Positions 1 to 64,000 of a DNA stretch of 64,000 nt are shown here, one piece after another. The notes beneath the pieces were generated by a model, which saw only the letters and a program-made list of their open reading frames with translations, did not search any database and had not been told where the DNA came from. Every line of letters begins with the position of its first letter. The stretch's first letter is position 1. This DNA is from Mesonia sp. K7. GTDB lineage: Bacteria; Bacteroidota; Bacteroidia; Flavobacteriales; Flavobacteriaceae. Position numbers and translations under genes: made by a program. The stretch is from the NCBI RefSeq assembly GCF_003233725.1, contig NZ_QKQV01000013.1:1-64000 (forward strand), given 5' to 3'.

Positions 1-84
1 AATGTAAATTTACACCAACTCAACATCTAAATATTAAAATATAGCTATCAAAAAAGAGTCAACCTATATCAGTATAACACAAAA

Positions 85-1158
85 ATGACGAAAAACATAC
101 TTTTATTATTCCTTTTAATTACAATCAAATCGTATTGTCAAAAAGTCAATATTTCGGAATTGAATGGAGATTGGATAAAATATAAGATTGAGATGAAAGA
201 CGGCAGTAGTTTAATTGACCGTTTCTTGACTGACTCTTCTTACGTTAATTACACTTTCAAAAAATTGGAAATGTGTACTAATGGAAATCCAACTCATAGA
301 GTAAATGAGATTTGTTTTCCATTCTCATTAAATCAGAACTTTATCATAACATCTTCAACTTCTGGCTACGAAATAGAAAGAGTAAAAAATGACACACTGA
401 TTCTCTGTGAAAGAATAAACGGAATGGAAAACGATAAATTAAAGAGATTCTATTTTGTTAAACAACAAAAATTATTCAATGAAATTAAAGAGGAAAAAGG
501 AGAAAGTAAAAATCAAGTTGCAAATGAATTTTATACACCAACTTTAAAGTCGAGTTTAATGCTTGAACTGAACAAAGCTTTTAAGAAAAAACACAGCAAT
601 TTTAAAACTAAAGGAATTATAAAAATAGATTTAAAAAATAAAAATATAAGTACTTCAATAAATTATACTAACACAAATGACTCAAGTAAAATTGAGAGAA
701 TTAAAAAAGTGATAAACAAATCATATAGACTTTGGAATTTAAGTAAATTCAAACACCTTGATACGCTAGAAATGCCATTCGTATTAAAAGACGAAAAAAC
801 AAAAACATTTCGTGGAATTTCAATGAAATTTTTTACCGATTCTTTCTATCAATTAGACCATTTTTATGGTGGAGACACAAGAGTAATTCAAAAAGCTGGA
901 GATTATTTCAATAAAGGAATAAGGTCTTATCAAAATAAAGATTATGAGAGTTCTATTAAAAACTTTACTAAAAGTTATGAGTTAGACCCAAAAAACATAG
1001 ATGCGCTTTATAACAGAGCTGCTATTTACTATGAAACTGGAAAACTGGAATTAGCCTGTAAAGATTGGAATGAATTATCAGAACTTGGACAGAAAAGAGG
1101 AATTGAATTATTAAAAAATAACTGTAAAAAAACTACCTACAACAATGGCTATAAGTAA
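85..1158 (+). CDS. Exported hypothetical protein with C-terminal TPR repeats
   Basis: 357 residues. Residues 1-18 form a Sec signal peptide (hydrophobic run ending SYC-Q). The middle is lysine-rich and matches no family I recognise. Residues about 275-345 hold two TPR-like helical pairs (GDYFNKGIRSYQNKDYESS, then YNRAAIYYETGKLELACKDW), so a protein-protein contact role in the periplasm or at the surface is inferred. The last residues (YNNGYK) and the stop codon are encoded by the first arm of the palindromic repeat that follows, so the natural C-terminus may have been trimmed by the repeat. It is the first complete single-gene unit of the array. Function unknown. Confidence 0.75.
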   Translation: MTKNILLLFLLITIKSYCQKVNISELNGDWIKYKIEMKDGSSLIDRFLTDSSYVNYTFKKLEMCTNGNPTHRVNEICFPFSLNQNFIITSSTSGYEIERVKNDTLILCERINGMENDKLKRFYFVKQQKLFNEIKEEKGESKNQVANEFYTPTLKSSLMLELNKAFKKKHSNFKTKGIIKIDLKNKNISTSINYTNTNDSSKIERIKKVINKSYRLWNLSKFKHLDTLEMPFVLKDEKTKTFRGISMKFFTDSFYQLDHFYGGDTRVIQKAGDYFNKGIRSYQNKDYESSIKNFTKSYELDPKNIDALYNRAAIYYETGKLELACKDWNELSELGQKRGIELLKNNCKKTTYNNGYK

Positions 1159-1271
1159 TTGCTTGTTCTCGCCTACTTCTGAAAATCCTCGCGGATTTTC
1201 AGTTAGGTGTGTACTTGCAAAAGTTAGTGCTAAACCACGCAACTACTCATAGCCGAGACCGTTGGCAACAA
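1140..1271 (+). repeat. Cassette-boundary palindrome R1 (attC-like)
   Basis: The first arm ACAATGGCTATAAGTAATTGC (from 1140) pairs with the second arm GCAACTACTCATAG plus CCGTTG near 1238-1267. The second arm carries about six extra unpaired bases (CCGAGA). Inside is a perfect hairpin, CTGAAAATCC-TCGC-GGATTTTCAG. Related copies lie at about 4306-4457 and 6960-7024. Unequal arms with extrahelical bases are a feature of integron attC sites, but the canonical GTTRRRY/RYYYAAC boxes are not matched. Confidence 0.7.
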
Positions 1272-1283
1272 TTAAACAGGACT

Positions 1284-2204
1284 ATGAAAAAATCAACATT
1301 AACTAATCTAATTGTACTTTTACTGTGTTGTTTATCAACTCAATTAAAAGGTCAAGAATCTTGGATTGACACTTCTATTCATAGTGGATTAATTGAACTG
1401 AAAACTGATTACACTTTTAAAATTTTGGTTTCAAATGATTCAATTAAAACCACAACAGAGACTCTTAACAACCTTAACAAGGCTAAACTATATTTTGACA
1501 AAATTTTTCAGACTGATTTAAATTTTGTTGTCTTATTTATAGAAAATAGAGAGTGGAGTAAATACGCTTATTTTCCACCACCTGGTTTACCTCAAGCTGG
1601 AAAAGGAAATATAATACTTGGACTGGATAAATCAATAATTTCAATGGAAGTGGAAAAAATGATTTCCAAATTACCTGAACAATATCTGGCTTCATTAAAA
1701 CTTGTTTATGGAGCAAATATTAATTTAGACCTATTTTATCGAGAGACCTTATCAATTCACGAATTAGCTCATCTTTATCATTTTAAAGAAGGAACTAAAC
1801 CTCAAAGAAAATGGTTGCAAGAATTATTTGCGACATTGAGTATGTATTCTTTCATAAAAGAAAAATTGAATTCATCTTACCCGTTGATGAACACGTATCC
1901 TGAATTCGTAATACAATCTGGAGATAGAATGGTCGAATTTAAAACTCTCAATGATTTTGAAGAAAAATATGTCCAAAAGCTAACGCCTCAAAACTATGAA
2001 TGGTTTCAAATGCAACTTTATCAAAACGCAAAATCAATATTAGATTCAAATAAAACTGATATTTTAATAAAACTTCGAGAGTTTTTAATAAATACAGACT
2101 TAAGTAAAACAAAAGTTCTTACTGACTCGGAATTATCAACTCGATTAGAAAAAGAAGTTGGAAAAGAAATAGCTGATATTTTAACTAACTGGAAATATAA
2201 ATAA
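1284..2204 (+). CDS. Exported HExxH metallopeptidase-like protein
   Basis: 306 residues from the ATG at 1284. An in-frame upstream start at 1209 lies inside the boundary repeat and would bury the signal peptide, so it was not used. Residues 1-24 are a signal peptide (LIVLLLCCLSTQLKG-Q). The zinc-binding motif HELAH is at H159-E160-H163, followed 17 residues later by E180 in WLQELFATLS, a gluzincin-like arrangement. A zinc-dependent peptidase acting outside the cytoplasm is inferred; the substrate is unknown. It is a stand-alone unit between two palindromic boundaries with no obvious promoter of its own. Confidence 0.7.
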   Translation: MKKSTLTNLIVLLLCCLSTQLKGQESWIDTSIHSGLIELKTDYTFKILVSNDSIKTTTETLNNLNKAKLYFDKIFQTDLNFVVLFIENREWSKYAYFPPPGLPQAGKGNIILGLDKSIISMEVEKMISKLPEQYLASLKLVYGANINLDLFYRETLSIHELAHLYHFKEGTKPQRKWLQELFATLSMYSFIKEKLNSSYPLMNTYPEFVIQSGDRMVEFKTLNDFEEKYVQKLTPQNYEWFQMQLYQNAKSILDSNKTDILIKLREFLINTDLSKTKVLTDSELSTRLEKEVGKEIADILTNWKYK

Positions 2205-2243
2205 CTGGTAACAACAAAGAACTGAATTAAAAAGCAAGCAATT

Positions 2244-3208
2244 CTAAGCTAATTTTGAAACAAAGTTTTCATCGTATGGTAATCCAGATTTTGCAATAGC
2301 AAAAGCTTGTTTAAGTAACTTGTTTGACACTGCTATTAAAGCTAATTTTTTGCTCTTCCCTTTGGCAACATTCGTTCATAAGTCTCTCTACAAGCCTTGT
2401 TATGTTTACAGGCCGAGAAGGCACATAAAAACAAAAGATTTCTTAACTTTTTGTTTCCTACTTTACTTATCCTGCTTCTACCTCTTACACTACTTCCAGA
2501 CTCTCTAATTGTTGGGGTTATCCCTACATAGCTGCAAAGTTGTGATGCGTTTTCAAACTTCTTAAAACCATCAGTTACAACGATTAAAAACAAAGCGGTT
2601 TTTACGCCCATTCCAGGAATGCTCTTTAACAAGGTCAATTGCTGTTGCTGATCTTGTTTCACAAGTTCCAATAACCTTGATTCTATGCCTTTCACCTCTT
2701 TATCCAAATGTTTTAAATCTCGTTGCAATGACTTGTAAACATACTTTGATGGAACTCCCAATGCCATTTCTCCATGAAGCTTGTTCTTGGTCTGTGTACG
2801 TTTCTTTAAATAGTTGTCCAACAATCTAAAGAGTTGCAAGCATTCAGTTTGGACATCTGTCAAAGCACTATACATCGGCAATTCGTTCATCGTGCCATAG
2901 GCACAAATAGCTTTTGCATCACTCTTGTCTGTTTTTACCTTGCCCAGTTTCATCTGTATAAAACGTTTAACCGACAAGGGATTGACTACAGATACTGCTA
3001 CATCGTTGTTATATAAAAACTGTGCTAACCTGTAATGATAATATCCTGTAGCTTCCATAACTACCAAGGCATCTTTTGGCAATAATTTCAATAAACCTTT
3101 AAACCCTTTTTCATCATTCTTTAATTGAAGGTGACCGGTAGTTTGGTAGTACACATCAAAGACATCCTTACTAATGTCAATACCATAAATTTTTATATCT
3201 TTATTCAT
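2244..3208 (-). pseudogene. IS110-family transposase, frameshifted near the C-terminus
   Basis: The intact frame (3208 down to 2342, 288 residues) has the RuvC-like DEDD domain: GIDISKD, VVMEATGYY and KTDKSDA. The Transposase_20 part follows, with SIPGMG and ESGSSVRGRSRISKVGNKKL, including the conserved serine region. Family members are usually about 320 residues. After PKGRAKN and a stop at 2342, another frame continues with KGKSKKLALIAVSNKLLKQ... down to ...VSKLA and a stop at 2244. That is the typical family C-terminus. A single-base loss around 2364-2374 explains this. The enzyme is therefore probably inactive, unless the shift is a sequencing error or a translational frameshift. Confidence 0.85.
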
Positions 3209-3254
3209 AATAACTGTATTTGGAAAGAATAGTTTACTTTACTTTCAACAACTT

Positions 3255-3385
3255 AAAATCGAGATCTAGGTCTCACAGAACTGAACGAAATTTAGGTAGA
3301 TAAAGAGAGGGATTATCAATGTTGTCGAAGTCTAACGCTTCACCGTATATCATAACCTTAATCCTCTCTTTGTTCTTTCTGATTT
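3255..3385 (-). ncRNA. Candidate IS110 bridge RNA (seekRNA)
   Basis: Known of the family: IS110-group recombinases are guided by a structured RNA from the noncoding end upstream of the gene. Seen here: 3302-3315 (AAAGAGAGGGATTA) pairs with 3359-3371 (TAATCCTCTCTTT) around a 43-nt loop. A second small palindrome, GAGATCTAGGTCTC, is at 3261-3274. The loop contains CGTATATC (3344-3351), identical to the right flank at 3419-3426, and TGTTGT (3320-3325), the complement of ACAACA in the left flank (2211-2216). One guide matching each strand is the layout expected of a target-binding loop. RNA ends are not known. Confidence 0.55.
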
Positions 3386-3418
3386 AGATTATAAATTTAA
3401 TAAGAATCAAACTTAAGA

Positions 3419-3545
3419 CGTATATCGCAAATTGCTTCGGTTTTCCCAAGCGGACAATCCTTCCGTCAACCAAATGTTTTAGCTTTTTACTATCTTAGTC
3501 CAAGTTCCAACGCAACTTGGACTGATATATAAAACCGTTGTGCGT
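3419..3545 (+). repeat. Cassette-boundary palindrome R2, right part (interrupted by IS110)
   Basis: This segment begins CGTATATCGCAAATTGC and ends GATATATAAAACCGTTGTGCG. It contains the hairpin AGTCCAAGTT-CCAACGC-AACTTGGACT (3498-3524). The stretch from about 3500 to 3547 matches 5178-5222 almost base for base. Its missing start lies before the IS at 2205-2214. Confidence 0.7.
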
Positions 3546-3571
3546 AAGCTGTGAAAAATAACCCTCAAAAA

Positions 3572-4306
3572 ATGAAATACAGTAAAGACGATATATTACA
3601 GATGCTGATTTCTCAATATCAATTTCAAATTGAATTTGACCCAGTTGTTGTTAAAGGAATGGATTTTGATTTCGAAAGCTCAATCTTTGAATGGATAGAT
3701 GCTTGTGATTTGGTTGACCCAATAACATTGGCAAAAATCTACCACAAAGAATTTAGAATTGATAGACCACTTTCTGAATTAGAAAGTATTTTAAAAGACG
3801 AGAATAACAGAACTGTATCAGACTTTTGTGAATACATTTCTAAACACGCTAAAAGAGAAAATATTGAACCAATAAAATTATTGGGACAGAATTGCCAAAC
3901 CGCATCAATATTCAGAACATTAAAACAAAATCTGACTGAAAAAGGAGCTGACACGACTGAATTAAAGCCAAGTTCTGAAATCAAACCATTTTTTCTAAAA
4001 TATGGTAGTATTTTAATTGATGAAGTCAATAGAATTGCGCCAGGGACAATATCTGAATTTGAATATAAATCGCATAAATTTTCTCGGATTGGACGAAATA
4101 TAATGTTCATCGGATTCTTTGCTATGATTGGAATATGGTGGGTTTGGAATTTTAATTGGTGGCTGATTTCACCAATAATTCTTGGAATTATAATATTCCA
4201 AACTGGAGACAGAAAACAACCAGAAAAATTAAATCTTGGTGGATTTCAAAACTTCCGAGAATTGATTTTTGGAATGGAGAATAAATTAAAAAAAGCCAGC
4301 ACATAA
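3572..4306 (+). CDS. Hypothetical protein with C-terminal membrane hairpin
   Basis: 244 residues from the ATG at 3572. A GTG at 3551 is in frame, but it sits directly after the boundary repeat, whereas the ATG has the AAAAA-rich leader typical here. The N-terminal 170 residues are soluble, acidic and helical (DDILQMLISQYQFQ..., FEWIDACDLVDP). Residues about 185-220 form two membrane spans (IMFIGFFAMIGIWWVW and WLISPIILGIIIF). I do not recognise the family. It is a single-gene unit between two palindromic boundaries. Confidence 0.7.
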   Translation: MKYSKDDILQMLISQYQFQIEFDPVVVKGMDFDFESSIFEWIDACDLVDPITLAKIYHKEFRIDRPLSELESILKDENNRTVSDFCEYISKHAKRENIEPIKLLGQNCQTASIFRTLKQNLTEKGADTTELKPSSEIKPFFLKYGSILIDEVNRIAPGTISEFEYKSHKFSRIGRNIMFIGFFAMIGIWWVWNFNWWLISPIILGIIIFQTGDRKQPEKLNLGGFQNFRELIFGMENKLKKAST

Positions 4307-4457
4307 CAATGGTTATAAGTAACTGCTTGTTCTCGACTTCTTCTGAAAATCCGCGAAGATTTTGCTTGCGCCAGTTCGCTGCGCTCGTGTCAGTTTGGTG
4401 CGTACTGGCTAAGTTAAGTGCTGACCCACACAACTACTCATAGCCGAGACCGTTGGC
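4306..4457 (+). repeat. Cassette-boundary palindrome R3 (attC-like)
   Basis: The first arm ACAATGGTTATAAGTAACTGC and the second arm CAACTACTCATAGCCGAGACC with GTTGGCA are of the same type as R1. The middle is longer, with CAGTTCGCTGCGCTCGTGTC instead of the R1 hairpin. The arms are conserved while the centre varies, as in integron recombination sites. Confidence 0.7.
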
Positions 4458-4484
4458 AGTAATGTAACAAAACCACGAATCTAT

Positions 4485-5102
4485 ATGATAAACCGATTTT
4501 TACAAGCCAAACATTGGCAATTATTCATTTTAATGTTCGGACTTCCAATTATTTTTCAAATATTCATTATGACTTCAATGTTTGCTGATGTTGACGCGAA
4601 TGGAAATCCAAACCCAGAAACATTTTTTAATTTCTTTAAATTGTTTCCTATAATTATGTTTTTATATACGGGCCTATTTTATGGATGGTTTTGGTCAATT
4701 GCTAATGGGTTACAGAAATTTATACCAGCTGAAAATCGTTTGAAATTGAAAAAATTTAGAATATTCTTCTTTATACCGCTGATTTATATACTATTCTTTG
4801 TTGTGATTATTGGAACCACTTTTTACGGTATTTCTACTGGAGATAATGCTGTTGGTGGAATTGTAGGAAAAATGCTTTTTGTTATTTTGCCTTTGCATTT
4901 ATTTTCAATGTTTTGTATGTTCTATCAATTATACTTTACCTCAAAAACAATCAAAACTGCTGAATTGAAACGAAAAGTCACCTTTAGTGATCATATGGGA
5001 GAATTTTTTATGATTTGGTTTTTTCCAATTGGAATTTGGGTAATACAGCCAAAAATAAATCGAATAGTAAATGGAGAAAACACTACTGACAAGAATGTAT
5101 AA
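4485..5102 (+). CDS. Integral membrane protein of unknown function
   Basis: 205 residues with four predicted membrane spans: about 13-30 (LFILMFGLPIIFQIFIM), 50-70, 92-112 (FFIPLIYILFFVVIIG) and 127-147. A conserved-looking tail, MIWFFPIGIWVIQPKINRIV (about 173-192), is one I associate with small flavobacterial membrane proteins without assigned function. There is no signal peptidase site. The gene stands alone in its unit, and its last codons run into the next boundary repeat. Confidence 0.75.
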   Translation: MINRFLQAKHWQLFILMFGLPIIFQIFIMTSMFADVDANGNPNPETFFNFFKLFPIIMFLYTGLFYGWFWSIANGLQKFIPAENRLKLKKFRIFFFIPLIYILFFVVIIGTTFYGISTGDNAVGGIVGKMLFVILPLHLFSMFCMFYQLYFTSKTIKTAELKRKVTFSDHMGEFFMIWFFPIGIWVIQPKINRIVNGENTTDKNV

Positions 5103-5222
5103 CTGCAATTGCGGCTTTGTGTCCTGCGGACACAACCGCGCAAGCATAAAAGTCAGGATTTTTAGCTATCTTAGTCCCAACTCGACCGCAACTTGGATCG
5201 ATATACAAAACCGTTGTGCGTA
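5097..5222 (+). repeat. Cassette-boundary palindrome R4 (attC-like)
   Basis: The first arm ATGTATAACTGCAATTGC is followed by a hairpin TTTGTGTCC-TGC-GGACACAA flanked by GCGG/CCGC. The second arm, GCAACTTGGATCGATATAC followed by AAAACCGTTGTGCGTAA, is almost identical to that of R2. Confidence 0.7.
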
Positions 5223-5255
5223 ATTTTACACCGTCCTAAAAACAGGCTACACAAA

Positions 5256-6353
5256 ATGATAAAATTGATTAACCTAATACTCATGTTGACCTTAAACTTT
5301 TCCTGCGTTGAAAATAAATCAACAGAAGGAGAAACTAATAAATCGGAAATTGTGAGCACCTCAAAAACTGACACTCTTAAATTTACCTCAGGGATTCGCT
5401 CCATTTTTCAAGACAGCAAAGGAAACTATTGGTTTGGAAGTATTAAAGAAGGAGTTGCGGTTTACAATGGTGAAGCATTCAGCTACTTCACTACTAATGA
5501 TGGGTTAACGGACAATCAAATCCTTTCCATTCAAGAAGACAAAGAAAGGATTATTTGGTTTAATACTCAACAAGGAGTAAGCAGTTATGATGGAGCAAAA
5601 ATCAAAAATCACACCAAAACTGACTTAGAAAAGCCAAAAAATATTTTTCCAGATCAAGGTAATGAAGTATTCCAAAGCCAATGGATGAAATTAGATAATG
5701 ACCTTTGGTTTGGAGCATGGATTAATGAGGGAGTTTATAGATTTGATGGGCAAAACTTAAATTATTTGGCATTTCCTCTTCATAAAGTCCTTAACCTTTA
5801 TGATAATTTATTTGCGGTAACAAGTATATCAAAAGGAAAAAACAATATGATATGGTTTGGTACTTACGCTGGTGTTTTTGGCTATAATGGAAACGAATTT
5901 GAAATTATCAATGATGAAACTTTAAGTTTTGATAGGAATATCGCACCTCTTCATATAAGAAGTATTCTTGAAGACTCTAAGGGTAGACTTTGGATTGGGA
6001 ACAATGGAATAGGTGTATTGCTAAAAGAAGGTGATTCAATTATTAATTTTTCTGAAAAAAAACAATTAATTCATCCTACAAGCGGAAGAAAAGGCGATAA
6101 ATCAATGCCTGGTACTCTTGAACACGTCTTCACAATTGCAGAAGATAGTAAAGGAAATATATGGTTTGGAGACAGAGATGCAGGAATTTGGAAATATGAT
6201 GGTGCAAAAATGACTAATTACACAAAGAAAGATGGACTAACAAATGATAATGCTTTATCCATTTTTGAAGATAATAATGGAAAATTGTGGTTTGGTATGG
6301 CAGACGGAAATGTATATCAGTTCAATGGAAAAACATTTGAAAAGCAGTTTTAA
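5256..6353 (+). CDS. Lipoprotein with two-component-regulator propeller repeats
   Basis: 365 residues from the ATG at 5256, chosen because it starts a lipoprotein signal (LILMLTLNFSC). An upstream ATG at 5193 is inside the boundary repeat. From residue about 40 to the end there are repeated blades of the form I-x-x-I-x-E/Q-D-x-x-G-x-x-W-F-G (IFQDSKGNYWFGSIKEGVAVY, ILEDSKGRLWIGNNG, IAEDSKGNIWFGDRDAGIW, IFEDNNGKLWFG). These are Reg_prop repeats forming a beta-propeller. Such propellers usually form the sensor half of hybrid two-component systems; here the kinase part is absent. A ligand-binding surface or periplasmic lipoprotein is inferred. Confidence 0.8.
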   Translation: MIKLINLILMLTLNFSCVENKSTEGETNKSEIVSTSKTDTLKFTSGIRSIFQDSKGNYWFGSIKEGVAVYNGEAFSYFTTNDGLTDNQILSIQEDKERIIWFNTQQGVSSYDGAKIKNHTKTDLEKPKNIFPDQGNEVFQSQWMKLDNDLWFGAWINEGVYRFDGQNLNYLAFPLHKVLNLYDNLFAVTSISKGKNNMIWFGTYAGVFGYNGNEFEIINDETLSFDRNIAPLHIRSILEDSKGRLWIGNNGIGVLLKEGDSIINFSEKKQLIHPTSGRKGDKSMPGTLEHVFTIAEDSKGNIWFGDRDAGIWKYDGAKMTNYTKKDGLTNDNALSIFEDNNGKLWFGMADGNVYQFNGKTFEKQF

Positions 6354-6371
6354 AATAAAATACGAACGCAG

Positions 6372-6436
6372 AACAATGTATGTGACGTAATGCTCCCTTA
6401 ACGGTCGCACTACGCATATACTTACCGTTGTGCGTC
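6372..6436 (+). repeat. Cassette-boundary palindrome R5 (short, clean attC-like fold)
   Basis: The arm AACAATGTATGTGACGTAATG (6372-6392) pairs with GCACTACGCATATA plus CCGTTGTG (6407-6432). The second arm has extra unpaired bases (CTTAC). This is the simplest copy and shows the shared stem plan best: ACAA[TC]G at one end and CGTTGTG at the other. Confidence 0.65.
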
Positions 6437-6454
6437 ATTTGAAAAAAATCGAAA

Positions 6455-6940
6455 ATGAAAATTGAATCAACTTCAGCTAATGGAAATTTTGAAATTAAAA
6501 ACAATGGAAAAAAACTATTGGAATTAATATATTCTAATTGGTTTGCCAGCAATGCCCAAACTTCCTTTAATTCTATTAATATAGAAATTAAACCCAAAAG
6601 CATTTGGCAAAACAAATTTGACATTTTAAAAAATGGAATTAACAAAGGAGATATTTCATTTAATTGGAAAGGAAATGTTATTATCAAATTGGAAAACGAA
6701 AATAAAGTTCAAAACCAATATTTACTCAAAGCTATTGGTTTTTGGAAACTTGGATTTGAACTAATTGACGAAAAGGAAAATAAAATTCTGTTTCTAAAAC
6801 CAAATTTTAACTGGAAAAAAGTCAACTATAATTATGAAGTTGAACTTAACGACCAAGAAGAAAACAAAGAATTAATAGAATTATTAATATATTCAGGCTT
6901 TGGAGCAAATCTCTATATGACTATGATGATGGCGGGATAA
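6455..6940 (+). CDS. Hypothetical protein, 161 residues
   Basis: A cytoplasmic-looking protein with no signal peptide. It begins MKIESTSANGNFEIKNNGKKL and is rich in alternating beta-strand patterns (LELIYSNWF, IWQNKFDILKNG, NVIIKLENENK, ILFLKPNFNWKK). It ends in a hydrophobic helix (ELIELLIYSGFGANLYMTMMMAG). Strands followed by a terminal hydrophobic helix loosely recall LURP/scramblase-like folds, but the evidence is too weak for assignment. It is a single-gene unit in the array. Confidence 0.65.
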   Translation: MKIESTSANGNFEIKNNGKKLLELIYSNWFASNAQTSFNSINIEIKPKSIWQNKFDILKNGINKGDISFNWKGNVIIKLENENKVQNQYLLKAIGFWKLGFELIDEKENKILFLKPNFNWKKVNYNYEVELNDQEENKELIELLIYSGFGANLYMTMMMAG

Positions 6941-6959
6941 AATGCTAATAAAAACTACA

Positions 6960-7120
6960 CACAACAATGGCTATAAGTAATTGCTTGTTCTCGCCTACTT
7001 CTGAAAATCCTCGAGGATTTTCAGCTTGACCGCCCGGTAAGCGTTTGAGGTATGTTTTTTAATGGAAGTGTCAAATGTTGTAACAAAACCATAGGCAAAA
7101 CCGTCGCCTATATATAAAGC
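6960..7120 (+). repeat. Cassette-boundary R6: half of the R1 type joined to a different second half
   Basis: From 6965 to about 7024 it repeats R1 almost exactly, including the CTGAAAATCC-TCGA-GGATTTTCAG hairpin. It then switches to CCGCCCGGTAAGCGTTTGAG (7030-7049) followed by TATG and a T-run, which has a close copy at 8055-8091. A hairpin ATAGGC...GCCTAT lies at about 7091-7112 before the next gene. The hybrid composition suggests recombination between two site types. Confidence 0.6.
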
Positions 7121-7126
7121 CACTCC

Positions 7127-8029
7127 ATGAACAGAATTTTAACATCCATCACGCTATTGTTTTTTATAAATTTCGGATTTGCCCAGAACGGAAAACTAAT
7201 CTCGAAAAATTTAGTTGATATTGCTAACACAGCTATTTGGGATAGAATTACGCAAGACAACAAATTACAAGCTGATTTTGAGCATCTCAAAAAATTGAAT
7301 TTTTATATTATTACCTATAAAAGTGACCACCAGGAAATTAGAGGCTTATTGGTCGAACCAAAAAAAGACGGAAAATATCCCGTTGTAATTTTCAATCGTG
7401 GCGGGAATAGGGATTTTGCTCCATTAACACTTGCCACTATGGTAATGTACACCTCCAAATTGGCAGAACAGGGCTATGTAATCATCGGTAGCAACTATCG
7501 AGAAAAAGATGAATTTGGAGGAGTAGAAATTAATGATGTGCTGAATTTAACAGAAACCGTCAAGGAAATTGAAAAAGCCGACCCGAATTGTATAGGAATG
7601 TTCGGTTGGTCAAGAGGCGGCATGATGACCTATTTGGCGTTACAAAAATCGGACAAGATCAAGACAGCTATTGTTGGAAATGGAGCCTCCGACTTGTTTG
7701 ACACGGTCAAGTTTAGACCGATAATGGAAACTAATGTGTTTGCTCAATGTATTCCTGATTACTGGAACAATAAAGATTCAGAATTAAAAAAGAGGTCAGT
7801 TATTTATTGGGCAGACGAATTGGCTAAAAATAGTAGTCTTTTAATTTTGTGCGGAACAAACGATAAAAGAGTAAACCCAAAACAAGCGGATAAAATTGCA
7901 GAAAAACTATCTGAAATCAATTATGATTTTGAATTAAGAAAATATGAAACAGACCATTTCTTTTCAGGGTATAAAACAGAACTGAACGCACTGGTAATGG
8001 AATGGTTTGACAAACGATTAAAAAAATAA
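7127..8029 (+). CDS. Secreted alpha/beta hydrolase (prolyl-oligopeptidase-like)
   Basis: 300 residues. Residues 1-19 are a signal peptide ending FGFAQ. The nucleophile elbow GWSRGG places the catalytic Ser at S162. A candidate acid lies in LILCGTNDKRVNP and the histidine in YETDHFFSG, completing a Ser-Asp-His triad in the right order. An oxyanion-type region is VIFNRGGNR. The protein is shorter than full prolyl oligopeptidases and has no propeller, as in the dienelactone-hydrolase or S9-like esterase/peptidase group. Substrate unknown. It is flanked by two copies of a 38-bp direct repeat (7030 and 8055). Confidence 0.85.
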   Translation: MNRILTSITLLFFINFGFAQNGKLISKNLVDIANTAIWDRITQDNKLQADFEHLKKLNFYIITYKSDHQEIRGLLVEPKKDGKYPVVIFNRGGNRDFAPLTLATMVMYTSKLAEQGYVIIGSNYREKDEFGGVEINDVLNLTETVKEIEKADPNCIGMFGWSRGGMMTYLALQKSDKIKTAIVGNGASDLFDTVKFRPIMETNVFAQCIPDYWNNKDSELKKRSVIYWADELAKNSSLLILCGTNDKRVNPKQADKIAEKLSEINYDFELRKYETDHFFSGYKTELNALVMEWFDKRLKK

Positions 8030-8054
8030 AAGCTGTGGACCTATAGCTACTTGT

Positions 8055-8091
8055 CCGTCTGGTAGGCGTTTGAAGTATTTTTTAATAGAAG
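8055..8091 (+). repeat. Second copy of the 38-bp direct repeat flanking the hydrolase unit
   Basis: CCGTCTGGTAGGCGTTTGAA followed by GTATTTTTTAATAGAAG matches 7030-7068 with a few changes. Directly before it, CCTATAGCTACTTG (8040-8053) resembles the GGCTATAAGTAATTG arm of the other boundaries. It probably marks the right end of the array. Confidence 0.55.
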
Positions 8092-8475
8092 AGCTACATG
8101 CTCTAATAAAATCATTCTTAAAAACCCTGTCCACCAACACAAAAAAGAAATCGTGACAAGACCAAAATCCTATTTGAAATGACCAAAATGGATTGCCCTT
8201 CGGAAGAAAACCTTATCCGGATGAAATTGGATGCGTGAATTTAGATTGAAAAAAGAGTGGTCTTTTTCTATTCAATGGTTTTCATTTTACGACCAATTTC
8301 CCCACCTCTATAGGTATTGGCTACAATCAGCACCATATACCTTCTAAAAACTCAAAAGTATTCCCTCAGGGAAAACCCTGAAATCGAATTTCCGTGATTG
8401 CCCCGAAACAAGCTTTTCTATAAGGGGCTAATTTTGTTCTCTAAACTTTAATAAAATACATAACACTTAGAGACG
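8092..8475. other. Intergenic region after the cassette array
   Basis: No coding sequence is supported. A TAATTTTG sequence (8429-8436) fits the flavobacterial -7 box TAnnTTTG and lies 40 bp before the next start, but no well-spaced TTG -33 element is obvious. A small palindrome, CCCTCAGGGAAAACCCTG, is near 8366. Confidence 0.4.
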
Positions 8476-8979
8476 ATGAATTTAAAACCGACATTTCTTG
8501 GCATTTTAATAAGTTTTGGGATTGCCTTTTCTGCCCAAGCACAAAAAGAGACCCATATTGGAGCAATGCTCGCTTACGGAAGCGAAATTGAAAACATCGG
8601 TATTGGGGTCAATGCCGAATTTCCAATGATGGAAAACCTGAGCATTTCCCCGTCCTTTATTTATTATTTCCCAAAAGAAGAATACGGCCTGAAAGTAAAC
8701 TGGTTTGAAGTAAACGCCAATGCCAATTATTATTTTGTCAACCAAGAAAACATGGGGGTTTATGCCCTCGGAGGCTTAAATTACAGTAGTGTAAAAGTGT
8801 CTTATGACGATGCTTGGCTGGGTAACTATTCTGCTTCAGACGGACGCTTTGGGCTAAATCTTGGAGGTGGGGTCAACTTCAAAATTGGTGGAAAAATCAC
8901 TCCTTTTGCCGAGCTTAAATATGTCATTATAGAAGAAGGGCAATTGGTGGCCGGTGCTGGAGTAAAATTCAGCCTATAA
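8476..8979 (+). CDS. Outer-membrane beta-barrel protein
   Basis: 167 residues. A signal peptide covers 1-22 (LISFGIAFSAQAQ). The mature part is a run of amphipathic strands with aromatic girdle residues (ENLSISPSFIYYFP, WFEVNANANYYFV, MGVYALGGLNYSS, FGLNLGGGVNFKIG, ITPFAELKYVIIE) and ends in a beta strand, GAGVKFSL. This fits the eight-stranded OMP_b-brl/OmpW-like group. It is the first gene of a group of envelope genes running to 12617 on the same strand. Confidence 0.8.
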   Translation: MNLKPTFLGILISFGIAFSAQAQKETHIGAMLAYGSEIENIGIGVNAEFPMMENLSISPSFIYYFPKEEYGLKVNWFEVNANANYYFVNQENMGVYALGGLNYSSVKVSYDDAWLGNYSASDGRFGLNLGGGVNFKIGGKITPFAELKYVIIEEGQLVAGAGVKFSL

Positions 8980-9024
8980 TCTTTTATCTGCAAAAATTTA
9001 ATATAAATCAAAAATCATAACAAA

Positions 9025-10272
9025 ATGAAATTACCTATTAAACCCATAACATTTTTAAGCCTGTTTTTTTTCAGCTTCATTTTTTTGACTGCTTGTAGTA
9101 CTGATGACGATAGTTTAGACGAACCTATTGAGGAAATACTACCTCCTATCGTCTTAGATTGCAGCTATTTTAGCGAAGACCGTGTATTGGAAAATGACCT
9201 AGAAAGACCTGTAGATTATATTGTTCCTTGCTGGGCCAACGTACAGGGAAGCTTGAAAATAGAACCCGGCGTAGTCATCGAATTTGAAAACCACGCAGGA
9301 CTACGTATAAACCTCGAAAGCAATATTTTTGAAATAAAAGGAACGGCAACCGACCCTGTTATATTAACAGGAACTTCTAAACAGAAAGGTTACTGGCGGG
9401 GGATTTTCTTAACGGAAGCATACAACCTCAATAATATCATAGAACATACCGTGATAGAATATGCCGGTTCGCAAGACCTCACAGGTTCTTCTCCTGTGTA
9501 CGAAGGTAGTTTGGCCATTAGAGGCGTTTCGAGCACAACCCCACAAGCCATAACCTTAAACCATGTAGAAATAAGCAATGGGGGTAGCCTTGGATTGGAT
9601 TTTCACAGAATCGAAAAAAATGCCACGGTAACAACTTCCCACCTCACCATTACAGGAAATGAAGGTGTACCCGTAAAAGTTTCGGCAGAGATGGCCCATG
9701 TGTTTGACAATACCTCTTCGTATAGTGGAAATGATTTAGATTTTTTCAATATTACAACGGATCATTATGAAATAGAAGACCAAACTGTTACCTGGCAAAA
9801 GTTAGACGTACCTTATTTGGTAGATGGTCGGGTACACGGTAAGAAAAACGGTCATTTAACCATTGAAGCGGGAGTAGAAATGCAGTTTAAAGCCGGAGCA
9901 TATTTACAATTTTCCCCTCTGATGCCCAGTGAAAGCACGAGTTTTAAAATTCAAGGAACAGCCTCAGAACCGGTACACTTAAAACCTTATAACGGTACGA
10001 ATTGGGGTGGAATATATTGGGGCTATACAAACGAAATGAGCAGTATTGACTATGCGATTATTGAAAAAGCTAAAGGCGATTTTCCAGTAGGAAATATTGA
10101 AAACACTGGAGCAATATATTTGTGGGCAAATCCTCACTTAACAGTTACCAATACCATATTTAAAGATTTACAGAATTGTGCTTTCTATGAAGGAACAGGT
10201 TATGATTTTGAAAACCTCTCCATAACCAATATTACATATGAAAACGTAGGTGGAGAATTTTGTACTCCCTAA
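9025..10272 (+). CDS. Surface lipoprotein with beta-helix-like repeats
   Basis: 415 residues. The lipoprotein signal ends LTAC, with S-TDDDS directly after the cysteine. An acidic patch there resembles the Bacteroidota lipoprotein export signal for the outer leaflet. The body has strand-turn repeats such as VQGSLKIEPGVVIEFENHAG, EIKGTATDPVILTGT, YWRGIFLTE and later copies (GHLTIEAGVEMQFKAGAYLQ, KIQGTASEPVHLKPY, NWGGIYWG). This gives two halves of a right-handed parallel beta-helix-like fold. It is likely a surface-exposed binding or carbohydrate-related protein; no catalytic residues can be assigned. Confidence 0.8.
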   Translation: MKLPIKPITFLSLFFFSFIFLTACSTDDDSLDEPIEEILPPIVLDCSYFSEDRVLENDLERPVDYIVPCWANVQGSLKIEPGVVIEFENHAGLRINLESNIFEIKGTATDPVILTGTSKQKGYWRGIFLTEAYNLNNIIEHTVIEYAGSQDLTGSSPVYEGSLAIRGVSSTTPQAITLNHVEISNGGSLGLDFHRIEKNATVTTSHLTITGNEGVPVKVSAEMAHVFDNTSSYSGNDLDFFNITTDHYEIEDQTVTWQKLDVPYLVDGRVHGKKNGHLTIEAGVEMQFKAGAYLQFSPLMPSESTSFKIQGTASEPVHLKPYNGTNWGGIYWGYTNEMSSIDYAIIEKAKGDFPVGNIENTGAIYLWANPHLTVTNTIFKDLQNCAFYEGTGYDFENLSITNITYENVGGEFCTP

Positions 10273-10287
10273 TCTTCCAATTTAAAG

Positions 10288-10333
10288 TAAACGGCAAGCT
10301 TGTTTTATGAGTTAGTCAGTGGCTTGCCGTTTA
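10288..10333 (+). terminator. Intrinsic terminator-like hairpin
   Basis: TAAACGGCAAGC and GCTTGCCGTTTA form a perfect 12-bp stem with a 22-base loop, followed by TTTTTTA. It lies 15 bp after the 9025-10272 gene. Confidence 0.6.
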
Positions 10334-10366
10334 TTTTTTAATCCCTTTTGATAAATTTTAAAAACC

Positions 10367-10945
10367 ATGCAGAATTTTAAACAAATACACATTTTTAGCC
10401 TATGGCTTTTAGCATCACTTGCGCTATTTTCTTGTAGTAAAGACGACGATGAAAATGAAACTCCTGGCACTACAGTAAACATTGAAGATGGCCGCATTGC
10501 CTTTGAGGTTTCAGGCTTTGAGAATACCTTTATGGAAGGTGATGTCGTTTATTACCTCAACAATCAGTACGATATTAAATACTTTCAAATAGCTGACAAT
10601 GAAGCCATCACTCATAATGATGCAATGTGGCACATCACTTTTGAGCAGAACTCTAACAATGAGATAGCCTTGCCGGAACCTGGGGAGTACCCCATTGTTC
10701 AAGGTTTGACAGATACCTATGACCAAACCTCCTTTAACGCGACCATCTCAGCATGGACGAATGTCATGACAGAAACGGGAACCACATTTGGAGGGAATAA
10801 CGGAGCGGTAACTGGTACACTTACCATAGTAAGCAATACAGACGAAATCGTAAAAGGCACTTTCAGTTTTGAAGCTTTTTCTTCTGAAGGTGAAAAAATA
10901 ACCGTAACCAACGGTCAATTTGCGGCACCAAAAAACACTTGGTAA
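10367..10945 (+). CDS. Lipoprotein of unknown function
   Basis: 192 residues. The lipobox LFSC is followed by SKDDDENE, again an outer-leaflet-type acidic signal. The rest is beta-rich (GRIAFEVSGFENTFMEGDVV, GTLTIVSNTDEIVKGTFSFE) and ends with a strand typical of small Bacteroidota immunoglobulin-like lipoproteins (FSFEAFSSEGEKITVTNGQF). No enzymatic motif. It is 94 bp downstream of the previous lipoprotein and 22 bp before the next start. Confidence 0.75.
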   Translation: MQNFKQIHIFSLWLLASLALFSCSKDDDENETPGTTVNIEDGRIAFEVSGFENTFMEGDVVYYLNNQYDIKYFQIADNEAITHNDAMWHITFEQNSNNEIALPEPGEYPIVQGLTDTYDQTSFNATISAWTNVMTETGTTFGGNNGAVTGTLTIVSNTDEIVKGTFSFEAFSSEGEKITVTNGQFAAPKNTW

Positions 10946-10967
10946 ATTTTATTTAAACCTAAAAAAA

Positions 10968-11399
10968 ATGAAAACAAACCTATTACATACCGTTCTACTG
11001 CTTATTACCTGCATTTGGTTAAGCAATCATAAGGTTTGTGCTCAACATATAGACAAAGAAGCCCTTATAGGTACTTGGGAAATAGAGGGCACGATGATGG
11101 GCGATAATGGAGAAGGTTGGGTCATGCCCCATCAACAATCTGCTCCCGATTGCGGAAAAGACCATAGTGTATTTTCTTCAGATGGAAACGCTAAAGAAGT
11201 AAAGTACACATCAACTTGTGAGCCTAAAGAGCAAATCCTTCAATGGGAATTAGAAGGCTCTAAATTGATCCTTTCAAAAGGAGAAAGAAGGATCACCTGG
11301 CATTTATTAAGTTTAGAGGACGGTCAACTAAAAGTTGGCATACAAATGCGACCAGATTCTGAACGGAAAATGTACGTAGCTTATAAAAAACAAAATTAA
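10968..11399 (+). CDS. Secreted lipocalin-like protein
   Basis: 143 residues from the ATG at 10968, after an A-rich leader. A further in-frame start at 10920 overlaps the previous gene and gives no clean signal peptide. Signal peptide 1-25 (VLLLITCIWLSNHKVCAQ). The motif ALIGTWEIEGTMMGD starts a lipocalin-like barrel with strands SDGNAKEVKYTS, ILQWELEGSKLILSKGERRI and LLSLEDGQLKVGIQ. Two cysteines (PDCGKD and STCEPK) could form a disulfide. Ligand unknown. Confidence 0.75.
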   Translation: MKTNLLHTVLLLITCIWLSNHKVCAQHIDKEALIGTWEIEGTMMGDNGEGWVMPHQQSAPDCGKDHSVFSSDGNAKEVKYTSTCEPKEQILQWELEGSKLILSKGERRITWHLLSLEDGQLKVGIQMRPDSERKMYVAYKKQN

Positions 11400-11422
11400 T
11401 ATTACCTAAAAACCTTATAACA

Positions 11423-11971
11423 ATGAGACATATACAATTATTCCTGTTTGCCCTATCCGTAATGAGTTTAGGTGTTTTTTCTGCTTGCTCAGACGATGAC
11501 ACCAACGGGTCAGGTGCTATGATCGACGAAAACGAACACACTTATAACATCGAGATAGCCGGAGGTGAAACCTTTTCAGGGAGTGTTCCCAAAAATACAG
11601 GCGGTTTGTACTATCCAGTTTCCTATATTGAATACAACGAAGAGGTAGGCAGTAAAATATTAACAGGCTTGCTGCAAGACGCTGGAAAATTTCAATTTGG
11701 GATAGGTTTGGCGCTGGATAATAATAACAACCCCAGCATTCAAGGTAGTGGACCAGGATTAACATTCGGTGAGTGGGGTGTTGAAGATAAATATCGACCG
11801 GTAGGTAATATTAATATGGACCTAGAAAATTATCAAGAGCACAGCATTTCTTTATATGGAGAAGAAGCTACTGTGGCATCATATACCTTAAGCTTTAGCG
11901 GAAAGTTTAAATTAGGAGCCGAAGGCGATGAGGTAAACGTAACCGGAAAAATAGGGGTTGCCGCTCCCTAA
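11423..11971 (+). CDS. Lipoprotein of unknown function
   Basis: 182 residues. The lipobox FSAC is followed by SDDDTNGSG, the acidic outer-leaflet-type signal. The mature part has ETFSGSVPKNTGG, a long beta-rich middle (KFQFGIGLALDNNNN) and a final strand (SYTLSFSGKFKLGAEGDEVNV). This resembles the general plan of the 10367 protein, which also ends in a strand about a property that is modified. Likely co-transcribed with its neighbours. Confidence 0.75.
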   Translation: MRHIQLFLFALSVMSLGVFSACSDDDTNGSGAMIDENEHTYNIEIAGGETFSGSVPKNTGGLYYPVSYIEYNEEVGSKILTGLLQDAGKFQFGIGLALDNNNNPSIQGSGPGLTFGEWGVEDKYRPVGNINMDLENYQEHSISLYGEEATVASYTLSFSGKFKLGAEGDEVNVTGKIGVAAP

Positions 11972-12005
11972 AGAAAAATTATATCACATATTAAAACTTA
12001 ATCAA

Positions 12006-12617
12006 GTGAAAAATAAAACAAACAGACCAGTAAAGACTTTAATTTGTACAGCATTAGCTATGATGGTAGCCCTAAGCATAAGTTGTTCGGCTGAAGATGG
12101 ACAAGACGCTATGGATGGTGCGACTGAACCACAAGGACCCGCGGGAGAAGATGGCCAACACGGACAAGACGGCAATGCCAATGTGGTTGCTTCCGATTGG
12201 TTTCAAGTACAGTATGACGAAATGAGTGGTGCCAATCCACCCACTTGGGGAGTGATGAGTTTTCAAAACGATGATATTCCGGAGGTAGATTTAGAGGAAT
12301 TTGTAGAGACTGGCGGCGCGCTCCTTGTCTATGCAAAATTGTATGAAGGGAGTGATGAAACTGATTACATGATTTTATCTACACCAACCACTTACGGAAA
12401 CTTAACTTTTATCAGCGGTTTTCGTAATACAGCAAATGGGGTAACCCTGGCAATTCAAATCGAAAGCGCTGATGTGGCTTCTCTTGAAAACATTCCTAAT
12501 TTAACTTTTAGGTATGTATTGGTTCCGGCAACTACCACACAAGCCTTCGGCCTTGATAGCGATAAGTTGCCCAAAACGTTTAACGAGGCTGTCACGCTTT
12601 ATGGATTGGACCGATAA
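12006..12617 (+). CDS. Lipoprotein with short collagen-like Gly-X-Y stretch
   Basis: 203 residues from the GTG at 12006. That start gives a full lipoprotein signal (TLICTALAMMVALSISC) with basic residues before it. An upstream ATG at 11958 overlaps the previous gene. After the cysteine come SAEDGQDAMDG and a short collagen-like run, QGPAGEDGQHGQDGNA (about 36-51), a motif common in flavobacterial surface lipoproteins. The rest is beta-rich with VYAKLYEGSDE and a C-terminal FRYVLVPATTTQAFG. Function unknown. Confidence 0.7.
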   Translation: MKNKTNRPVKTLICTALAMMVALSISCSAEDGQDAMDGATEPQGPAGEDGQHGQDGNANVVASDWFQVQYDEMSGANPPTWGVMSFQNDDIPEVDLEEFVETGGALLVYAKLYEGSDETDYMILSTPTTYGNLTFISGFRNTANGVTLAIQIESADVASLENIPNLTFRYVLVPATTTQAFGLDSDKLPKTFNEAVTLYGLDR

Positions 12618-12707
12618 ATAGCCTTTTGATTACCGAAAGATTATCAATTATAGATCAACTGTATCTGTTTAAAAAGAACTAACTTTATCATTCGTTATGA
12701 TCATAAA

Positions 12708-13337
12708 ATGAGTATGATGAAGATTTTGCTTGCAGACGACCACTTTTTGGTGTTAGAAGGATTGGAAGTTTTATTGTCCACTTTTGAATTTGTGGAAAAA
12801 ACATACAGCGTATTGAATTATATGGAGCTGAAAAATAGTTTAGGTAAAGAAAACTTTGATGTTTTATTGCTCGATATTCATTTTGGCAAACACGATGGCA
12901 GGGAAATAATTGGAGCATTAAAACAGAGAGCCCCTCAGATGAAAATTATTGCCCTAACCAGTCATTCTGATTCGGCAACCATTAAATCATCTGTAAACGC
13001 TGGTTTTGACGGATATCTATTAAAAATTGACAGTAGAGAAGCTATAGAAAAAGCACTTAAGGCTGTAACCCATGGCGAGCACTATTTTAGTCCTAAAACA
13101 CAGCAAACCTTTTTTGAAATGAACACCTCCAAAAACAATACCGCCTTAACGGAAAGGGAAAAACAGGTCCTGGAACTGATTGTAAAGGAAAAAACCACCA
13201 AAGAAATAGCCGAACAACTTTGTCTGGCAGAAAAAACAATAGAAACACACCGGGCAAATATTATGCTAAAACTAGATGTGAAAAACATTGCTGGAATGGT
13301 TAAAAAAGCTATTATGCAGGGTCTGGTTAGTGTTTAA
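12708..13337 (+). CDS. LuxR/NarL-family response regulator
   Basis: 209 residues. The receiver domain (4-120) has the acidic pair in LLADDH, the phospho-acceptor D56 in LLLDIHFGKHDG, T in IALTSHSD and K in YLLKID. The LuxR-type helix-turn-helix (about 140-205) is LTEREKQVLELIVKEKTTKE followed by AEKTIETHRANIMLKL. It is separated from the downstream histidine kinase by 14 bp, so the two form an operon. The partner kinase at 13352 is of the HisKA_3 type, which usually pairs with this class of regulator. The upstream lipoprotein group is a plausible target, by position only. Confidence 0.92.
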   Translation: MSMMKILLADDHFLVLEGLEVLLSTFEFVEKTYSVLNYMELKNSLGKENFDVLLLDIHFGKHDGREIIGALKQRAPQMKIIALTSHSDSATIKSSVNAGFDGYLLKIDSREAIEKALKAVTHGEHYFSPKTQQTFFEMNTSKNNTALTEREKQVLELIVKEKTTKEIAEQLCLAEKTIETHRANIMLKLDVKNIAGMVKKAIMQGLVSV

Positions 13338-13351
13338 AACAGAATTAAACC

Positions 13352-15223
13352 ATGAGGAGAATAGTGTTAATTTTTTCGTTTGTCTTTTCATTTACCTTTG
13401 TTCATTCGCAGAATCGGGTAGAGAATGTTTCTGTAGGGCCAGCGTTTTTAAACTTAATAGACGAATTAGATAGTTGTATCACTTCCGAAGGATTAAATTG
13501 TATTGAAATAGCCGATAAAATCATTGAAAAAGGAAAGCGGGAGCGTGTTGATTTTATGGATTATCTATACGCTAAAAAAGCTTATTACTTTTTGACTCGA
13601 AATGAGTGGGATTCTGTCATAACCTATGGGAGATTAGCCCTTGAAAATCCGCATCCGGTAGAAGAAGAACGATCAGATATATGGACTTATGGCCATTTAG
13701 TTAATGCTTATTATTATAAGGGAGATTTAGATACTGCTATAGATTGTTGTCTTAAAATGGCAAAGATACTCGAAGACGGAGGCGATCCAATAGAACTAGG
13801 GCGTGTATATTCAAACATTGCCATTTTATTAGCACAATCCAATAACACGGAAAAACAAATAGAGTATTTGCAGAAATCGTTTAAGTTGTTAGAGGAAAAT
13901 GAAGATAAGGGGTTTATTGCTACTGCTGCCAGTAACTTAGGACTTGCGTATTTACATAAAAAAGATACGATAAACACAAAAAAATGGTTAGAAACGTCTT
14001 TAGAGCTAGCAGAACTGTCAAATGATTTGGTAGCAAAAACACAATCAAATTACATTTTATCTACCATCGAAAAAGACTTAAATAAGTCTTTACAATATTC
14101 GGAACTATCCGTCAAATATGCTGACGAACTCAAAGACAAGACCAGTCAGTCTAACGCCTATTACATTCACGCAGATAATTTGTATAAACTCGGAAAATCA
14201 GATGAAGCTATATACTATGCCGAACGGGCCGTAAATCTTGCTCAGGAAATAGGTAATAAACCCTCTTTGCTCCAAGCTTACAAAACCGCAGCCGGAATTA
14301 ATTATGAGTTTGGTAAAAAAGTAAAAGCGGCAGATTATTTTAACTCTTATGTGATTTTGAATGATTCTATTTCTTCGGCAGAAAAAGCAAGGGAAATTAA
14401 CGAAATCAACACCAAATACGAAACCGAAAAGAAAGAGAAACAACTTGTCGAACAGGAATTGAAAATCCAGCAACAACGAGCCAACCTATTCTATGCCATT
14501 TTAGGGGGAGCATTATTTGTTGTTGTTTTTGGTGGAATCTTTATCTATACTCGAAAAGCACAAAAACTAAAACTAAAGCAATTACAACAAGAAAAAGAGA
14601 ACGCTATTTTAAACTCCTTTATTTTGGGTGAAGAACGGGAGCGAAAACGTATCTCACAAGAATTACACGATGGTGTTGCGGCAATGATTGGTGCAGCTAA
14701 AATGAGCCTTGAGTCCATCCCGCACCTAGCACAAGAAAAACAGCAGGAACAACTTTCAAAAGTGCGAAGAATTTTAGAAAACACCCACGCCGATGTGCGG
14801 TATATTGCTCACAACCTTCTCCCAACCGTACTGGAAAAAGAAGGCTTGATAAAAGCGACCTCCCATTTTGCATTTGAAATAAATGAAACCAAACTGGTCA
14901 ATATTTCCGTAACCGACAACAACAGTAATGCCCAAGAGCTTTCTCCTCAATTACAGCTGATGCTGTTTAGGGTCATTCAAGAGTTGGTCAATAATATCAT
15001 CAAACACTCACAGGCACAAAAAGCGGAAATTATATTTAGTAACAGCCCAAATGGTTTGCAAATTGAAATCTCAGACGACGGTATAGGTTATGATGACACC
15101 GAGGGTACAGGAAATCAAGGCTTATACAGTATTACCAAGCGATTAAAATCTATAGGGGGTAACTTTAAAATAACTAAAGGGAAGTCCGGTGGTACACAAG
15201 CCAAAGTAGTGGTTACGGTATAG
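13352..15223 (+). CDS. TPR-sensor histidine kinase (HisKA_3 type)
   Basis: 623 residues. Signal peptide 1-19 (VFSFTFVHSQ). Periplasmic TPR array about 40-340 (DIWTYGHLVNAYYYKGDLDT, AASNLGLAYLHKKD, AYYIHADNLYKLGKSDEAIY). A coiled coil (YETEKKEKQLVEQELKIQQQ) precedes a transmembrane segment at about 377-397 (FYAILGGALFVVVFGGIFIY). The dimerisation/phospho-acceptor domain has RKRISQELHDGVAAMIGAAK with H439. The HATPase_c domain (about 525-623) has the N box ELVNNIIKHSQA and G boxes ISDDGIGYD and NQGLYSI. It is predicted to phosphorylate the regulator encoded just upstream. Confidence 0.92.
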   Translation: MRRIVLIFSFVFSFTFVHSQNRVENVSVGPAFLNLIDELDSCITSEGLNCIEIADKIIEKGKRERVDFMDYLYAKKAYYFLTRNEWDSVITYGRLALENPHPVEEERSDIWTYGHLVNAYYYKGDLDTAIDCCLKMAKILEDGGDPIELGRVYSNIAILLAQSNNTEKQIEYLQKSFKLLEENEDKGFIATAASNLGLAYLHKKDTINTKKWLETSLELAELSNDLVAKTQSNYILSTIEKDLNKSLQYSELSVKYADELKDKTSQSNAYYIHADNLYKLGKSDEAIYYAERAVNLAQEIGNKPSLLQAYKTAAGINYEFGKKVKAADYFNSYVILNDSISSAEKAREINEINTKYETEKKEKQLVEQELKIQQQRANLFYAILGGALFVVVFGGIFIYTRKAQKLKLKQLQQEKENAILNSFILGEERERKRISQELHDGVAAMIGAAKMSLESIPHLAQEKQQEQLSKVRRILENTHADVRYIAHNLLPTVLEKEGLIKATSHFAFEINETKLVNISVTDNNSNAQELSPQLQLMLFRVIQELVNNIIKHSQAQKAEIIFSNSPNGLQIEISDDGIGYDDTEGTGNQGLYSITKRLKSIGGNFKITKGKSGGTQAKVVVTV

Positions 15224-15503
15224 AAGTAAATAGAAAACTTGGGTTGAAGCTAGCTTAGCTTCTATTACTAATGGTTTTCGTCTTAGCTTGCAATGGGCTT
15301 AAGCTTCTTTTTAAAATCATGAGATACGAAAAGGAAGTTAAGAAAACCCTGGAGGATCTATATTAAATACAGCAAATCGTTTTCTTATATATCAAAAGAG
15401 AGAAGTTAAAGAGATGTTTTTGTACACTATAAACATTCATGCGGCTTTGTGAGCGAAGAGGCATTATACACAACCCTACTTCAACAAAAAAGACGAAAAC
15501 TAT

Positions 15504-15989
15504 TTAATTTTCGTCTTCAGGTTTACGGAATTCGAAGAGGTGCTTTTCTAAAAATTTCCGCTGCCTTTCCACCATTTTTTGTCTGAGTTGATCAATGGCC
15601 ATAAAATCGTTTCCAAAATCACTTTCGAAAAAACGATCATTAAAAAAGCGCCTACTAAAGAGTGAATCTTGAGTGAAGCCTTCATACCCTTCATTTTCAT
15701 ATTCCGAAAAAAGCTTGAAGAAGGTAGATTTAAAATGTTGGATCAAACTATCGGTGTCTGTCGAAGATAGATCGTCGATCGTGTGGTGGGAAGACCAGGA
15801 ATAAATACTGTCATACCTTATTAAATTTCCGTTTTCATCAAATTCCTTATCCACTTTCCATGTTCCTTTAGGTTGTTTCATGACTTTTCCCTTAGTTTCT
15901 TTTATCTCCAATGGTTTTTCATTTTTTTGTCCGTTGCAGCTGATGCTCAACAAACCAACCATACCTAATAAAACATACTTTTTCATCAC
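15504..15989 (-). CDS. Lipoprotein of unknown function
   Basis: 161 residues. Lipobox LSISC at about residue 18, followed by NGQKNEKP. There is a WKVDKEFDENGNLIRYDSIYS motif (shared with other flavobacterial lipoproteins that describe a 'DENGN' turn). An acidic helical C-terminus follows, rich in Phe/Arg (FSRRFFNDRFFESDFGNDF, LRQKMVERQRKFLEKHLF). It is 8 bp downstream of the 86-residue gene on the same strand, so both are probably co-transcribed after Hsp20. The role is unknown; the Hsp20 context suggests stress. Confidence 0.7.
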   Translation of the reverse strand: MMKKYVLLGMVGLLSISCNGQKNEKPLEIKETKGKVMKQPKGTWKVDKEFDENGNLIRYDSIYSWSSHHTIDDLSSTDTDSLIQHFKSTFFKLFSEYENEGYEGFTQDSLFSRRFFNDRFFESDFGNDFMAIDQLRQKMVERQRKFLEKHLFEFRKPEDEN

Positions 15990-15997
15990 TTTGGTTT

Positions 15998-16258
15998 TTA
16001 AGTTAAACTTCTCTTGGATGTAGGCAAAAATGTGTTGAAGAGTCCACCTGCTTCTATGGTTTTTATCAATTTATGCTGATGGAATATGTCATGTTTTCGC
16101 TTACCTCTTTTATACCAAACACATTCCAGGTAAGCATCATTATCCACCATACCAAATAGGAAGTCTTTCTTTGGAACATATTTAAGCACTTGCATTTTGG
16201 GAGCACTAGGCTTTCCTTTAACTTTTACCCAATCTCCCGCTTTAAATTTTCTTGACAT
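15998..16258 (-). CDS. Small DUF2158-like protein
   Basis: 86 residues, basic. The N-terminus KFKAGDWVKVKGKPSAPKMQ and the later YLECVWYKRGKRKHDIFHQH fit the small SH3-like DUF2158 type (F/L-x-x-G-D-x-V-x-L-K-S-G-G-x-x-M, then CxW). In that family a beta-barrel domain is present but function is not established. It lies between hsp20 and a lipoprotein gene on the same strand. Confidence 0.65.
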   Translation of the reverse strand: MSRKFKAGDWVKVKGKPSAPKMQVLKYVPKKDFLFGMVDNDAYLECVWYKRGKRKHDIFHQHKLIKTIEAGGLFNTFLPTSKRSLT

Positions 16259-16294
16259 AACTATAGGGTTTTAAAGAATTCAACGAGATGAGTA

Positions 16295-16323
16295 AGAGAA
16301 TGCTGAAAACATCAGCATTCTCT
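16295..16323 (-). terminator. Hairpin between hsp20 and the DUF2158-like gene
   Basis: AGAGAATGCTGA and TCAGCATTCTCT form a perfect 12-bp stem with a five-base loop. It sits 30 bp after the hsp20 stop. On the minus strand no strong T-run follows, so it may be a processing or attenuating hairpin rather than a full terminator. Confidence 0.5.
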
Positions 16324-16354
16324 TTGCTTTTTACACTAACATGTAGAGAAGCAA

Positions 16355-16831
16355 TTATGAAATTTTAATGCTTCTGGCAGGTTTTTGTTTTGCTTCTTCT
16401 TTTTTTGGTAAAAGAAGGTTTAAGATACCATGATCATAACGGGCATTAATTTGATCATCATCTACACTTTCAGGCAGATTAAAGGTTCTTTTGAAAGAGG
16501 AATAACCAAATTCTCTACGAATATAATTTTCTTCTTTATGTTCAGTTTCTGCCTTGGCCTCTGTAGAAATAGAAAGGACTTGGTTGTCAAGGGTCACACA
16601 GAAGTCGGACTTCTTTAGACCTGGAACTGCCATTTCTACGATAAAGGCATCAGCTGTTTCTTTAATATTCACTTTAGGTAAGGTAATGCCCGTATTAAAG
16701 TTGGAGGCAAATACTGATGGTAAATCTCTGTTAAAGAGATCATCAAACCAATTAGACAATGATGGGAAGTTTTGATTTGAATTAGTGTTTACTAAACTTC
16801 CATTCTTAGGAACATTAACTAAATTGCTCAT
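16355..16831 (-). CDS. hsp20: Small heat-shock protein Hsp20 (alpha-crystallin family)
   Basis: 158 residues. The alpha-crystallin domain spans about 48-145: LPKVNIKETADAFIVEMAVP, GLKKSDFCVTLDNQVLSIS, and the typical RREFGYSSFKRTFNLPESVD with DDQINARYDHGILNLLLPKK. The C-terminal I-x-I anchor is SIKIS, used for oligomer formation. An ATP-independent holdase chaperone in the cytoplasm. The upstream leader carries two palindromes (16858-16889) that may take part in heat or stress control. Confidence 0.95.
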   Translation of the reverse strand: MSNLVNVPKNGSLVNTNSNQNFPSLSNWFDDLFNRDLPSVFASNFNTGITLPKVNIKETADAFIVEMAVPGLKKSDFCVTLDNQVLSISTEAKAETEHKEENYIRREFGYSSFKRTFNLPESVDDDQINARYDHGILNLLLPKKEEAKQKPARSIKIS

Positions 16832-16857
16832 AACAATAAAATTTTAAATTAAACATT

Positions 16858-16889
16858 ATTTCAAACTTGAAATCTTTCTCGATTTCGAG
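16858..16889 (-). promoter_or_regulatory. Two palindromes in the hsp20 leader
   Basis: ATTTCAA-AC-TTGAAAT (16858-16873) and CTCGA-TT-TCGAG (16878-16889) lie 27-58 bp before the hsp20 start. They could be an operator or an RNA hairpin pair. They do not match the CIRCE consensus. Role inferred only from position. Confidence 0.35.
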
Positions 16890-17267
16890 AGTTAAGGAAC
16901 AAAAAAAATACCAAAAACGAATAACATATAGTTTATGATAATATTTCATTATCATGGGGTGTAATTTTGTCATAAATATGAATGATTGTCAGATTTAATC
17001 TAAATTAATTGTCATATTCTAATTAGTGCTATGGCAGTAATCTATAGCTCTAAATTTACAATATCAAGTAAACTAAACCTGTAGGGTTAATTCGATTAGT
17101 ATTCTACGCTTGCTGCCGCACAAATCAGCTTTACGCTCTTATGTTTCCCTGATAATTCCGCTAAATGATTACATTACCTATTTCAGGATGACACCATTTT
17201 TATTTCCTAAAAAAGAAGGTATTATTTATATTTAGTCATTCAAAGAAAACAACCCTAAACACCACGA
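16890..17267. other. Intergenic region with an S41 gene remnant
   Basis: No intact gene is supported. The notable content is 17142-17185, a near copy of an internal part of the S41 peptidase gene (annotated separately). The rest is AT-rich and probably includes divergent promoters for hsp20 and the LytTR gene. Confidence 0.45.
17142..17185 (+). pseudogene. 44-bp remnant of an S41 peptidase gene
   Basis: TGTTTCCCTGATAATTCCGC, then TAAATGATTACATTACCTAT and TTCAGG, match 19441-19483 inside the S41 gene, with one substitution and one inserted T that breaks the frame. It points to a former paralogous copy upstream of the LytTR gene or to a short duplication. Confidence 0.65.
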
Positions 17268-18065
17268 ATGTTTCACAGACTTGTTGACTTTTTTCATAAG
17301 CAAATTCCTTTTGTCGCATCCTTCCAAAAGAAAGTATTAGTAGGTTTTATCATAGGTGCCGTTTTAGCTTTTGTAATCCTGTTTTTGGAACCTTTTAACA
17401 CCAACGAATACGAAGCAAATCATAGAACGCTCCTGCTTTTAGGTTTTGGAGCGGTTTGGTTTTTGGTTTACCTAGTTTACAGTAGCCTGGAAAACATATG
17501 GTACGCCAAAACCAATAAAGTTTGGAAAGTCGCTGATGAGGTGATCTCCTTATTGGTGTTTTTGCTCATCTCAGGAACGGTGATTTACCTTTACAATGCT
17601 AAAATCATCAATGGGTTGGATTATTCCATCACTGCCCATGGGCAGTATTATAAAAATATTGTCAGCGTATTTATCCCTATATTTTCTCCTTTGCTCTTCT
17701 ACCTGCGAAATCAGTGGGGTGAGCGTCTTGTGCCCATTTGTAGTAGTGCCGCCGTGATTACAGGGGCCAATAAAAACGAGGTCCTTCAACTAGAGAAAAA
17801 AGACTTGCTCTATATCAAGGCGGTTCAAAATTATATTGAAATATACTTTTTGGATAGCGATAAAAACAGTGCCACAAAGACATTCAGGCAAACACTTACC
17901 GGAGCACAACAGCAATTACCTTTTCTAAAAAAATGCCACCGGTCTTTTTTGGTAAATGAGCAGCAGATCAAAGCGGTTCAAGGAAATTCCCAAAAGGCAA
18001 AAATTATATTTGAGCATTCGCAAGAAGAAATACCCCTTTCCAAAACCTACTACAAAAAATTTTAA
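17268..18065 (+). CDS. Membrane-anchored LytTR-family transcriptional regulator
   Basis: 265 residues. Four membrane spans at about 25-43 (KVLVGFIIGAVLAFVILFLE), 58-76 (LLLLGFGAVWFLVYLVY), 90-108 (VISLLVFLLISGTVIYLY) and 126-144. The C-terminal LytTR DNA-binding domain (about 165-265) has DLLYIKAVQNYIEIYFLD, TFRQTLTGAQQQLPFLKKCH, RSFLVNEQQIKAVQGNSQK and EIPLSKTYYKKF. There is no receiver domain, so it would act as a one-component, membrane-bound regulator. The next gene downstream, an S41 peptidase, is a possible target or partner. Confidence 0.88.
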   Translation: MFHRLVDFFHKQIPFVASFQKKVLVGFIIGAVLAFVILFLEPFNTNEYEANHRTLLLLGFGAVWFLVYLVYSSLENIWYAKTNKVWKVADEVISLLVFLLISGTVIYLYNAKIINGLDYSITAHGQYYKNIVSVFIPIFSPLLFYLRNQWGERLVPICSSAAVITGANKNEVLQLEKKDLLYIKAVQNYIEIYFLDSDKNSATKTFRQTLTGAQQQLPFLKKCHRSFLVNEQQIKAVQGNSQKAKIIFEHSQEEIPLSKTYYKKF

Positions 18066-18256
18066 AAAGCATCTGATTTTTCCATCAACTTATCATATTT
18101 CTTTTATGAGTTATCGGTTGGTCAAAAAAGCAGGTCGTTTCATCACTTTTTGTTGTTCCTATTGGCATAGCTGCTTTTCTTTGGTCAATCAATGATCATC
18201 AAGCTTGTACAACTTTCAAGAAAGAAGTACACTTTATTCCTTAAAACAAATTAACC

Positions 18257-19591
18257 ATGCGAAAGAAATATTACCTTCCTTTGATACTGGCCTTTATTTT
18301 TACCACCATTGCGACAGGGCAAGAAAAGTGGCTCATCAAGCACCCGAATGCTTTTGAATATTACCTTACGACCGATATACAAAACGGAAAAATCATTGGT
18401 CAGACCCGAAACAATGCTTTAAAGGATATCGTGGGTAGCTTTAAATTTCTGATGGCCAAAATGGCAACGACAGTCAAATACCCAGAAATTATTCATTTTG
18501 AAGGTTCTCTCTCCGGCAATACCTTTCAAGGGAATTTACAGATGGTTTTTAACCAAACCCCTTTTCAAGGGGAAATAAAAAGCGATTCCATCGTGATTAG
18601 TATTCCGCAGGAAAATGGTACAATGACTACCATCTCTGGAATTAAGGTCGAAAGGATCAAGCCTATGAGGAACTATAAAAAGACCTTCGAGAAAATTTTT
18701 GAACTGACCGAAGCGCACCTATACCATCAAGCATTTTTACAAACCAAGGACTGGAAGAAGTTTAAAAATAAAATGATAGCCTTGAGTGATAAAATAAACG
18801 ACGATTTAGAATTGCAAATTGCGCTGGCTGCCTTTGCACGGGATTTTCCTTTTACCCATTATTACATACATAAGACAAGCGAAAACACACAGCAAGCGGC
18901 GACTTCAGATTTTGCCACCCTCAAAAAGATAGACAATCATACGGGAATGCTCAACATAAAAGGTTTTTACGGAACAAAAAAAGAGATGGATAGTTTGATT
19001 AACCTCATAGCACAAGAAAATTTTAAAAATCTAATCATTGATTTGCGCAATAACCCAGGAGGGCATTTAGAGGCTGCTTTTCCTTTAGCGGAATACCTCA
19101 TCGATCAACCCATCGTGGCAGGGGTATTTCCGAATAAAAACTGGTACGCTGCATTTAATCGGGTGCCTACCCAAACGGATTATTCAAAATTTACGGAGTT
19201 CACAGGAGGAACTTTAGAGGAATGGTATAAAAAAGCGGCAGAAAATTATGGGGCATACTATAAAGTGATTCCTTCTAAAAGACACTTTACGGGAAAGGTT
19301 TATATTTTGACCAATACCCATACAGCAAGTACCTGCGAACCCTTGGTTTTTGGGCTACAATATCACCGAGATGCTATTATAGTTGGGGAGCGTACGGCAG
19401 GCGCTATGCTTTCAGCCAAAGCTTTTGAAGTGGAAGCGGGTGTTTCCCTGATGATTCCGCTAAATGATTACATTACCTATTCAGGCAAGCGAATTGACAA
19501 AAGTGGTATCCAACCGGATATAGAAATTGAAAGTGATCAAGCAGCGGCCTATGTGCTAAAACAACTAAATATAAGGCATACCGAAGACTAG
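18257..19591 (+). CDS. Secreted S41-family (C-terminal-processing-like) peptidase
   Basis: 444 residues. Signal peptide 1-21 (LILAFIFTTIATGQ). N-terminal beta-rich region to about 135, a helical linker, then the S41 core. The core has LIIDLRNNPGGHLEAAFPLA, VYILTNTHTASTCEPLVFGL with the likely nucleophile S358 in TASTCE, and GERTAGAMLS. The C-terminal GIQPDIEIE tail is typical of S41 enzymes. No PDZ domain is evident, as in many Bacteroidota secreted members. It follows the LytTR regulator by 191 bp. A short fragment of a second copy lies upstream of that regulator. Confidence 0.88.
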   Translation: MRKKYYLPLILAFIFTTIATGQEKWLIKHPNAFEYYLTTDIQNGKIIGQTRNNALKDIVGSFKFLMAKMATTVKYPEIIHFEGSLSGNTFQGNLQMVFNQTPFQGEIKSDSIVISIPQENGTMTTISGIKVERIKPMRNYKKTFEKIFELTEAHLYHQAFLQTKDWKKFKNKMIALSDKINDDLELQIALAAFARDFPFTHYYIHKTSENTQQAATSDFATLKKIDNHTGMLNIKGFYGTKKEMDSLINLIAQENFKNLIIDLRNNPGGHLEAAFPLAEYLIDQPIVAGVFPNKNWYAAFNRVPTQTDYSKFTEFTGGTLEEWYKKAAENYGAYYKVIPSKRHFTGKVYILTNTHTASTCEPLVFGLQYHRDAIIVGERTAGAMLSAKAFEVEAGVSLMIPLNDYITYSGKRIDKSGIQPDIEIESDQAAAYVLKQLNIRHTED

Positions 19592-19612
19592 TAAAAAACT
19601 ACGGCTGCTCAT

Positions 19613-20251
19613 TTATACTTCCCCTACATAGACACTTACGGAAGCTCTTTTTTCTTCCGTACGGGCATAGCCCACCCAAAGATGTAAGTTTGAAAAATTA
19701 GCCCATTTTTGATGAAGCTTTAGAGTTCCTGTACCGTCTACCCGTCCAGCAACCTTGGGTATGAAATAAAATAGGTGGGCAGCCTCATGGTAAAGTACTG
19801 CAAATAAGGGATCGTTTGATTGGGCGAGCGCTTGCCCGAGTTGTGGTTCCCAAGTCAGTACTATGGTATCGGTCACTGGTCGTTGTGCAGTTACTTGTTC
19901 GGGTGGGCGAAGCTCCCCATAACTCATCAAACATTTAGCGTAGTCGATGGCATAAGCTTTTTCCATGGGTTTTAAGGCATGCCGTAGGTAATAGGATTTG
20001 ATCTGGTGAAAAGCAAGGGAATTTTGCCGCAACGGGAAATAGGTTTTGGACAAAATATTTTGTAATGGCTTTAAAAAATGCATGACCACTTTCATCTTGT
20101 TCTGCTGTAGTTGCTGTAGTTGTGAAACTTTTTTGTGGGAAAAATTAGGAAGACTACTAAGGTAGATGCCATACTTAGTCTTTTTAAATACCAAACCACC
20201 TGCTTTTCCAGAAATCTCCCCTAAAGGACTTTTAATTAATCTTGCCATCAT
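19613..20251 (-). CDS. DUF6266-family protein
   Basis: 212 residues. The N-terminus ARLIKSPLGEISGKAGGLVF with KTKYGIYLSSLPNFS matches the DUF6266 pattern (short strand, S-G-K-x-G, then a YxRSxP-like strand). Middle helices LQQLQQNKMKVVMHFLKPLQ. The C-terminal half is strand-rich (ITDTIVLTWEP-like segment, PLFAVLYHEAAHLFYF, ASVSVYVGEV). HEAAH resembles a metalloprotease HExxH but lies in a strand context of this family, so no activity is claimed. Function unknown. Convergent with the S41 gene. Confidence 0.75.
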   Translation of the reverse strand: MMARLIKSPLGEISGKAGGLVFKKTKYGIYLSSLPNFSHKKVSQLQQLQQNKMKVVMHFLKPLQNILSKTYFPLRQNSLAFHQIKSYYLRHALKPMEKAYAIDYAKCLMSYGELRPPEQVTAQRPVTDTIVLTWEPQLGQALAQSNDPLFAVLYHEAAHLFYFIPKVAGRVDGTGTLKLHQKWANFSNLHLWVGYARTEEKRASVSVYVGEV

Positions 20252-20731
20252 ATCATGTTTTAAAGTGATGCGATAAAGCTATAGGGAAAATACGTAAACC
20301 AAGTAGGGTTTTTCCCTACCATAAGTAAGGATAAAGCATACCTGAACCGTTGCTTCTTCGATGCTAAGCCGTAGTTCCCCCGTAAACAGGGACTTTTTAC
20401 GGGCTAGCATCGAACCAGTATCGCGTTAGCATCGGGTTAGCTATAGGGTTGGTAGGGCTAAGACTAAGCTCTTTCCTAAGGATGAATAAAGGGAGGGTAG
20501 TGACTAATACCTTATTGGTGAAGGATTATGGTTTGATTAATTTTTAGGAAGGAAGCCCATTATTGGTCATTGAAATATTCAACAAGCGTATCTGTATTTG
20601 AGTGAACCCGATTTTAAGATCATTCTTGTATAAATTAGTCATAGAAAATTCAAGAAAATGGGCTGAAGGGAGCGTGATTTAAAATCAATAGACAAACCCA
20701 GAAGGTAAAAAAGCAGATTTCTTATCATAAA
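20252..20731. other. Intergenic region with left copy of the island-bracketing repeat
   Basis: No gene is supported. It holds the direct-repeat copy at 20389-20456. It also holds an inverted partner, TTCGATGCTAAGCCGTA (about 20356-20372), of TACGGGCTAGCATCGAA inside that repeat. The 3' part leads into the Crp-type site upstream of the DUF983 gene. Confidence 0.5.
20389..20456 (+). repeat. Direct repeat, left copy, bracketing the sulfur island
   Basis: GGACTTTTTACGGGCTAGCA, TCGAACCAGTATCGCGTTAG and GGTTAGCTATAGGGTT recur at 30959-31026 with only a few mismatches. The two copies are in the same orientation about 10.6 kb apart and enclose all the sulfur genes. They may be attachment-site-like scars or copies of a dispersed repeat. 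Confidence 0.75.
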
Positions 20732-20775
20732 GTAACAAGTGTTACAGAGAAAGCACAAATTTTAAATTAATTTAG
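20732..20775 (+). promoter_or_regulatory. Crp/Fnr-type operator and -7 box for the DUF983-crp operon
   Basis: Palindrome GTAAC-AAGT-GTTAC at 20732-20745. TAATTTAG at 20768-20775 is a one-mismatch TAnnTTTG box. Palindrome centre to box end is 36.5 bp, as at the four other sites in this island, placing the site near -41.5. This is the position of a class II activator. It would make the regulator control its own operon. Confidence 0.75.
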
Positions 20776-20790
20776 GGGAAAATTGATGTT

Positions 20791-21189
20791 TTGAAAAAAT
20801 CATACCTGTATAGTTTGCTGTTTTTGAAATGCCCACAGTGTAGGCATGGAAATTTATTGATGGCACATCCTTACAAACTCTCGTATACGAATAAAGTAAG
20901 AAAAAAATGTCCTAAGTGCTCTTTAAACTATCATATTGAACCCGCATTTTACACCGGGTCAATGTATGTGTCTTATGCCGTTGGTGTGGCTATTGCTGTG
21001 GTGATTTTTGTAATGAGTTACGCCATGGGTTTAGCTAAAAAACCGTTAACCCTATTTGTATATATTTTGCTAGGCTTATTTTTATTAATGCCTTATATTG
21101 GGGCAGTATCAAAATCTATATGGGCGCATTTTTTTTTAAAATATAAACCGGAAGTCGCCAAGCGAGTTGACCATGATTCCAGAACTTAA
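20791..21189 (+). CDS. DUF983-family membrane protein
   Basis: 132 residues from a TTG start; no in-frame ATG precedes it and the leader is short. Two zinc-ribbon-like CxxC motifs, FLKCPQCRHGN and KKCPKCSLNYH, are followed by the family signature EPAFYTGSMYVSYAVGVAIA. Two membrane spans are at about 62-83 and 90-112. The role of DUF983 proteins is not established. It overlaps the crp gene by 17 bp, so the two are translationally coupled. Confidence 0.85.
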   Translation: MKKSYLYSLLFLKCPQCRHGNLLMAHPYKLSYTNKVRKKCPKCSLNYHIEPAFYTGSMYVSYAVGVAIAVVIFVMSYAMGLAKKPLTLFVYILLGLFLLMPYIGAVSKSIWAHFFLKYKPEVAKRVDHDSRT

Positions 21190-21799
21190 AGCACATTACG
21201 GAAGCTTTTTTGAGCCAGCGCTCCTAGAAGAGATCAATCAGGTAGGGACTTTTACAGAAGTTCCAGGAGGTAAAGATTTATTAAAACCGGGACAGTATAT
21301 CCGGTCTATGCCCCTTCTACTTTCTGGAAGTATAAAAATTTTACGACCAGATGGTAATGGAGACGAATTGTTACTCTATCATCTTGAACGGGGCGATACT
21401 TGTGCAATGACCATGACGTGCTGTTTGGGCGATACCAAAAGTGAGATTCACGCCATAGCAGAAACACCTGCAAAACTCTTAATGATTCCTATCCATAAAA
21501 TGGAAGAATGGTCCAGTAAATATAAAAGCTGGAGGAATTTTGTTTTTTCAAGTTACCATAGCCGCATGATGGAGTTACTGGAAAGCCTAGATAATATTGC
21601 CTTCAATAATATGGATGAGAGACTGGATAACTATATCCAAGAAAAGATAAAAATATTGAATAGCAAGCATATCTATACCACCCACAAAGAGATTTCTCAG
21701 GACTTACATACCAGTCGTGTGGTCATTTCCAGACTACTGAAGAGGATGGAGAACGATAAAAAAATTAAATTACACCGTAGTTTTATTGAAGTGCTGTAA
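21173..21799 (+). CDS. Crp/Fnr-family regulator with cysteine cluster, predicted sulfur regulator
   Basis: 208 residues from the ATG at 21173; a TTG at 21167 is also possible. The cyclic-nucleotide-binding-like domain (1-120) lacks the arginine-serine phosphate cassette of true cAMP binders. It carries GDTCAMTMTCCLG with C77, C83 and C84, a thiol cluster that could sense persulfide, sulfide or redox state. The winged helix-turn-helix (about 143-205) is YTTHKEISQDLHTSRVVISR then LLKRMENDKK. A matching palindrome overlaps its own stop codon and drives the next gene. Five such sites in the island suggest it activates all surrounding sulfur units. Confidence 0.88.
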   Translation: MIPELKAHYGSFFEPALLEEINQVGTFTEVPGGKDLLKPGQYIRSMPLLLSGSIKILRPDGNGDELLLYHLERGDTCAMTMTCCLGDTKSEIHAIAETPAKLLMIPIHKMEEWSSKYKSWRNFVFSSYHSRMMELLESLDNIAFNNMDERLDNYIQEKIKILNSKHIYTTHKEISQDLHTSRVVISRLLKRMENDKKIKLHRSFIEVL

Positions 21800-21839
21800 C
21801 ATCGGTTACAAAAACTTAGGTGATAGACCAATACATTTG
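21796..21839 (+). promoter_or_regulatory. Crp/Fnr-type operator and -7 box for the TauE/SafE gene
   Basis: GTAAC-ATCG-GTTAC (21796-21809) overlaps the stop codon of the crp gene. TACATTTG (21832-21839) is a perfect TAnnTTTG box. Centre-to-box-end distance 36.5 bp. The start codon follows 18 bp after the box. Confidence 0.8.
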
Positions 21840-21857
21840 CCCCAAAGAAATTGACAG

Positions 21858-22658
21858 ATGGATTTTTTTGAAATTTTAGGCTTCTTAGGGGCTTTGGTCA
21901 TTGGTATTGTACTGGGTTTAATAGGTGGGGGTGGTTCTATTCTTACCGTGCCGGTCTTGGTTTATGCACTCGCTCTTAATCCAGTAATCTCAACGGCTTA
22001 TTCTTTATTTGTTGTGGGTTCAACTGCTTTGGTGGGTGCCCTCAGAAATATGGCCAAAGGAATGGTTGATTTTAAAACGGCTATCGTTTTTGCCATTCCA
22101 GCATTTATTGCTGTTTATCTTACGCGTGCTTTTTTGATTCCGGCTATTCCCGAAGAATTATTTGAAATTGGGGGCTTAATGATTACCAAGGAGCTGGGAA
22201 TCATGCTCTTTTTTGCGGTCATTATGCTATTGGCCTCCCTTTCAATGATACGAAATAAAAGCGCAAACCATCTGGAAGAAAAAGAAGTCCAATACAATTA
22301 TCCGGTGATCGTAATTGAGGGCGTTGTCGTGGGAGCCATTACAGGAATAGTAGGTGCTGGCGGTGGTTTTTTGATTATTCCAGCTTTGGTATTGTTGGCA
22401 AAATTACCTATGAAGAAGGCTGTCGCCACCTCATTATTAATCATAGCGGTTAAATCACTCATAGGTTTTGTAGGGGACATTCAAAATCTTGAAATCGATT
22501 GGCCATTTCTGCTACTATTTACAGGTATTTCTATCATAGGGATCTTCATAGGAGTATGGCTTAATAAATTTGTAGATGGTAAAAAACTGAAGAAGGCATT
22601 TGGGTGGTTTGTGTTGGTAATGGGTATTTTTATTATTTACAAAGAGTTGAGTAAATAG
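21858..22658 (+). CDS. TauE/SafE-family sulfite/organosulfur exporter
   Basis: 266 residues with about eight membrane spans. Two homologous halves each contain the family's glycine-rich signature: LGALVIGIVLGLIGGGGSIL near residues 8-27 and VIVIEGVVVGAITGIVGAGG near 150-169. Family members export sulfite, sulfoacetate or other sulfur anions. In this island it would remove sulfite made from persulfide by the CstB-like enzyme; a TauE next to cstB is also known in the staphylococcal cst operon. Confidence 0.88.
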   Translation: MDFFEILGFLGALVIGIVLGLIGGGGSILTVPVLVYALALNPVISTAYSLFVVGSTALVGALRNMAKGMVDFKTAIVFAIPAFIAVYLTRAFLIPAIPEELFEIGGLMITKELGIMLFFAVIMLLASLSMIRNKSANHLEEKEVQYNYPVIVIEGVVVGAITGIVGAGGGFLIIPALVLLAKLPMKKAVATSLLIIAVKSLIGFVGDIQNLEIDWPFLLLFTGISIIGIFIGVWLNKFVDGKKLKKAFGWFVLVMGIFIIYKELSK

Positions 22659-23044
22659 CAAACATGCTGAAATAGTAGCTCGATAGCATCGCATATTCAT
22701 TTTGAGGATGCTGGAGATACTTGGTCAAACAATAATTTCTATGGGTGGGTAATGCTTTCGTTACATGTATATGTCTTGTAAAACACCATGTTGAAGCGAG
22801 AAACAACGGGGCTTCATAAAGGACTTGTAGAGGGTATTTTAACATACTTCTCAATTTATTTTTCTTTTAGTACATTGCTTTCAATTCAAGTAATAGCTGA
22901 GGTGCTTTTGCCACGGGCAATTATTTTACTTTTAACCAGCTGAGTAATCGCACTACTAAACCATACTGAAAAATTGTAGTTCTGTATCTAAGGTTACAAG
23001 CATGGGGTATAAAGTTTTTTATTTTTACAAAAAATTTAATTAAG
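22659..23044. other. Intergenic region before the cstB-like operon
   Basis: No coding sequence or repeat stands out apart from the operator and promoter at 22984-23027. Confidence 0.4.
22984..23027 (+). promoter_or_regulatory. Crp/Fnr-type operator and -7 box for the cstB-like operon
   Basis: GTATC-TAAG-GTTAC (22984-22997) has one mismatch to GTAAC-N4-GTTAC. TATTTTTA (23020-23027) has one mismatch to TAnnTTTG. The 36.5-bp spacing is preserved exactly. The start codon is 18 bp after the box. Confidence 0.7.
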
Positions 23045-24376
23045 ATGAACATCAAACAATTCGAATACAAACCATTGGCTCACTATTCCTATGCCATCGA
23101 AAGTAAAGGAAAAGTTGCAGTTATAGACCCAGAGCGCAATCCCGAACAGTATTACGCTTTTGCCAAAGCTAACAATGCAGAAATTGTAGCAATAATAGAG
23201 ACCCACCCGCACGCAGATTTTGTGAGCTCCCATTTAGAGATTCACAAGAAAACGGGTGCCACCATTTACAATAGTGAAAAATTGGGTGCAGACTATCCAC
23301 ACACTACGTTTGATGAAGGAGATAACATCCAATTGGGAAATGTGATTCTCAAGGCAATCAATACCCCAGGTCACTCGCCAGACAGTATTACCATAGTAGC
23401 TACCGAAGGAAATGAAACGGCGCTCTTTACAGGAGATACGCTTTTTATTGGCGATGTGGGACGTCCCGATTTACGAGAAAAGGCAGGTAATATGAAAGCA
23501 AAAAGGGAGGAACTGGCTGCAATGATGTATCATACAATTCAAAACAAGTTTACGGACTTGCCGGATGACGCTTTGGTATATCCCGCCCATGGTGCAGGTT
23601 CACTCTGCGGAAAGAATTTAAGTGAAGCCAATAGTAGCACACTCGGAAATGAACGTATGGGTAACTGGGCCTTCAAAAAGCAATCGAAGGAGGAATTCAT
23701 GAATACAATTCTTGATGGGCAACCCTTCATTCCGCATTATTTTGGTTTTGATGTCGATACTAATAAGACGGGTGCTGATGATTTAAAACCCTCCATTAAT
23801 AAAATCCCATTTTCTGAAAATTCACAGGCTGAAGGTTTAATAGTAGATATGCGTGATGAAGCTACCTTCAAAAAAGGGCATTTAAAAGGAAGTTTCAACA
23901 TACAAGCCGTTTCTGAAAACGCGAAATTTGAAACCTGGTTGGGTTCCATTGTTAAACCTGAGGAAACTTTCACCTTGGTTATCGACGACAAAAAAAACAA
24001 AGAGGCATTGTTGCACCGTGTGGCAAAAATTGGTTACGAAAAATTGCTTAATAAAGTGATTACTCTTTCTGATGAGTATTTGGTTAAAACTGAAAAATTA
24101 GATTTAGCAGACTTCAAACAAAATCCAGATAAATACACCATTGTAGATATCCGAAATACAAGCGAAGTAGAAGAAGGCAAATTTTTTGATAGTGCTATTT
24201 CGCATCCGCTCAATGAACTTCGGGAAACAGCAAACAAAATCCCAACCGACAAGCCAATTGTTGTGCATTGCGCCGGTGGGTATAGAAGTGCCGCCGGAAG
24301 CAGTATCCTTCAGAAAGAACTGAATGGTGCCACCGTTTATGATTTAAGTGATGAAGTAGAACAATTTAAGGATTAA
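23045..24376 (+). CDS. cstB: Persulfide dioxygenase-rhodanese fusion (CstB-like)
   Basis: 443 residues, nearly the length of staphylococcal CstB. The N-terminal metallo-beta-lactamase-fold dioxygenase (1-245) has THPHADFVSSH with H54, H56, D58 and H63, NTPGHSPDS, and FTGDTLFIGDVGRPDL. The motif GSLCGK holds C188, equivalent to a cysteine near the active site of CstB. Next comes a rhodanese-like domain (about 265-345) without a catalytic Cys (TLVIDDKKNKEALL), then an active rhodanese (about 355-443) with C409 in VVHCAGGYRSAAGSS. Known for CstB: it oxidises low-molecular-weight persulfides and makes thiosulfate. Its stop overlaps the next start (TAATG). Confidence 0.9.
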   Translation: MNIKQFEYKPLAHYSYAIESKGKVAVIDPERNPEQYYAFAKANNAEIVAIIETHPHADFVSSHLEIHKKTGATIYNSEKLGADYPHTTFDEGDNIQLGNVILKAINTPGHSPDSITIVATEGNETALFTGDTLFIGDVGRPDLREKAGNMKAKREELAAMMYHTIQNKFTDLPDDALVYPAHGAGSLCGKNLSEANSSTLGNERMGNWAFKKQSKEEFMNTILDGQPFIPHYFGFDVDTNKTGADDLKPSINKIPFSENSQAEGLIVDMRDEATFKKGHLKGSFNIQAVSENAKFETWLGSIVKPEETFTLVIDDKKNKEALLHRVAKIGYEKLLNKVITLSDEYLVKTEKLDLADFKQNPDKYTIVDIRNTSEVEEGKFFDSAISHPLNELRETANKIPTDKPIVVHCAGGYRSAAGSSILQKELNGATVYDLSDEVEQFKD

Positions 24377-25107
24377 TGAAATACACGATATTTAAATCTA
24401 ATGTATTATTGCTTCTATTGGTTGTTTCGAGCTGTAAAAATTCAGAAAATACGAAAGAATCAGTACAAACGTATGCAGACGTTCAAATTGTAGGTGCGAT
24501 GAAAGATGCAATGTGGAAAGGAGAATTAGATAGCAAGATTGACCTGGATACCCTTTCTGATAGAAAAGGGCTGTATGGTTTAGGACCGCAAACCCAGCTC
24601 ACAGGCGAACTCCTCATTATAGATGGAACGAATTATGTGTCAAAAGTAACATCCGACTCGACTATGACCGTCCAGGAAACCTATGAAACAAGTGCACCTT
24701 TTTTCGTATATGCCAATGTAGAAGAATGGAAAGCAGTAGAAGTTCCTATAACGATAAATGATTTAAAAGCCCTGGAAAACTTTATAGACGAACAGTCAAA
24801 ATCGATGAAAAGGCCTTTTGCCTTTAAAGTTTCAGGTTCAGTAAGCGAGGCCACCATCCATATCCAAAACCTTCCGCCGGGTTCTAAAGTAACTTCGCCC
24901 CAAGAAGCACACGTTGGGCAAATAAACTATATGCTAAAGGATGAACCTGTGGATATTGTAGGTTTCTTTTCAACAGAGCATCAAAGCGTTTTTACCCATC
25001 ACGATACGTTTATGCACCTGCATTTAATTACTAAAGACAGGTCAAAAATGGGACATTTGGACAGCTCGGTATTGCAAAAGGCAACTTTATATTTACCTGT
25101 GGAATAG
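24376..25107 (+). CDS. Acetolactate-decarboxylase-like lipoprotein
   Basis: 243 residues. Lipobox VVSSC at about 21. The mature part follows the alpha-acetolactate decarboxylase fold: YADVQIVGAMKDAMWKGEL, GLGPQTQLTGELLIIDGTNY, and the metal-site segment FTHHDTFMHLHLI with three histidines in the usual arrangement. Classical BudA is cytoplasmic; here the protein is lipid-anchored outside the cytoplasm and co-translated with the cstB-like gene (overlap of one base), so a different substrate is likely. Role in sulfur handling is inferred only from context. Confidence 0.75.
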   Translation: MKYTIFKSNVLLLLLVVSSCKNSENTKESVQTYADVQIVGAMKDAMWKGELDSKIDLDTLSDRKGLYGLGPQTQLTGELLIIDGTNYVSKVTSDSTMTVQETYETSAPFFVYANVEEWKAVEVPITINDLKALENFIDEQSKSMKRPFAFKVSGSVSEATIHIQNLPPGSKVTSPQEAHVGQINYMLKDEPVDIVGFFSTEHQSVFTHHDTFMHLHLITKDRSKMGHLDSSVLQKATLYLPVE

Positions 25108-25541
25108 TGAGTGGCAGTACACTTAAATACAAGGATTATCTTTATGTAGGTGTTCAATTGGTGCTTTTTGTGGCTTACTTTTTTCGAGTAGAAAATTTTA
25201 AAATGAACTTGCCCGAATGGTTACGCTATTTGGGTTTGGTAGTTTTAGTCGTAGGTGCGGTTTTGGGTTTAATAGCCTTGCTACAATTCAACACAAAACT
25301 CTCGCCATTTCCCACGCCTGTTTTCAGAGGCAAACTTATCACAAACGGTGCTTTTGCAATTGCAAGACATTCCATCTATACCACTTTAATCTCGTCTGTT
25401 CTAGGTTATGTACTATATATGGAATCATTATATAAACTGTTAATTGTGTTAATTTTAAGCACCCTTTTCTATTTTAAATCGAGGTATGAAGAACGCTTGC
25501 TTTCGCAATTATTTCCTGAATACAAACTATATCAAAAGTAA
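25107..25541 (+). CDS. Isoprenylcysteine-methyltransferase-like membrane protein
   Basis: 144 residues from the GTG at 25107, which overlaps the previous stop by one base. Four membrane spans, with the ICMT/PEMT-type signature GAFAIARHSIYTTLISSVLG and a terminal EERLLSQLFPEYKLY, the conserved E-E-x-x-L-x-x-x-F/Y-x-Y motif. The family methylates carboxyl or thiol-type acceptors with SAM. Third gene of the cstB-like operon. A thiol or sulfide methylation role would suit the operon but is only inferred. Confidence 0.8.
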   Translation: MSGSTLKYKDYLYVGVQLVLFVAYFFRVENFKMNLPEWLRYLGLVVLVVGAVLGLIALLQFNTKLSPFPTPVFRGKLITNGAFAIARHSIYTTLISSVLGYVLYMESLYKLLIVLILSTLFYFKSRYEERLLSQLFPEYKLYQK

Positions 25542-25555
25542 ACAAGAAGATTTTT

Positions 25556-25821
25556 ATGAAAGAATATCCCACATCATTTTGGGACCAACGCTTCAGCAAC
25601 GAGAAATATATTTATGGTATATAGCCAAATGATTTTTTTAAAGTACAATTTGGAAATGCTTCTGGTGGTCCAAAGTGAAGCGATGTTATTTTCCATTGAG
25701 GAAATAAAACAGAATTCCCACAACTCGACTTTAAATTATTAAAAGAAGAAACATTGAGCTTTCCGAAGGCAATCATCATCAGGGAAAAGCCGAAGTCATT
25801 CGATTTGTGGCAATAAAATAG
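25556..25821 (+). pseudogene. Remnant of a SAM-dependent methyltransferase gene (TehB/thiopurine type)
   Basis: The start reads FWDQRFSNEKYIYG, the typical N-terminus of these small methyltransferases. The end, in two other frames, reads QFGNASGGPK, then MLFSIEEIK, EFPQLDFKLLKEE, and ELSEGNHHQGKAEVIRFVAI with a stop at 25819-25821, the typical C-terminus. The whole SAM-binding middle is missing and at least three frame changes are needed. It is a decayed fourth gene of the operon. Confidence 0.75.
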
Positions 25822-25842
25822 GGATTATAACTTTTTAAAGAC

Positions 25843-25880
25843 AAAAACCGCATTGTATGAATTAAACAGTGCGGTTTTTT
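25843..25880. terminator. Bidirectional intrinsic terminator
   Basis: AAAAACCGCATTGT and ACAGTGCGGTTTTTT form a stem with one mismatch and a nine-base loop, with A-run and T-run on both sides. It separates the convergent cstB-like operon (plus) and the tlpA-soxB-like operon (minus). Confidence 0.85.
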
Positions 25881-25896
25881 CTTTCAAAATAAAAGT

Positions 25897-26493
25897 TTAC
25901 TTTAAACTATTAAGAAAGTTTTTGAATTCTGGGTCACTATAATCTGCCATCCCTTGATGTGTCAAGGCAAGATTTCCTTTCGCATCAATTATATAAGTTG
26001 TAGGTAGGGCATTTGAATCATACATATCAGGAATATTACTAGCCACAGAATATAGGGGCAAATCAAATTCTTTACGCTTAACATAATCTTTAGCGGTATC
26101 AAAGTTATTGTCAAAAGAGAGCATTACAAAAGCAACCTCATTGCCCATTTCTTCGTGTAATTTTTCTATGCTTGGCATTTCGGCTAAGCAAGGTGGACAC
26201 CAAGTTGCCCAAAAGTTTAGAAATATGACTTTTCCCTTGAATTTTTTGAGAGATACAGCATTACCGTCCTTGTCTATTAAATCCAAATTGTAATCTGCTT
26301 TTGCTATATTTTTATTTTCAACACCAGTATTCTGGGCAATCTCTTCGACATCAGGGTTCATTAATCCAGTTGCCAATAAACCACGCTGTGCTAAACCAAT
26401 AACTTCGCTATGTACTCCGGTTGCATAAAAGAAAATTACCACCACAGCAAAAATACCATACTGAAATAAAGTTTTCTTTTTCTTATTTTCCAT
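25897..26493 (-). CDS. TlpA-family thioredoxin-like protein
   Basis: 198 residues. An N-terminal membrane anchor (about 10-26, YGIFAVVVIFFYATGVH) directs the domain to the periplasm. The thioredoxin fold begins with LIDKDGNAVSLKKFKGKVI and contains FWATWCPPCLAEMPSIEKL with the CPPC redox pair. PTTYIIDAKG carries the cis-proline. A periplasmic thiol-disulfide or persulfide reductase is inferred. It is the last gene of the minus-strand sulfur operon, 11 bp after the SoxB-like gene. In sox systems a periplasmic thioredoxin such as SoxW commonly accompanies SoxB. Confidence 0.9.
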   Translation of the reverse strand: MENKKKKTLFQYGIFAVVVIFFYATGVHSEVIGLAQRGLLATGLMNPDVEEIAQNTGVENKNIAKADYNLDLIDKDGNAVSLKKFKGKVIFLNFWATWCPPCLAEMPSIEKLHEEMGNEVAFVMLSFDNNFDTAKDYVKRKEFDLPLYSVASNIPDMYDSNALPTTYIIDAKGNLALTHQGMADYSDPEFKNFLNSLK

Positions 26494-26504
26494 ATTCTTA
26501 TTTT

Positions 26505-28163
26505 TTATTGAAATTTATAATCGGTTTGGGGAACAGTTGAAAAGGAATATTCGCCAAGATATTCGCAATAGGCCCTTCCTTCTAATGTTGGCGATACTGG
26601 CGAGTTTTCTTTTAAATATTCTTCCACCACATCGTGAATGGTGTAATCCTTTACTTCAACATCCTTCACATTGGGCATCCTGCACAAATTATCAAGTGGG
26701 TCACCTGGACGCACACAAGCAGAGATGCTGTAATATTTTTCATCTTGCATCGGCTCGCCGTTTACGGTTATGCTATGGACTCGTTTGCCCTTTTCATTTT
26801 GGCTATTGAAGTCGACCTTCATTCCTGAAAATCGCACTAACCAACCGCCAAAACGTTCAGTTGGGTTTTGGGCAAAGGCATTATGCATTTCTTTTTCCAA
26901 CCAGCTCTTTATTTGTTTGCCTGTTGCTTTTCCTGTCTTTACTTTTTCGTTTACAGGAAGCAAGTTCCACAGATTGGCTCTAGTAATAGGTGCAGGTTTT
27001 CCATCTTGAGGTACAATTGGGTTGCCAAACCGAAAACCGTTTGAAATGGAAATATCTGCACCCGTCTTCCAGCGAGTGGCATCGGTAATCATATTGTCCA
27101 TTGGGTTTTCTACAGTTAGGTAGCGATAAAGCGGTGTCTCGGTATAACCAATCACGGTTTCCAAATGGTTTTTATAAGGTGCTTTTGCCTTATCCACAAG
27201 CGCCTGTATTTTTTCATTGGCTGGAAAAACTTCTGGGTCAACATCAATGAGTTCATAATCATCGTCAACCAGTTTTCCATCAACTAAATGGAGAGTCAAT
27301 TTACCTACAAAAGAACCAAAAGCCCCAGGTTCAGTAACCTTTGCGTATTTGCCTTGTATGGGTTTGCGCACACGTTCGTGCGTGTCATTACCCAATATAT
27401 AATCTGCGTGTTCTGCTATAGAATTATTGGCAAGCTCAACTTGCTTGAAAATTCCAAGATGAGTTACTAAAAACAAGACATCTATTTTTTTCTTGATCTT
27501 AAAATCGTCCACCATTGTCTTGAGATTATCGTCTACTCCACTAAAACTTATTCCCTTACTAAAAATGGGGTTTTGTCTAATGGGAACATCTGGGTCATTA
27601 ATGCCTATAAATCCTATGCGAATTCCTTCGATTTCCTTAACCCAAGACGCTGGAAATAAAGGTTCTTCATTATCATCGTGATACATATTCTGGACAATAA
27701 CCTGTGTGTCGTACCCTTTCATTACATCCATCATTATATCTTTACCGTAAACCACTTCCCAATTGCCGGGAATGATGACATCATAGCCCATATTTTTGAT
27801 GATATCAGTCATCACTTTTCCTTTTGATAAAGCAGTGTAACCGCTACCTTGAATAAGGTCGCCACCATCCACGATAATCGTTCTATTTGGGTTTTTCTTT
27901 CGTTCCCGTTCAAAAAGGGTTTTGATATTGGCGAGACCACCACGGTTTTTAAATACTACCTTTTCATTTTCCCAAAATAATTCAGGATGGGTGTCCAATT
28001 GTCCGTGTATATCGGCTGTCTGTAATATCGTAATACGCAAAGTATCTTTAGCTGAATCATTATTTTCCATTGCATTTGATTTTTCCGTTTTACAGGAAAT
28101 AATTCCGAAGACTATTCCCATTACTAAAAAAGTCTTTACAAGATATTTTTTAAATGATATCAT
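26505..28163 (-). CDS. SoxB-like metallophosphatase-fold thiosulfohydrolase (5'-nucleotidase family)
   Basis: 552 residues. Lipoprotein signal with GIISC at about 20-24. The metallophosphatase domain has LQTADIHGQL, DGGDLIQGSG, IPGNWEVVYG, LVTHLG and GNDTHERV (metal ligands of the two-metal site). The 5'-nucleotidase C-terminal domain spans about 330-520 (ITDATRWKTGADISISNGFR). Ordinary 5'-nucleotidases have GNHE; here it is GNWE, with the tryptophan found at that position in SoxB (which has an HWE motif). A hydrolase that frees sulfate from a protein-bound or soluble sulfonate is inferred. No soxYZ, soxA or soxX is in the window. Confidence 0.8.
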   Translation of the reverse strand: MISFKKYLVKTFLVMGIVFGIISCKTEKSNAMENNDSAKDTLRITILQTADIHGQLDTHPELFWENEKVVFKNRGGLANIKTLFERERKKNPNRTIIVDGGDLIQGSGYTALSKGKVMTDIIKNMGYDVIIPGNWEVVYGKDIMMDVMKGYDTQVIVQNMYHDDNEEPLFPASWVKEIEGIRIGFIGINDPDVPIRQNPIFSKGISFSGVDDNLKTMVDDFKIKKKIDVLFLVTHLGIFKQVELANNSIAEHADYILGNDTHERVRKPIQGKYAKVTEPGAFGSFVGKLTLHLVDGKLVDDDYELIDVDPEVFPANEKIQALVDKAKAPYKNHLETVIGYTETPLYRYLTVENPMDNMITDATRWKTGADISISNGFRFGNPIVPQDGKPAPITRANLWNLLPVNEKVKTGKATGKQIKSWLEKEMHNAFAQNPTERFGGWLVRFSGMKVDFNSQNEKGKRVHSITVNGEPMQDEKYYSISACVRPGDPLDNLCRMPNVKDVEVKDYTIHDVVEEYLKENSPVSPTLEGRAYCEYLGEYSFSTVPQTDYKFQ

Positions 28164-28165
28164 AG

Positions 28166-28588
28166 TTATAAACTTATACTTTTATAGCCTTTTTTCTGGA
28201 GCTGAAAGTTGTAAAGAATTCCGTTCTCAACAATCTCAATTTCCTTAGGGACTTTGGTCTTGTCTACTTTAAACTTATTGAGGGAAAAACCACAGGCGAT
28301 TATTTTCACACCTGCTTTTTCAGCTTTTGTGATGAAGTCACTTATTTTTTCGGTATCGGTGATGTCGCCTATTTCCTTGCCACAGATGATGACTTGAAAA
28401 TCGCCAAAGGCATCGCCTTCTTCATCCTTAAGGGCTTCAGCCGTAAGAATTATGGGCTGTAATTGAGGCACTTTTTTGGTCAGTACCACATAATTGTTTT
28501 TGCTGTGGTCAATTTGTTGCGCCTGGATATCAGCTGTACTAAAAAGGGTTAATATTAAAATTACTGAACTAAAGATGTATGTTTTCAT
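28166..28588 (-). CDS. DsrE/DsrF-like exported protein
   Basis: 140 residues. Signal peptide 1-23 (VILILTLFSTADIQAQQ). The mature domain follows the DsrE-like fold: NNYVVLTKKVPQLQPIILTA, FGDFQVIICGKEIGDI, and AEKAGVKIIACGFSLNKFKV with a cysteine at the position used as sulfur carrier in this superfamily. It ends NGILYNFQLQKKGYKSISL. A periplasmic sulfur relay role is inferred. Two bp upstream of the SoxB-like gene, thus the same operon. Confidence 0.8.
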   Translation of the reverse strand: MKTYIFSSVILILTLFSTADIQAQQIDHSKNNYVVLTKKVPQLQPIILTAEALKDEEGDAFGDFQVIICGKEIGDITDTEKISDFITKAEKAGVKIIACGFSLNKFKVDKTKVPKEIEIVENGILYNFQLQKKGYKSISL

Positions 28589-28594
28589 TTGTAT

Positions 28595-28993
28595 TTATTT
28601 TAAAAGTTTACGGGTGTCGTTCAATGCAAAAAAAAGAAGTCCACCGAAAATTGCTATGTTTTTAAATAGTGGTCCAAGTGTAGTTATCTGGCCCACTTGA
28701 ATAGTTAATGTGATGGGGATTAATACCGCCATTAATACAATTGCCGCCCATTTGGTCTTATAACCTATTAGGAAAAGAAAGCCAGCTACAAGCATTGCAA
28801 TTCCCGATAGAATTATAAGCCATTCAGGTTCGCCAAAGAAAAGTGCGATGCCCTTAAAGCTTGCCTCCTCTATACGCTGGGCAGTTTTCTCTACATTGAG
28901 TAGATGGTTAAAACCTGCTACGAGAAATATGCCGCTAACCAATACGCGTAAAAGCTGTATGGAACGACGGCTTATTAAAATTTTCGTCTCCAT
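28595..28993 (-). CDS. DoxX/MauE-like membrane protein
   Basis: 132 residues with four membrane spans (about 13-31, 48-70, 75-95, 104-122). Signature LRVLVSGIFLVAGFNHLLN near the N-terminus and GIAMLVAGFLFLIGYKTKWA. DoxX-type proteins are related to the DoxD subunit of thiosulfate:quinone oxidoreductase. Here a redox link between sulfur compounds and the membrane quinone pool is possible but not shown. First gene of the group of four that ends with tlpA. Confidence 0.78.
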   Translation of the reverse strand: METKILISRRSIQLLRVLVSGIFLVAGFNHLLNVEKTAQRIEEASFKGIALFFGEPEWLIILSGIAMLVAGFLFLIGYKTKWAAIVLMAVLIPITLTIQVGQITTLGPLFKNIAIFGGLLFFALNDTRKLLK

Positions 28994-29117
28994 TGAATTA
29001 AATTTAATATGGTAATTAATGTTGAGTGGTGCTTCTATTTGTATAGTTTGTCGACCTATATCATTTTGTTACAGGTATTATTTGTATATACACCGACTCT
29101 AAAATTTGTTCGAAGAA

Positions 29118-29483
29118 TTATGCCAACCGTGGAGGTGGAGAATCCTTCTCTAGATAACGATAATTAAGTGTTGTAGTAATGAAAGAATTATAAATGGAAG
29201 TGAGTTTATAAATTCCAGTTTCCCATCCAAAGATTTTTAATTGTAACTGTGGATTACAAAAACTATTTAACACCAATTTTTGCGAAAATGAATGGTCTAT
29301 TTGTGAAAATAAAAAATCTTTTGTGCCACTAATTATTTTAGGGGTATTTTTCTTTTTGCAAAATGGCTTTACAAAGGTTATGCCACTGTTACTTAGAAAA
29401 TTTAGTCCATTAGCATCTACGGCTAAAAATTTTACCGAAAAAATAAACGCAAGCGTCAATGCTATGTAAGTCTTATATGTCAT
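29118..29483 (-). CDS. Small exported protein with conserved PPPR tail
   Basis: 121 residues. Signal peptide or anchor 1-25 (YIALTLAFIFSVKFLAVDA). The body is basic with two cysteines (KPFCKKKNTPK and NSFCNPQLQL). The C-terminus ends KDSPPPRLA, a proline tail seen in many small Bacteroidota exported proteins next to metal or sulfur systems. Its promoter carries a Crp/Fnr-type site. The start codon is only 9 bp from the -7 box, so the mRNA should be almost leaderless. Function unknown. Confidence 0.7.
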   Translation of the reverse strand: MTYKTYIALTLAFIFSVKFLAVDANGLNFLSNSGITFVKPFCKKKNTPKIISGTKDFLFSQIDHSFSQKLVLNSFCNPQLQLKIFGWETGIYKLTSIYNSFITTTLNYRYLEKDSPPPRLA

Positions 29484-29491
29484 ATAGGGGT

Positions 29492-29535
29492 CAAAAGTAG
29501 ACCTTTAGTGAGGTTTATAAGGTAACCTTTGTTAC
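29492..29535 (-). promoter_or_regulatory. Crp/Fnr-type operator and -7 box for the minus-strand sulfur genes
   Basis: GTAAC-AAAG-GTTAC read on the minus strand (29535-29522). TACTTTTG on the minus strand (29499-29492) is a perfect TAnnTTTG box. Centre-to-box-end distance 36.5 bp again. It drives the 29118-29483 gene and perhaps, by read-through, doxX-dsrE-soxB-tlpA. Confidence 0.8.
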
Positions 29536-29831
29536 AATACTCTTATTTTTCCAATATAAAGAAATAATTATATATTCATAAAAAAGCCAAAACCAATTCA
29601 ATAAATTTTTATGAATTGTAAGTAATACAAATAATATAAAAAAATAGTTTTTCTATAAACCATTATAACAATTACTACAAAGGCTTTAGAAACTAAAGTT
29701 CTTGACCGAATACAGGCTACTTTTACCATAACTTTCGATGAACCTCAAGGATTAGTATATGTTTTCCTTCCTTACAGAACCATTGTTGTTGTAAGGAAAG
29801 GGGTGACAATAATTCATAAAATTTCAAATAT
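29536..29831. other. Divergent intergenic region
   Basis: No gene is supported. A stem-loop lies at about 29770-29800 (TTCCTTACA...TGTAAGGAA). The operators at both ends belong to the divergent sulfur units. Confidence 0.4.
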
Positions 29832-29875
29832 GTAACACTTGTTACCGTGTTGCTTTTGGAAAAGTGTCATTTTTG
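29832..29875 (+). promoter_or_regulatory. Crp/Fnr-type operator and -7 box for the YeeE operon
   Basis: GTAAC-ACTT-GTTAC (29832-29845), TTG at 29850-29852 and CATTTTTG at 29868-29875 (one mismatch to TAnnTTTG). Centre-to-box-end distance 36.5 bp, and the start codon is 18 bp after the box, as for the TauE and cstB-like units. Confidence 0.8.
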
Positions 29876-29892
29876 CAATTAAAATATTAACT

Positions 29893-30450
29893 ATGAATTG
29901 GATATATGAGCCATGGCCTTGGTATGTTTCTGGACCACTGATTGCCCTCATCATGTTTGTTTTGTTACTTATAGGAAAACAATTTGGGATGTCATCAAAT
30001 TTACGTACGGCTTGTGCCGCAATGGGTGCAGGAAAAGCCTCAGATTTTTTTAAATTTGATTGGAGGTCAGAACGTTGGAATCTTATGGTGGTCTTAGGAG
30101 CAGTAATTGGCGGTTTTATCGCTGCAAATTACCTGAGCGACAATACCGTAGAAATCAACCCTCAGGTAGCAAAGCAATTGGCTAGCGATTATAACCTGAA
30201 GAGTGCAGGAGATACTTATTTACCACCTGAAATTTTTAGCTCAGAAGCACTTGGTGACCCGCAGATCTTGGGTGTGCTATTACTTGGGGGTTTATTGGTG
30301 GGTTTTGGTGCGCGCTATGCGGGGGGGTGTACCTCGGGTCATGCTATATCTGGACTGAGTAATCTCCAGTTGCCTTCATTGATAGCGGTGTTGGGCTTTT
30401 TTGTGGGTGGCCTTATTATGATTCATTTTTTGTATCCTTTAATCTTTTAG
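29893..30450 (+). CDS. YeeE/YedE-family transporter subunit (thiosulfate uptake-like), first half
   Basis: 185 residues from the ATG at 29893, placed 18 bp after the -7 box. Upstream in-frame start codons overlap the operator. Membrane spans at about 11-29, 66-84, 125-145 and 160-180. Signature GARYAGGCTSGHAISGLSNL with a conserved Cys. In YeeE/TsuA, such cysteines guide thiosulfate through the channel. This protein and the next are half-size and together equal one full transporter. Predicted to import thiosulfate or a related sulfur anion. Confidence 0.85.
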   Translation: MNWIYEPWPWYVSGPLIALIMFVLLLIGKQFGMSSNLRTACAAMGAGKASDFFKFDWRSERWNLMVVLGAVIGGFIAANYLSDNTVEINPQVAKQLASDYNLKSAGDTYLPPEIFSSEALGDPQILGVLLLGGLLVGFGARYAGGCTSGHAISGLSNLQLPSLIAVLGFFVGGLIMIHFLYPLIF

Positions 30451-30453
30451 ACC

Positions 30454-30867
30454 ATGCGTTATATCACATATTTAGTCATTGGAGTTTTCTTCGGAATAAT
30501 AATGTATAAGTCAGAAGCTGCATCTTGGTTTCGTATATATGAAATGTTTCAGTTTGGCAGTTTTCATATGTACGGGATCATAGGTTCTGCTTTAGTCATT
30601 GGAATGATTGGAGTTCAAATCTTAAAAAGAGCGTCTATTAAGCCTTTGGATGGTAGTGAGATGAGCTTGAATCCCAAAGATAAAGGCTGGAAACGATACC
30701 TTTTTGGCGGCATTCTTTTCGGCTTGGGCTGGGCGTTAACAGGGGCTTGTCCAGGACCGATGTATGTGCTTGCAGGGTCAGGCTATTTCTCTATACTAAT
30801 TGTGATTGTTGGAGCAATAGTTGGGACATTTTTATATGGTTTGATAAAGGATAAATTACCTCACTAG
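30454..30867 (+). CDS. YeeE/YedE (DUF6691) transporter subunit, second half
   Basis: 137 residues with four membrane spans. Signature GLGWALTGACPGPMYVLAGS with a conserved Cys in GACPGP, and FGSFHMYGIIGSALVIGMIG. It starts 3 bp after the partner half, so both are made from one mRNA. The split into two genes is common in Proteobacteria and Bacteroidota, where the pair often accompanies a persulfide dioxygenase. Confidence 0.87.
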   Translation: MRYITYLVIGVFFGIIMYKSEAASWFRIYEMFQFGSFHMYGIIGSALVIGMIGVQILKRASIKPLDGSEMSLNPKDKGWKRYLFGGILFGLGWALTGACPGPMYVLAGSGYFSILIVIVGAIVGTFLYGLIKDKLPH

Positions 30868-31220
30868 AATTATGTACACTTTAACTTTTATACCCTTTCT
30901 GTGCTCTTTATGATCATTAAGTTATGGTTAAAAACAAGCTCCTCAATAGAGGTCTTCAGGACTTTTTACGGGCTAGCATCGAACCAGTATCGCGTTAGCA
31001 GTGGGTAAGCTATAGGGTTGATAGAGGCGAACGATACTTTTGCTATAGCGTAAAATGCGGTGCAATACTAAGAAGCAAGAGGTATAGTATAATTGCTAAT
31101 TATAGGAAGTAACAACCTTACGACTTTTCCTAACAAAATGTTAATAAGTATTGTTTTTTAATTAACATATATCATGTACTTTTGGCGTAAATAAATGTAT
31201 TTCGTCGATAAAGTATTGAA
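30868..31220. other. Intergenic region with right copy of the island-bracketing repeat
   Basis: No gene is supported. It holds the direct repeat at 30959-31026 and, further on, a plain AT-rich leader for the secreted-protein set. Confidence 0.45.
30959..31026 (+). repeat. Direct repeat, right copy, bracketing the sulfur island
   Basis: GGACTTTTTACGGGCTAGCA, TCGAACCAGTATCGCGTTAG and AAGCTATAGGGTT match 20389-20456 in the same orientation with only a few mismatches (for example GTGGGTAAG for TCGGGTTAG). Confidence 0.75.
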
Positions 31221-32093
31221 TTGAAAAATTACCCTTTTCTATGTTGGATGTTCCTACTACTAGTGCTTGGGTTGAAGGCTCAAGCACAGCAAGTCGTTTA
31301 TTTTAATGACTTTGAGGCCAATAGTTTTCCGACCAATGGGTATACGGGAAGTCCAACCACACACCCTTATATTAGTTCTTCGAGTTGGACCAACTCTAGC
31401 AATACCAATTTCACCGATGAAGTAGGCTACAATAACTCGGTAGGGATGGGCTTAAATCTCAACGGTTCTTTTTCTTATTTTTTAACCTTAACAATTGCAC
31501 CGGGTTATGAAATCCAAATCGATGCCTATAATTTTTGGAGGGAAAAAAACCAAGCCAATGCAGGATGGGAAATGAAAATTAATGGAAATTCTGTAGATTC
31601 TGGAGATACGCAACCAGATGGGGATTTTATCAGCACGACTCCAAAATTAGCCAACCCGCCATTACCTCCGTTCTCAGGAACGGTGACCATAGAGATTAAA
31701 ATCAACGGAAACGGAAATGGACTGTATATCATAGATGATTTTAGCCTATATGCTGTCATTACACCCGAATGTCCGGAGGCAGTATCCTTTCCAGATAAAA
31801 CTTTATGTGAAGGAAATGCTTGGACTATCGCGATTGAAAACCCTGCGGTTGGCTCGACATTTCAATGGCAAGTAAATGTTGGCGGTTTTGGAACCTGGAC
31901 AAACTTAAGCAACGATTTCAATTATAGTGGTGTCGATACAGCAATCCTACAAATTCAAGATATTCCGACAAATTTTAATAACAACCTCTACCGTTGTGTC
32001 ATCACCAAAACGGCTTGTGCAACGGTAGAAACCATACCCGTAGCATTAACGGTCATACCTTTACCCCAAACCCCTAACATCAATTACAATTAA
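31221..32093 (+). CDS. Secreted modular protein A1 (first of a three-gene adhesin-like set)
   Basis: 290 residues from a TTG start that gives a proper signal peptide (PFLCWMFLLLVLGLKAQAQ). Residues 25-180 form a beta-sandwich-like domain (VVYFNDFEANSFPTNGYTGS; YIIDDFSLYAVITPE). An Ig-like module with two cysteines follows (KTLCEGNAWTIAIENPAVGS, FQWQVNVGG, YRCVITKTACATVET). It stops at QTPNINYN, with no T9SS C-terminal domain. The short strand-like tail recurs in other members of these sets. Likely a surface subunit exported with its neighbours. Confidence 0.75.
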   Translation: MKNYPFLCWMFLLLVLGLKAQAQQVVYFNDFEANSFPTNGYTGSPTTHPYISSSSWTNSSNTNFTDEVGYNNSVGMGLNLNGSFSYFLTLTIAPGYEIQIDAYNFWREKNQANAGWEMKINGNSVDSGDTQPDGDFISTTPKLANPPLPPFSGTVTIEIKINGNGNGLYIIDDFSLYAVITPECPEAVSFPDKTLCEGNAWTIAIENPAVGSTFQWQVNVGGFGTWTNLSNDFNYSGVDTAILQIQDIPTNFNNNLYRCVITKTACATVETIPVALTVIPLPQTPNINYN

Positions 32094-32123
32094 GACAAAT
32101 AAAAACCTCTAAAAATATCCAAA

Positions 32124-33182
32124 ATGAAAAAAGCTTTACTTATTCCTTTTCTCTTGCTGATGACCCTTTTTTGCCCTTTAAACGGAGCAGCACAAACTCC
32201 AGATCAACAATTATGTGAAGGGGTAACCGAGCAATATTCGGTCACTAATAACCCCGGAAATACCTACGATTGGCAAATCCTAGAGCCTGGTTTTGCAGGA
32301 ACAATTACCGGTAATCCTACCCACCAAATTGTTATCGATTGGGGTAACACGCCTGTGGGAACTTACACCTTGCAAGTGATCGAAACCAATGCCGACGGTT
32401 GTGAAGGTTTGCCTGTAGACATTACGATAGAAATATTAGAAGCGCCAGCACCTCCAATATTAAGTGTTACCCAACCCGCCTGTGGGGACAATGGAGGAAC
32501 CATTACAGTGACCAATACCGATACGGGTCTGGAATACAGTATCGATGGAGGTGCTACATGGCAAACGACAGGGGCATTTACAGATATGGCTCCTGGAGAT
32601 TACACGATCATGGTACAAAATGCCAATGGCTGTGATACAGAAAGTGCACAAGTAACCGTAAACCCATTACTGGTGACTCCAGATGCACCTGTTATTGTCA
32701 ATACGGTACACCCAGGATGTGGTGAAACCACCGGTTCCTTTGAAGTACAAGATGAAAACGATCCCGATTTAACTTATAGCCTAGACGGTGGTGCTTACAC
32801 CACCAACCTAAATTACACCCATCTAGCTCCGGGCGATTACGATTTAACGGTACAAAACGCCGATGGCTGTGAAACCACGATTACGGTAACCATCAATCCT
32901 GCGCCTATCGTACCTGCAGATGCAGTAAGTACGGTCATACAACCTGATTGTGGTGAAACCACGGGAAGTATTACTGTGAATACACCCACTGGAGCAAATA
33001 TAGAATACAGTATCGATGGAGGAGTTACTTGGCAATCGTCTCCACTGTTTACAGGCTTAACTCCAGGAAACTATGATGTCATTGTAAGAGACACCAGCGC
33101 CAATTGTGAGTCGACTCCGATAGCGGAAACCATCAACGCGTCACCAACCGCTCCAGTAACTTCACCGATTAGTTTTAATTAA
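32124..33182 (+). CDS. Secreted repeat protein A2 (SprB-like repeats)
   Basis: 352 residues. Signal peptide 1-23 (LLLMTLFCPLNGAAQ). An N-terminal PKD/Ig-like module (NTYDWQILEPGFAGTITGNP) is followed by three SprB-type repeats of about 75 residues, each with PxCGxxxGxxxV, LEYSIDGGATWQ-like and LAPGDYDLTVQNADGCET segments. It ends VTSPISFN without CHU_C. Its paralogue at 52248-53297 has the same length and plan. Eleven bp separate it from the CHU_C gene. A surface filament or adhesin module is inferred. Confidence 0.82.
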   Translation: MKKALLIPFLLLMTLFCPLNGAAQTPDQQLCEGVTEQYSVTNNPGNTYDWQILEPGFAGTITGNPTHQIVIDWGNTPVGTYTLQVIETNADGCEGLPVDITIEILEAPAPPILSVTQPACGDNGGTITVTNTDTGLEYSIDGGATWQTTGAFTDMAPGDYTIMVQNANGCDTESAQVTVNPLLVTPDAPVIVNTVHPGCGETTGSFEVQDENDPDLTYSLDGGAYTTNLNYTHLAPGDYDLTVQNADGCETTITVTINPAPIVPADAVSTVIQPDCGETTGSITVNTPTGANIEYSIDGGVTWQSSPLFTGLTPGNYDVIVRDTSANCESTPIAETINASPTAPVTSPISFN

Positions 33183-33193
33183 AAAACAACTAG

Positions 33194-34549
33194 GTGAACT
33201 TCCATAAAAAATACATGCTTCTTCAGCATTTAAAGCCCAACTTATGTTTGATGGGGTGTGTATTTTTTATTTTTTTTAGTCATCTAAATTGGGCACAACA
33301 AACCCAATCGATTCAGCATATTTGTGGTCAAGCCATAAAAAATTATGCAGTAGATACTCACGAAAACAATGGGTTAGGATCCACCAATTCGTATTATGAA
33401 TGGAGTGTTTTAGAGCCAGGGTTTCAAGGAACCATCACGGAGGAAACCCCCTCGGGAAACCAGGTCACCGTAGATTGGGCAGCTACTCCGGCAGGTTTTT
33501 ATACCCTGTTGGTACAGGAATACGACACCACCACCTCATGCGTGGCCGCACCGCAGGTATTACAGGTGGAACTAAAAGGCCTACAGGTACAATTGGAAAG
33601 TCCTCCGGAAATATGCGCGGGATCATCGGTTGCCTTTTCAGCTTCTGTTCCGGGAGGGACGTGGACGGTCGAAGCAAATGGGTTGGGCGCCACGATTTCT
33701 TCCCAAGGTGTTTTTACGGCCCAAGCCCAAGGGACTGTTGCCGTATATTACCAGGTAGAAGTGGAGCAGTGCGAATATACCTTTTCCAGGATGATCGAAG
33801 TGCTCCCGCTTCCCGAACCCGAACTGGCCGATGCCTTTATCTGTTTTGATGCGGATGGAGCTATACTTCAACCTGCATTCTTGGATACAGGCTATTCCGA
33901 CCAAACCCATACAGCGGTTTGGTGGCATAATGGGACTTTGTTAGGGCAAACTTCCAATCAGATAAGCCTAAGTGAGTTGGGAATGTATAGGGTAGAGGTA
34001 ACAGAGATAGCCACAGGATGCACTTCCTTGCCCGTAGAAGCTGAGGTAAGCCAAGGAAGTACGATCATAGATGCCTATGCCACGGTAAGCGAAGATTTCC
34101 ATGACCAACAAACCATCACGGTACACGTAGAGGGCAATGGCGATTATCAATACCGCATGCAGGGAGGTGTTTTTCAAGACAGTCCTATATTCACGGTCAT
34201 TGGTAAAAGTGCTACGTACATGATAGAGATCAGAACGCTTGACGGTTGTGGTGTCAAAAGCATTGAAGCGACGGTGATCAACTATCCAAAATTCTTTACG
34301 CCCAATACCGATGGAACCAATGATCTGTGGAACATCAAGAGTTTAAGGGAAGATCCTTCGGCAACGGTCCTGATATTCGACCGTTATGGAAAGTTCCTGG
34401 TAGAGATCCGGCCTTTCAAATCGGGTTGGGATGGCACGTACAACGGCAAACAGATGCCTTCGAACGATTATTGGTTTGTGGTGAAGTACAAAGACCGCAA
34501 CAATGGGCGGTTGAGGGAGTTCCGTTCACACTTTACGCTGAAGAGGTAA
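33194..34549 (+). CDS. Secreted protein A3 with gliding-motility-associated C-terminal domain (CHU_C)
   Basis: 451 residues from the GTG at 33194. Signal peptide up to about 35 (LMGCVFFIFFSHLNWAQ). Ig-like modules follow: YYEWSVLEPGFQGTITEE, LESPPEICAGSSVAFSASVP and SFICFDADG-like segment with paired cysteines. The C-terminal CHU_C/T9SS type B signal (about 365-451) is KFFTPNTDGTNDLWNIKSLR, FDRYGKFLVEIRPFKSGWDG and MPSNDYWFVVKYKD. This signal targets it through the type IX system, so it is the only member of its set with an export-sorting domain. Last gene of the A set. Confidence 0.9.
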   Translation: MNFHKKYMLLQHLKPNLCLMGCVFFIFFSHLNWAQQTQSIQHICGQAIKNYAVDTHENNGLGSTNSYYEWSVLEPGFQGTITEETPSGNQVTVDWAATPAGFYTLLVQEYDTTTSCVAAPQVLQVELKGLQVQLESPPEICAGSSVAFSASVPGGTWTVEANGLGATISSQGVFTAQAQGTVAVYYQVEVEQCEYTFSRMIEVLPLPEPELADAFICFDADGAILQPAFLDTGYSDQTHTAVWWHNGTLLGQTSNQISLSELGMYRVEVTEIATGCTSLPVEAEVSQGSTIIDAYATVSEDFHDQQTITVHVEGNGDYQYRMQGGVFQDSPIFTVIGKSATYMIEIRTLDGCGVKSIEATVINYPKFFTPNTDGTNDLWNIKSLREDPSATVLIFDRYGKFLVEIRPFKSGWDGTYNGKQMPSNDYWFVVKYKDRNNGRLREFRSHFTLKR

Positions 34550-34568
34550 ACAGAAGGCAATGTGGATG

Positions 34569-34593
34569 GGTGACCGAGGCAGTCGAAGTCACC
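34569..34593. terminator. Hairpin after the A-set CHU_C gene
   Basis: GGTGAC and GTCACC pair around a 13-base loop, and the same sequence follows copy B (near 54674-54698). No T-run follows, so terminator function is uncertain. Confidence 0.3.
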
Positions 34594-34619
34594 GATGGAA
34601 GGAAGCTTTATAAAGGGAG

Positions 34620-35300
34620 TTAACTATTTTTCAAGATATCTTCTAAGGGAATCAAGTCTTCTTGTATGGCATAAATAATAAGACCTACGGTATTTTTGGA
34701 TCCCGTTTTTTGTAATAAATTATTGCGATGGCCTTCTACGGTTCTATGGTTGATAAAAAGCCTTTCTGCAATTTCTTTGGTACTGTATTGCTGACAGATC
34801 AGTAGCAACACTTCTTTTTCACGATGAGTTAAAGGTTCTTTGAAGGAAATTAGTCTGTTTTTTCGCGAAAGGCTTGATTTTTCCTGTAGTACACTTAACA
34901 CTTTAGGGGAATAATAAAATCCGTTGGAAGCTACTTGTTTAATGATGTTGATAAGCGCTTTAGAGGTCGTATTTTTAACCACATAAGCTGCAACACCAAT
35001 CGCGAGCATATGTTTGATAAATACTTGGGAATCGTAGCTGGTCAAGGCGATGATTTTAATGGAAGGATAGTTTTCTACCACCGCTTTAGTGGCCTCAACA
35101 CCATTTATTTCTTCCATGTTCAGGTCCATTAAAATGACTTCGGGAAGAAGCGTTGTCTTTTTTAAATATTGGAGGATTTCTTTTCCACTTTCTGCTTCAT
35201 AAACGACTTTTAAATCGGCTTCTTTCTCTATAAGAGCGGCAATCCCTTTACGGAATAAATCTTCGTCATCGGCCAAAGCTATTCTGATTTTTTCTTTCAT
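34620..35300 (-). CDS. LuxR/NarL-family response regulator
   Basis: 226 residues. Receiver domain with ALADDEDLF, phospho-acceptor Asp in VILMDLNMEEINGVEA, IALTSYDS and YVVKNT. The LuxR helix-turn-helix is LTHREKEVLLLICQQYSTKE and AERLFINHRTVEGHRNNLLQ. It lies 2 bp downstream of its kinase gene, and convergent to the CHU_C gene whose stop is 70 bp away. It is probably part of a three-gene unit with the membrane protein and kinase upstream. Confidence 0.92.
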   Translation of the reverse strand: MKEKIRIALADDEDLFRKGIAALIEKEADLKVVYEAESGKEILQYLKKTTLLPEVILMDLNMEEINGVEATKAVVENYPSIKIIALTSYDSQVFIKHMLAIGVAAYVVKNTTSKALINIIKQVASNGFYYSPKVLSVLQEKSSLSRKNRLISFKEPLTHREKEVLLLICQQYSTKEIAERLFINHRTVEGHRNNLLQKTGSKNTVGLIIYAIQEDLIPLEDILKNS

Positions 35301-35302
35301 AG

Positions 35303-36100
35303 TTAAAAAGTGAATATTACGGTCGTTCCTTTGCCAAGTTCAGAATGAATAAAGAGACTTCCTTGAAGGAATTGAATTCTGCTGTCTATGTTTTTCATCC
35401 CTAAACCCTTATGGTTTTGCTTGTCTTCTATTTGAAATCCTTTCCCGTTGTCTTGATAATGAAAGTATTTTTTGTCTTTTCTGTCTTCTATATGCAATTG
35501 GATATGACTAGCGCTTCCATGTTTAATCGAGTTGTGGATCAACTCTTGTAAAATCCGAAAAACATGTAAATTTTTGGACTTTTGGGTTTCATCAAAAAGG
35601 CTTTGGTTGTGGTAGCTTATTTGTGTGCCATGCCCGCTGAATTCACTACACAATTCTTCTATGGCGGCATCCAATCCAAATTTTTCCAACACGGGCGGAA
35701 AAAGATCGTGTGCAATATGGCGTGAATTTTCAAGGGCTTTTCCCGAGAGGCTTAAGATAGTTTCCAGGGCTTCTTTTTGTTCGCTTTCAGCTAAATTGCC
35801 TGTTAAAAGCAAATCGGAATGCAAGGAAACCATATTTAGTTTGGAACTGATATCATCATGCAAATCGCGAGCGATACGTTGACGTTCTTTTTCCTGGGTT
35901 TCGAGGGTGGCTTCCAACAAGTTCTTCTGATGGGTAAGTTCTAGGTTTTTTTTCTCCAGTTCTTTTTGTACGATTTTCTTTTTGGAGAAGTAAAAAAAGA
36001 GCAGCAAGAGCATCCCTACAAGAAACATAAAGGATATGCCGCCTAAAACCACTAGACTTATCCCGTTTTCTTCTGAAAGAAACTCTGTTTCCATTCCCAT
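35303..36100 (-). CDS. Sensor histidine kinase (HisKA_3 type)
   Basis: 265 residues from the ATG at 36100. An in-frame ATG at 36148 would overlap the upstream gene by 91 bp and adds no recognisable segment. One transmembrane helix (ISLVVLGGISFMFLVGMLLL), a coiled coil (KKKIVQKELEKKNLELTHQK), then RQRIARDLHDDISSKLNMVS with the phospho-acceptor His. The HATPase_c domain has ELIHNSIKHGSA, YQDNGKGFQ and GLGMKNIDSRI. No sensor domain of its own, so input may come from the neighbouring membrane protein. Confidence 0.9.
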   Translation of the reverse strand: MGMETEFLSEENGISLVVLGGISFMFLVGMLLLLFFYFSKKKIVQKELEKKNLELTHQKNLLEATLETQEKERQRIARDLHDDISSKLNMVSLHSDLLLTGNLAESEQKEALETILSLSGKALENSRHIAHDLFPPVLEKFGLDAAIEELCSEFSGHGTQISYHNQSLFDETQKSKNLHVFRILQELIHNSIKHGSASHIQLHIEDRKDKKYFHYQDNGKGFQIEDKQNHKGLGMKNIDSRIQFLQGSLFIHSELGKGTTVIFTF

Positions 36101-36684
36101 AAAATTAAAAGTTGATAGACCATAAACAGCAAAGCATTGATATCCCAAATTAAAGTGTTGATTTTATTATTTAACGCAATAAGTGAAGTAGCTGAGACAA
36201 AAATCAACGAACTGCTTATCAAATAAATAAACAATCCGATACAAACCACATAAAAAGGTAGTTTTTGGGAGAGCATTTCGTATAAATACAAAACGGTATA
36301 AGTGATGAGTACCACCGTAGTCACTAAAAAACCAAGACTGTTAAAAGTATAGTACTGTTCGGGGTGAATGAGGTATTGAATCAATAAACCTAAAACGACA
36401 GCCAAGGAAAGATAAGAGACTAGTCTACTGATTTTTCTTTTGATGGGAACAAAAAGGTCATAGAAAAAAGCGCTGAGCAGCCCAAACTGTAAGAAAAGAT
36501 AATAAGTAGATAAAAAATGGTTATTGATGCTTTGCGAGGAATAGGCCTTCATGACCAATTGCAGACAAAAAATAGCCAACAAGTAGCTCCAAAAAAACCG
36601 GTAAGCTTTCCCTTTTCCTGAAAGTCGTGCTCCGTAAAGTACAACATTTACCAACAAGAGGAATTGCCCAATGTAATACAGCAT
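36058..36684 (-). CDS. Multi-spanning membrane protein, probable sensory partner of the kinase
   Basis: 208 residues with six predicted membrane spans (for example GQFLLLVNVVLYGARLSG, LLQYLIHPEQ region, VVCIGLFIYLISSSLIFVSA and LLFMVYQLLILWEWKQSFF). It overlaps the kinase gene by 43 bp. I do not recognise the family by name. The arrangement of membrane protein, short kinase and LuxR regulator is frequent in flavobacteria, which supports a sensory role by context. Confidence 0.75.
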   Translation of the reverse strand: MLYYIGQFLLLVNVVLYGARLSGKGKAYRFFWSYLLAIFCLQLVMKAYSSQSINNHFLSTYYLFLQFGLLSAFFYDLFVPIKRKISRLVSYLSLAVVLGLLIQYLIHPEQYYTFNSLGFLVTTVVLITYTVLYLYEMLSQKLPFYVVCIGLFIYLISSSLIFVSATSLIALNNKINTLIWDINALLFMVYQLLILWEWKQSFFQKKTG

Positions 36685-36708
36685 GTATTTTAGAAAATAA
36701 AATTGATT

Positions 36709-37059
36709 TTAGTCGAGGTTATTTAACGAACTTTCAGGGTCGCATTGTGGCGGGCATGGTTCGGTAAAATCATAAATGTTTCCAGAAGGAGTACTATCGG
36801 GTAACATGTCTTCGTATACCCCTGATTCTTCATTTAGACGGGTGCCTACTAGCATTAGTTTTTCTACCTCATGACTGTCTACCCCGATGTAGGCGCGCAC
36901 CGCATCAACCTCTTCTTCTAATAATCTTATCAAATCAGCTTTGGGAATTAAAAAAGCTTTTAGCTCATGATGAGCATTATACGTTCCTTCTACTTTTCTC
37001 CATTTTTCAGCCCAAGCTTGAGCGGTTGATAGACTGATGGTGTTCGTGTTTTGTGCCAT
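36709..37059 (-). CDS. Hypothetical protein, 116 residues
   Basis: No signal peptide. Helical N-terminus (ISLSTAQAWAEKWRKVEGTY, HHELKAFLIPKADLIRLLEE, VDAVRAYIGVDSHEVEKLML). The C-terminus has PCPPQCDP, a Cys-rich tail. Short flavobacterial proteins of this kind precede a membrane protein and kinase; function unknown. 24 bp upstream of the membrane-protein gene, same strand, so likely in the same operon. Confidence 0.7.
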   Translation of the reverse strand: MAQNTNTISLSTAQAWAEKWRKVEGTYNAHHELKAFLIPKADLIRLLEEEVDAVRAYIGVDSHEVEKLMLVGTRLNEESGVYEDMLPDSTPSGNIYDFTEPCPPQCDPESSLNNLD

Positions 37060-37212
37060 GGTTATTTGGTTTTATATGATACGTAATGCGAAATGATTTA
37101 GGTAATTCATCGAAAAAACAGGTATTTTTACGGGTATTTTTACCGATAGTATTTTTTACTTTTGATATAAAGTCGCACCACGCGAAGTTAAAACATAACG
37201 ACTATATAACCA

Positions 37213-37446
37213 ATGCGATGTAAGAATTTTTTTTGCGGTATAAAAAAATGTTTGAAGTTTTTAGAAGAGGTGCACCGTCAAAAAAACATACGGTATAAAA
37301 CCCTAGTCATTGGGTGGTTGTTAGGTATAGGGATTTCTTTGATTTCGTGTAGAGATGAGTCGGCTTATACGTATACGGTGTTCTCAAGAGATTCGGTAAC
37401 TCCAATCGATGCTGCTGAAGAAACATGCGTAGGAAGAAATGAATAG
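37213..37446 (+). CDS. Small putative lipoprotein
   Basis: 77 residues. A basic start is followed by VIGWLLGIGISLISC, a lipobox, and then RDESAYTYTVFSRDSVTPID. It overlaps the next gene by 8 bp. The long basic N-region before the hydrophobic stretch is unusual; a downstream start may be used. No family recognised. Real-gene status is moderately supported. Confidence 0.45.
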   Translation: MRCKNFFCGIKKCLKFLEEVHRQKNIRYKTLVIGWLLGIGISLISCRDESAYTYTVFSRDSVTPIDAAEETCVGRNE

Positions 37447-38056
37447 GTTAAAATTACAAAAAAATAAAACCATGCATCTACTACCTTTAAAATTTGAAGC
37501 TGCTTTACTACAAAGAGATTTCAATAACATTGTAAGAAATTGGGGAAATTATTTTAATATGTATGCTTATGGGAAGTGGAGTCAGCTTCCTTTGCGGGCT
37601 ATGATTTCTAAATTTCACTTTCTAGCCACAGGCGATGATGGTGCTTTATACCGTAATACAAAACTACTTGCTCAATCTCCTTATTTTCAAAAAGTATTGG
37701 AAAGTTTAGATTGTGAGATAAGTGAGGTACGCTTGCTGCGATGGGAACCTTTTAGCGATAAGAAGGAGCTAAGCTTGGCAGAAGCTACTTTCTTTACAGG
37801 AAACGCAAGGCTGTATGTGCCTATCATCACCAATTCTCTCACAAAAATAAGTGCGTTTAATAAAACCGGCCGTATGGTAGCAGGGGAATGTTGGTTAACT
37901 AAATGCACTCCCGAAATCATCAATCAAGGAAGTACGAACGCTGTGTTTCTTACCGTAGATGTAAAAGTTTCTTCTGCTTTAAATATTCTTTTTGACAAAG
38001 AAGAGGTGGAGAAGCCTTTGAATAAAGCACCATTTAATTCGATTGCTCGTTCTTAA
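37439..38056 (+). CDS. Aspartyl/asparaginyl-hydroxylase-like (AspH fold) protein, active site apparently lost
   Basis: 205 residues; a start at the ATG of 37472 is also possible. The layout follows the Asp_Arg_Hydrox domain: SQLPLRAM, LAQSPYFQKVLESLDCEISE, VRLLRWEPFSDKKE, then ARLYVPIITNSLTKISAF, GRMVAGECWLTKCTPEIINQ and TNAVFLTVDV. In active enzymes the iron ligands are an HxD after the VRLLR strand and a distal His in H-x-V-x-N-x-G. Here these positions read SDKKEL and TPEIINQG, so no ligands remain. It is likely a non-catalytic binding or regulatory relative. Assignment from pattern only. Confidence 0.5.
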   Translation: MNRLKLQKNKTMHLLPLKFEAALLQRDFNNIVRNWGNYFNMYAYGKWSQLPLRAMISKFHFLATGDDGALYRNTKLLAQSPYFQKVLESLDCEISEVRLLRWEPFSDKKELSLAEATFFTGNARLYVPIITNSLTKISAFNKTGRMVAGECWLTKCTPEIINQGSTNAVFLTVDVKVSSALNILFDKEEVEKPLNKAPFNSIARS

Positions 38057-38174
38057 GTCAATTCCCTGAAATGTAAAATTTTTTGCGATAGAGGTTAATG
38101 ACTGGTTACATCTAAACCTGAGAAATGATTGGAAGTGAGATACAGTAAATATTAAAGGGGTGACATTAAATAGA

Positions 38175-38876
38175 TCAGTCAAAATTCCACTCCCAGACTT
38201 TACTATTATTAATCATGTAGCCAACGGTGTCAATCACCCATGTTTCATCAGCATCTTTTAAATGAAACTTCAGGTACCTATCATTTAACATTGGATTGTA
38301 TTTTTCATTTTCTAGAACTACATGATCTTCAAAAATTCGCGATATGCGATTTATAAAAAATCCCTTTTTCCGACTTATAAAAACGACTAAGGCATTTTCA
38401 TATAGCTTTTCGGGGGCAATATATTGGCATGCGACAAAGGCATTTTGGTGTATCAAGGGCTCCATATTGTTGCTGGGCACTTGAAATATTCGGGTAGGCG
38501 TATCTACTTTTGTAAAATAAACGCAAGGAAATACAGAGAGATCGCTAATTAACCCTATGGTGTATTGATGGATGTATGGTGCTGAAATAAAAGGGGTTGC
38601 CAGCTTGTTTTTGTTTTTATCATCATAGAAATTATCGGTAAAGATAGCATCCAGGTTGATGTTGTACTTGATAGCGGTGTCCATGAGAAGTTTATAATCT
38701 ACACTGTCTCTTTGTTTCCAAGAAGAGATCGTGTTTGGTTTTACACCCAGCTTTTCAGCCAATTGTTTATTGGATGTCACTTTTAATGCGGTTTTCATTT
38801 TTTTAACAATGTCATTCGCATTTAGTAACATATTATTTTTTTTGTTCGCATTTTGTGTCATATATTTGTTATGCAA
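38175..38876 (-). CDS. CI-like repressor with helix-turn-helix and S24-type domain
   Basis: 233 residues; an alternative ATG is at 38861. The phage-CI-type HTH (about 20-85) has KALKVTSNKQ-like region, LAEKLGVKPNTISSWKQRDS and VDYKLLMDTAIKYNINLDAI. The C-terminal S24/LexA-like domain (about 115-230) has VPSNNMEPLIHQNAFVACQY and ENALVVFISRKKGFFINRIS. In self-cleaving members the nucleophile sits in a GDSM motif; here it reads SNNM, so autocleavage seems lost. Possibly a stress or surface-gene regulator; it is divergent from the giant adhesin gene. Confidence 0.8.
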   Translation of the reverse strand: MHNKYMTQNANKKNNMLLNANDIVKKMKTALKVTSNKQLAEKLGVKPNTISSWKQRDSVDYKLLMDTAIKYNINLDAIFTDNFYDDKNKNKLATPFISAPYIHQYTIGLISDLSVFPCVYFTKVDTPTRIFQVPSNNMEPLIHQNAFVACQYIAPEKLYENALVVFISRKKGFFINRISRIFEDHVVLENEKYNPMLNDRYLKFHLKDADETWVIDTVGYMINNSKVWEWNFD

Positions 38877-39201
38877 TGATAAAGTGTTAATTGTTTCGAT
38901 AAACGGAATTTTAATTATTCGTTGATATTAATTATAGGTGTAAGCCTAATTGTGTTATAAATTTTTCAAATGCAAAAATAACTTTTTCAAGCCCTTTAAG
39001 ATTGAGGGTCTTTTGAAAAAATGAATTTTTTTATTCAAGTATTAATTTACGGCAGATTTTGGCTATAAACAAGTGCCTACCTATAGTTTTATGATTTTAT
39101 TATTGAAATTTAACATTGTTTGGGAGTTAATCTTATGTTAAGGTATTACATCTGATAATTAAACGGTTAACCCTATAGTAACAATCCCTAACTGAAAAAT
39201 T
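38877..39201. other. Divergent intergenic region between repressor and giant adhesin
   Basis: AT-rich. Two similar segments, GTTAATTGTTTCG and TTAATTATTCG (38888-38924), could form an operator for the divergent repressor. No clear -7/-33 pair was found for the adhesin gene. Confidence 0.35.
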
Positions 39202-42200
39202 ATGAAAAACTATTACTTTAAAACACTTACGCAAAAATGGGTGCAATTGGTTTTCTGTCTTCCCTTTTTGTTTGGTTACGCTACTGGTAACGCCCAGATC
39301 ACAAAAAACCATGTCACTTCGGTCACCTTACAATCGCATGTGAGTAATGCTTCTGATGCGTTAACGCCTGCAGGCTATGCGACTTTAGAGTCTTATGGAG
39401 GTGTCATGTTGGGTATCGGGGATTATACTGGGGAATTAGAACTTACCTATCCTGCAGCCTTGCCAGCAGGGACTACAACTTATGTAAAAATAGACTTTGA
39501 TCAAGATTTATTGAGTGCACTTATTGGTGGGAATCTTGGAGGAGAACTAGCGGATGTATTGGGCAGTCTTGTTTTAGGTAATCATTATTTTAATGTGGAG
39601 GCTAGACTGGGCGCTGTAACTGTGTTGTCAGATTCAAGCAGTTCAGGGTTTGAAGATGATGATTTGCGACTTATCGTAAACGATAATGGCGAATATTTAC
39701 TGGCAATCACTCCAAATGTGAGTTATGATCGTATCTATATAGAAGATGTGACCAATGCCTTACTGTTGGGGGTCACTAATAGTATGGAGGTGTATGAAGC
39801 CTATTACTTCTCTGGTACAGATACTTGTGAAAACGCTTTTGCTACTTCTTTTACGGGAACAGGTGGAACGATTGATGCTTTGGGACTAGGTGCGGCAGGT
39901 GTCGACAATCCTGAACATGTGATCGACAATGATGCGAACAGTTATTCTGAGATTAGTCTAGGTTTATTGACGGTTGCTGGTACGATAAGTCAAACAGTAT
40001 ATTTTAAGGATGCGTCCTTGCCCACCGATCAGTTTCATATCAAGATGCAGCTTACCGACCCAGCTTTATTGAATCTGGGTTTAGCAGATGGAATACGCAT
40101 TCAAGCTTTATTAGATGATCAAGTGGTTTATACTGCAGGGGATTTGTCATTATTAAATTTAGACCTATTAGGTTTGTTGCAAAGTGGTCAAGTTGTAGAT
40201 GTTCCTTTTACACCCAATACTTCTTTTGACAGGGTAAGGATAACCTTGTCTTCTTTGGTGCAACTCAATTTGACCAAACAAGTGCGTGTGTACGGAGTGA
40301 GAAAATCACCAGCTGCTCCGGAAGTTACCGCAGACGATATTAGTATTTGTGAAAACGATACGGCTAGCTTAACGGCCCAAACCGATAGTGCTAATGAATT
40401 GCATTGGTTTGATGCGGCGGTAGGCGGTAACCTTTTAGCCACAACAGCTTACAATGTAGGTTATACGACTGCTGCATTAAGCTCGGATGCCACTTTCTAT
40501 GTAGCGGCAACGACCATTGGCTGTACCAACTATTCCGAAAGAATTCCTGTCGAGGTGCATGTCTACCCCGAACCTAGTGCTCCGGCAGTAGTGGAAAGTA
40601 CCGTTCAGGTAAATAGTGGCGGAACGGCGACTTTAGAAGTTCAAAATCCGGAAAGCCATATCGATTACCGTTGGTATGATGCAAGTAACAACTTGGTAGA
40701 TACTACACCGGTATTAATCATCAACAATGTGACAGTAGCTCAAGCCTATACCGTAGAAGCAGCAATTGGCGCAGCGTGTGTCAGTCCAACTGCAACTAGC
40801 GTCAATGTAGTGCTTACCACTTCTATATTGCCACCGGATGTCTCTCCAACAGACATCACCATTACAGAAGGTGAGAGTGCACAAATCAATGCGACAACAA
40901 CCGATCCTAACCTGGATATTGTATGGTATGACCAAGGAGGAAATGAGGTGTTTATAGGGAATCAATTCAATTCCCCTACCACCTTGACACCGGGCACTTA
41001 TACCTATACCGTGGTAACACGTGACCCCATGAGTTTACAAGAATCGACACCGGTTACGGTGACCATAACCGTCGTGCCTCCCACACCAGGGTTAGACTGT
41101 GATGAGGCCAATGCGCAAACCATAGGAACGACTCCTATTTGTATATTGTGTGGGGTAGACAATCCGAACCAAGCGGTAGATGGCGATGAAAATACCTATT
41201 CCCGATTTATCGCTCCAGTATCGGTGACTGGAAGTGTGTGGCAAGAACTTATTTTCCAACAACAAGGACTCGCAGGGGATATCGTGCATGTAAAAGTAGG
41301 GACGGCAGGTTCGCTCATTGACGTAGACCTTATCTCGGGCTTATCATTTGAAACTTATGCTGGAAATACAGCCAATAATGATGGAGGTGTGGTTGACGGA
41401 AACCTTATCCAGCTTAAATTATTGAGTGGGGGTGATGAGGCGATCGTCACTTTTGAAGCAGGAGCCAATTTTGATCGTGTGCGATTGACTTACCAGCCTT
41501 TGTTAGGAGTGCTCAATAGTGGCTGGAGGGTTTATGGGGCGTCAATCATGTTTGAACCTCCTGTTATTGTCACTCCAGATGAAGAAATTTGTAAAGGGGA
41601 AGTAGTAAGCTTAGAGGTTACTCCGGCAACAGGAATAAGTATTAATTGGTATGATTCGGAAACGAGTACCACGAGTTTGTCTACTCAAAATACCTACACC
41701 ACACCAGTTCAGACAGTACCAGGCGAAGTAACTTATTATATTTCACAAACCAGAAATGGTTGTGAAAACACCCATCGTATTCCCATCACCTTTACGGTAT
41801 TGGAAGCTCCATTGGCTTTAGATATTGATGTGGCACAAAGTAGTGATCCTATATGTGAAGGAAGTGATGTTATTTTAACGCCTTCCATAGCCGTAACCAG
41901 TACCTTACAAAATACACCAGGTATCTTCAATTGGTATATCGATAACAATAAAACCCAAGCCATTACTGATGGAGCGGTCATCAATGGGAAGAGCTACGCC
42001 ATAAATGCAGCGGGAGAACTTACCGTGAGTGGGTTGACCGTGGCTGATAGTCCTTTTGCTGTTTTTGTAAGCACAATTGCAGAAAATGGGTGTGAGAATA
42101 GAGCAGGCGAATTAAAAGAAGTGATGTTGACTGTCGTGGATACGCCTACACCTACTACTTCTGATACGAACCAAGAGTTTTGTATGGTAGACAATCCTAC

Positions 42201-45200
42201 CGTAGCAGATATTCAGGTGAATGAAGCCAATGTCATTTGGTATGACGCGGCAACTGGAGGATCGACTTATTTGGCTACAGATGCGTTACAGGATGCGACT
42301 ACTTATTATGGTGTGCTGACCGACGCGGTAACAGGTTGCGAAAGTTCCGTAAGATTGGCCGTAACTATAACGCTAAATGATGCACCCACACCTACAGCTA
42401 GTGATACCACACAGGAGTTTTGTAGTGTTACCAACCCCACTGTCGCAGACCTTCAAGTAAATGAAACCAACATCACATGGTATGATGCCTTGACTGCGGG
42501 AACTGCTTATGCTTCTACCGATTTGCTTCAAGACGGCGTGACTTATTATGCGAGTTTCACAGACCCTACTACAGGCTGTGAAAGCTCAGTGCGCTTAGCG
42601 ATTCAGGTATTGTTCAACAATTCGTTGCCTCCTACTACAAACGATACAACACCATCTTTCTGTACAGCAGAAAATGCAACTTTAGCAGACATACAAGTCA
42701 ATGAAGCTGACATCACATGGTATGATGCGGCAACTGGTGGGAATGTCCTTCCTGGAACAACCGTATTGCAGGATGCTACTACCTATTATGCAGCCCATAC
42801 CAATCCGGCAAATAGTTGCGAAAGTAATGGAAGACTTGCCATTTTAGTAACTATAGAAGATGCAGCCACACCTACGACCACCGATGCGAGTCAGGAATTT
42901 TGTTTGGCCAATAGTCCTACGATTGCCGATTTACAGGTAAACGAAAGTAGTGTAACTTGGTATGATGCAGCAACCGGAGGGACGGCTTATGCGGCAACAG
43001 ATGCTTTACAGGACGCTACCACTTATTACGCGAGTTTGACCGATGCTACTACAGGTTGTGAGAGTGCTACCCGATTGACCGTAAGCGTAACGCTCCTTGA
43101 TGTTGCTACGCCTACTACCATCAGTCAAATACAAAATTTCTATAGCGGAGATAATCCAACGGTAGCAGATATACAAGTCAACGAAACCAATGTAGTTTGG
43201 TACGATGCCCTTACGGGCGGAAGTATAGTTGCTTCGGGCGCACCATTACAGGACGGAAATACTTATTTTGCGGTATTGGTAGATGCGACCACAGGTTGCG
43301 AGAGTTCGGTGCGATTAGCCATACAAGTCAATATATTTCCAATCAATCCACCTTCATCCACCCAAACTTTCTGTGCTGTGGACACGCCAACAGTAGGTGA
43401 TTTATCTACCTTGGATCCTAATTTTGAGATGATTTGGTATGCCAATGCAACAGGAGGAACTCCCTTGGCAGATACAGCACCTTTACAACATGGGGTCATT
43501 TACCATGCGGCTTATTATGACACGTCTACCCATACAGAGAGCACCAGCCGTTATCCGGTGCTTGTAATTGTAAATGACGCAGCCACACCAACTACCTCTA
43601 GTAACAACCAGGAGTTTTGTGCGGCCGATGCACCTACGGTGGCAGCTATTCAGGTGAACGAACCAAATATTGTATGGTATAATGCCGCATCTAACGGAAA
43701 TATAGTATTGCCAGGAACAGCTTTGCAAAATGGGAGTACGTATTACGCAAGTATGATTGACCCGGCAAGTGGCTGTGAAAGTTCAGTACGATTACAAGTG
43801 ACCGTACAAATAAATGACACACCAACTCCGACGACACTTACAAATATGCAGGAATTCTGCGAAGTAGATCATCCTACCATTGCTGACATTCAGGTCAACG
43901 AAACCAATGTGGTGTGGTATGCCTCAGCTACAGGGACAACGATGGTGTCACCAAGTACCATGCTACAAGATGGCTTTACCTATTATGCCGTTTTGGTAGA
44001 CGCCACAACAGGATGCGAAAGTACTACCCGTTTGGCTGTTCAGGTAGAAATATTTGATGCAGCTACCCCAACAACCAATGATTCTACTCAAGAGTTTTGT
44101 GCGGCAGATGACCCTACCATTTCCGATATTCAGGTAAATGAAGCCAATGTGATTTGGTACGATGCTATGCTCAATGGAAACATTTTAACTTCTTCCACGG
44201 CGTTACAGGACAACGAGACTTATTATGCCGCCTTGGTAGATGCTACCAATGGCTGTGAGAGTTCGGTAAAGTTGGCTGTACAGATAAATGTAAATGATGC
44301 CGCAACCCCTACTACCAATCATATGGTACAGAACTTTTGTTTGGTGGATGCGCCCACAGTAGCAAATATTCAAGTTAACGAACCGAACGTAACTTGGTAC
44401 AATGCTCCCACTAATGGAAATATAGTAGCTATGAATACAAGCTTACAAAATGGGGCGACCTATTATGCGAGTATAACCGATTTAGCCAATGGCTGTGAGA
44501 GTTCGGTAAGGTTAGCTGTACAAGTAAATGTAAATGATGCAGCATCCCCTACCACCAACACTATGGTGCAGGAGTTTTGTGCTGTAGATACACCTATCAT
44601 TTCAGATATACAAGTGAACGAAACGAATGTAGTGTGGTACAATAGCCCAACGGGAGGAGGTATGTTAGGAGCGAGTACCATGCTTCAGGATGGAACGACT
44701 TACTATGCAGCATTGGTAGACGCTACTACGGGTTGCGAAAGTTCAGTGAGACTTGCCGTGCAAGTAGAGGTAAACGATGCAGCAACCCCTACGACCAATA
44801 GTGTGATGCAGAGCTTCTGCGAAATAGATCATCCATTAATTTCCAATATACAAGTTAACGAAACCGGAGTGGTTTGGTACAGCGCACCTACAGGAGGTTC
44901 GGTTTTACCTGCAGGTACGCCACTTTTAAACGGAATAACCTATTACGCTAGTTTAACCGATCCGGCAAGTGGTTGTGAGAGTTCGGTACGTTTGGCAGTA
45001 ACGGTAAATATCAATGATGCGGCCACGCCTACCACCAACGATGTAACCCAAGATTTCTGCGCAGCAGATAACCCCACCGTCGCCAATATTTTTGTCAATG
45101 AAGTAGGGGTGACTTGGTATGATGCCGCTATGGGCGGAAACGTGATCGCATCCACCACCTTGTTACAAGACGGTATGATGTATTACGGAAGTTTGACCCA

Positions 45201-46635
45201 TCCTACAACAGGTTGCGAAAGCACTATCCGCTTGGCGATACAAGTAAATGTAGATGATGTGGCAACCCCTACTACAACACAAACTTCGCAGGAGTTTTGT
45301 ACCTCCGATAATGCAACTGTATCAGACATTCAAGTAAATGAGTCGAACGTGGTTTGGTATGTTCAAGCATCAGGCGGAACAATACTTCCTTCCAACACAC
45401 CTTTGCAAAACGCAACGACTTACTATGCGAGTTTAACCAATCCGGCAACTGGCTGTGAGAGTTCTACCCGTTTGGCGGTAAACATTACCTTGATAGATGT
45501 GGCAACACCAACTACCAATAACGCCATTCAAGATTTCTGTGCGTCAGATAACCCTGTGATTTCCAATCTTCAAGTAAATGAAACAAATGTTGTTTTTTAC
45601 GATGTGCCTACTGGAGGTACAGCCTTATCGGGAAATACTGCACTACAGGATGGAGCCACCTATTACGCTTCACTGATCGATGCAGCAACAGGCTGTGAAA
45701 GCTCGGTGAGATTGGCAATTACCGTAAATGTAAATACGGCCTCCCAGCCTATCATAAATGGTCCTGTTGATGATGTTTGTGTCCAGGATCAAATGACCTA
45801 CACTACTGAAGCTGGAATGAGCCAATACAATTGGACAGTCGTAGGCGGTACCATTGTAAGCGGGGGTGGAGCCAATGATGATTTTGTCACGGTGATATGG
45901 GATGTCATTGGGCAAAATACGATTAGTGTTGATTACCTAAACACCAACGGTTGTGCGATGCAGAATCAGACACAACTTACAGTGACTACGATTAGCTGTT
46001 ACGATTTAAGCATTGAAAAAACAGTAGATAACGAAACTCCAATTATCGATGAAAATGTCGTCTTTACGATTACGGTGACCAACCATAGTAATGCTTCGTT
46101 CAATACTATTGTGGTAGATGAAAAATTACCTTCAGGTTATGAGTTTGTTACTTATACCGCAAGCACCGGTACTTACAATGATATTGTAGGCGAGTGGTCG
46201 ATACCTGTTTTATTAGGAAATGAAACGGCTACCTTGGAGTTGACGGCAAAAGTTTTGTTTGAAGGTGAGTACCTCAACCAAGCCAGTATTCTTACCTCGA
46301 CACCTATAGATGTAGACGCCAATAACAATTTAGCAGAAGCAGAAGTAGAACCCATGTGTCTGGTAGTTTACAACGAGTTTTCACCAAATGGTGATGGCGC
46401 CAACGAAACCTTTAGGGTAGATTGTATTACTTACTACAGCAACAATACCTTAGAAATATACAATCGTTACGGTAATATGGTCTACAGTACCAACAATTAC
46501 CAAAACGATTGGCGAGGTATAGCTAACAACTCTTCTGTTGGGAATGATGAGTTGCCGCCAGGAACCTACTTCTACGTCATCAAGTTACACGATGAAAATA
46601 AAGAGATGAAAGGATGGGTACAATTGATCCGATAA
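39202..46635 (+). CDS. Giant type IX secreted repeat adhesin with CHU_C domain
   Basis: 2477 residues. Signal peptide 1-31 (LVFCLPFLFGYATGNAQ). Residues about 40-370 hold two beta-sandwich domains with GEYLLAITPNVSYDRIYIED-like segments, and 375-465 an Ig-like module. Residues 1-465 are paralogous to the whole 49607-51010 protein. After more Ig-like modules, residues about 978-2180 contain 15 repeats of about 80 residues. Each has EFC-x3-NPTVADIQVNE, VVWYDAATGG and TYYASLTDATTGCESSVRLA. A PKD-like module, a DUF11-type domain (SIEKTVDNETPIIDENVVFT) and a C-terminal CHU_C (about 2385-2477; YNEFSPNGDGANETF) follow. Secreted by the type IX system; SprF-like and OmpA partners are directly downstream. 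Confidence 0.92.
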   Translation: MKNYYFKTLTQKWVQLVFCLPFLFGYATGNAQITKNHVTSVTLQSHVSNASDALTPAGYATLESYGGVMLGIGDYTGELELTYPAALPAGTTTYVKIDFDQDLLSALIGGNLGGELADVLGSLVLGNHYFNVEARLGAVTVLSDSSSSGFEDDDLRLIVNDNGEYLLAITPNVSYDRIYIEDVTNALLLGVTNSMEVYEAYYFSGTDTCENAFATSFTGTGGTIDALGLGAAGVDNPEHVIDNDANSYSEISLGLLTVAGTISQTVYFKDASLPTDQFHIKMQLTDPALLNLGLADGIRIQALLDDQVVYTAGDLSLLNLDLLGLLQSGQVVDVPFTPNTSFDRVRITLSSLVQLNLTKQVRVYGVRKSPAAPEVTADDISICENDTASLTAQTDSANELHWFDAAVGGNLLATTAYNVGYTTAALSSDATFYVAATTIGCTNYSERIPVEVHVYPEPSAPAVVESTVQVNSGGTATLEVQNPESHIDYRWYDASNNLVDTTPVLIINNVTVAQAYTVEAAIGAACVSPTATSVNVVLTTSILPPDVSPTDITITEGESAQINATTTDPNLDIVWYDQGGNEVFIGNQFNSPTTLTPGTYTYTVVTRDPMSLQESTPVTVTITVVPPTPGLDCDEANAQTIGTTPICILCGVDNPNQAVDGDENTYSRFIAPVSVTGSVWQELIFQQQGLAGDIVHVKVGTAGSLIDVDLISGLSFETYAGNTANNDGGVVDGNLIQLKLLSGGDEAIVTFEAGANFDRVRLTYQPLLGVLNSGWRVYGASIMFEPPVIVTPDEEICKGEVVSLEVTPATGISINWYDSETSTTSLSTQNTYTTPVQTVPGEVTYYISQTRNGCENTHRIPITFTVLEAPLALDIDVAQSSDPICEGSDVILTPSIAVTSTLQNTPGIFNWYIDNNKTQAITDGAVINGKSYAINAAGELTVSGLTVADSPFAVFVSTIAENGCENRAGELKEVMLTVVDTPTPTTSDTNQEFCMVDNPTVADIQVNEANVIWYDAATGGSTYLATDALQDATTYYGVLTDAVTGCESSVRLAVTITLNDAPTPTASDTTQEFCSVTNPTVADLQVNETNITWYDALTAGTAYASTDLLQDGVTYYASFTDPTTGCESSVRLAIQVLFNNSLPPTTNDTTPSFCTAENATLADIQVNEADITWYDAATGGNVLPGTTVLQDATTYYAAHTNPANSCESNGRLAILVTIEDAATPTTTDASQEFCLANSPTIADLQVNESSVTWYDAATGGTAYAATDALQDATTYYASLTDATTGCESATRLTVSVTLLDVATPTTISQIQNFYSGDNPTVADIQVNETNVVWYDALTGGSIVASGAPLQDGNTYFAVLVDATTGCESSVRLAIQVNIFPINPPSSTQTFCAVDTPTVGDLSTLDPNFEMIWYANATGGTPLADTAPLQHGVIYHAAYYDTSTHTESTSRYPVLVIVNDAATPTTSSNNQEFCAADAPTVAAIQVNEPNIVWYNAASNGNIVLPGTALQNGSTYYASMIDPASGCESSVRLQVTVQINDTPTPTTLTNMQEFCEVDHPTIADIQVNETNVVWYASATGTTMVSPSTMLQDGFTYYAVLVDATTGCESTTRLAVQVEIFDAATPTTNDSTQEFCAADDPTISDIQVNEANVIWYDAMLNGNILTSSTALQDNETYYAALVDATNGCESSVKLAVQINVNDAATPTTNHMVQNFCLVDAPTVANIQVNEPNVTWYNAPTNGNIVAMNTSLQNGATYYASITDLANGCESSVRLAVQVNVNDAASPTTNTMVQEFCAVDTPIISDIQVNETNVVWYNSPTGGGMLGASTMLQDGTTYYAALVDATTGCESSVRLAVQVEVNDAATPTTNSVMQSFCEIDHPLISNIQVNETGVVWYSAPTGGSVLPAGTPLLNGITYYASLTDPASGCESSVRLAVTVNINDAATPTTNDVTQDFCAADNPTVANIFVNEVGVTWYDAAMGGNVIASTTLLQDGMMYYGSLTHPTTGCESTIRLAIQVNVDDVATPTTTQTSQEFCTSDNATVSDIQVNESNVVWYVQASGGTILPSNTPLQNATTYYASLTNPATGCESSTRLAVNITLIDVATPTTNNAIQDFCASDNPVISNLQVNETNVVFYDVPTGGTALSGNTALQDGATYYASLIDAATGCESSVRLAITVNVNTASQPIINGPVDDVCVQDQMTYTTEAGMSQYNWTVVGGTIVSGGGANDDFVTVIWDVIGQNTISVDYLNTNGCAMQNQTQLTVTTISCYDLSIEKTVDNETPIIDENVVFTITVTNHSNASFNTIVVDEKLPSGYEFVTYTASTGTYNDIVGEWSIPVLLGNETATLELTAKVLFEGEYLNQASILTSTPIDVDANNNLAEAEVEPMCLVVYNEFSPNGDGANETFRVDCITYYSNNTLEIYNRYGNMVYSTNNYQNDWRGIANNSSVGNDELPPGTYFYVIKLHDENKEMKGWVQLIR
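42133..45740 (+). repeat. Fifteen tandem 240-bp coding repeats in the adhesin
   Basis: Consecutive units of about 240 bp encode modules with two conserved cysteines (EFC and GCESS) and a WYD core. Repeat 6 (43350-43590) is the most divergent (TVGDLSTLDPNFEMIWYANA), and repeat 5 has lost its first cysteine (NFYSGDNP). The DNA copies are similar but not identical, so recombination between them could change the length. Confidence 0.9.
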
Positions 46636-46662
46636 CTAACTATTCAGTCTAAATATTTAAAA

Positions 46663-47610
46663 ATGCTTCTCATGAATAACACCCAAATAAATAATTTTCT
46701 AAAGATATGTGTATGCTCCTTTGTGATGTTTACGGGCATGACCTCTTTAGCACAGCAAGACCCGCATTACACGCAATACATATACAATATGATGGCTTTT
46801 AACCCTGCTTATGCGGGTTCTACAGGAAATATTGAAGCAAGCTTATTGCACCGTAGCCAATGGGCAGGTATCGATGGAGCTCCCAAAACACAATCCTTCA
46901 ACCTACACTCGCCGTTAATCAACGACAAAATGGGCTTGGGGTTGAATATTGTCAATGATGAAATCGGACCTTCTTCAGAGCTATACCTCAACGGTAATTT
47001 TTCTTATACCTTACAGCTGAATGCCAATATGCAATTGGCTTTGGGAGCTAAAGCGGGAATGAATGTGATTAACATCGACTGGACCAAAGGACGCTATTAC
47101 GATACTAACGACGTACTGTTAAACAGTAACATCAACGATCGGATTACGGCCAATTTTGGTGCCGGGGGGTTCTTGTACAGTCAGCATTGGTATTTGGGTT
47201 TTTCAGTACCTAACTTTGTAAAGTCAGATTACTATGACGATATACAAGAAGCTGTTTTAGCAGATCGTTTACATTATTTTATTACGGGGGGTTATGTATT
47301 TGATATTTCCGAAAACCTAAAATTTAAACCTGCTTTTTTAACCAAAATTGTAAGTGGCTCTCCGTTATCGGTAGATGTTTCTGCCAATTTCCTTATCGGT
47401 GAAATCGTTACCTTGGGAGCTTCCTACCGCTGGGACGATTCGGTAAGCGCGATAGCCGGTTTGAATTTTCTGGAAACCTTCTTTGTAGGTTATGCCTTTG
47501 ATTATACCACTTCCAGTTTCAATAAGTATAATGATGGCTCTCATGAGATCATTTTAAGGTACCGTCCGAAGAGCAAGTCTAATCGAGTGAAATCTCCAAG
47601 ATTCTTCTAA
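46663..47610 (+). CDS. PorP/SprF-family type IX secretion membrane protein
   Basis: 315 residues. Signal peptide up to about 30 (FVMFTGMTSLAQQ). The family signature is QQDPHYTQYIYNMMAFNPAY followed by AGSTGNIEASLLHRSQWAG. The rest is an outer-membrane barrel with LHYFITGGYVFDI and DGSHEIILRYRPKS, ending RVKSPRFF. SprF is known to be required for secretion and attachment of the adjacent SprB-type adhesin carrying the CHU_C signal, so this protein is predicted to serve the 2477-residue adhesin 27 bp upstream. Confidence 0.93.
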   Translation: MLLMNNTQINNFLKICVCSFVMFTGMTSLAQQDPHYTQYIYNMMAFNPAYAGSTGNIEASLLHRSQWAGIDGAPKTQSFNLHSPLINDKMGLGLNIVNDEIGPSSELYLNGNFSYTLQLNANMQLALGAKAGMNVINIDWTKGRYYDTNDVLLNSNINDRITANFGAGGFLYSQHWYLGFSVPNFVKSDYYDDIQEAVLADRLHYFITGGYVFDISENLKFKPAFLTKIVSGSPLSVDVSANFLIGEIVTLGASYRWDDSVSAIAGLNFLETFFVGYAFDYTTSSFNKYNDGSHEIILRYRPKSKSNRVKSPRFF

Positions 47611-47622
47611 AAAATCTATGTT

Positions 47623-49569
47623 ATGAAAAGTACCATTACACTAGTTATATATTTCTTTACCGTTCTTTGTTATGCTCAACAAAGTTACCTCAACAAAGCA
47701 GATCAACTCTTTGAGAATACTGCTTACATGGATGCGATAGTATACTATGAAAAATACATGAAAAAGGCAGAAGACCCATCGCTTGATGTCCATAAAAATT
47801 TAGGAGATGCCTATTATTTTACACAGGATTTTCAAAAAGCATTGCCTCATTATAAAAATGTCTATGCTGCATTGGGCGATAATATTTCAGACAAGTATTA
47901 CTTCAGGTATATCCAATGTTTACGAAGCAATAGGGATTATACAGAAGCAGATAAACACAGTAAAAAATACTACCAGCGTAAAGCAGACGATTACCAGATC
48001 AAAAGATACATCAAACAAAAAAGTTATGTAGATAGTTTGGAAACTGCAACGTCTTTATATAGTGTGACCAATATCGAGGGCAATAATGAGTTTGCGGACT
48101 TTGGGGCAGTATTTTATAAAAATAAGGTGGTGTATTCGGCGAGTAAAAAAGCATCGAGTTTCGACAAGACCTATTCTTGGAACAACCAACCTTATCTCGA
48201 TCTGTATATTGCAGATAGAAATGGCTCTACAGGAGATCTGATGAATGAAAAGCCTTTCTTGGAAGGAAAATTAAATTCTGCTTACCACGAAGCGGCCATC
48301 TCTTTTAGTAAAAATTATGACACCATATACTTCACCAAAAACCTATTGAACGATAAAGACCGTTTAATCAATAAACAAGGGGTCAATAACTTTCACATGT
48401 ATAGGGGAGTGATCAAAGACGAAAAACTGCAAAATGTAAAAGAGCTTGACTTTAGTAGTTATGAGTATTCGGTAGGGCATCCCGCCATTTCCAGTAACGG
48501 TAAGTGGTTGTTTTTTGCTTCAGATATGCCGGGTGGTTTAGGAGAATCGGATATTTATATGGTAAAGGTTTTTCCTGATGGTACATATAATACACCCGAA
48601 AATATCGGTAAGCAAATCAATACCGAAGGAAAGGAAATGTTCCCTTTTGTCATAAAAGATAAACTCTATTTTGCTTCCAACGGACATTATGGTTACGGAG
48701 GTTTGGATATCTATGTGAGCACCATTGATACCGTGAATATGAAATTCAGTATTCCTAAAAACTTAGGAAAACCCATCAATAGTAATCGTGATGATTTTTC
48801 TTTTGTTATCGATTCTACCACATCCTACGGCTACATTGCTTCTAACCGCAAAGGCCCTGCAACCAAAGGGGATGATGATATCTTTTATTTTAGGAAATCC
48901 AAACCTATTTGTAATCAAATGATCACAGGGACTGTCATCGATTCGATTACCACCATGCCCATACGAGCGGTAAGAATTGCGGCCCATGACGAGTTTGACG
49001 ATGCCATCGCTGAGGTGCAAACCAAAGAAGACGGCACCTATATCATCGAACTTCCTTGTGATAAAACCTATACTTTGAGAGCCTCAAAACAAGGGTATAC
49101 AGAAGATAGTGCAGAAGTCGTCACGCAAAATAAGCATGAGGATACCATTGCAGGGATCGATTTTATGCTGACCAATTATGACGATTTAATCAAAAAAGAA
49201 GACGATAAGGAGATGATCAATGTCAACCCGATTTACTTTGAATACGATAAATCGAACATTACTCCGCAGGCAGAAGAGGAATTGGCAAAAGTATTATTCG
49301 TATTGCGTGAATTTCCAAAGATAAAAATAAAAATAGAGGCCCACACCGATTCCCGAGGGAAAGACAGTTACAACTTGAATTTATCGCAAGCACGTGCCAC
49401 CTCTACCAAGGACTATATTCTATCGAAAGGAATAGATGCCAGCCGCCTTGAAAGTGCTATTGGATACGGTGAGACGCAACTTAAAAATGAATGTGCCAAC
49501 GGAGTAGAGTGTTCTGAAGAACAGCACCAACTCAATCGCCGTTCTGACTTTATCATTATAGAAAAATAA
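47623..49569 (+). CDS. PorE-like OmpA-family protein (TPR, beta-propeller, CRD, OmpA)
   Basis: 648 residues. Signal peptide 1-18 (VIYFFTVLCYAQQ). TPR segment (about 20-125; LDVHKNLGDAYYFTQDFQKA). PD40/WD40-like propeller (about 150-420; HPAISSNGKWLFFASDMPGG, FVIKDKLYFASNGHYGYGGL). Carboxypeptidase-regulatory domain (about 435-515). OmpA_C domain (about 540-648) with IYFEYDKSNITPQAEEEL-type start and IKIEAHTDSRGKDSYNLNLS. The same domain order is known for PorE of the type IX system. It is 13 bp after the sprF-like gene, forming an adhesin-sprF-porE-like operon; it likely anchors the complex to peptidoglycan. Confidence 0.92.
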   Translation: MKSTITLVIYFFTVLCYAQQSYLNKADQLFENTAYMDAIVYYEKYMKKAEDPSLDVHKNLGDAYYFTQDFQKALPHYKNVYAALGDNISDKYYFRYIQCLRSNRDYTEADKHSKKYYQRKADDYQIKRYIKQKSYVDSLETATSLYSVTNIEGNNEFADFGAVFYKNKVVYSASKKASSFDKTYSWNNQPYLDLYIADRNGSTGDLMNEKPFLEGKLNSAYHEAAISFSKNYDTIYFTKNLLNDKDRLINKQGVNNFHMYRGVIKDEKLQNVKELDFSSYEYSVGHPAISSNGKWLFFASDMPGGLGESDIYMVKVFPDGTYNTPENIGKQINTEGKEMFPFVIKDKLYFASNGHYGYGGLDIYVSTIDTVNMKFSIPKNLGKPINSNRDDFSFVIDSTTSYGYIASNRKGPATKGDDDIFYFRKSKPICNQMITGTVIDSITTMPIRAVRIAAHDEFDDAIAEVQTKEDGTYIIELPCDKTYTLRASKQGYTEDSAEVVTQNKHEDTIAGIDFMLTNYDDLIKKEDDKEMINVNPIYFEYDKSNITPQAEEELAKVLFVLREFPKIKIKIEAHTDSRGKDSYNLNLSQARATSTKDYILSKGIDASRLESAIGYGETQLKNECANGVECSEEQHQLNRRSDFIIIEK

Positions 49570-49606
49570 TAGGAGCTACATCAAATCAACCATAGAACAA
49601 AAGTAC

Positions 49607-51010
49607 ATGCCAAATACGATCACGTATACAAGTTACGCCTGTGCCCAATATCAACAGATATGGGGTAAAGGCTTGCGTTATGCCTGTGGGGTGTTGCTCT
49701 TGTTTGGCATGCATATAGGGTATGGACAAGTTGTAAAAAATTATCCCGCTTCCCCTGCTACCAATTTTAGTAATGTAACTAATCCAGGAGGAGTTTTTCA
49801 GGAGTCAGGACATACTGTTTTAAAATCTTCTTGGGGTATAGGTGGTCTTGGAGCATATACAGGCGAACTGGAAGTAGCGTATACTACGCCAATATCAGGA
49901 GGGACGAGTACTTATATCCACGTAGGAGGAGCAAGCACAACCTTGTTGGAATCACTTTTAGGAGGTACGGTAGGAAGTTTTTTGACAGGTCTTTTGGGAG
50001 GGCATTATTTTGAGGTAGAAGCTAGACTAAATGGTACTATGGTTGCCTCAGGAACAAGCAGTAACAGCTTTACGGATCCAGAAGTTAATTTTAAAATTAA
50101 TGAATTAGGGGAGTACTTGATCGAAATCACTCCTGCCTCTTCTTATGATGAAATATACATAAAGAATGTCACGACAGGTTTATTGGGAGGGACGAACACC
50201 TTAGACATTCATGAGATATACTACTTTTCAGGAGCAGAACCTTGTGATGAGTTGTTATCTACTTCTTATGATGGTGCTGGTCTCTTGAGTGTATCGGATG
50301 TAAATGTAGAAAACCCTCATTTTTTAATAGATGGAGATGATACCTCATCTTCAGAAATGAGTTTAGCCTTGATAAGTGCGGGTCTTAGTGTTACTCAGAG
50401 TGTTTATATAAACTCTCCTGCACAAGCCGAAGATCAATTCAACATTACTATGGATTTTGCTGGTTCTGGGATTATAGATCTTGATTTAATAAATTCAGTT
50501 CAGGTAGCAGCTTATTTGAACGGGAGTCAAGTGTATACTCAATCAATTTCATCTATACTAGATGTGAGCTTATTGAATTTATTGATTATAGGGAATAAAG
50601 TTGAGGTGTCATTTACTCCAAATACAGCCTTTGATGAAGTGCAAATCACCTTATCTTCAGTAGTTGGCGTCGCTACACCCGTTCTAAATTTATATGAATT
50701 TAAAATATTGCCTCAACCTCCAACTCCTCAAGTAAGTGCTACCCAAATTTGCTACAACAAGACTTATACTTTAAGCGCTACCGCTGATAGTGCCTACCAA
50801 TTGTTATGGTATGACGATAACGACAACCTTTTGGCCACTACGGCTTATAACGGCACCTATCATACAGGCAACTTACAAACAGATACGACAATATACGTAG
50901 CTGTTAAAAAACCAGCTTGTACCGAAACATCAGCAAAAGTACCTATCGAGATTGAAGTGCTGCCAGATATAAAACACCCCGATATTACCATTTCTTCTTT
51001 AAGTGATTGA
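49607..51010 (+). CDS. Secreted modular protein B1 (paralogue of the adhesin N-terminus)
   Basis: 467 residues. Signal peptide up to about 39 (YACGVLLLFGMHIGYGQ); the first 20 residues are an unusual polar extension, and a later start is not excluded. The body matches residues 1-465 of the giant adhesin domain by domain (SWGIGGLGAYTGELEVAYTT; GEYLIEITPASSYDEIYIKN; SFTPNTAFDEVQITLSS; YQLLWYDDNDNLLATTAYNG). It stops after one Ig-like module at KHPDITISSLSD, with no CHU_C. First gene of the B set; the set continues at 51062. Confidence 0.8.
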   Translation: MPNTITYTSYACAQYQQIWGKGLRYACGVLLLFGMHIGYGQVVKNYPASPATNFSNVTNPGGVFQESGHTVLKSSWGIGGLGAYTGELEVAYTTPISGGTSTYIHVGGASTTLLESLLGGTVGSFLTGLLGGHYFEVEARLNGTMVASGTSSNSFTDPEVNFKINELGEYLIEITPASSYDEIYIKNVTTGLLGGTNTLDIHEIYYFSGAEPCDELLSTSYDGAGLLSVSDVNVENPHFLIDGDDTSSSEMSLALISAGLSVTQSVYINSPAQAEDQFNITMDFAGSGIIDLDLINSVQVAAYLNGSQVYTQSISSILDVSLLNLLIIGNKVEVSFTPNTAFDEVQITLSSVVGVATPVLNLYEFKILPQPPTPQVSATQICYNKTYTLSATADSAYQLLWYDDNDNLLATTAYNGTYHTGNLQTDTTIYVAVKKPACTETSAKVPIEIEVLPDIKHPDITISSLSD

Positions 51011-51061
51011 AAATTTAAACCATAAACAAAACCATTTAAATAACCACAAAAATCAATTATT

Positions 51062-51970
51062 ATGACAACTAAAAAAATCATCTTATCCGTTTTCGTGCTA
51101 GCGATTATGCTGCTAGGGCTAAACAAAATGACTGCACAAGTAGCTCCAGGAGCACCTACAACACCCATCAATACTGTAGATGATCTTGATGTAGGTACAA
51201 TTACCAACAACACTTTACCGGTGACTACAGCGGCTAACGGAGTAATGTTCTATAACCCAGCTACCAATGGACCTACCATTGAACTTACCGCAAGTATAGC
51301 TGATGGTGACGGGAATAACTTTGACAGTTATGTTTGGTATAACATTACCAATGCCTCGGGAACAGAGACCGAAAATTTGATTGGGGGGCAAACCACACAA
51401 ACCTATACTCCTTCAAGCTTGGCACGTGGTTATCATAAATTTAGGGTGTATGGTGTAATCACAGATGGAACTACATGTCAGTCTGACGAGTATGAAGATA
51501 TCATCTTGTTTGTACTACCTACGATAGACGTAGAGGCAGAACATACATTAAACGGTAGTGCAAGCCTTGACTATTGTGAAGACAATGTACCCACTGGTGC
51601 AGATACGATTGAATTATCGATCGCTTCATTAACAGCAGATTACACAGGAAATACGAATGGTTATACACATCCTGTGGGAAGTGACTTTGAGTTTGCCTAT
51701 CAATGGTATTACTCTGATGATGGGGGTGTTACAAAATCTCCTATGGGTACGGGTAGTACTCAAACAGTAAATGATGCTACTACAGGTATTCCCACTACTC
51801 CAGGAACCTATACATTTTATGTGGATTTAGAGTATACCATCAAAGCTAAAGGTGTAAGAGATTATGTAACTTATCAAGGTGAAGTGGAAAGTGCTGGAAC
51901 CACTGTAGAAGTAAATGTAATTGCAGTTCCTGGAGCTCCAGCTATTACTATTGGTACGGTAACAGATTAA
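51062..51970 (+). CDS. Secreted modular protein B2
   Basis: 302 residues. Signal peptide 1-23 (VFVLAIMLLGLNKMTAQ). Two beta-sandwich modules: the first has NNFDSYVWYNITNASGTETE and RGYHKFRVYGVITDGTTCQS, the second SLDYCEDNVPTGADTIELSI and FEFAYQWYYSDDGG. It ends PGAPAITIGTVTD, the same kind of short strand-like tail as B1 and A1. It has no sorting domain. 51 bp after B1. Function inferred to be a surface subunit. Confidence 0.75.
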   Translation: MTTKKIILSVFVLAIMLLGLNKMTAQVAPGAPTTPINTVDDLDVGTITNNTLPVTTAANGVMFYNPATNGPTIELTASIADGDGNNFDSYVWYNITNASGTETENLIGGQTTQTYTPSSLARGYHKFRVYGVITDGTTCQSDEYEDIILFVLPTIDVEAEHTLNGSASLDYCEDNVPTGADTIELSIASLTADYTGNTNGYTHPVGSDFEFAYQWYYSDDGGVTKSPMGTGSTQTVNDATTGIPTTPGTYTFYVDLEYTIKAKGVRDYVTYQGEVESAGTTVEVNVIAVPGAPAITIGTVTD

Positions 51971-52247
51971 AAGAAACGGAAGGTTTAGTATACAAGCTAT
52001 TAAGTAAGCATAGAGAGCTCTTTTAATTGTTTAATCATTCATAAAAGATAGAGCCTTAGTAATAGTGTTTCATGGCAATGATCAACTCCTTTTCATAAGA
52101 AATAGAGAAGTCTTAGTAAATATTTAAAATAGTACCAAAGCCGAAACTTATTGCTAGAGCTATAAAACCTTGTATAGAAAAAAGACAGGCAAGTCCCAAT
52201 GCCTTATATAATTTATAGTGCCTGTGGGTGATGTAAAATAAATGAAT

Positions 52248-53297
52248 ATGAAGAAATTATTTTTTATTGGTTCATTTCTGCTTTTAAGTCTAAGTAAGCT
52301 TTTTGCACAAACCGCCGATCAACAACTATGTGAAGGGGTGTCTTCACAGTATGATGTCACCCATAACCCTGGGAACACCTACGATTGGCAGATCCTGGAG
52401 GTTGGTTTTGCAGGAACGATCACGGGCAACCCTACCCATCAGGTAACCATCGATTGGGGCACGACGCCTGTGGGGACCTACACCTTGCAAGTGACCGAGA
52501 CCAATGCCGAGAATTGTGAGGGTTTGCCTGTAGACATTACGATAGAAGTATTAGAGGCGCCAGAAGCTCCAACCCTGAATGTTACCCAACCCGCTTGTGG
52601 GGACACTGGGGGAACCATTACGGTGACCAATACCGCTACGGACCTGGAATACAGTATCGATGGAGGTACCACATGGCAGACCACAGGTGTGTTTACGGAC
52701 GTTGCCCCGGGAGATTATACGGTCATGGTCCAAAACGCCAACGGCTGTGACACCGAAAGCGCACAAGTAACCGTAGACCCCTTGCTGGTGGTCCCGGACG
52801 CACCGGTCATTGTGGATACGACACACCCGGGATGTGGCGAGACCACCGGTTCCTTTGAGGTACAAGATGAAAACGATCCCGACCTGACCTATAGTTTGGA
52901 CGGCGGTCCTTACACCACCAACCTAAGCTACACCCATCTAGCCCCGGGCGCTTACGACCTGACCGTACAAAACGCCGATGGCTGTGAGACCACGATCACC
53001 GTGACCATCAACCCTGCGCCTACCGTACCGGCAGATGCGGTAAGTACGGTGGTACATCCCGATTGCGGTGAAACCACGGGGAGCATTACGGTAAGTACGC
53101 CAACGGGAGCAAATATAGAGTACAGTATCGATGGAGGGGCTACCTGGCAATCGTCTCCAGTGTTCACAGGCCTGGCTCCAGGAAACCATGATGTCATCGT
53201 AAGGGACACCAGTGCCAATTGTGAATCGGCTCCCGTAACGGAAACCATCAACACTGCGCCGGCCGTTCCGGTAACCTCCCCGATCAATTTCAATTAA
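52248..53297 (+). CDS. Secreted repeat protein B3 (SprB-like repeats), paralogue of A2
   Basis: 349 residues from the second in-frame ATG (52248); the first ATG (52242) is two codons upstream. Signal peptide ending KLFAQ. Domain plan identical to A2, including NTYDWQILEVGFAGTITGNP, three SprB-type repeats with EYSIDGGTTWQ-like segments, and the tail VTSPINFN. Codon use differs from A2: many codons here end in G or C where A2 has A or T, which suggests a separate history or recent transfer from a relative with higher GC. It precedes the B4 CHU_C gene by 8 bp. Confidence 0.82.
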   Translation: MKKLFFIGSFLLLSLSKLFAQTADQQLCEGVSSQYDVTHNPGNTYDWQILEVGFAGTITGNPTHQVTIDWGTTPVGTYTLQVTETNAENCEGLPVDITIEVLEAPEAPTLNVTQPACGDTGGTITVTNTATDLEYSIDGGTTWQTTGVFTDVAPGDYTVMVQNANGCDTESAQVTVDPLLVVPDAPVIVDTTHPGCGETTGSFEVQDENDPDLTYSLDGGPYTTNLSYTHLAPGAYDLTVQNADGCETTITVTINPAPTVPADAVSTVVHPDCGETTGSITVSTPTGANIEYSIDGGATWQSSPVFTGLAPGNHDVIVRDTSANCESAPVTETINTAPAVPVTSPINFN

Positions 53298-53305
53298 GCA
53301 CTCCC

Positions 53306-54655
53306 ATGGAACCCTATACAAAACACACAGCTTCAACAAAGCCCTTTCTGGGCTGGATCGGTTGTGTGCTTTTTATGGGTTTGCTTGCGAAGGGGTATGC
53401 CCAACAAACGCAAATCATCCAGGAGATCTGTGGGCAATCAGTAAAAAGCTATGGGGTGGATCTTCAGGATAACAATGGGTTGGGCTCCACCAATTCGTCT
53501 TATGATTGGAGTGTTTTAGAGCCAGGGTTTCAAGGAACCATCACGGAGGAAACCCCCTCGGGAAACCAGGTCACCGTAGATTGGGCAGTTACTCCGGCAG
53601 GTTTTTACACCCTGTTGGTGCAGGAATACGACACCACCACCTCATGCGTGGCCGCACCGCAGGTATTACAGGTGGAACTAAAAGGCCTACAGGTACAATT
53701 GGAAAGTCCTCCGGAAATATGCGCGGGAGCATCGGTTGCCTTTTCAGCTTCTGTTCCGGGAGGGACGTGGACGGTCGAAGCAAATGGGTTGGGCGCCGCG
53801 ATTTCTTCCCAAGGTGTTTTTACGGCCCAAGCCCAAGGGACTGTTGCCGTATATTACCAGGTAGAAGAGGAGCAGTGCGAATATACCTTTTCCAGGATGA
53901 TCGAAGTGCTCCCGCTTCCCGAACCCGAACTGGCCGATGCCTTTATCTGTTTTGATGCGGATGGAGCTATACTTCAACCCGCATTCTTGGATACAGGCTA
54001 TTCCGACCAGACCCACACGGCGGTCTGGTGGCATAATGGGGATTTGTTGGCGGAGACTTCCAATCAGATAAGTGTAAGTGGGCTGGGGGTTTATACGGTG
54101 GAGGTAACGGAAATGGGCACGGGGTGCACTTCCTTGCCGGTAGAAGTTGTGGTGACCGAGGGAAGTACGATCATAGATGCCCATGCCACGGTAAGCGAAG
54201 ATTTTGATGACCAACAGACCATCACGGTGCATGTAGAGGGCACCGGGGATTATCAGTACCGCATGCAAGGGGGCGTTTTCCAGGATAGTCCCGTGTTTAC
54301 GGTAGTCGGTAAGAGTACCACCTATGCCATCGAAATCAGAACGCTGGACGGTTGTGGTACAAAAGTGATAGCGGCAACGGTGATCAACTACCCAAAATTC
54401 TTTACGCCCAATGGCGATGGAACCAATGACCTGTGGAACATCAAGAGCTTAAGAGAGGACCCTTCGGCAACGGTCCTGATCTTCGACCGTTATGGAAAGT
54501 TCCTGGTAGAGATCCGGCCTTTCAGGTCGGGCTGGGACGGTACGTACAACGGGAGGCAGATGCCTTCGAACGATTATTGGTTTTTGGTGAGGTACAAAGA
54601 CCGCAACAATGGGCGGTTGAGGGAGTTCCGTTCGCACTTTACGCTGAAGAGGTAA
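53306..54655 (+). CDS. Secreted protein B4 with CHU_C domain, paralogue of A3
   Basis: 449 residues. Signal peptide ending LLAKGYAQQ. Ig-like modules as in A3 (SYDWSVLEPGFQGTITEE; SPPEICAGASVAFSASVP). The C-terminal CHU_C/T9SS type B domain is KFFTPNGDGTNDLWNIKSLR, FDRYGKFLVEIRPFRSGWDG and MPSNDYWFLVRYKD. Last gene of the B set and the only one with a sorting signal. About 500 bp are nearly identical to A3. It is predicted to be exported by the type IX system and to bring the other B proteins to, or hold them at, the surface. Confidence 0.9.
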   Translation: MEPYTKHTASTKPFLGWIGCVLFMGLLAKGYAQQTQIIQEICGQSVKSYGVDLQDNNGLGSTNSSYDWSVLEPGFQGTITEETPSGNQVTVDWAVTPAGFYTLLVQEYDTTTSCVAAPQVLQVELKGLQVQLESPPEICAGASVAFSASVPGGTWTVEANGLGAAISSQGVFTAQAQGTVAVYYQVEEEQCEYTFSRMIEVLPLPEPELADAFICFDADGAILQPAFLDTGYSDQTHTAVWWHNGDLLAETSNQISVSGLGVYTVEVTEMGTGCTSLPVEVVVTEGSTIIDAHATVSEDFDDQQTITVHVEGTGDYQYRMQGGVFQDSPVFTVVGKSTTYAIEIRTLDGCGTKVIAATVINYPKFFTPNGDGTNDLWNIKSLREDPSATVLIFDRYGKFLVEIRPFRSGWDGTYNGRQMPSNDYWFLVRYKDRNNGRLREFRSHFTLKR

Positions 54656-54874
54656 ACAGAAGGCAATGTGGATGGGTGACCGAGGCTGTCGAAGTCACCG
54701 ATTGAAGAAATTTTTTGATGGAACTTTGCATAAGTTTGGAATAGTGTCTCTAAATTTGAGGAGATTAATCCTATGATTAACTGCTTATTCTTGACTCCTT
54801 AAAAAAAAGTTAATCTTTGTGGTACTATCACTTTAACCAATAGTTTTGTTCAAAATACTTGAAGATTCATAACA

Positions 54875-55498
54875 ATGAAAAAAACAATTGTATTAAGCGT
54901 AGTTCTTTTATTATCGGTCAATATCTTTGCGCAAACGAAAGATTATAATCAATTTTCATTAGAATTGAACTATGGAGGTTCCGTGCCTATAAGTCCAAGT
55001 AACACCGATCGCTCAGAAGCCATTGGTTTTTCACACGCAAAAGCGGCTATGAGGTATATGTGGAATAAAAAAGCAGGAATGAGAGGCTTTTACGCCTACG
55101 ATAGGTTTGGTAGTGCCGATGCTGGTCTATCAATACACAGATTAGGCTCAGAACTTGTTTTAAATATAGATGAGTTACTTAATTTTCCGTATTACATCAA
55201 AGAAAACTTTGGTTTTCAAACCCATATAGGTTTAGGTTTAGGCATGGCAGGACCTAGGCATCAAGTGCAAAACACTAGTAATGATTTTATCGGTTTCTTG
55301 ATTGTTGGAGGTGGACCGCAACTAAAACTCTCTAAAAGGTTTTCACTCTATGGGGATTTAAGTTTTAACCAGTTATTCCAACTGAATTATGGTTATGATG
55401 GCGCTGCTATTTCAGAAAATTCAGGTAATTATGCCAATATCAGTTTAGGATTGATGTTGTATTTGGGACGAGAACGACACCATGCGGATTGGCATTAG
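54875..55498 (+). CDS. Outer-membrane barrel protein lacking an OmpA domain
   Basis: 207 residues. Signal peptide 1-19 (VVLLLSVNIFAQ). A barrel of amphipathic strands (YNQFSLELNYGGSVPISPSN, FGFQTHIGLGLGMAG, GNYANISLGLMLYLGRERHH). The end HADWH corresponds to KHADWY at the end of the barrel in the next gene's protein, where an OmpA domain then follows. So this looks like a barrel-only paralogue of the 55677 protein. 178 bp separate the two genes. Confidence 0.8.
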   Translation: MKKTIVLSVVLLLSVNIFAQTKDYNQFSLELNYGGSVPISPSNTDRSEAIGFSHAKAAMRYMWNKKAGMRGFYAYDRFGSADAGLSIHRLGSELVLNIDELLNFPYYIKENFGFQTHIGLGLGMAGPRHQVQNTSNDFIGFLIVGGGPQLKLSKRFSLYGDLSFNQLFQLNYGYDGAAISENSGNYANISLGLMLYLGRERHHADWH

Positions 55499-55676
55499 TA
55501 TTTTTTTATGAAAATAATAAGTTAAAATGAATAAAAAGTATGGAAAGAAGAGGATTATAAATTAAAATATTGTTAAATAAAGCCTTTAGTTTTCAAGGGT
55601 TTTTGCGAATACCATATCTTTGACCAAGAAAACTAATAAAAGTGAATGAAAATACTTTTAATAATTTAAGATAACT

Positions 55677-56951
55677 ATGAAAAAATTAACACTAGCACTA
55701 TCATTATTTTTTGTGGCGTTTGCAACGCAAGCACAAGAAACTGATTCAGAACTACAAAATTATGATCACTGGTCGATTGATATCGGTGGTGGTTTTAACA
55801 AAGCAACTCATTATTTTTCAAGTGGTGCGTTTACGGACACGCCATCGGTATGGAATGCGGACTTAGGAGTACGTTACATGATCAACAACAAATTTGGTAT
55901 CAAAGCCAATGTTGGTATTAGTGAGTTAAACGAAAAAGATGAGAGTATTCCTTTCCAAAACCGTTTCTTCAGAACTACCTTAGAAGGGGTTATCAATGCT
56001 GGAGAAATTTTAGGTTTTAGAGAGTGGACACAGACCTTTAATTTATTAGTACACGGTGGTATAGGTATTGGTCAGTTGAGAATCAATGAAGAATCTCCAT
56101 TAGCCGATGAAAAGGACAAAATGGGTATTCTTACCGTTGGTTTTACACCTCAAGTAAGATTAGGTAACTCTATTGCATTAAATCTTGATGTAAGTGCTTT
56201 AGCGCTAGCTGGACAAGATATCGCATGGGATGGATATACCACACAACCTGTAAATAGAGGTTTTGACGGTATGATGTTTAACGTTGGATTGGGTCTTAAT
56301 ATCTATTTAGGAGCGAATGAAAAGCATGCAGACTGGTACGGTGATGATATGGCAGAAGACAATGCTTTAGAAGAATTAGAAGGTAGAGTAGCAGCTATTG
56401 AAACAGGAATGTTGGATACCGATAAAGATGGTGTGCCAGATTACTTAGACAGAGAGCCAAATACCATGAACGGTGTGGCGGTAGATACCAAAGGTGTCGC
56501 GGTAGATAAAAACGGTAACGGTATTCCAGATGAGTTAGAATCTTCTTTAGACGAGCGTTATGCTGCGGCTTCTTCAGAAACAACAACTGGTGGAGGTTCA
56601 GGTGCTATCAGAACTTTAATCAACGATGGTTACGTAAACGTTTACTTTAAGTTTAACAGCGACGAGCCAGAAGTATACTCTTTAGACGCCATTAATTACT
56701 TAGTAAAGTATATGAATGCTAACCCATCAGCTAACGCAGAATTGGTAGGATATGCAGATGAGATTGGTGACGAAGAGTACAATAGAAACCTTTCTGAAAG
56801 AAGAGCTAAGAAAGTTTACGATATCTTAGTAGCTTCTGGAGTAGAAGAAGGTAGATTAGAATACAGAGCAGAAGGTGAAGATGATTCAGTAGATAAGAAT
56901 TCTTCAGCCGCAAGACAATTAGTAAGAAGAGTTACTTTCAAATTAAAGTAA
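55677..56951 (+). CDS. OmpA-family outer-membrane protein with calcium-binding linker
   Basis: 424 residues. Signal peptide 1-19 (LFFVAFATQAQE). N-terminal eight-stranded barrel (25-225). A thrombospondin-type-3-like acidic linker (about 240-290: DTDKDGVPDYLDREPNTMNG; DKNGNGIPDELES) probably binds calcium. C-terminal OmpA peptidoglycan-binding domain (about 315-424; VNVYFKFNSDEPEVYSLDAI; ELVGYADEIGDEEYNRNLSE). Codons are strongly biased (for example GGT, GTA, AGA), and a strong terminator follows, suggesting a highly expressed structural protein of the outer membrane. Confidence 0.93.
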   Translation: MKKLTLALSLFFVAFATQAQETDSELQNYDHWSIDIGGGFNKATHYFSSGAFTDTPSVWNADLGVRYMINNKFGIKANVGISELNEKDESIPFQNRFFRTTLEGVINAGEILGFREWTQTFNLLVHGGIGIGQLRINEESPLADEKDKMGILTVGFTPQVRLGNSIALNLDVSALALAGQDIAWDGYTTQPVNRGFDGMMFNVGLGLNIYLGANEKHADWYGDDMAEDNALEELEGRVAAIETGMLDTDKDGVPDYLDREPNTMNGVAVDTKGVAVDKNGNGIPDELESSLDERYAAASSETTTGGGSGAIRTLINDGYVNVYFKFNSDEPEVYSLDAINYLVKYMNANPSANAELVGYADEIGDEEYNRNLSERRAKKVYDILVASGVEEGRLEYRAEGEDDSVDKNSSAARQLVRRVTFKLK

Positions 56952-56973
56952 TCCATTCTTAATAAATAAATCT

Positions 56974-56999
56974 AAACCCGCTCATCGAGCGGGTTTTTT
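56974..56999 (+). terminator. Intrinsic terminator of the ompA-like gene
   Basis: AAACCCGCTC-ATC-GAGCGGGTTT with a T-run, directly after the stop codon region. Confidence 0.9.
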
Positions 57000-57004
57000 G
57001 TTTT

Positions 57005-57400
57005 TAGAATAATCATCCTATGAGCGCTAAGTCCTTGAATTGTCCTAACAGAGTTTTAATTTATGGCGTTGCTAAGTCAAAATGAGAGCTAAATTACGTC
57101 ACTGCGACTCAGAGAAGCAGTCTCGATTATTGAAAATACTTCGTCACCCTGAATTTATTTCAGGGTCTCATCTAATATTTGAGATGCTGAAACAAGTTCA
57201 GCATGACTTTTAATATAAGTTTATAAAAGCGGTCTGAATCTTGAGAATACTTCGTCATTCAACAAGTTGAACTCCTCGTATTGACGAGTTGATATACAAA
57301 TTTAGAGTATACTTCATTCAGGTTCTCATCAAAATTAGAATGCTTTTTGGTAAATGATTTCATAACCTCATAAATCCAATTAATTACAAATTAATCATAA
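57005..57400. other. Intergenic region with flavobacterial dispersed palindromes
   Basis: No gene is supported. It contains CACCCTGAATTTATTTCAGG (57146-57165) and GATGCTGAAACAAGTTCAGC (57183-57202), and a similar element at 57252-57275 (CGTCATTCAACAAGTTGAAC). GAATACTTCGTCA-like leaders precede these copies. They resemble REP-type elements that are widespread in flavobacteria. Confidence 0.6.
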
Positions 57401-57401
57401 A

Positions 57402-57428
57402 AAAAATCCGCTTTAAGCGGATTTTTTT
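57402..57428. terminator. Intrinsic terminator between ompA-like and acyl-CoA dehydrogenase genes
   Basis: AAAAATCCGC-TTTAA-GCGGATTTTT with A and T runs. It serves the minus-strand dehydrogenase gene. Confidence 0.85.
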
Positions 57429-57448
57429 ATCGTATAAAAAAGAAATAA

Positions 57449-58591
57449 TTAATCTCTTAATAGCCCTCTGGAGATTACAATTTTCTGAATCTCTGAAGTG
57501 CCCTCATAAATCTGAGTGATTTTTGCATCACGCATGAGTCGCTCTACGTGGTATTCTTTTACATAACCGTTTCCTCCGTGAACTTGTACAGCTTCAACCG
57601 TAGTTTCCATAGCAACTTTAGAAGCGTATAATTTGGCCATTGCGCCACTCATATCATAATTTTCTTTGTGGTCTTTATCCCATGCGGCTTTCATCACGAG
57701 GTGTCTTGCTGCAGTGATGTTCGTATGCATGTCGGCTAACTTAAAAGCGATGGCTTGGTGGTTGCAGATTTCGGTACCAAAAGCTTTTCTGATTTTAGAA
57801 TAATCTCGTGCCAATTCATAAGCTCCGCTCGCTATTCCTAAAGCTTGTGCAGCAATACCAATTCTACCTCCAGAAAGGGTTTTCATCGCAAAAGTAAATC
57901 CAAAACCATCTTCACCAATCCGGTTTTCTTTAGGTACTTTTACATCGTTAAAGTTTAAGGTGTGCGTATCGCTTCCACGAATTCCTAATTTGTCTTCTTT
58001 TGGTCCTACTTCAAAACCTTCCCAGCTTTTTTCGACGATAAAAGCATTGATGCCTTTATGCTTTTTTTCTCTATCGGTTTGTGCAATGACCAAATAAAAA
58101 TCGGCACTACCACCATTGGTAATCCAGTTTTTGGTTCCGTTTAAAACGTAATGATCACCTTTATCGATGGCAGTGGTTCTTTGCGAAGTCGCATCACTTC
58201 CCGCTTCAGGTTCGCTCAAACAAAAAGCACCAATCGATTGTCCAGTGGCTAATTTTGTTAAATATTTTTGTTTTTGTTCTTCAGTTCCGTAGGTTTCTAA
58301 TCCCCAGCAAACCAAAGAATTGTTTACCGACATAATCACCGAGCAGGAAGCATCTACTTTCGAAATTTCTTCCATGGCCAACACATAAGAAATCGTGTCC
58401 AATCCGCTTCCGCCATATTCCGGAGAAACCATCATACCCAAAAAGCCCAACTCGGCCATTTTCTTTACCTGTTCTTTTGGAAATTCTTGTTTGTTATCGC
58501 GTTCGATTACGCCAGGTAATAATTCGCTTTTAGCAAAATCTCTTGCGGCATTTTGTATCATCAAATGCTCTTCTGTAAGCTTAAAATCCAT
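57449..58591 (-). CDS. Acyl-CoA dehydrogenase
   Basis: 380 residues, full family length. N-terminal helical domain (LTEEHLMIQNAARDFAKSEL), middle beta domain with the FAD-binding CLSEPEAGSDATSQRT and NGTKNWITNGGSADFYLVIA, and C-terminal helical domain. The catalytic glutamate lies in QIYEGTSEIQKIVISRGLLR. It catalyses the first dehydrogenation of short- or medium-chain acyl-CoA in beta-oxidation or amino-acid breakdown, passing electrons to ETF. A stand-alone gene, divergent from anmK. Confidence 0.95.
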   Translation of the reverse strand: MDFKLTEEHLMIQNAARDFAKSELLPGVIERDNKQEFPKEQVKKMAELGFLGMMVSPEYGGSGLDTISYVLAMEEISKVDASCSVIMSVNNSLVCWGLETYGTEEQKQKYLTKLATGQSIGAFCLSEPEAGSDATSQRTTAIDKGDHYVLNGTKNWITNGGSADFYLVIAQTDREKKHKGINAFIVEKSWEGFEVGPKEDKLGIRGSDTHTLNFNDVKVPKENRIGEDGFGFTFAMKTLSGGRIGIAAQALGIASGAYELARDYSKIRKAFGTEICNHQAIAFKLADMHTNITAARHLVMKAAWDKDHKENYDMSGAMAKLYASKVAMETTVEAVQVHGGNGYVKEYHVERLMRDAKITQIYEGTSEIQKIVISRGLLRD

Positions 58592-58675
58592 CGATTGTTA
58601 TTTTTTTATATAAGATTTACAAATATATAGGTTTTAAACCCAATTTTTTAAATCAAATACCGCTAAATTTATCCT

Positions 58676-59749
58676 ATGCATAGAGAAACCTATCATGTCA
58701 TTGGTACCATGTCCGGAACTTCGCTTGACGGTATCGATATCGTTGACGCTACTTTCGTGAAAGAAAATAACCAATGGACATTTGTTATCCATCACGCAGA
58801 AACGATTGCGTATCATGAGCATTGGCTACAACTATTAAAAACAATTTCCCAAAAATCTGAAGAAGAAGTAACAAAACTAAATGTTGCTTACACCCAATAC
58901 ATCGCTGAAGTTTACCATAACTTTATCGAAAAGTATCACATCGATATCCATAAAATCGATGCGCTTTGTAATCACGGGCATACGGTTTGGCACCAACCCG
59001 ATAAGGGATTTACTTTGCAAATTGGGAATCTTCCAGAGTTGTCAACCTATTTAAAGCTCCAAGTAGTTGGTGATTTCAGAACGCAAGACGTCAAACTTGG
59101 TGGACAAGGAGCGCCGTTGGTTCCTATAGGTGATCGACTGCTTTTTTCGGAATATGACTATTGTCTTAATTTGGGCGGGTTTGCCAATATTTCTTTCGAA
59201 AAGAACCATCAACGTATCGCTTTTGACATTTGTCCGGTGAATACGGTTTTAAATTATTATGCACAACAATTAGGTTTTCCGTATGATAAAGACGGACAAA
59301 TCGCCCGAAGCGGCAAAGTGAGCACCCATCTTTTAAAGCAGTTAAACCAACTAAGTTTTTACCAAGAAAAGCCACCTAAATCACTAGGAGTTGAGTGGGT
59401 GCATCAGTATATTTTTCCTTTGATGGAAACTTATCCACTTTCCATAAAAGATAAAATAGCAACGTTTACACAGCATGTGGTAGCACAAATCAGTCAAGCT
59501 TTAGAGAAAAATAAAGACCTCAAACTTCTGGTTACTGGAGGCGGAGCCTACAATACTCACCTAATGCGTCAATTACAAAAAATAACGGAGGTCGAAGTGA
59601 TCATTCCACAAAGTGAAATAGTGGAATATAAAGAAGCGCTTGTTTTTGGTTTCTTGGGAGTGCTCCGATTAAGAAATGAAGTGAATTGTTTAAAATCGGT
59701 CACAGGAGCGAGCAAAAACCATTCTTCAGGAGCGTTATTTCTTTACTAA
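58676..59749 (+). CDS. anmK: Anhydro-N-acetylmuramic acid kinase
   Basis: 357 residues. N-terminal phosphate-binding motif GTMSGTSLDGIDIVDATF, catalytic-site segment VVGDFRTQDVKLGGQGAPLV and LNLGGFANISF, and C-terminal ATP-binding LLVTGGGAYNTHL. AnmK converts 1,6-anhydro-MurNAc from cell-wall turnover to MurNAc-6-phosphate, with ring cleavage and phosphorylation in one step. 84 bp from the divergent dehydrogenase gene, so a shared promoter region. No murQ neighbour is visible here. Confidence 0.95.
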   Translation: MHRETYHVIGTMSGTSLDGIDIVDATFVKENNQWTFVIHHAETIAYHEHWLQLLKTISQKSEEEVTKLNVAYTQYIAEVYHNFIEKYHIDIHKIDALCNHGHTVWHQPDKGFTLQIGNLPELSTYLKLQVVGDFRTQDVKLGGQGAPLVPIGDRLLFSEYDYCLNLGGFANISFEKNHQRIAFDICPVNTVLNYYAQQLGFPYDKDGQIARSGKVSTHLLKQLNQLSFYQEKPPKSLGVEWVHQYIFPLMETYPLSIKDKIATFTQHVVAQISQALEKNKDLKLLVTGGGAYNTHLMRQLQKITEVEVIIPQSEIVEYKEALVFGFLGVLRLRNEVNCLKSVTGASKNHSSGALFLY

Positions 59750-59819
59750 ATTTTAAAACATAAAAGGCTTATAAGCGGACTCGTTTTTTTTATATTTGTA
59801 AAGCAAAAATCAAAATATT

Positions 59820-61046
59820 ATGAAAGAGCTGTTAAAGCTATACGAAAATAAGCAACCCGAAATAGTGTTTAACTGGAAAGATGCCGAAACCGAAGCCGAA
59901 GGTTGGACGGTTATCAATTCCTTAAGAGGCGGAGCTGCTGGCGGCGGAACGCGTATGCGTGAAGGTTTAGATATGAACGAAGTGCTTTCGCTTGCTAAAA
60001 CCATGGAAGTGAAATTTACCGTGTCTGGCCCAGCCATAGGAGGTGCCAAATCAGGTATTAATTTTAATCCGCATGACCCAAGAAAAAAAGGGGTGTTGGA
60101 GCGTTGGTACAAAGCTGTTTCACCACTTTTAAAAAGTTATTACGGAACAGGTGGAGATTTGAATGTTGATGAAATCCACGAGGTGATACCGATTACGGAA
60201 GATTGTGGTGTTTGGCACCCGCAAGAAGGGGTGTTCTCAGGCCATTTTAAGCCTACCGAAGCCGATAAAATTAACCGCATTGGGCAATTGCGTCAAGGGG
60301 TAATCAAAGTATTGGAAAACACCGATTATTCACCAGACGTTACCCGAAAATATACCGTTGCCGATATGATTACCGGTTATGGCGTAGCCGAAGCGGTACG
60401 CCATTACTACGAGGTTTATGGAGGTGATGTAAAAGGAAAACGAGCTATCGTACAAGGTTTTGGAAATGTAGGTTCAGCTGCCGCTTATTATTTAGCCCAA
60501 ATGGGAGCTAAAGTGGTTGGGATTATCGATAGAGATGGTGGTTTGATAAATGAAAAGGGTTTCTCTTTCGAGGAAATCAAAGAATTGTTCTTAAACAAAG
60601 ACGGTAATACCCTAGTTGCCCAACAAATGATTCCTTTTCAGGAGATCAACGAAAAAATATGGGCTTTAGAAACTGAGATCTTTGCGCCTTGTGCAGCTTC
60701 GAGGCTTATTACCAAAGAACAAATTTCAAATATGATCGAAACAGGGCTTGAAGTAGTTTCTTGTGGGGCGAATGTTCCTTTCGCCGATAAAGAGATATTT
60801 TTTGGCCCTATTATGGAATATACAGACGAACGCGTGAGTTTGATACCGGACTTTATTTCTAACTGTGGTATGGCAAGAGTGTTTGCTTATTTTATGGAAA
60901 GAAGAGTACAAATGACCGACGAATCGATTTTTAATGATACGTCGATGACCATTAAAAATGCCATTCAAAATACTTTCAATCACAATAGCTCAAAGACTAA
61001 TATTAGCAGAACAGCTTTTGAGATTGCTTTAAAACAGCTTGTCTAA
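59820..61046 (+). CDS. Glu/Leu/Phe/Val-type dehydrogenase
   Basis: 408 residues. N-terminal dimerisation/substrate domain with RGGAAGGGTRMREG and the catalytic lysine in GPAIGGAKSGINFNPHD. The Rossmann domain (about 190-330) has AIVQGFGNVGSAAAYYLAQM and the dinucleotide end IIDRDG. An oxidative deamination of an amino acid (glutamate or a branched-chain amino acid) with NAD(P). The precise substrate cannot be read from the sequence. Followed 16 bp later by nhaB, so the two may be transcribed together. Confidence 0.92.
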   Translation: MKELLKLYENKQPEIVFNWKDAETEAEGWTVINSLRGGAAGGGTRMREGLDMNEVLSLAKTMEVKFTVSGPAIGGAKSGINFNPHDPRKKGVLERWYKAVSPLLKSYYGTGGDLNVDEIHEVIPITEDCGVWHPQEGVFSGHFKPTEADKINRIGQLRQGVIKVLENTDYSPDVTRKYTVADMITGYGVAEAVRHYYEVYGGDVKGKRAIVQGFGNVGSAAAYYLAQMGAKVVGIIDRDGGLINEKGFSFEEIKELFLNKDGNTLVAQQMIPFQEINEKIWALETEIFAPCAASRLITKEQISNMIETGLEVVSCGANVPFADKEIFFGPIMEYTDERVSLIPDFISNCGMARVFAYFMERRVQMTDESIFNDTSMTIKNAIQNTFNHNSSKTNISRTAFEIALKQLV

Positions 61047-61062
61047 AATAAAAATGTAATAA

Positions 61063-62529
61063 ATGTTTAAATATTTCTTAGGTAACAGTCCCCGTTGGTT
61101 TAAATTCACCATGATCTTCTTTCTGGTGTTCAACATTATATCCTATTATACTTTAGGAGCAACCATTACTGCTTGGATAGTGATCGCTGAATTTATTCTT
61201 ACTTTGGCGATGGCCTTAAAATGCTACCCACTGCAATCGGGAGGTTTAATCGCCATCGAAGTCTTGTTTTTACAGTTGACATCACCAGAACAAGCATATT
61301 ACGAAGTCAATCAGAATTTAGAAGTGATCTTGCTTTTGATGTTTATGGTAGCTGCCATTTTCTTTATGAAGCCTTTACTGATGTACATTTTCAGTAAAGT
61401 TTTTGTCAAAGTAAAATCAAAAGTTACCTTGTCGGTGTTGTTTGTGTTTATATCGGCAGTGCTTTCGGCATTCCTAGATGCGCTTACTGTAACAGCCGTA
61501 TTGATAAGTGTTGCCGTTGGTTTTTATGGCGTTTACCACAAAATCCATTCTAGTGATAAAGATTATGATGATAGTGGTAAATTAGACAGAAAAGAACTAA
61601 GTGGTGAAACGCTCGAAAAATTCAAATCCTTTTTGCGGAGTTTGATTATGCACGGGGTTGTGGGTACCGCTCTTGGAGGAGTGATGACCTTGGTAGGTGA
61701 GCCACAAAACCTATTGATAGGAGAGCGCATGGGTTGGGATTTTATCGAATTTATGATGTATATGGATCACGTGACGATTCCCACTTTTATTGCGGGGATG
61801 ATTTTAACCGTAGTACTCGAAAAGACAAAAGTATTTGGTTACGGACAAAAACTACCTGAAGTAGCTCGAACCATTATCGAAAATTATACTGCTGAAGAAG
61901 ACAAAAAGCGAACCGATAAAGAAAAAACAGGCCTGATTATACAAGGCGTAGCTGCTATTTTATTAATTACAGGTCTTGCCTTACATATTGCTCCAGTTGG
62001 TTTTATAGGTTTGGCACTGATTATTTTCCAAACAGCTTTTATGGGAATTACCCAAGAACACAGTTTAGGTAAAGCTTTTGAAGAAGCTCTACCTTTTACA
62101 GCGCTTTTGGTTGTCTTTTTTGTCATTGTAGCGATGATTCACGATCAACACCTATTTACACCCATCATCAATTGGGCATTATCGATGGAAGAATCCCAAC
62201 AGCCTGCCATGTTTTATATCGCTAACGGAGTGCTTTCTGCGATAAGCGATAATGTTTTTGTGGCGACCATTTACATCAACGAGGTAAAAGCGGCATTTGA
62301 TGCGGGGCAAATTAGTAGGGAACACCTTAACGAATTGGCCGTAGCCATTAATACAGGAACCAATTTACCGAGTGTAGCAACGCCAAACGGACAGGCTGCA
62401 TTTTTATTTTTACTAACTTCGGCATTGGCTCCGCTGATTAATTTATCGTACATGAAAATGGTAAAAATGGCTTTTCCTTATACAATTGTTCTAGGAATAA
62501 TGGGCTTACTTGGAGTGATGTATTTTTAA
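61063..62529 (+). CDS. nhaB: Na+/H+ antiporter NhaB
   Basis: 488 residues with about 11-12 membrane spans. NhaB signature regions are [60 protein letters not shown] and [20 protein letters not shown], plus the C-terminal [20 protein letters not shown]. It exchanges cytoplasmic Na+ for external protons and supports growth at raised sodium and pH, in line with a marine or saline habitat. It is directly upstream of the exbB-exbD-tonB genes. Confidence 0.94.
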
Positions 62530-62581
62530 AAAATGAAATTTTTTTCAAACCAGAACGTTATACTAAAAAACCAATAAATAT

Positions 62582-63292
62582 ATGTTAGCAACCTTTTTTC
62601 AAGAAACTGCAGAAGAAATCACTCAAAATGCAGAAAATTTAGAACCTGTCGTAGAAGAAAAGACGCTTTCCTTATTCGAGCTTTTGACCAGCGGAGGTAT
62701 CGCAGGAAATATCATCATTATCGTTTTGGGGGTTTTGCTCATCCTTGCCATGTATATTTATTTTGAAAGACTTTTTGCGATCAAGGCAGCTTCAAAAACC
62801 GATGTCAATTTTATGCATCAGATAAAAGATAACGTGGCTACAGGAAATATTGAGGCAGCAAAAATAAGATGCGCACAAGAAAATTCGCCCGTGGCGAGAC
62901 TTACCGCTAAAGGAATTTCCAGGATTGGGAGTCCGTTGGAAGACATCAATACGGCGATAGAAAATGCAGGAAGGTTAGAGGTGTATAAACTGGAGAAAAA
63001 TGTGAGTATTCTGGCGACAATTGCAGGAGCCGCACCAATGATTGGGTTTTTAGGAACGGTGATCGGTATGATTATTGCTTTCCATCAATTGGCGACCAGT
63101 AGTGGTCAAGCCGAGATGGGTTCTTTGGCACAAGGTATCTATATTGCGATGACAACAACGGTTGCTGGTTTAATCGTGGGTATTATTGCGTATATGGGCT
63201 ATAACCATTTGGTGGTAAAAACCGATAAAGTAGTGCACCAGATGGAAGCTACGGCGGTTGACTTTTTAGATCTTTTAAACGAACCTGCTTAA
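62582..63292 (+). CDS. MotA/TolQ/ExbB-family proton channel protein
   Basis: 236 residues. Three membrane spans: about 36-56 (GNIIIIVLGVLLILAMYIYF), 145-165 and 190-210 (IYIAMTTTVAGLIVGIIAYM). The family signature GAAPMIGFLGTVIGMIIAFH is in span 2. It forms the pentameric channel that uses the proton gradient to energise TonB or Tol. One base separates its stop from the exbD start. ExbB versus TolQ cannot be settled, but the TonB-like third gene favours ExbB. Confidence 0.92.
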   Translation: MLATFFQETAEEITQNAENLEPVVEEKTLSLFELLTSGGIAGNIIIIVLGVLLILAMYIYFERLFAIKAASKTDVNFMHQIKDNVATGNIEAAKIRCAQENSPVARLTAKGISRIGSPLEDINTAIENAGRLEVYKLEKNVSILATIAGAAPMIGFLGTVIGMIIAFHQLATSSGQAEMGSLAQGIYIAMTTTVAGLIVGIIAYMGYNHLVVKTDKVVHQMEATAVDFLDLLNEPA

Positions 63293-63293
63293 G

Positions 63294-63683
63294 ATGAATC
63301 TAAGAGGAAGAAATAAAGTAAGTCCAGAATTTAGCATGTCGTCGATGACAGATATAGTCTTTCTGTTATTGGTGTTTTTTATGCTGACTTCACCAGTGAT
63401 TACACCTGAAGCTTTAGATCTTATTTTGCCTAAAGCCAAAGGAAAAACCACAAATGTGCAAAGCCTTTCGGTAAGTATCGATAAAGATTTAAATCTTTTT
63501 ATCAATAAAGACCAAGTATCTGAAGAAAATCTAGAAATAGAATTGCAACAGAGGTTACAGGGCGAAGAAGATCCGACCATTATTTTAAGGGCCGAAGAAA
63601 GTGTTCCCATACAAAATGCAGTATCTGTTATGGATATTGCCAAAAGGAATCAATATAAAGTAGTTTTAGCGGTAAAACCATAA
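63294..63683 (+). CDS. ExbD/TolR-family biopolymer transport protein
   Basis: 129 residues. One N-terminal membrane span (about 18-38, MTDIVFLLLVFFMLTSPVIT) with the essential Asp in SMTDIVFLLL. Periplasmic domain with LSVSIDKDLNLFINKDQVSE and PTIILRAEESVPIQNAVSVM. It pairs with the preceding channel protein and, in turn, with the TonB-like protein encoded 2 bp downstream. Confidence 0.93.
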   Translation: MNLRGRNKVSPEFSMSSMTDIVFLLLVFFMLTSPVITPEALDLILPKAKGKTTNVQSLSVSIDKDLNLFINKDQVSEENLEIELQQRLQGEEDPTIILRAEESVPIQNAVSVMDIAKRNQYKVVLAVKP

Positions 63684-63685
63684 AC

Positions 63686-64000
63686 ATGAGTTTTTTAAAA
63701 ACCAAGCACGAACGTAAATCAGCAGTGATTACTACCATACTTAGTGTAGTGATTGTAATATTGTTGTTGCTGTTTGGTTTTACCTATTTAGATCCACCAC
63801 CAGAAGATGGTATTGCCGTTAATTTTGGAACGACAGATGTCGGAATGGGAGAAACCCAACCTATAGAAGAAATCAAAACGGCACCTAAACAAGAAACTTC
63901 GCCTGAAACACCAACCCAACAAGTTGATCAGACTGAAGAAGTGATTTCGCAAGATACCGAAGACGCTCCTGTGATTGAAAAAAAGGAGGAAAAGAAAAAA
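63686..64000 (+). CDS. TonB-like energy transducer, 3' end cut by the window
   Basis: 105 residues visible, frame open to the last base. Basic start SFLKTKHERKSAVI, membrane anchor TTILSVVIVILLLLFGFTYL (about 17-36), then the PPPEDGIAVNFGTTDVGMGE segment and a Pro/Glu/Gln/Lys-rich periplasmic linker (EEIKTAPKQETSPETPTQQV, VIEKKEEKKK). The C-terminal TonB domain would lie beyond the window. Third gene of the exbB-exbD-tonB operon. Confidence 0.88.
   Translation, partial: MSFLKTKHERKSAVITTILSVVIVILLLLFGFTYLDPPPEDGIAVNFGTTDVGMGETQPIEEIKTAPKQETSPETPTQQVDQTEEVISQDTEDAPVIEKKEEKKK

Follow-up and report, generated by a model that had tools for sequence, protein, structure and literature searches.

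The 64,000-nt stretch of DNA analysed here (the window) harbors a 1201-bp insertion sequence of the IS110 family, on the minus strand and apparently without a target duplication, which interrupts the left arm of an attC-like site (Table 1). Its transposase scores 198 bits against NCBIfam NF033542 ("IS110 family RNA-guided transposase", cut-off 140), and the nearest solved chains are those of ISCro4 and IS621. The segments GID, MEAT, KTD..DA and ESGSSV line up with ISCro4 in an alignment; we take them to be the DEDD residues and the C-terminal SG motif. The open reading frame is 288 aa long as compared with 321-323 aa in most relatives, and a three-frame comparison places the remainder of the C terminus in another frame, intact transposases being present in relatives. 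Judged from this frameshift, the window copy may be dead. Its DNA is matched once in its own 2.55-Mb genome, indicating a single copy. A noncoding region of 209 nt lies upstream of the transposase, as is the arrangement in IS110; an Rfam search of window positions 1-12000 gave no match.

Table 1. Coordinates of the insertion sequence, its predicted RNA features and the attC-like sites in the window
Feature	Position	Strand	Basis or remark
IS110-family insertion sequence	2217..3417	-	ends CTTAAGTTT...CAGTTCTT on transposase strand; from relatives and uninterrupted sites
IS110 transposase ORF, 288 aa, DEDD_Tnp_IS110 + Transposase_20	2342..3208	-	Pfam, NCBIfam, solved chains
Remainder of transposase C terminus, other reading frame (frameshifted copy)	2244..2360 (upper coordinate approximate)	-	three-frame translation against relatives
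Noncoding region, 209 nt, predicted bridge RNA	3209..3417	-	alignment and consensus fold
Target-loop stem, 5' arm	3359..3371	-	sequence check and consensus fold
Target-loop stem, 3' arm	3302..3315	-	sequence check and consensus fold; stem with one bulged base
Left target guide GATATAC	3345..3351 (GG extension to 3343)	-	identical to flank 3420-3426
Right target guide ACAACA	3320..3325	-	pairs target TGTTGT (plus-strand ACAACA 2211-2216)
Left donor guide TCAGTTCT	3277..3284	-	same as RE end 2218-2225
Right donor guide UUAAG	3252..3256	-	pairs LE CTTAA (3413-3417); by eye in alignment
Left (R-box) end of interrupted attC-like site, cassette end GGTAACAAC + A	2207..2216	+	site and cassette-end comparison
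Remainder of interrupted attC-like site	3418..3542	+	model hit 3420-3539 minus (bottom strand), 46.7 bits, E 2e-7
Uninterrupted attC-like site upstream, bottom strand folds	1147..1263	+	95.1 bits
Uninterrupted attC-like site	4311..4454	+	40.2 bits
attC-like site, degenerate left arm, without TGTT at standard spacing	5097..5215	+	26.5 bits
attC-like site	6969..7105	+	25.5 bits

The attC-like sites were described by a covariance model built from 25 of 37 sites, the window site and some occupied sites among them. The left R-box end and the two pre-stem bases were omitted from it, so that the model does not presume any particular empty site. In the 80 loci of related elements described below it finds 151 sites, on a single strand except for 3 opposite-strand echoes. 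The 16-pair stem pairs in 94.3% of cells on the bottom strand against 82.3% on the top strand, and among the 400 cells the top-strand mismatches include 57 A.C, which become G.T on the bottom, against 6 of the reverse kind. With 150 of 2475 candidates scored, the model gives 26 hits at E<=1e-3 in the genome of the window, including one opposite-strand echo; arrays lie in C13, in C22 and in the window, and the sites within an array share one orientation. Cassettes tend to start with GTT-N6 and to finish with a complementary N6-AAC: of 81 cassettes compared, 61 agree at all six positions, where shuffles average 1.9 and reach at most 8; neighbouring sites more than 4.5 kb apart or without the standard spacing were omitted. 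The complementarity extends across the insertion sequence in 17 of the 25 cassettes that end at an occupied site. The window array looks worn, since its three tested cassettes match at 3, 3 and 5 of 6 end positions. The core of integron cassettes follows the consensus GTTRRRY / RYYYAAC; here GTT/AAC is present and the RRRY part is often off, for example GTTGCCA (by inspection).

Relatives were fetched by transposase similarity alone, as the best 80 of 321 (71-82% amino acid identity), and their host genomes are presumably mostly Flavobacteriaceae; a search of a viral collection returned one distant locus, L082, which was set aside. Of the 81 elements (80 loci and the window), 75 could be assigned a left end, 71 a right end and 79 a loop; the 10 without a right end are cut by the contig (9) or have a variant end (L068). 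Readable ends start with a CTTAAGTTT-like and finish with a CAGTTCTT-like sequence, followed by flank. The ends of the window element, ambiguous by 1 nt because the second N of the site is a T here, leave both flanks that match the loop outside the element.

Most other copies sit in the same arm, a check that the first-pass annotation had proposed. Sixty of the 72 elements whose left flank extends over 110 nt or more, the window copy included, begin exactly 2 nt past a hit of the attC-like model; of the remaining 12, ten have a TATAC-type L box at the end of the flank, and L031 and L081 lack it. Eight more copies within the same loci show the identical junction at other sites. All 71 right flanks read are TGTTR or one base off (TGTTG 45, TGTTA 21, one base off 5). 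Most copies thus use one fixed insertion point in one orientation, and the model-placed copies all lie in one arm; the right flanks and the cassettes differ from copy to copy. The L box and GTT are separated by 3 nt in the left arm of the site and by 6 nt in the right arm, a difference that would explain why the right arm is unused.

The empty site was derived from a comparison of 147 sites (142 of the 151 model hits and 5 window sites; 6 partial or short hits and the 3 opposite-strand palindromic echoes were left out). Of these, 69 are occupied, namely by 60 model-adjacent elements, 8 further copies and L058, and 78 are uninterrupted. Among the latter, 68 have TGTT exactly 2 nt beyond the stem. 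When the flanks are joined as NN|TGTT, 56 of 63 cases show an ungapped match that spans the junction (1204 matches); five shifted alternatives, in which CTT, CT or T is kept or 1-2 nt are dropped, do so in at most 40 of 63 (166 matches), these totals being inflated equally for all variants because the compared loci overlap one another. Since uninterrupted sites and joined flanks both favor NN|TGTT, we infer that the element runs CTTAAG...CAGTTCTT and makes no target duplication. An empty site of the form NN-CTT-TGTT, with a duplicated core CT, was ruled out by the same two comparisons. The second N is T in 43 of 69 occupied as compared with 34 of 68 uninterrupted sites, and a possible trace of the element's own T was considered. 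The exact ends, which the first-pass annotation had proposed to fix from an empty site, are therefore set by uninterrupted sites of relatives and joined flanks; for the window copy, an orthologous empty site was not found, and its joined flanks resemble another site at 75% over 44 nt, a weak match. L031 and L141 have a cassette-type right flank next to an unrelated left flank, as though the left side had been deleted or rearranged. In L055, L060 and L078, from three differently named genomes, the right arm of the interrupted site continues into a shared CGTCAGACTGTCT, perhaps the end of another mobile element.

The noncoding region has a conserved fold. A consensus from 21 of 39 noncoding regions (the window and 20 relatives) comprises an outer stem and the target-loop and donor-loop stems, each with an inner hairpin, and its 36 pairs are formed in 98.8% of cells. 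Changes on both sides are seen in 13 pairs against 6.4 +- 1.3 in shuffles, a number reached by 0 of 500, and pairing drops to 46-53% in slid controls. The window sequence folded alone is no better than its shuffles (z -0.12), so the structural support comes from the alignment. In this alignment the two-loop fold with compensatory changes is conserved among relatives. The stem reported around the loop at first agrees in coordinates with the sequence, with one bulged base, and the two matches reported within the loop were verified as well: CGTATATC at 3344-3351 equals the right flank 3419-3426, and TGTTGT at 3320-3325 is complementary to ACAACA at 2211-2216. Estimated by hand, the probability that a 43-nt loop matches a given fixed flank by chance is about 6e-4 for an 8-mer and about 1% for a 6-mer.

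The guides of the first loop correspond to opposite strands of the target, and the second loop matches the ends of the element. The left donor guide equals the element end at 8 of 8 positions in the 68 of 81 elements compared, and in the one element whose end differs (TCAGATCT) the donor guide is altered in the same way. The right donor guide is weaker in relatives with UCAAG (by inspection).

On the side of the target, the left guide covaries with the left flank. In a test of 73 of the 81 elements, including L071 despite its out-of-register loop, 45 have a guide that agrees with their own left flank at all 7 positions; 10,000 shuffles give 16.6 such elements on average and never more than 30. 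Covariation of this kind was one of the checks proposed in the first-pass annotation, and it supports the target-binding arrangement of an IS110 bridge RNA that was suggested there. Counted once each, the 22 distinct guide/flank pairs have a mean match equalled by 1 of 10,000 shuffles and a number of exact 7/7 matches equalled by 207 of 10,000. TATACAC, TATATAC, TTTATAC, GATATAC (window), TATAGCC and GTTATAC are among the classes with a match. The right target guide reads CAACA, pairing with TGTTG, in 65 of 66 elements read (3 unread), and because it is nearly invariant hardly any covariation comes from that side. Its sole variant, GAACT in L081, fits the flank AGTTA; another AGTTA flank is accompanied by CAACA.

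More diverged relatives carry changed guides. A class-wide search of 295 genomes found 22 with a match at E<=1e-30 (the genome of the window included), and 17 of the fetched diverged loci were inspected, with ends and arms read by eye; the ends of L138 and L161 are unreadable. At about 60% identity, L139 sits behind an attC-type arm (by eye), and L142, L159 and L163 (59% identity), all from one genome that has six copies in all, five within 28 kb, share the guide ATAACCGC between left flanks AAACCGC, AAACCGC and AAACCAC and right flanks TGTTATG, TGTTAGC and TGTTATA. In L140 the guide match is exact (CATACAC) and the attC body is absent; L141 retains only the right half of a site, the arm being missing on the left, and L143 lies in an unrelated place. 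A search with the attC model at the insertion points of these relatives of about 60% identity found no site, so that the term attC-like is for them a reading by eye. L144 (47% identity) has a guide that includes TATACAC and a right flank TGTTAGG, and may also be aimed at attC-type arms. At 39% identity, L148, L162 and L165, three copies of one element, have the guide CGTCATTG and lie between (C/T)GTCAT and TGCGA(G/A)G (ends by eye), in a REP-like GTCATTGCGAG repeat with matching guides. L145 resembles them, and L146, L147 and L160 fit more poorly, the REP-type group covering about 39-44% identity. From these comparisons it is plausible that guides in the wider group were retuned between REP-type and attC-type targets, in whichever direction.

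The attC-like arrays are accompanied by a candidate integrase. In C22, a tyrosine recombinase of 399 aa lies ahead of the array. This XerA-like gene (C22:224664-225863, equivalent to L103:3665-4864) is followed by an attI-like site and four attC-like sites at L103:4890-8400, and the recombinase and its array are a possible undescribed integron platform. Of 149 genomes of the family, 55 encode a relative of the recombinase at E<=1e-60. Among 30 such loci fetched, 15 contain together 21 attC-like sites, all downstream of the recombinase and in its orientation, the linked recombinase being recognised by its position next to cassette model hits. In 11 of these 15 loci the 9-nt end of the first cassette is repeated just behind the recombinase gene, as an attI-like site, which lies 27-33 nt past the stop in the 7 loci where the stop was placed. 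In several integrase loci (e.g. G053 and G103) the contig breaks off shortly after the recombinase gene, which would be expected where assembly is halted by repeated cassette sites.

Among solved structures the C22 integrase is nearest to XerA and is 43 residues shorter than IntI4 around the IntI insertion (20 residues against 63). Its best NCBIfam match is "XerA_Arch, site-specific tyrosine recombinase/integron integrase", at 210 bits with a cut-off of 220, and on TIGR02249 it reaches 198 bits, under the cut-off of 265. Eleven members aligned, out of the 30 loci, have no long insertion, the IntI-specific one being missing, and all 11 match both the XerA_Arch and the IntI families at E<=1e-40. 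An IntI profile search at E<=1e-40 found 0 of 80 family genomes, which says little, because the threshold is stricter than the best single stretch of the genome's own recombinase (1.5e-31). Detection by IntI profiles could overlook a XerA-like integrase. The first-pass annotation had likened the target to an integron attC site: the anatomy agrees with this, and the host integrase differs from a canonical IntI. We call the host system integron-like rather than an integron because the IntI insertion is missing and recombination at the sites is a prediction.

Comparison of the sequences makes it highly probable that the window element belongs to a clade of IS110-type, bridge-RNA-guided insertion sequences specialised on the left arm of attC-like sites in the cassette arrays of Flavobacteriaceae. 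The noncoding region would be transcribed from a circular form of the element. In the first loop, base-pairing with the target would involve 7-8 nt on the 5' side that repeat the L box of the arm and 5-6 nt on the 3' side that pair with TGTTR, the R box; the second loop would pair with the joined ends of the element itself (TCAGTTCT / CTTAA). The DEDD/Ser transposase would then recombine the circle into NN|TGTT, and the use of the left arm only would be set by the spacing of the L and R boxes. As the insertion parts the R box from the hairpin, the cassette junction would probably be frozen.

A loop that resembles the arm could arise without any guiding, if the motif is simply conserved and all elements descend from one insertion copied together with its flanks. 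The arm motif is indeed conserved, to the point that even shuffled pairs of guide and flank agree on average at 5.64 of 7 positions; true pairs nevertheless average 6.44, above all 10,000 shuffles, right flanks and cassettes vary among copies, and guide and target change together in the diverged relatives, all of which makes this explanation extremely improbable. Guidance of another kind would be involved if the transposase read the folded attC hairpin, as a single-stranded structure, rather than a sequence through an RNA. The strong folding of the targets on one strand is in line with such recognition, as are known IS110/IS1111 relatives that sit in palindromic repeats, e.g. REP, according to the available part of PMC11187229. 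Against this, the insertion junction is not within the stem, the guide tracks the subtype of the arm that it matches, and L140 combines an exact guide match with the lack of an attC body. Moreover, all model-placed copies occupy a single arm of a hairpin whose two arms are almost symmetric, and we regard recognition of the hairpin as very improbable.

The nature of the target is a separate matter, since the repeats might be ordinary REP-like palindromes and not integron-type sites. The 39%-identity relative in REP-like GTCATTGCGAG repeats speaks for this, and so, with little weight given its over-strict threshold, does the IntI model search. Ordinary palindromes would hardly account for sites in a single orientation within arrays, for ends that are complementary and specific to each cassette (61/81, where the shuffled maximum is 8), for a conserved tyrosine recombinase with all 21 sites downstream in its orientation at 15 of 30 loci, or for an attI-like site with the first cassette's own end in 11 of 15, and this alternative appears improbable. 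The picture that we favor, with some reservation, is that Flavobacteriaceae harbor a widespread undescribed class of integron, with a XerA-like integrase that lacks the IntI insertion and is transcribed towards an attI-like site, and with cassettes whose attC-like sites fold on the bottom strand. A bridge-RNA IS110 clade related to REP-targeting elements would be its dedicated parasite and would retune its guide to each subtype of the attC arm.

Elements of the IS1111-attC group are known from Proteobacterial cassettes. Members such as ISKpn4, ISPst6 and ISPa25 insert under RNA guidance at one end of integron attC sites, and the available part of the source describes for this group a downstream noncoding region, subterminal inverted repeats and the reverse guide order (PMC11187229). 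The elements studied here are similar in having a DEDD transposase and in inserting at one end of attC-type sites (60/72), and differ in the RNA lying upstream of the transposase in the window element, in the IS110 guide order and in their occurrence in Flavobacteriaceae. The parallel drawn at first with the IS1111-attC group is therefore real as to insertion into attC-like sites, because RNA-guided targeting of attC is known for the IS1111 group, whereas the element itself comes from the other branch and is of IS110 type, with its RNA upstream, not of IS1111 type.

IS110 bridge RNAs have two internal loops, the first matching the bottom strand of the target on its 5' side and the top strand on its 3' side and the second being the donor loop, as given in the available part of PMC11208160; the bridge RNA paper confines attC to its reference list. 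The window element is like IS621 and ISCro4 in its two loops, in the strand arrangement of the guides and in these being its nearest solved transposases. A difference concerns the core: IS621 has CT in both donor and target, according to the part of the source available, whereas a dinucleotide common to both is absent here, the target being NN|TGTT (GT, AT, GG and others) and the element end CTT, so that in the window element NN of the target and TT of the element share nothing. The shared core is a trait of IS621, and the available text of the source does not state that it defines the family. ISEc21, an IS110-family element described with a seekRNA, likewise has an upstream noncoding region in which the bottom-strand match lies 5' of the top-strand match; its target is different, and use of attC is not mentioned in the available part of PMC11187229.

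What is already known is thus the RNA-guided insertion into attC by elements of the IS1111 type, and what is new is an IS110-type clade, its bacterial family and its unusual integron-like host. A second branch of RNA-guided DEDD transposases would also have adopted integron-type sites as targets, and its natural retuning of guides offers directly testable examples. As the insertions mark cassette junctions, they may record the history of arrays.

The host system is the wider surprise, as it indicates an integron-like cassette system in a large marine family. It is like chromosomal integrons in its attI-like site, its complementary cassette ends, its bottom-strand folding and the tyrosine recombinase beside the array, and unlike those with IntI in that the integrase is nearest to XerA, falls below the TIGR02249 cut-off and is transcribed towards the array. 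Surveys, in the parts available, count Bacteroidota among the integron-bearing phyla, and the one that names cases reports, in its available part, one complete integron, in Salinibacter ruber. The literature searched (mostly without subscription papers, and without bioRxiv preprints) yielded, among the records listed, neither a flavobacterial integron nor an IS110 element in attC sites of Bacteroidota. In the genome of the window, the C13 array (L104, L105) comprises about 15 cassette sites, and some of its cassette genes appear defence-like by eye: a cytosine methyltransferase with the next ORF at L104:15703-18044, and an adenine methyltransferase-like ORF at L104:8802-9701.
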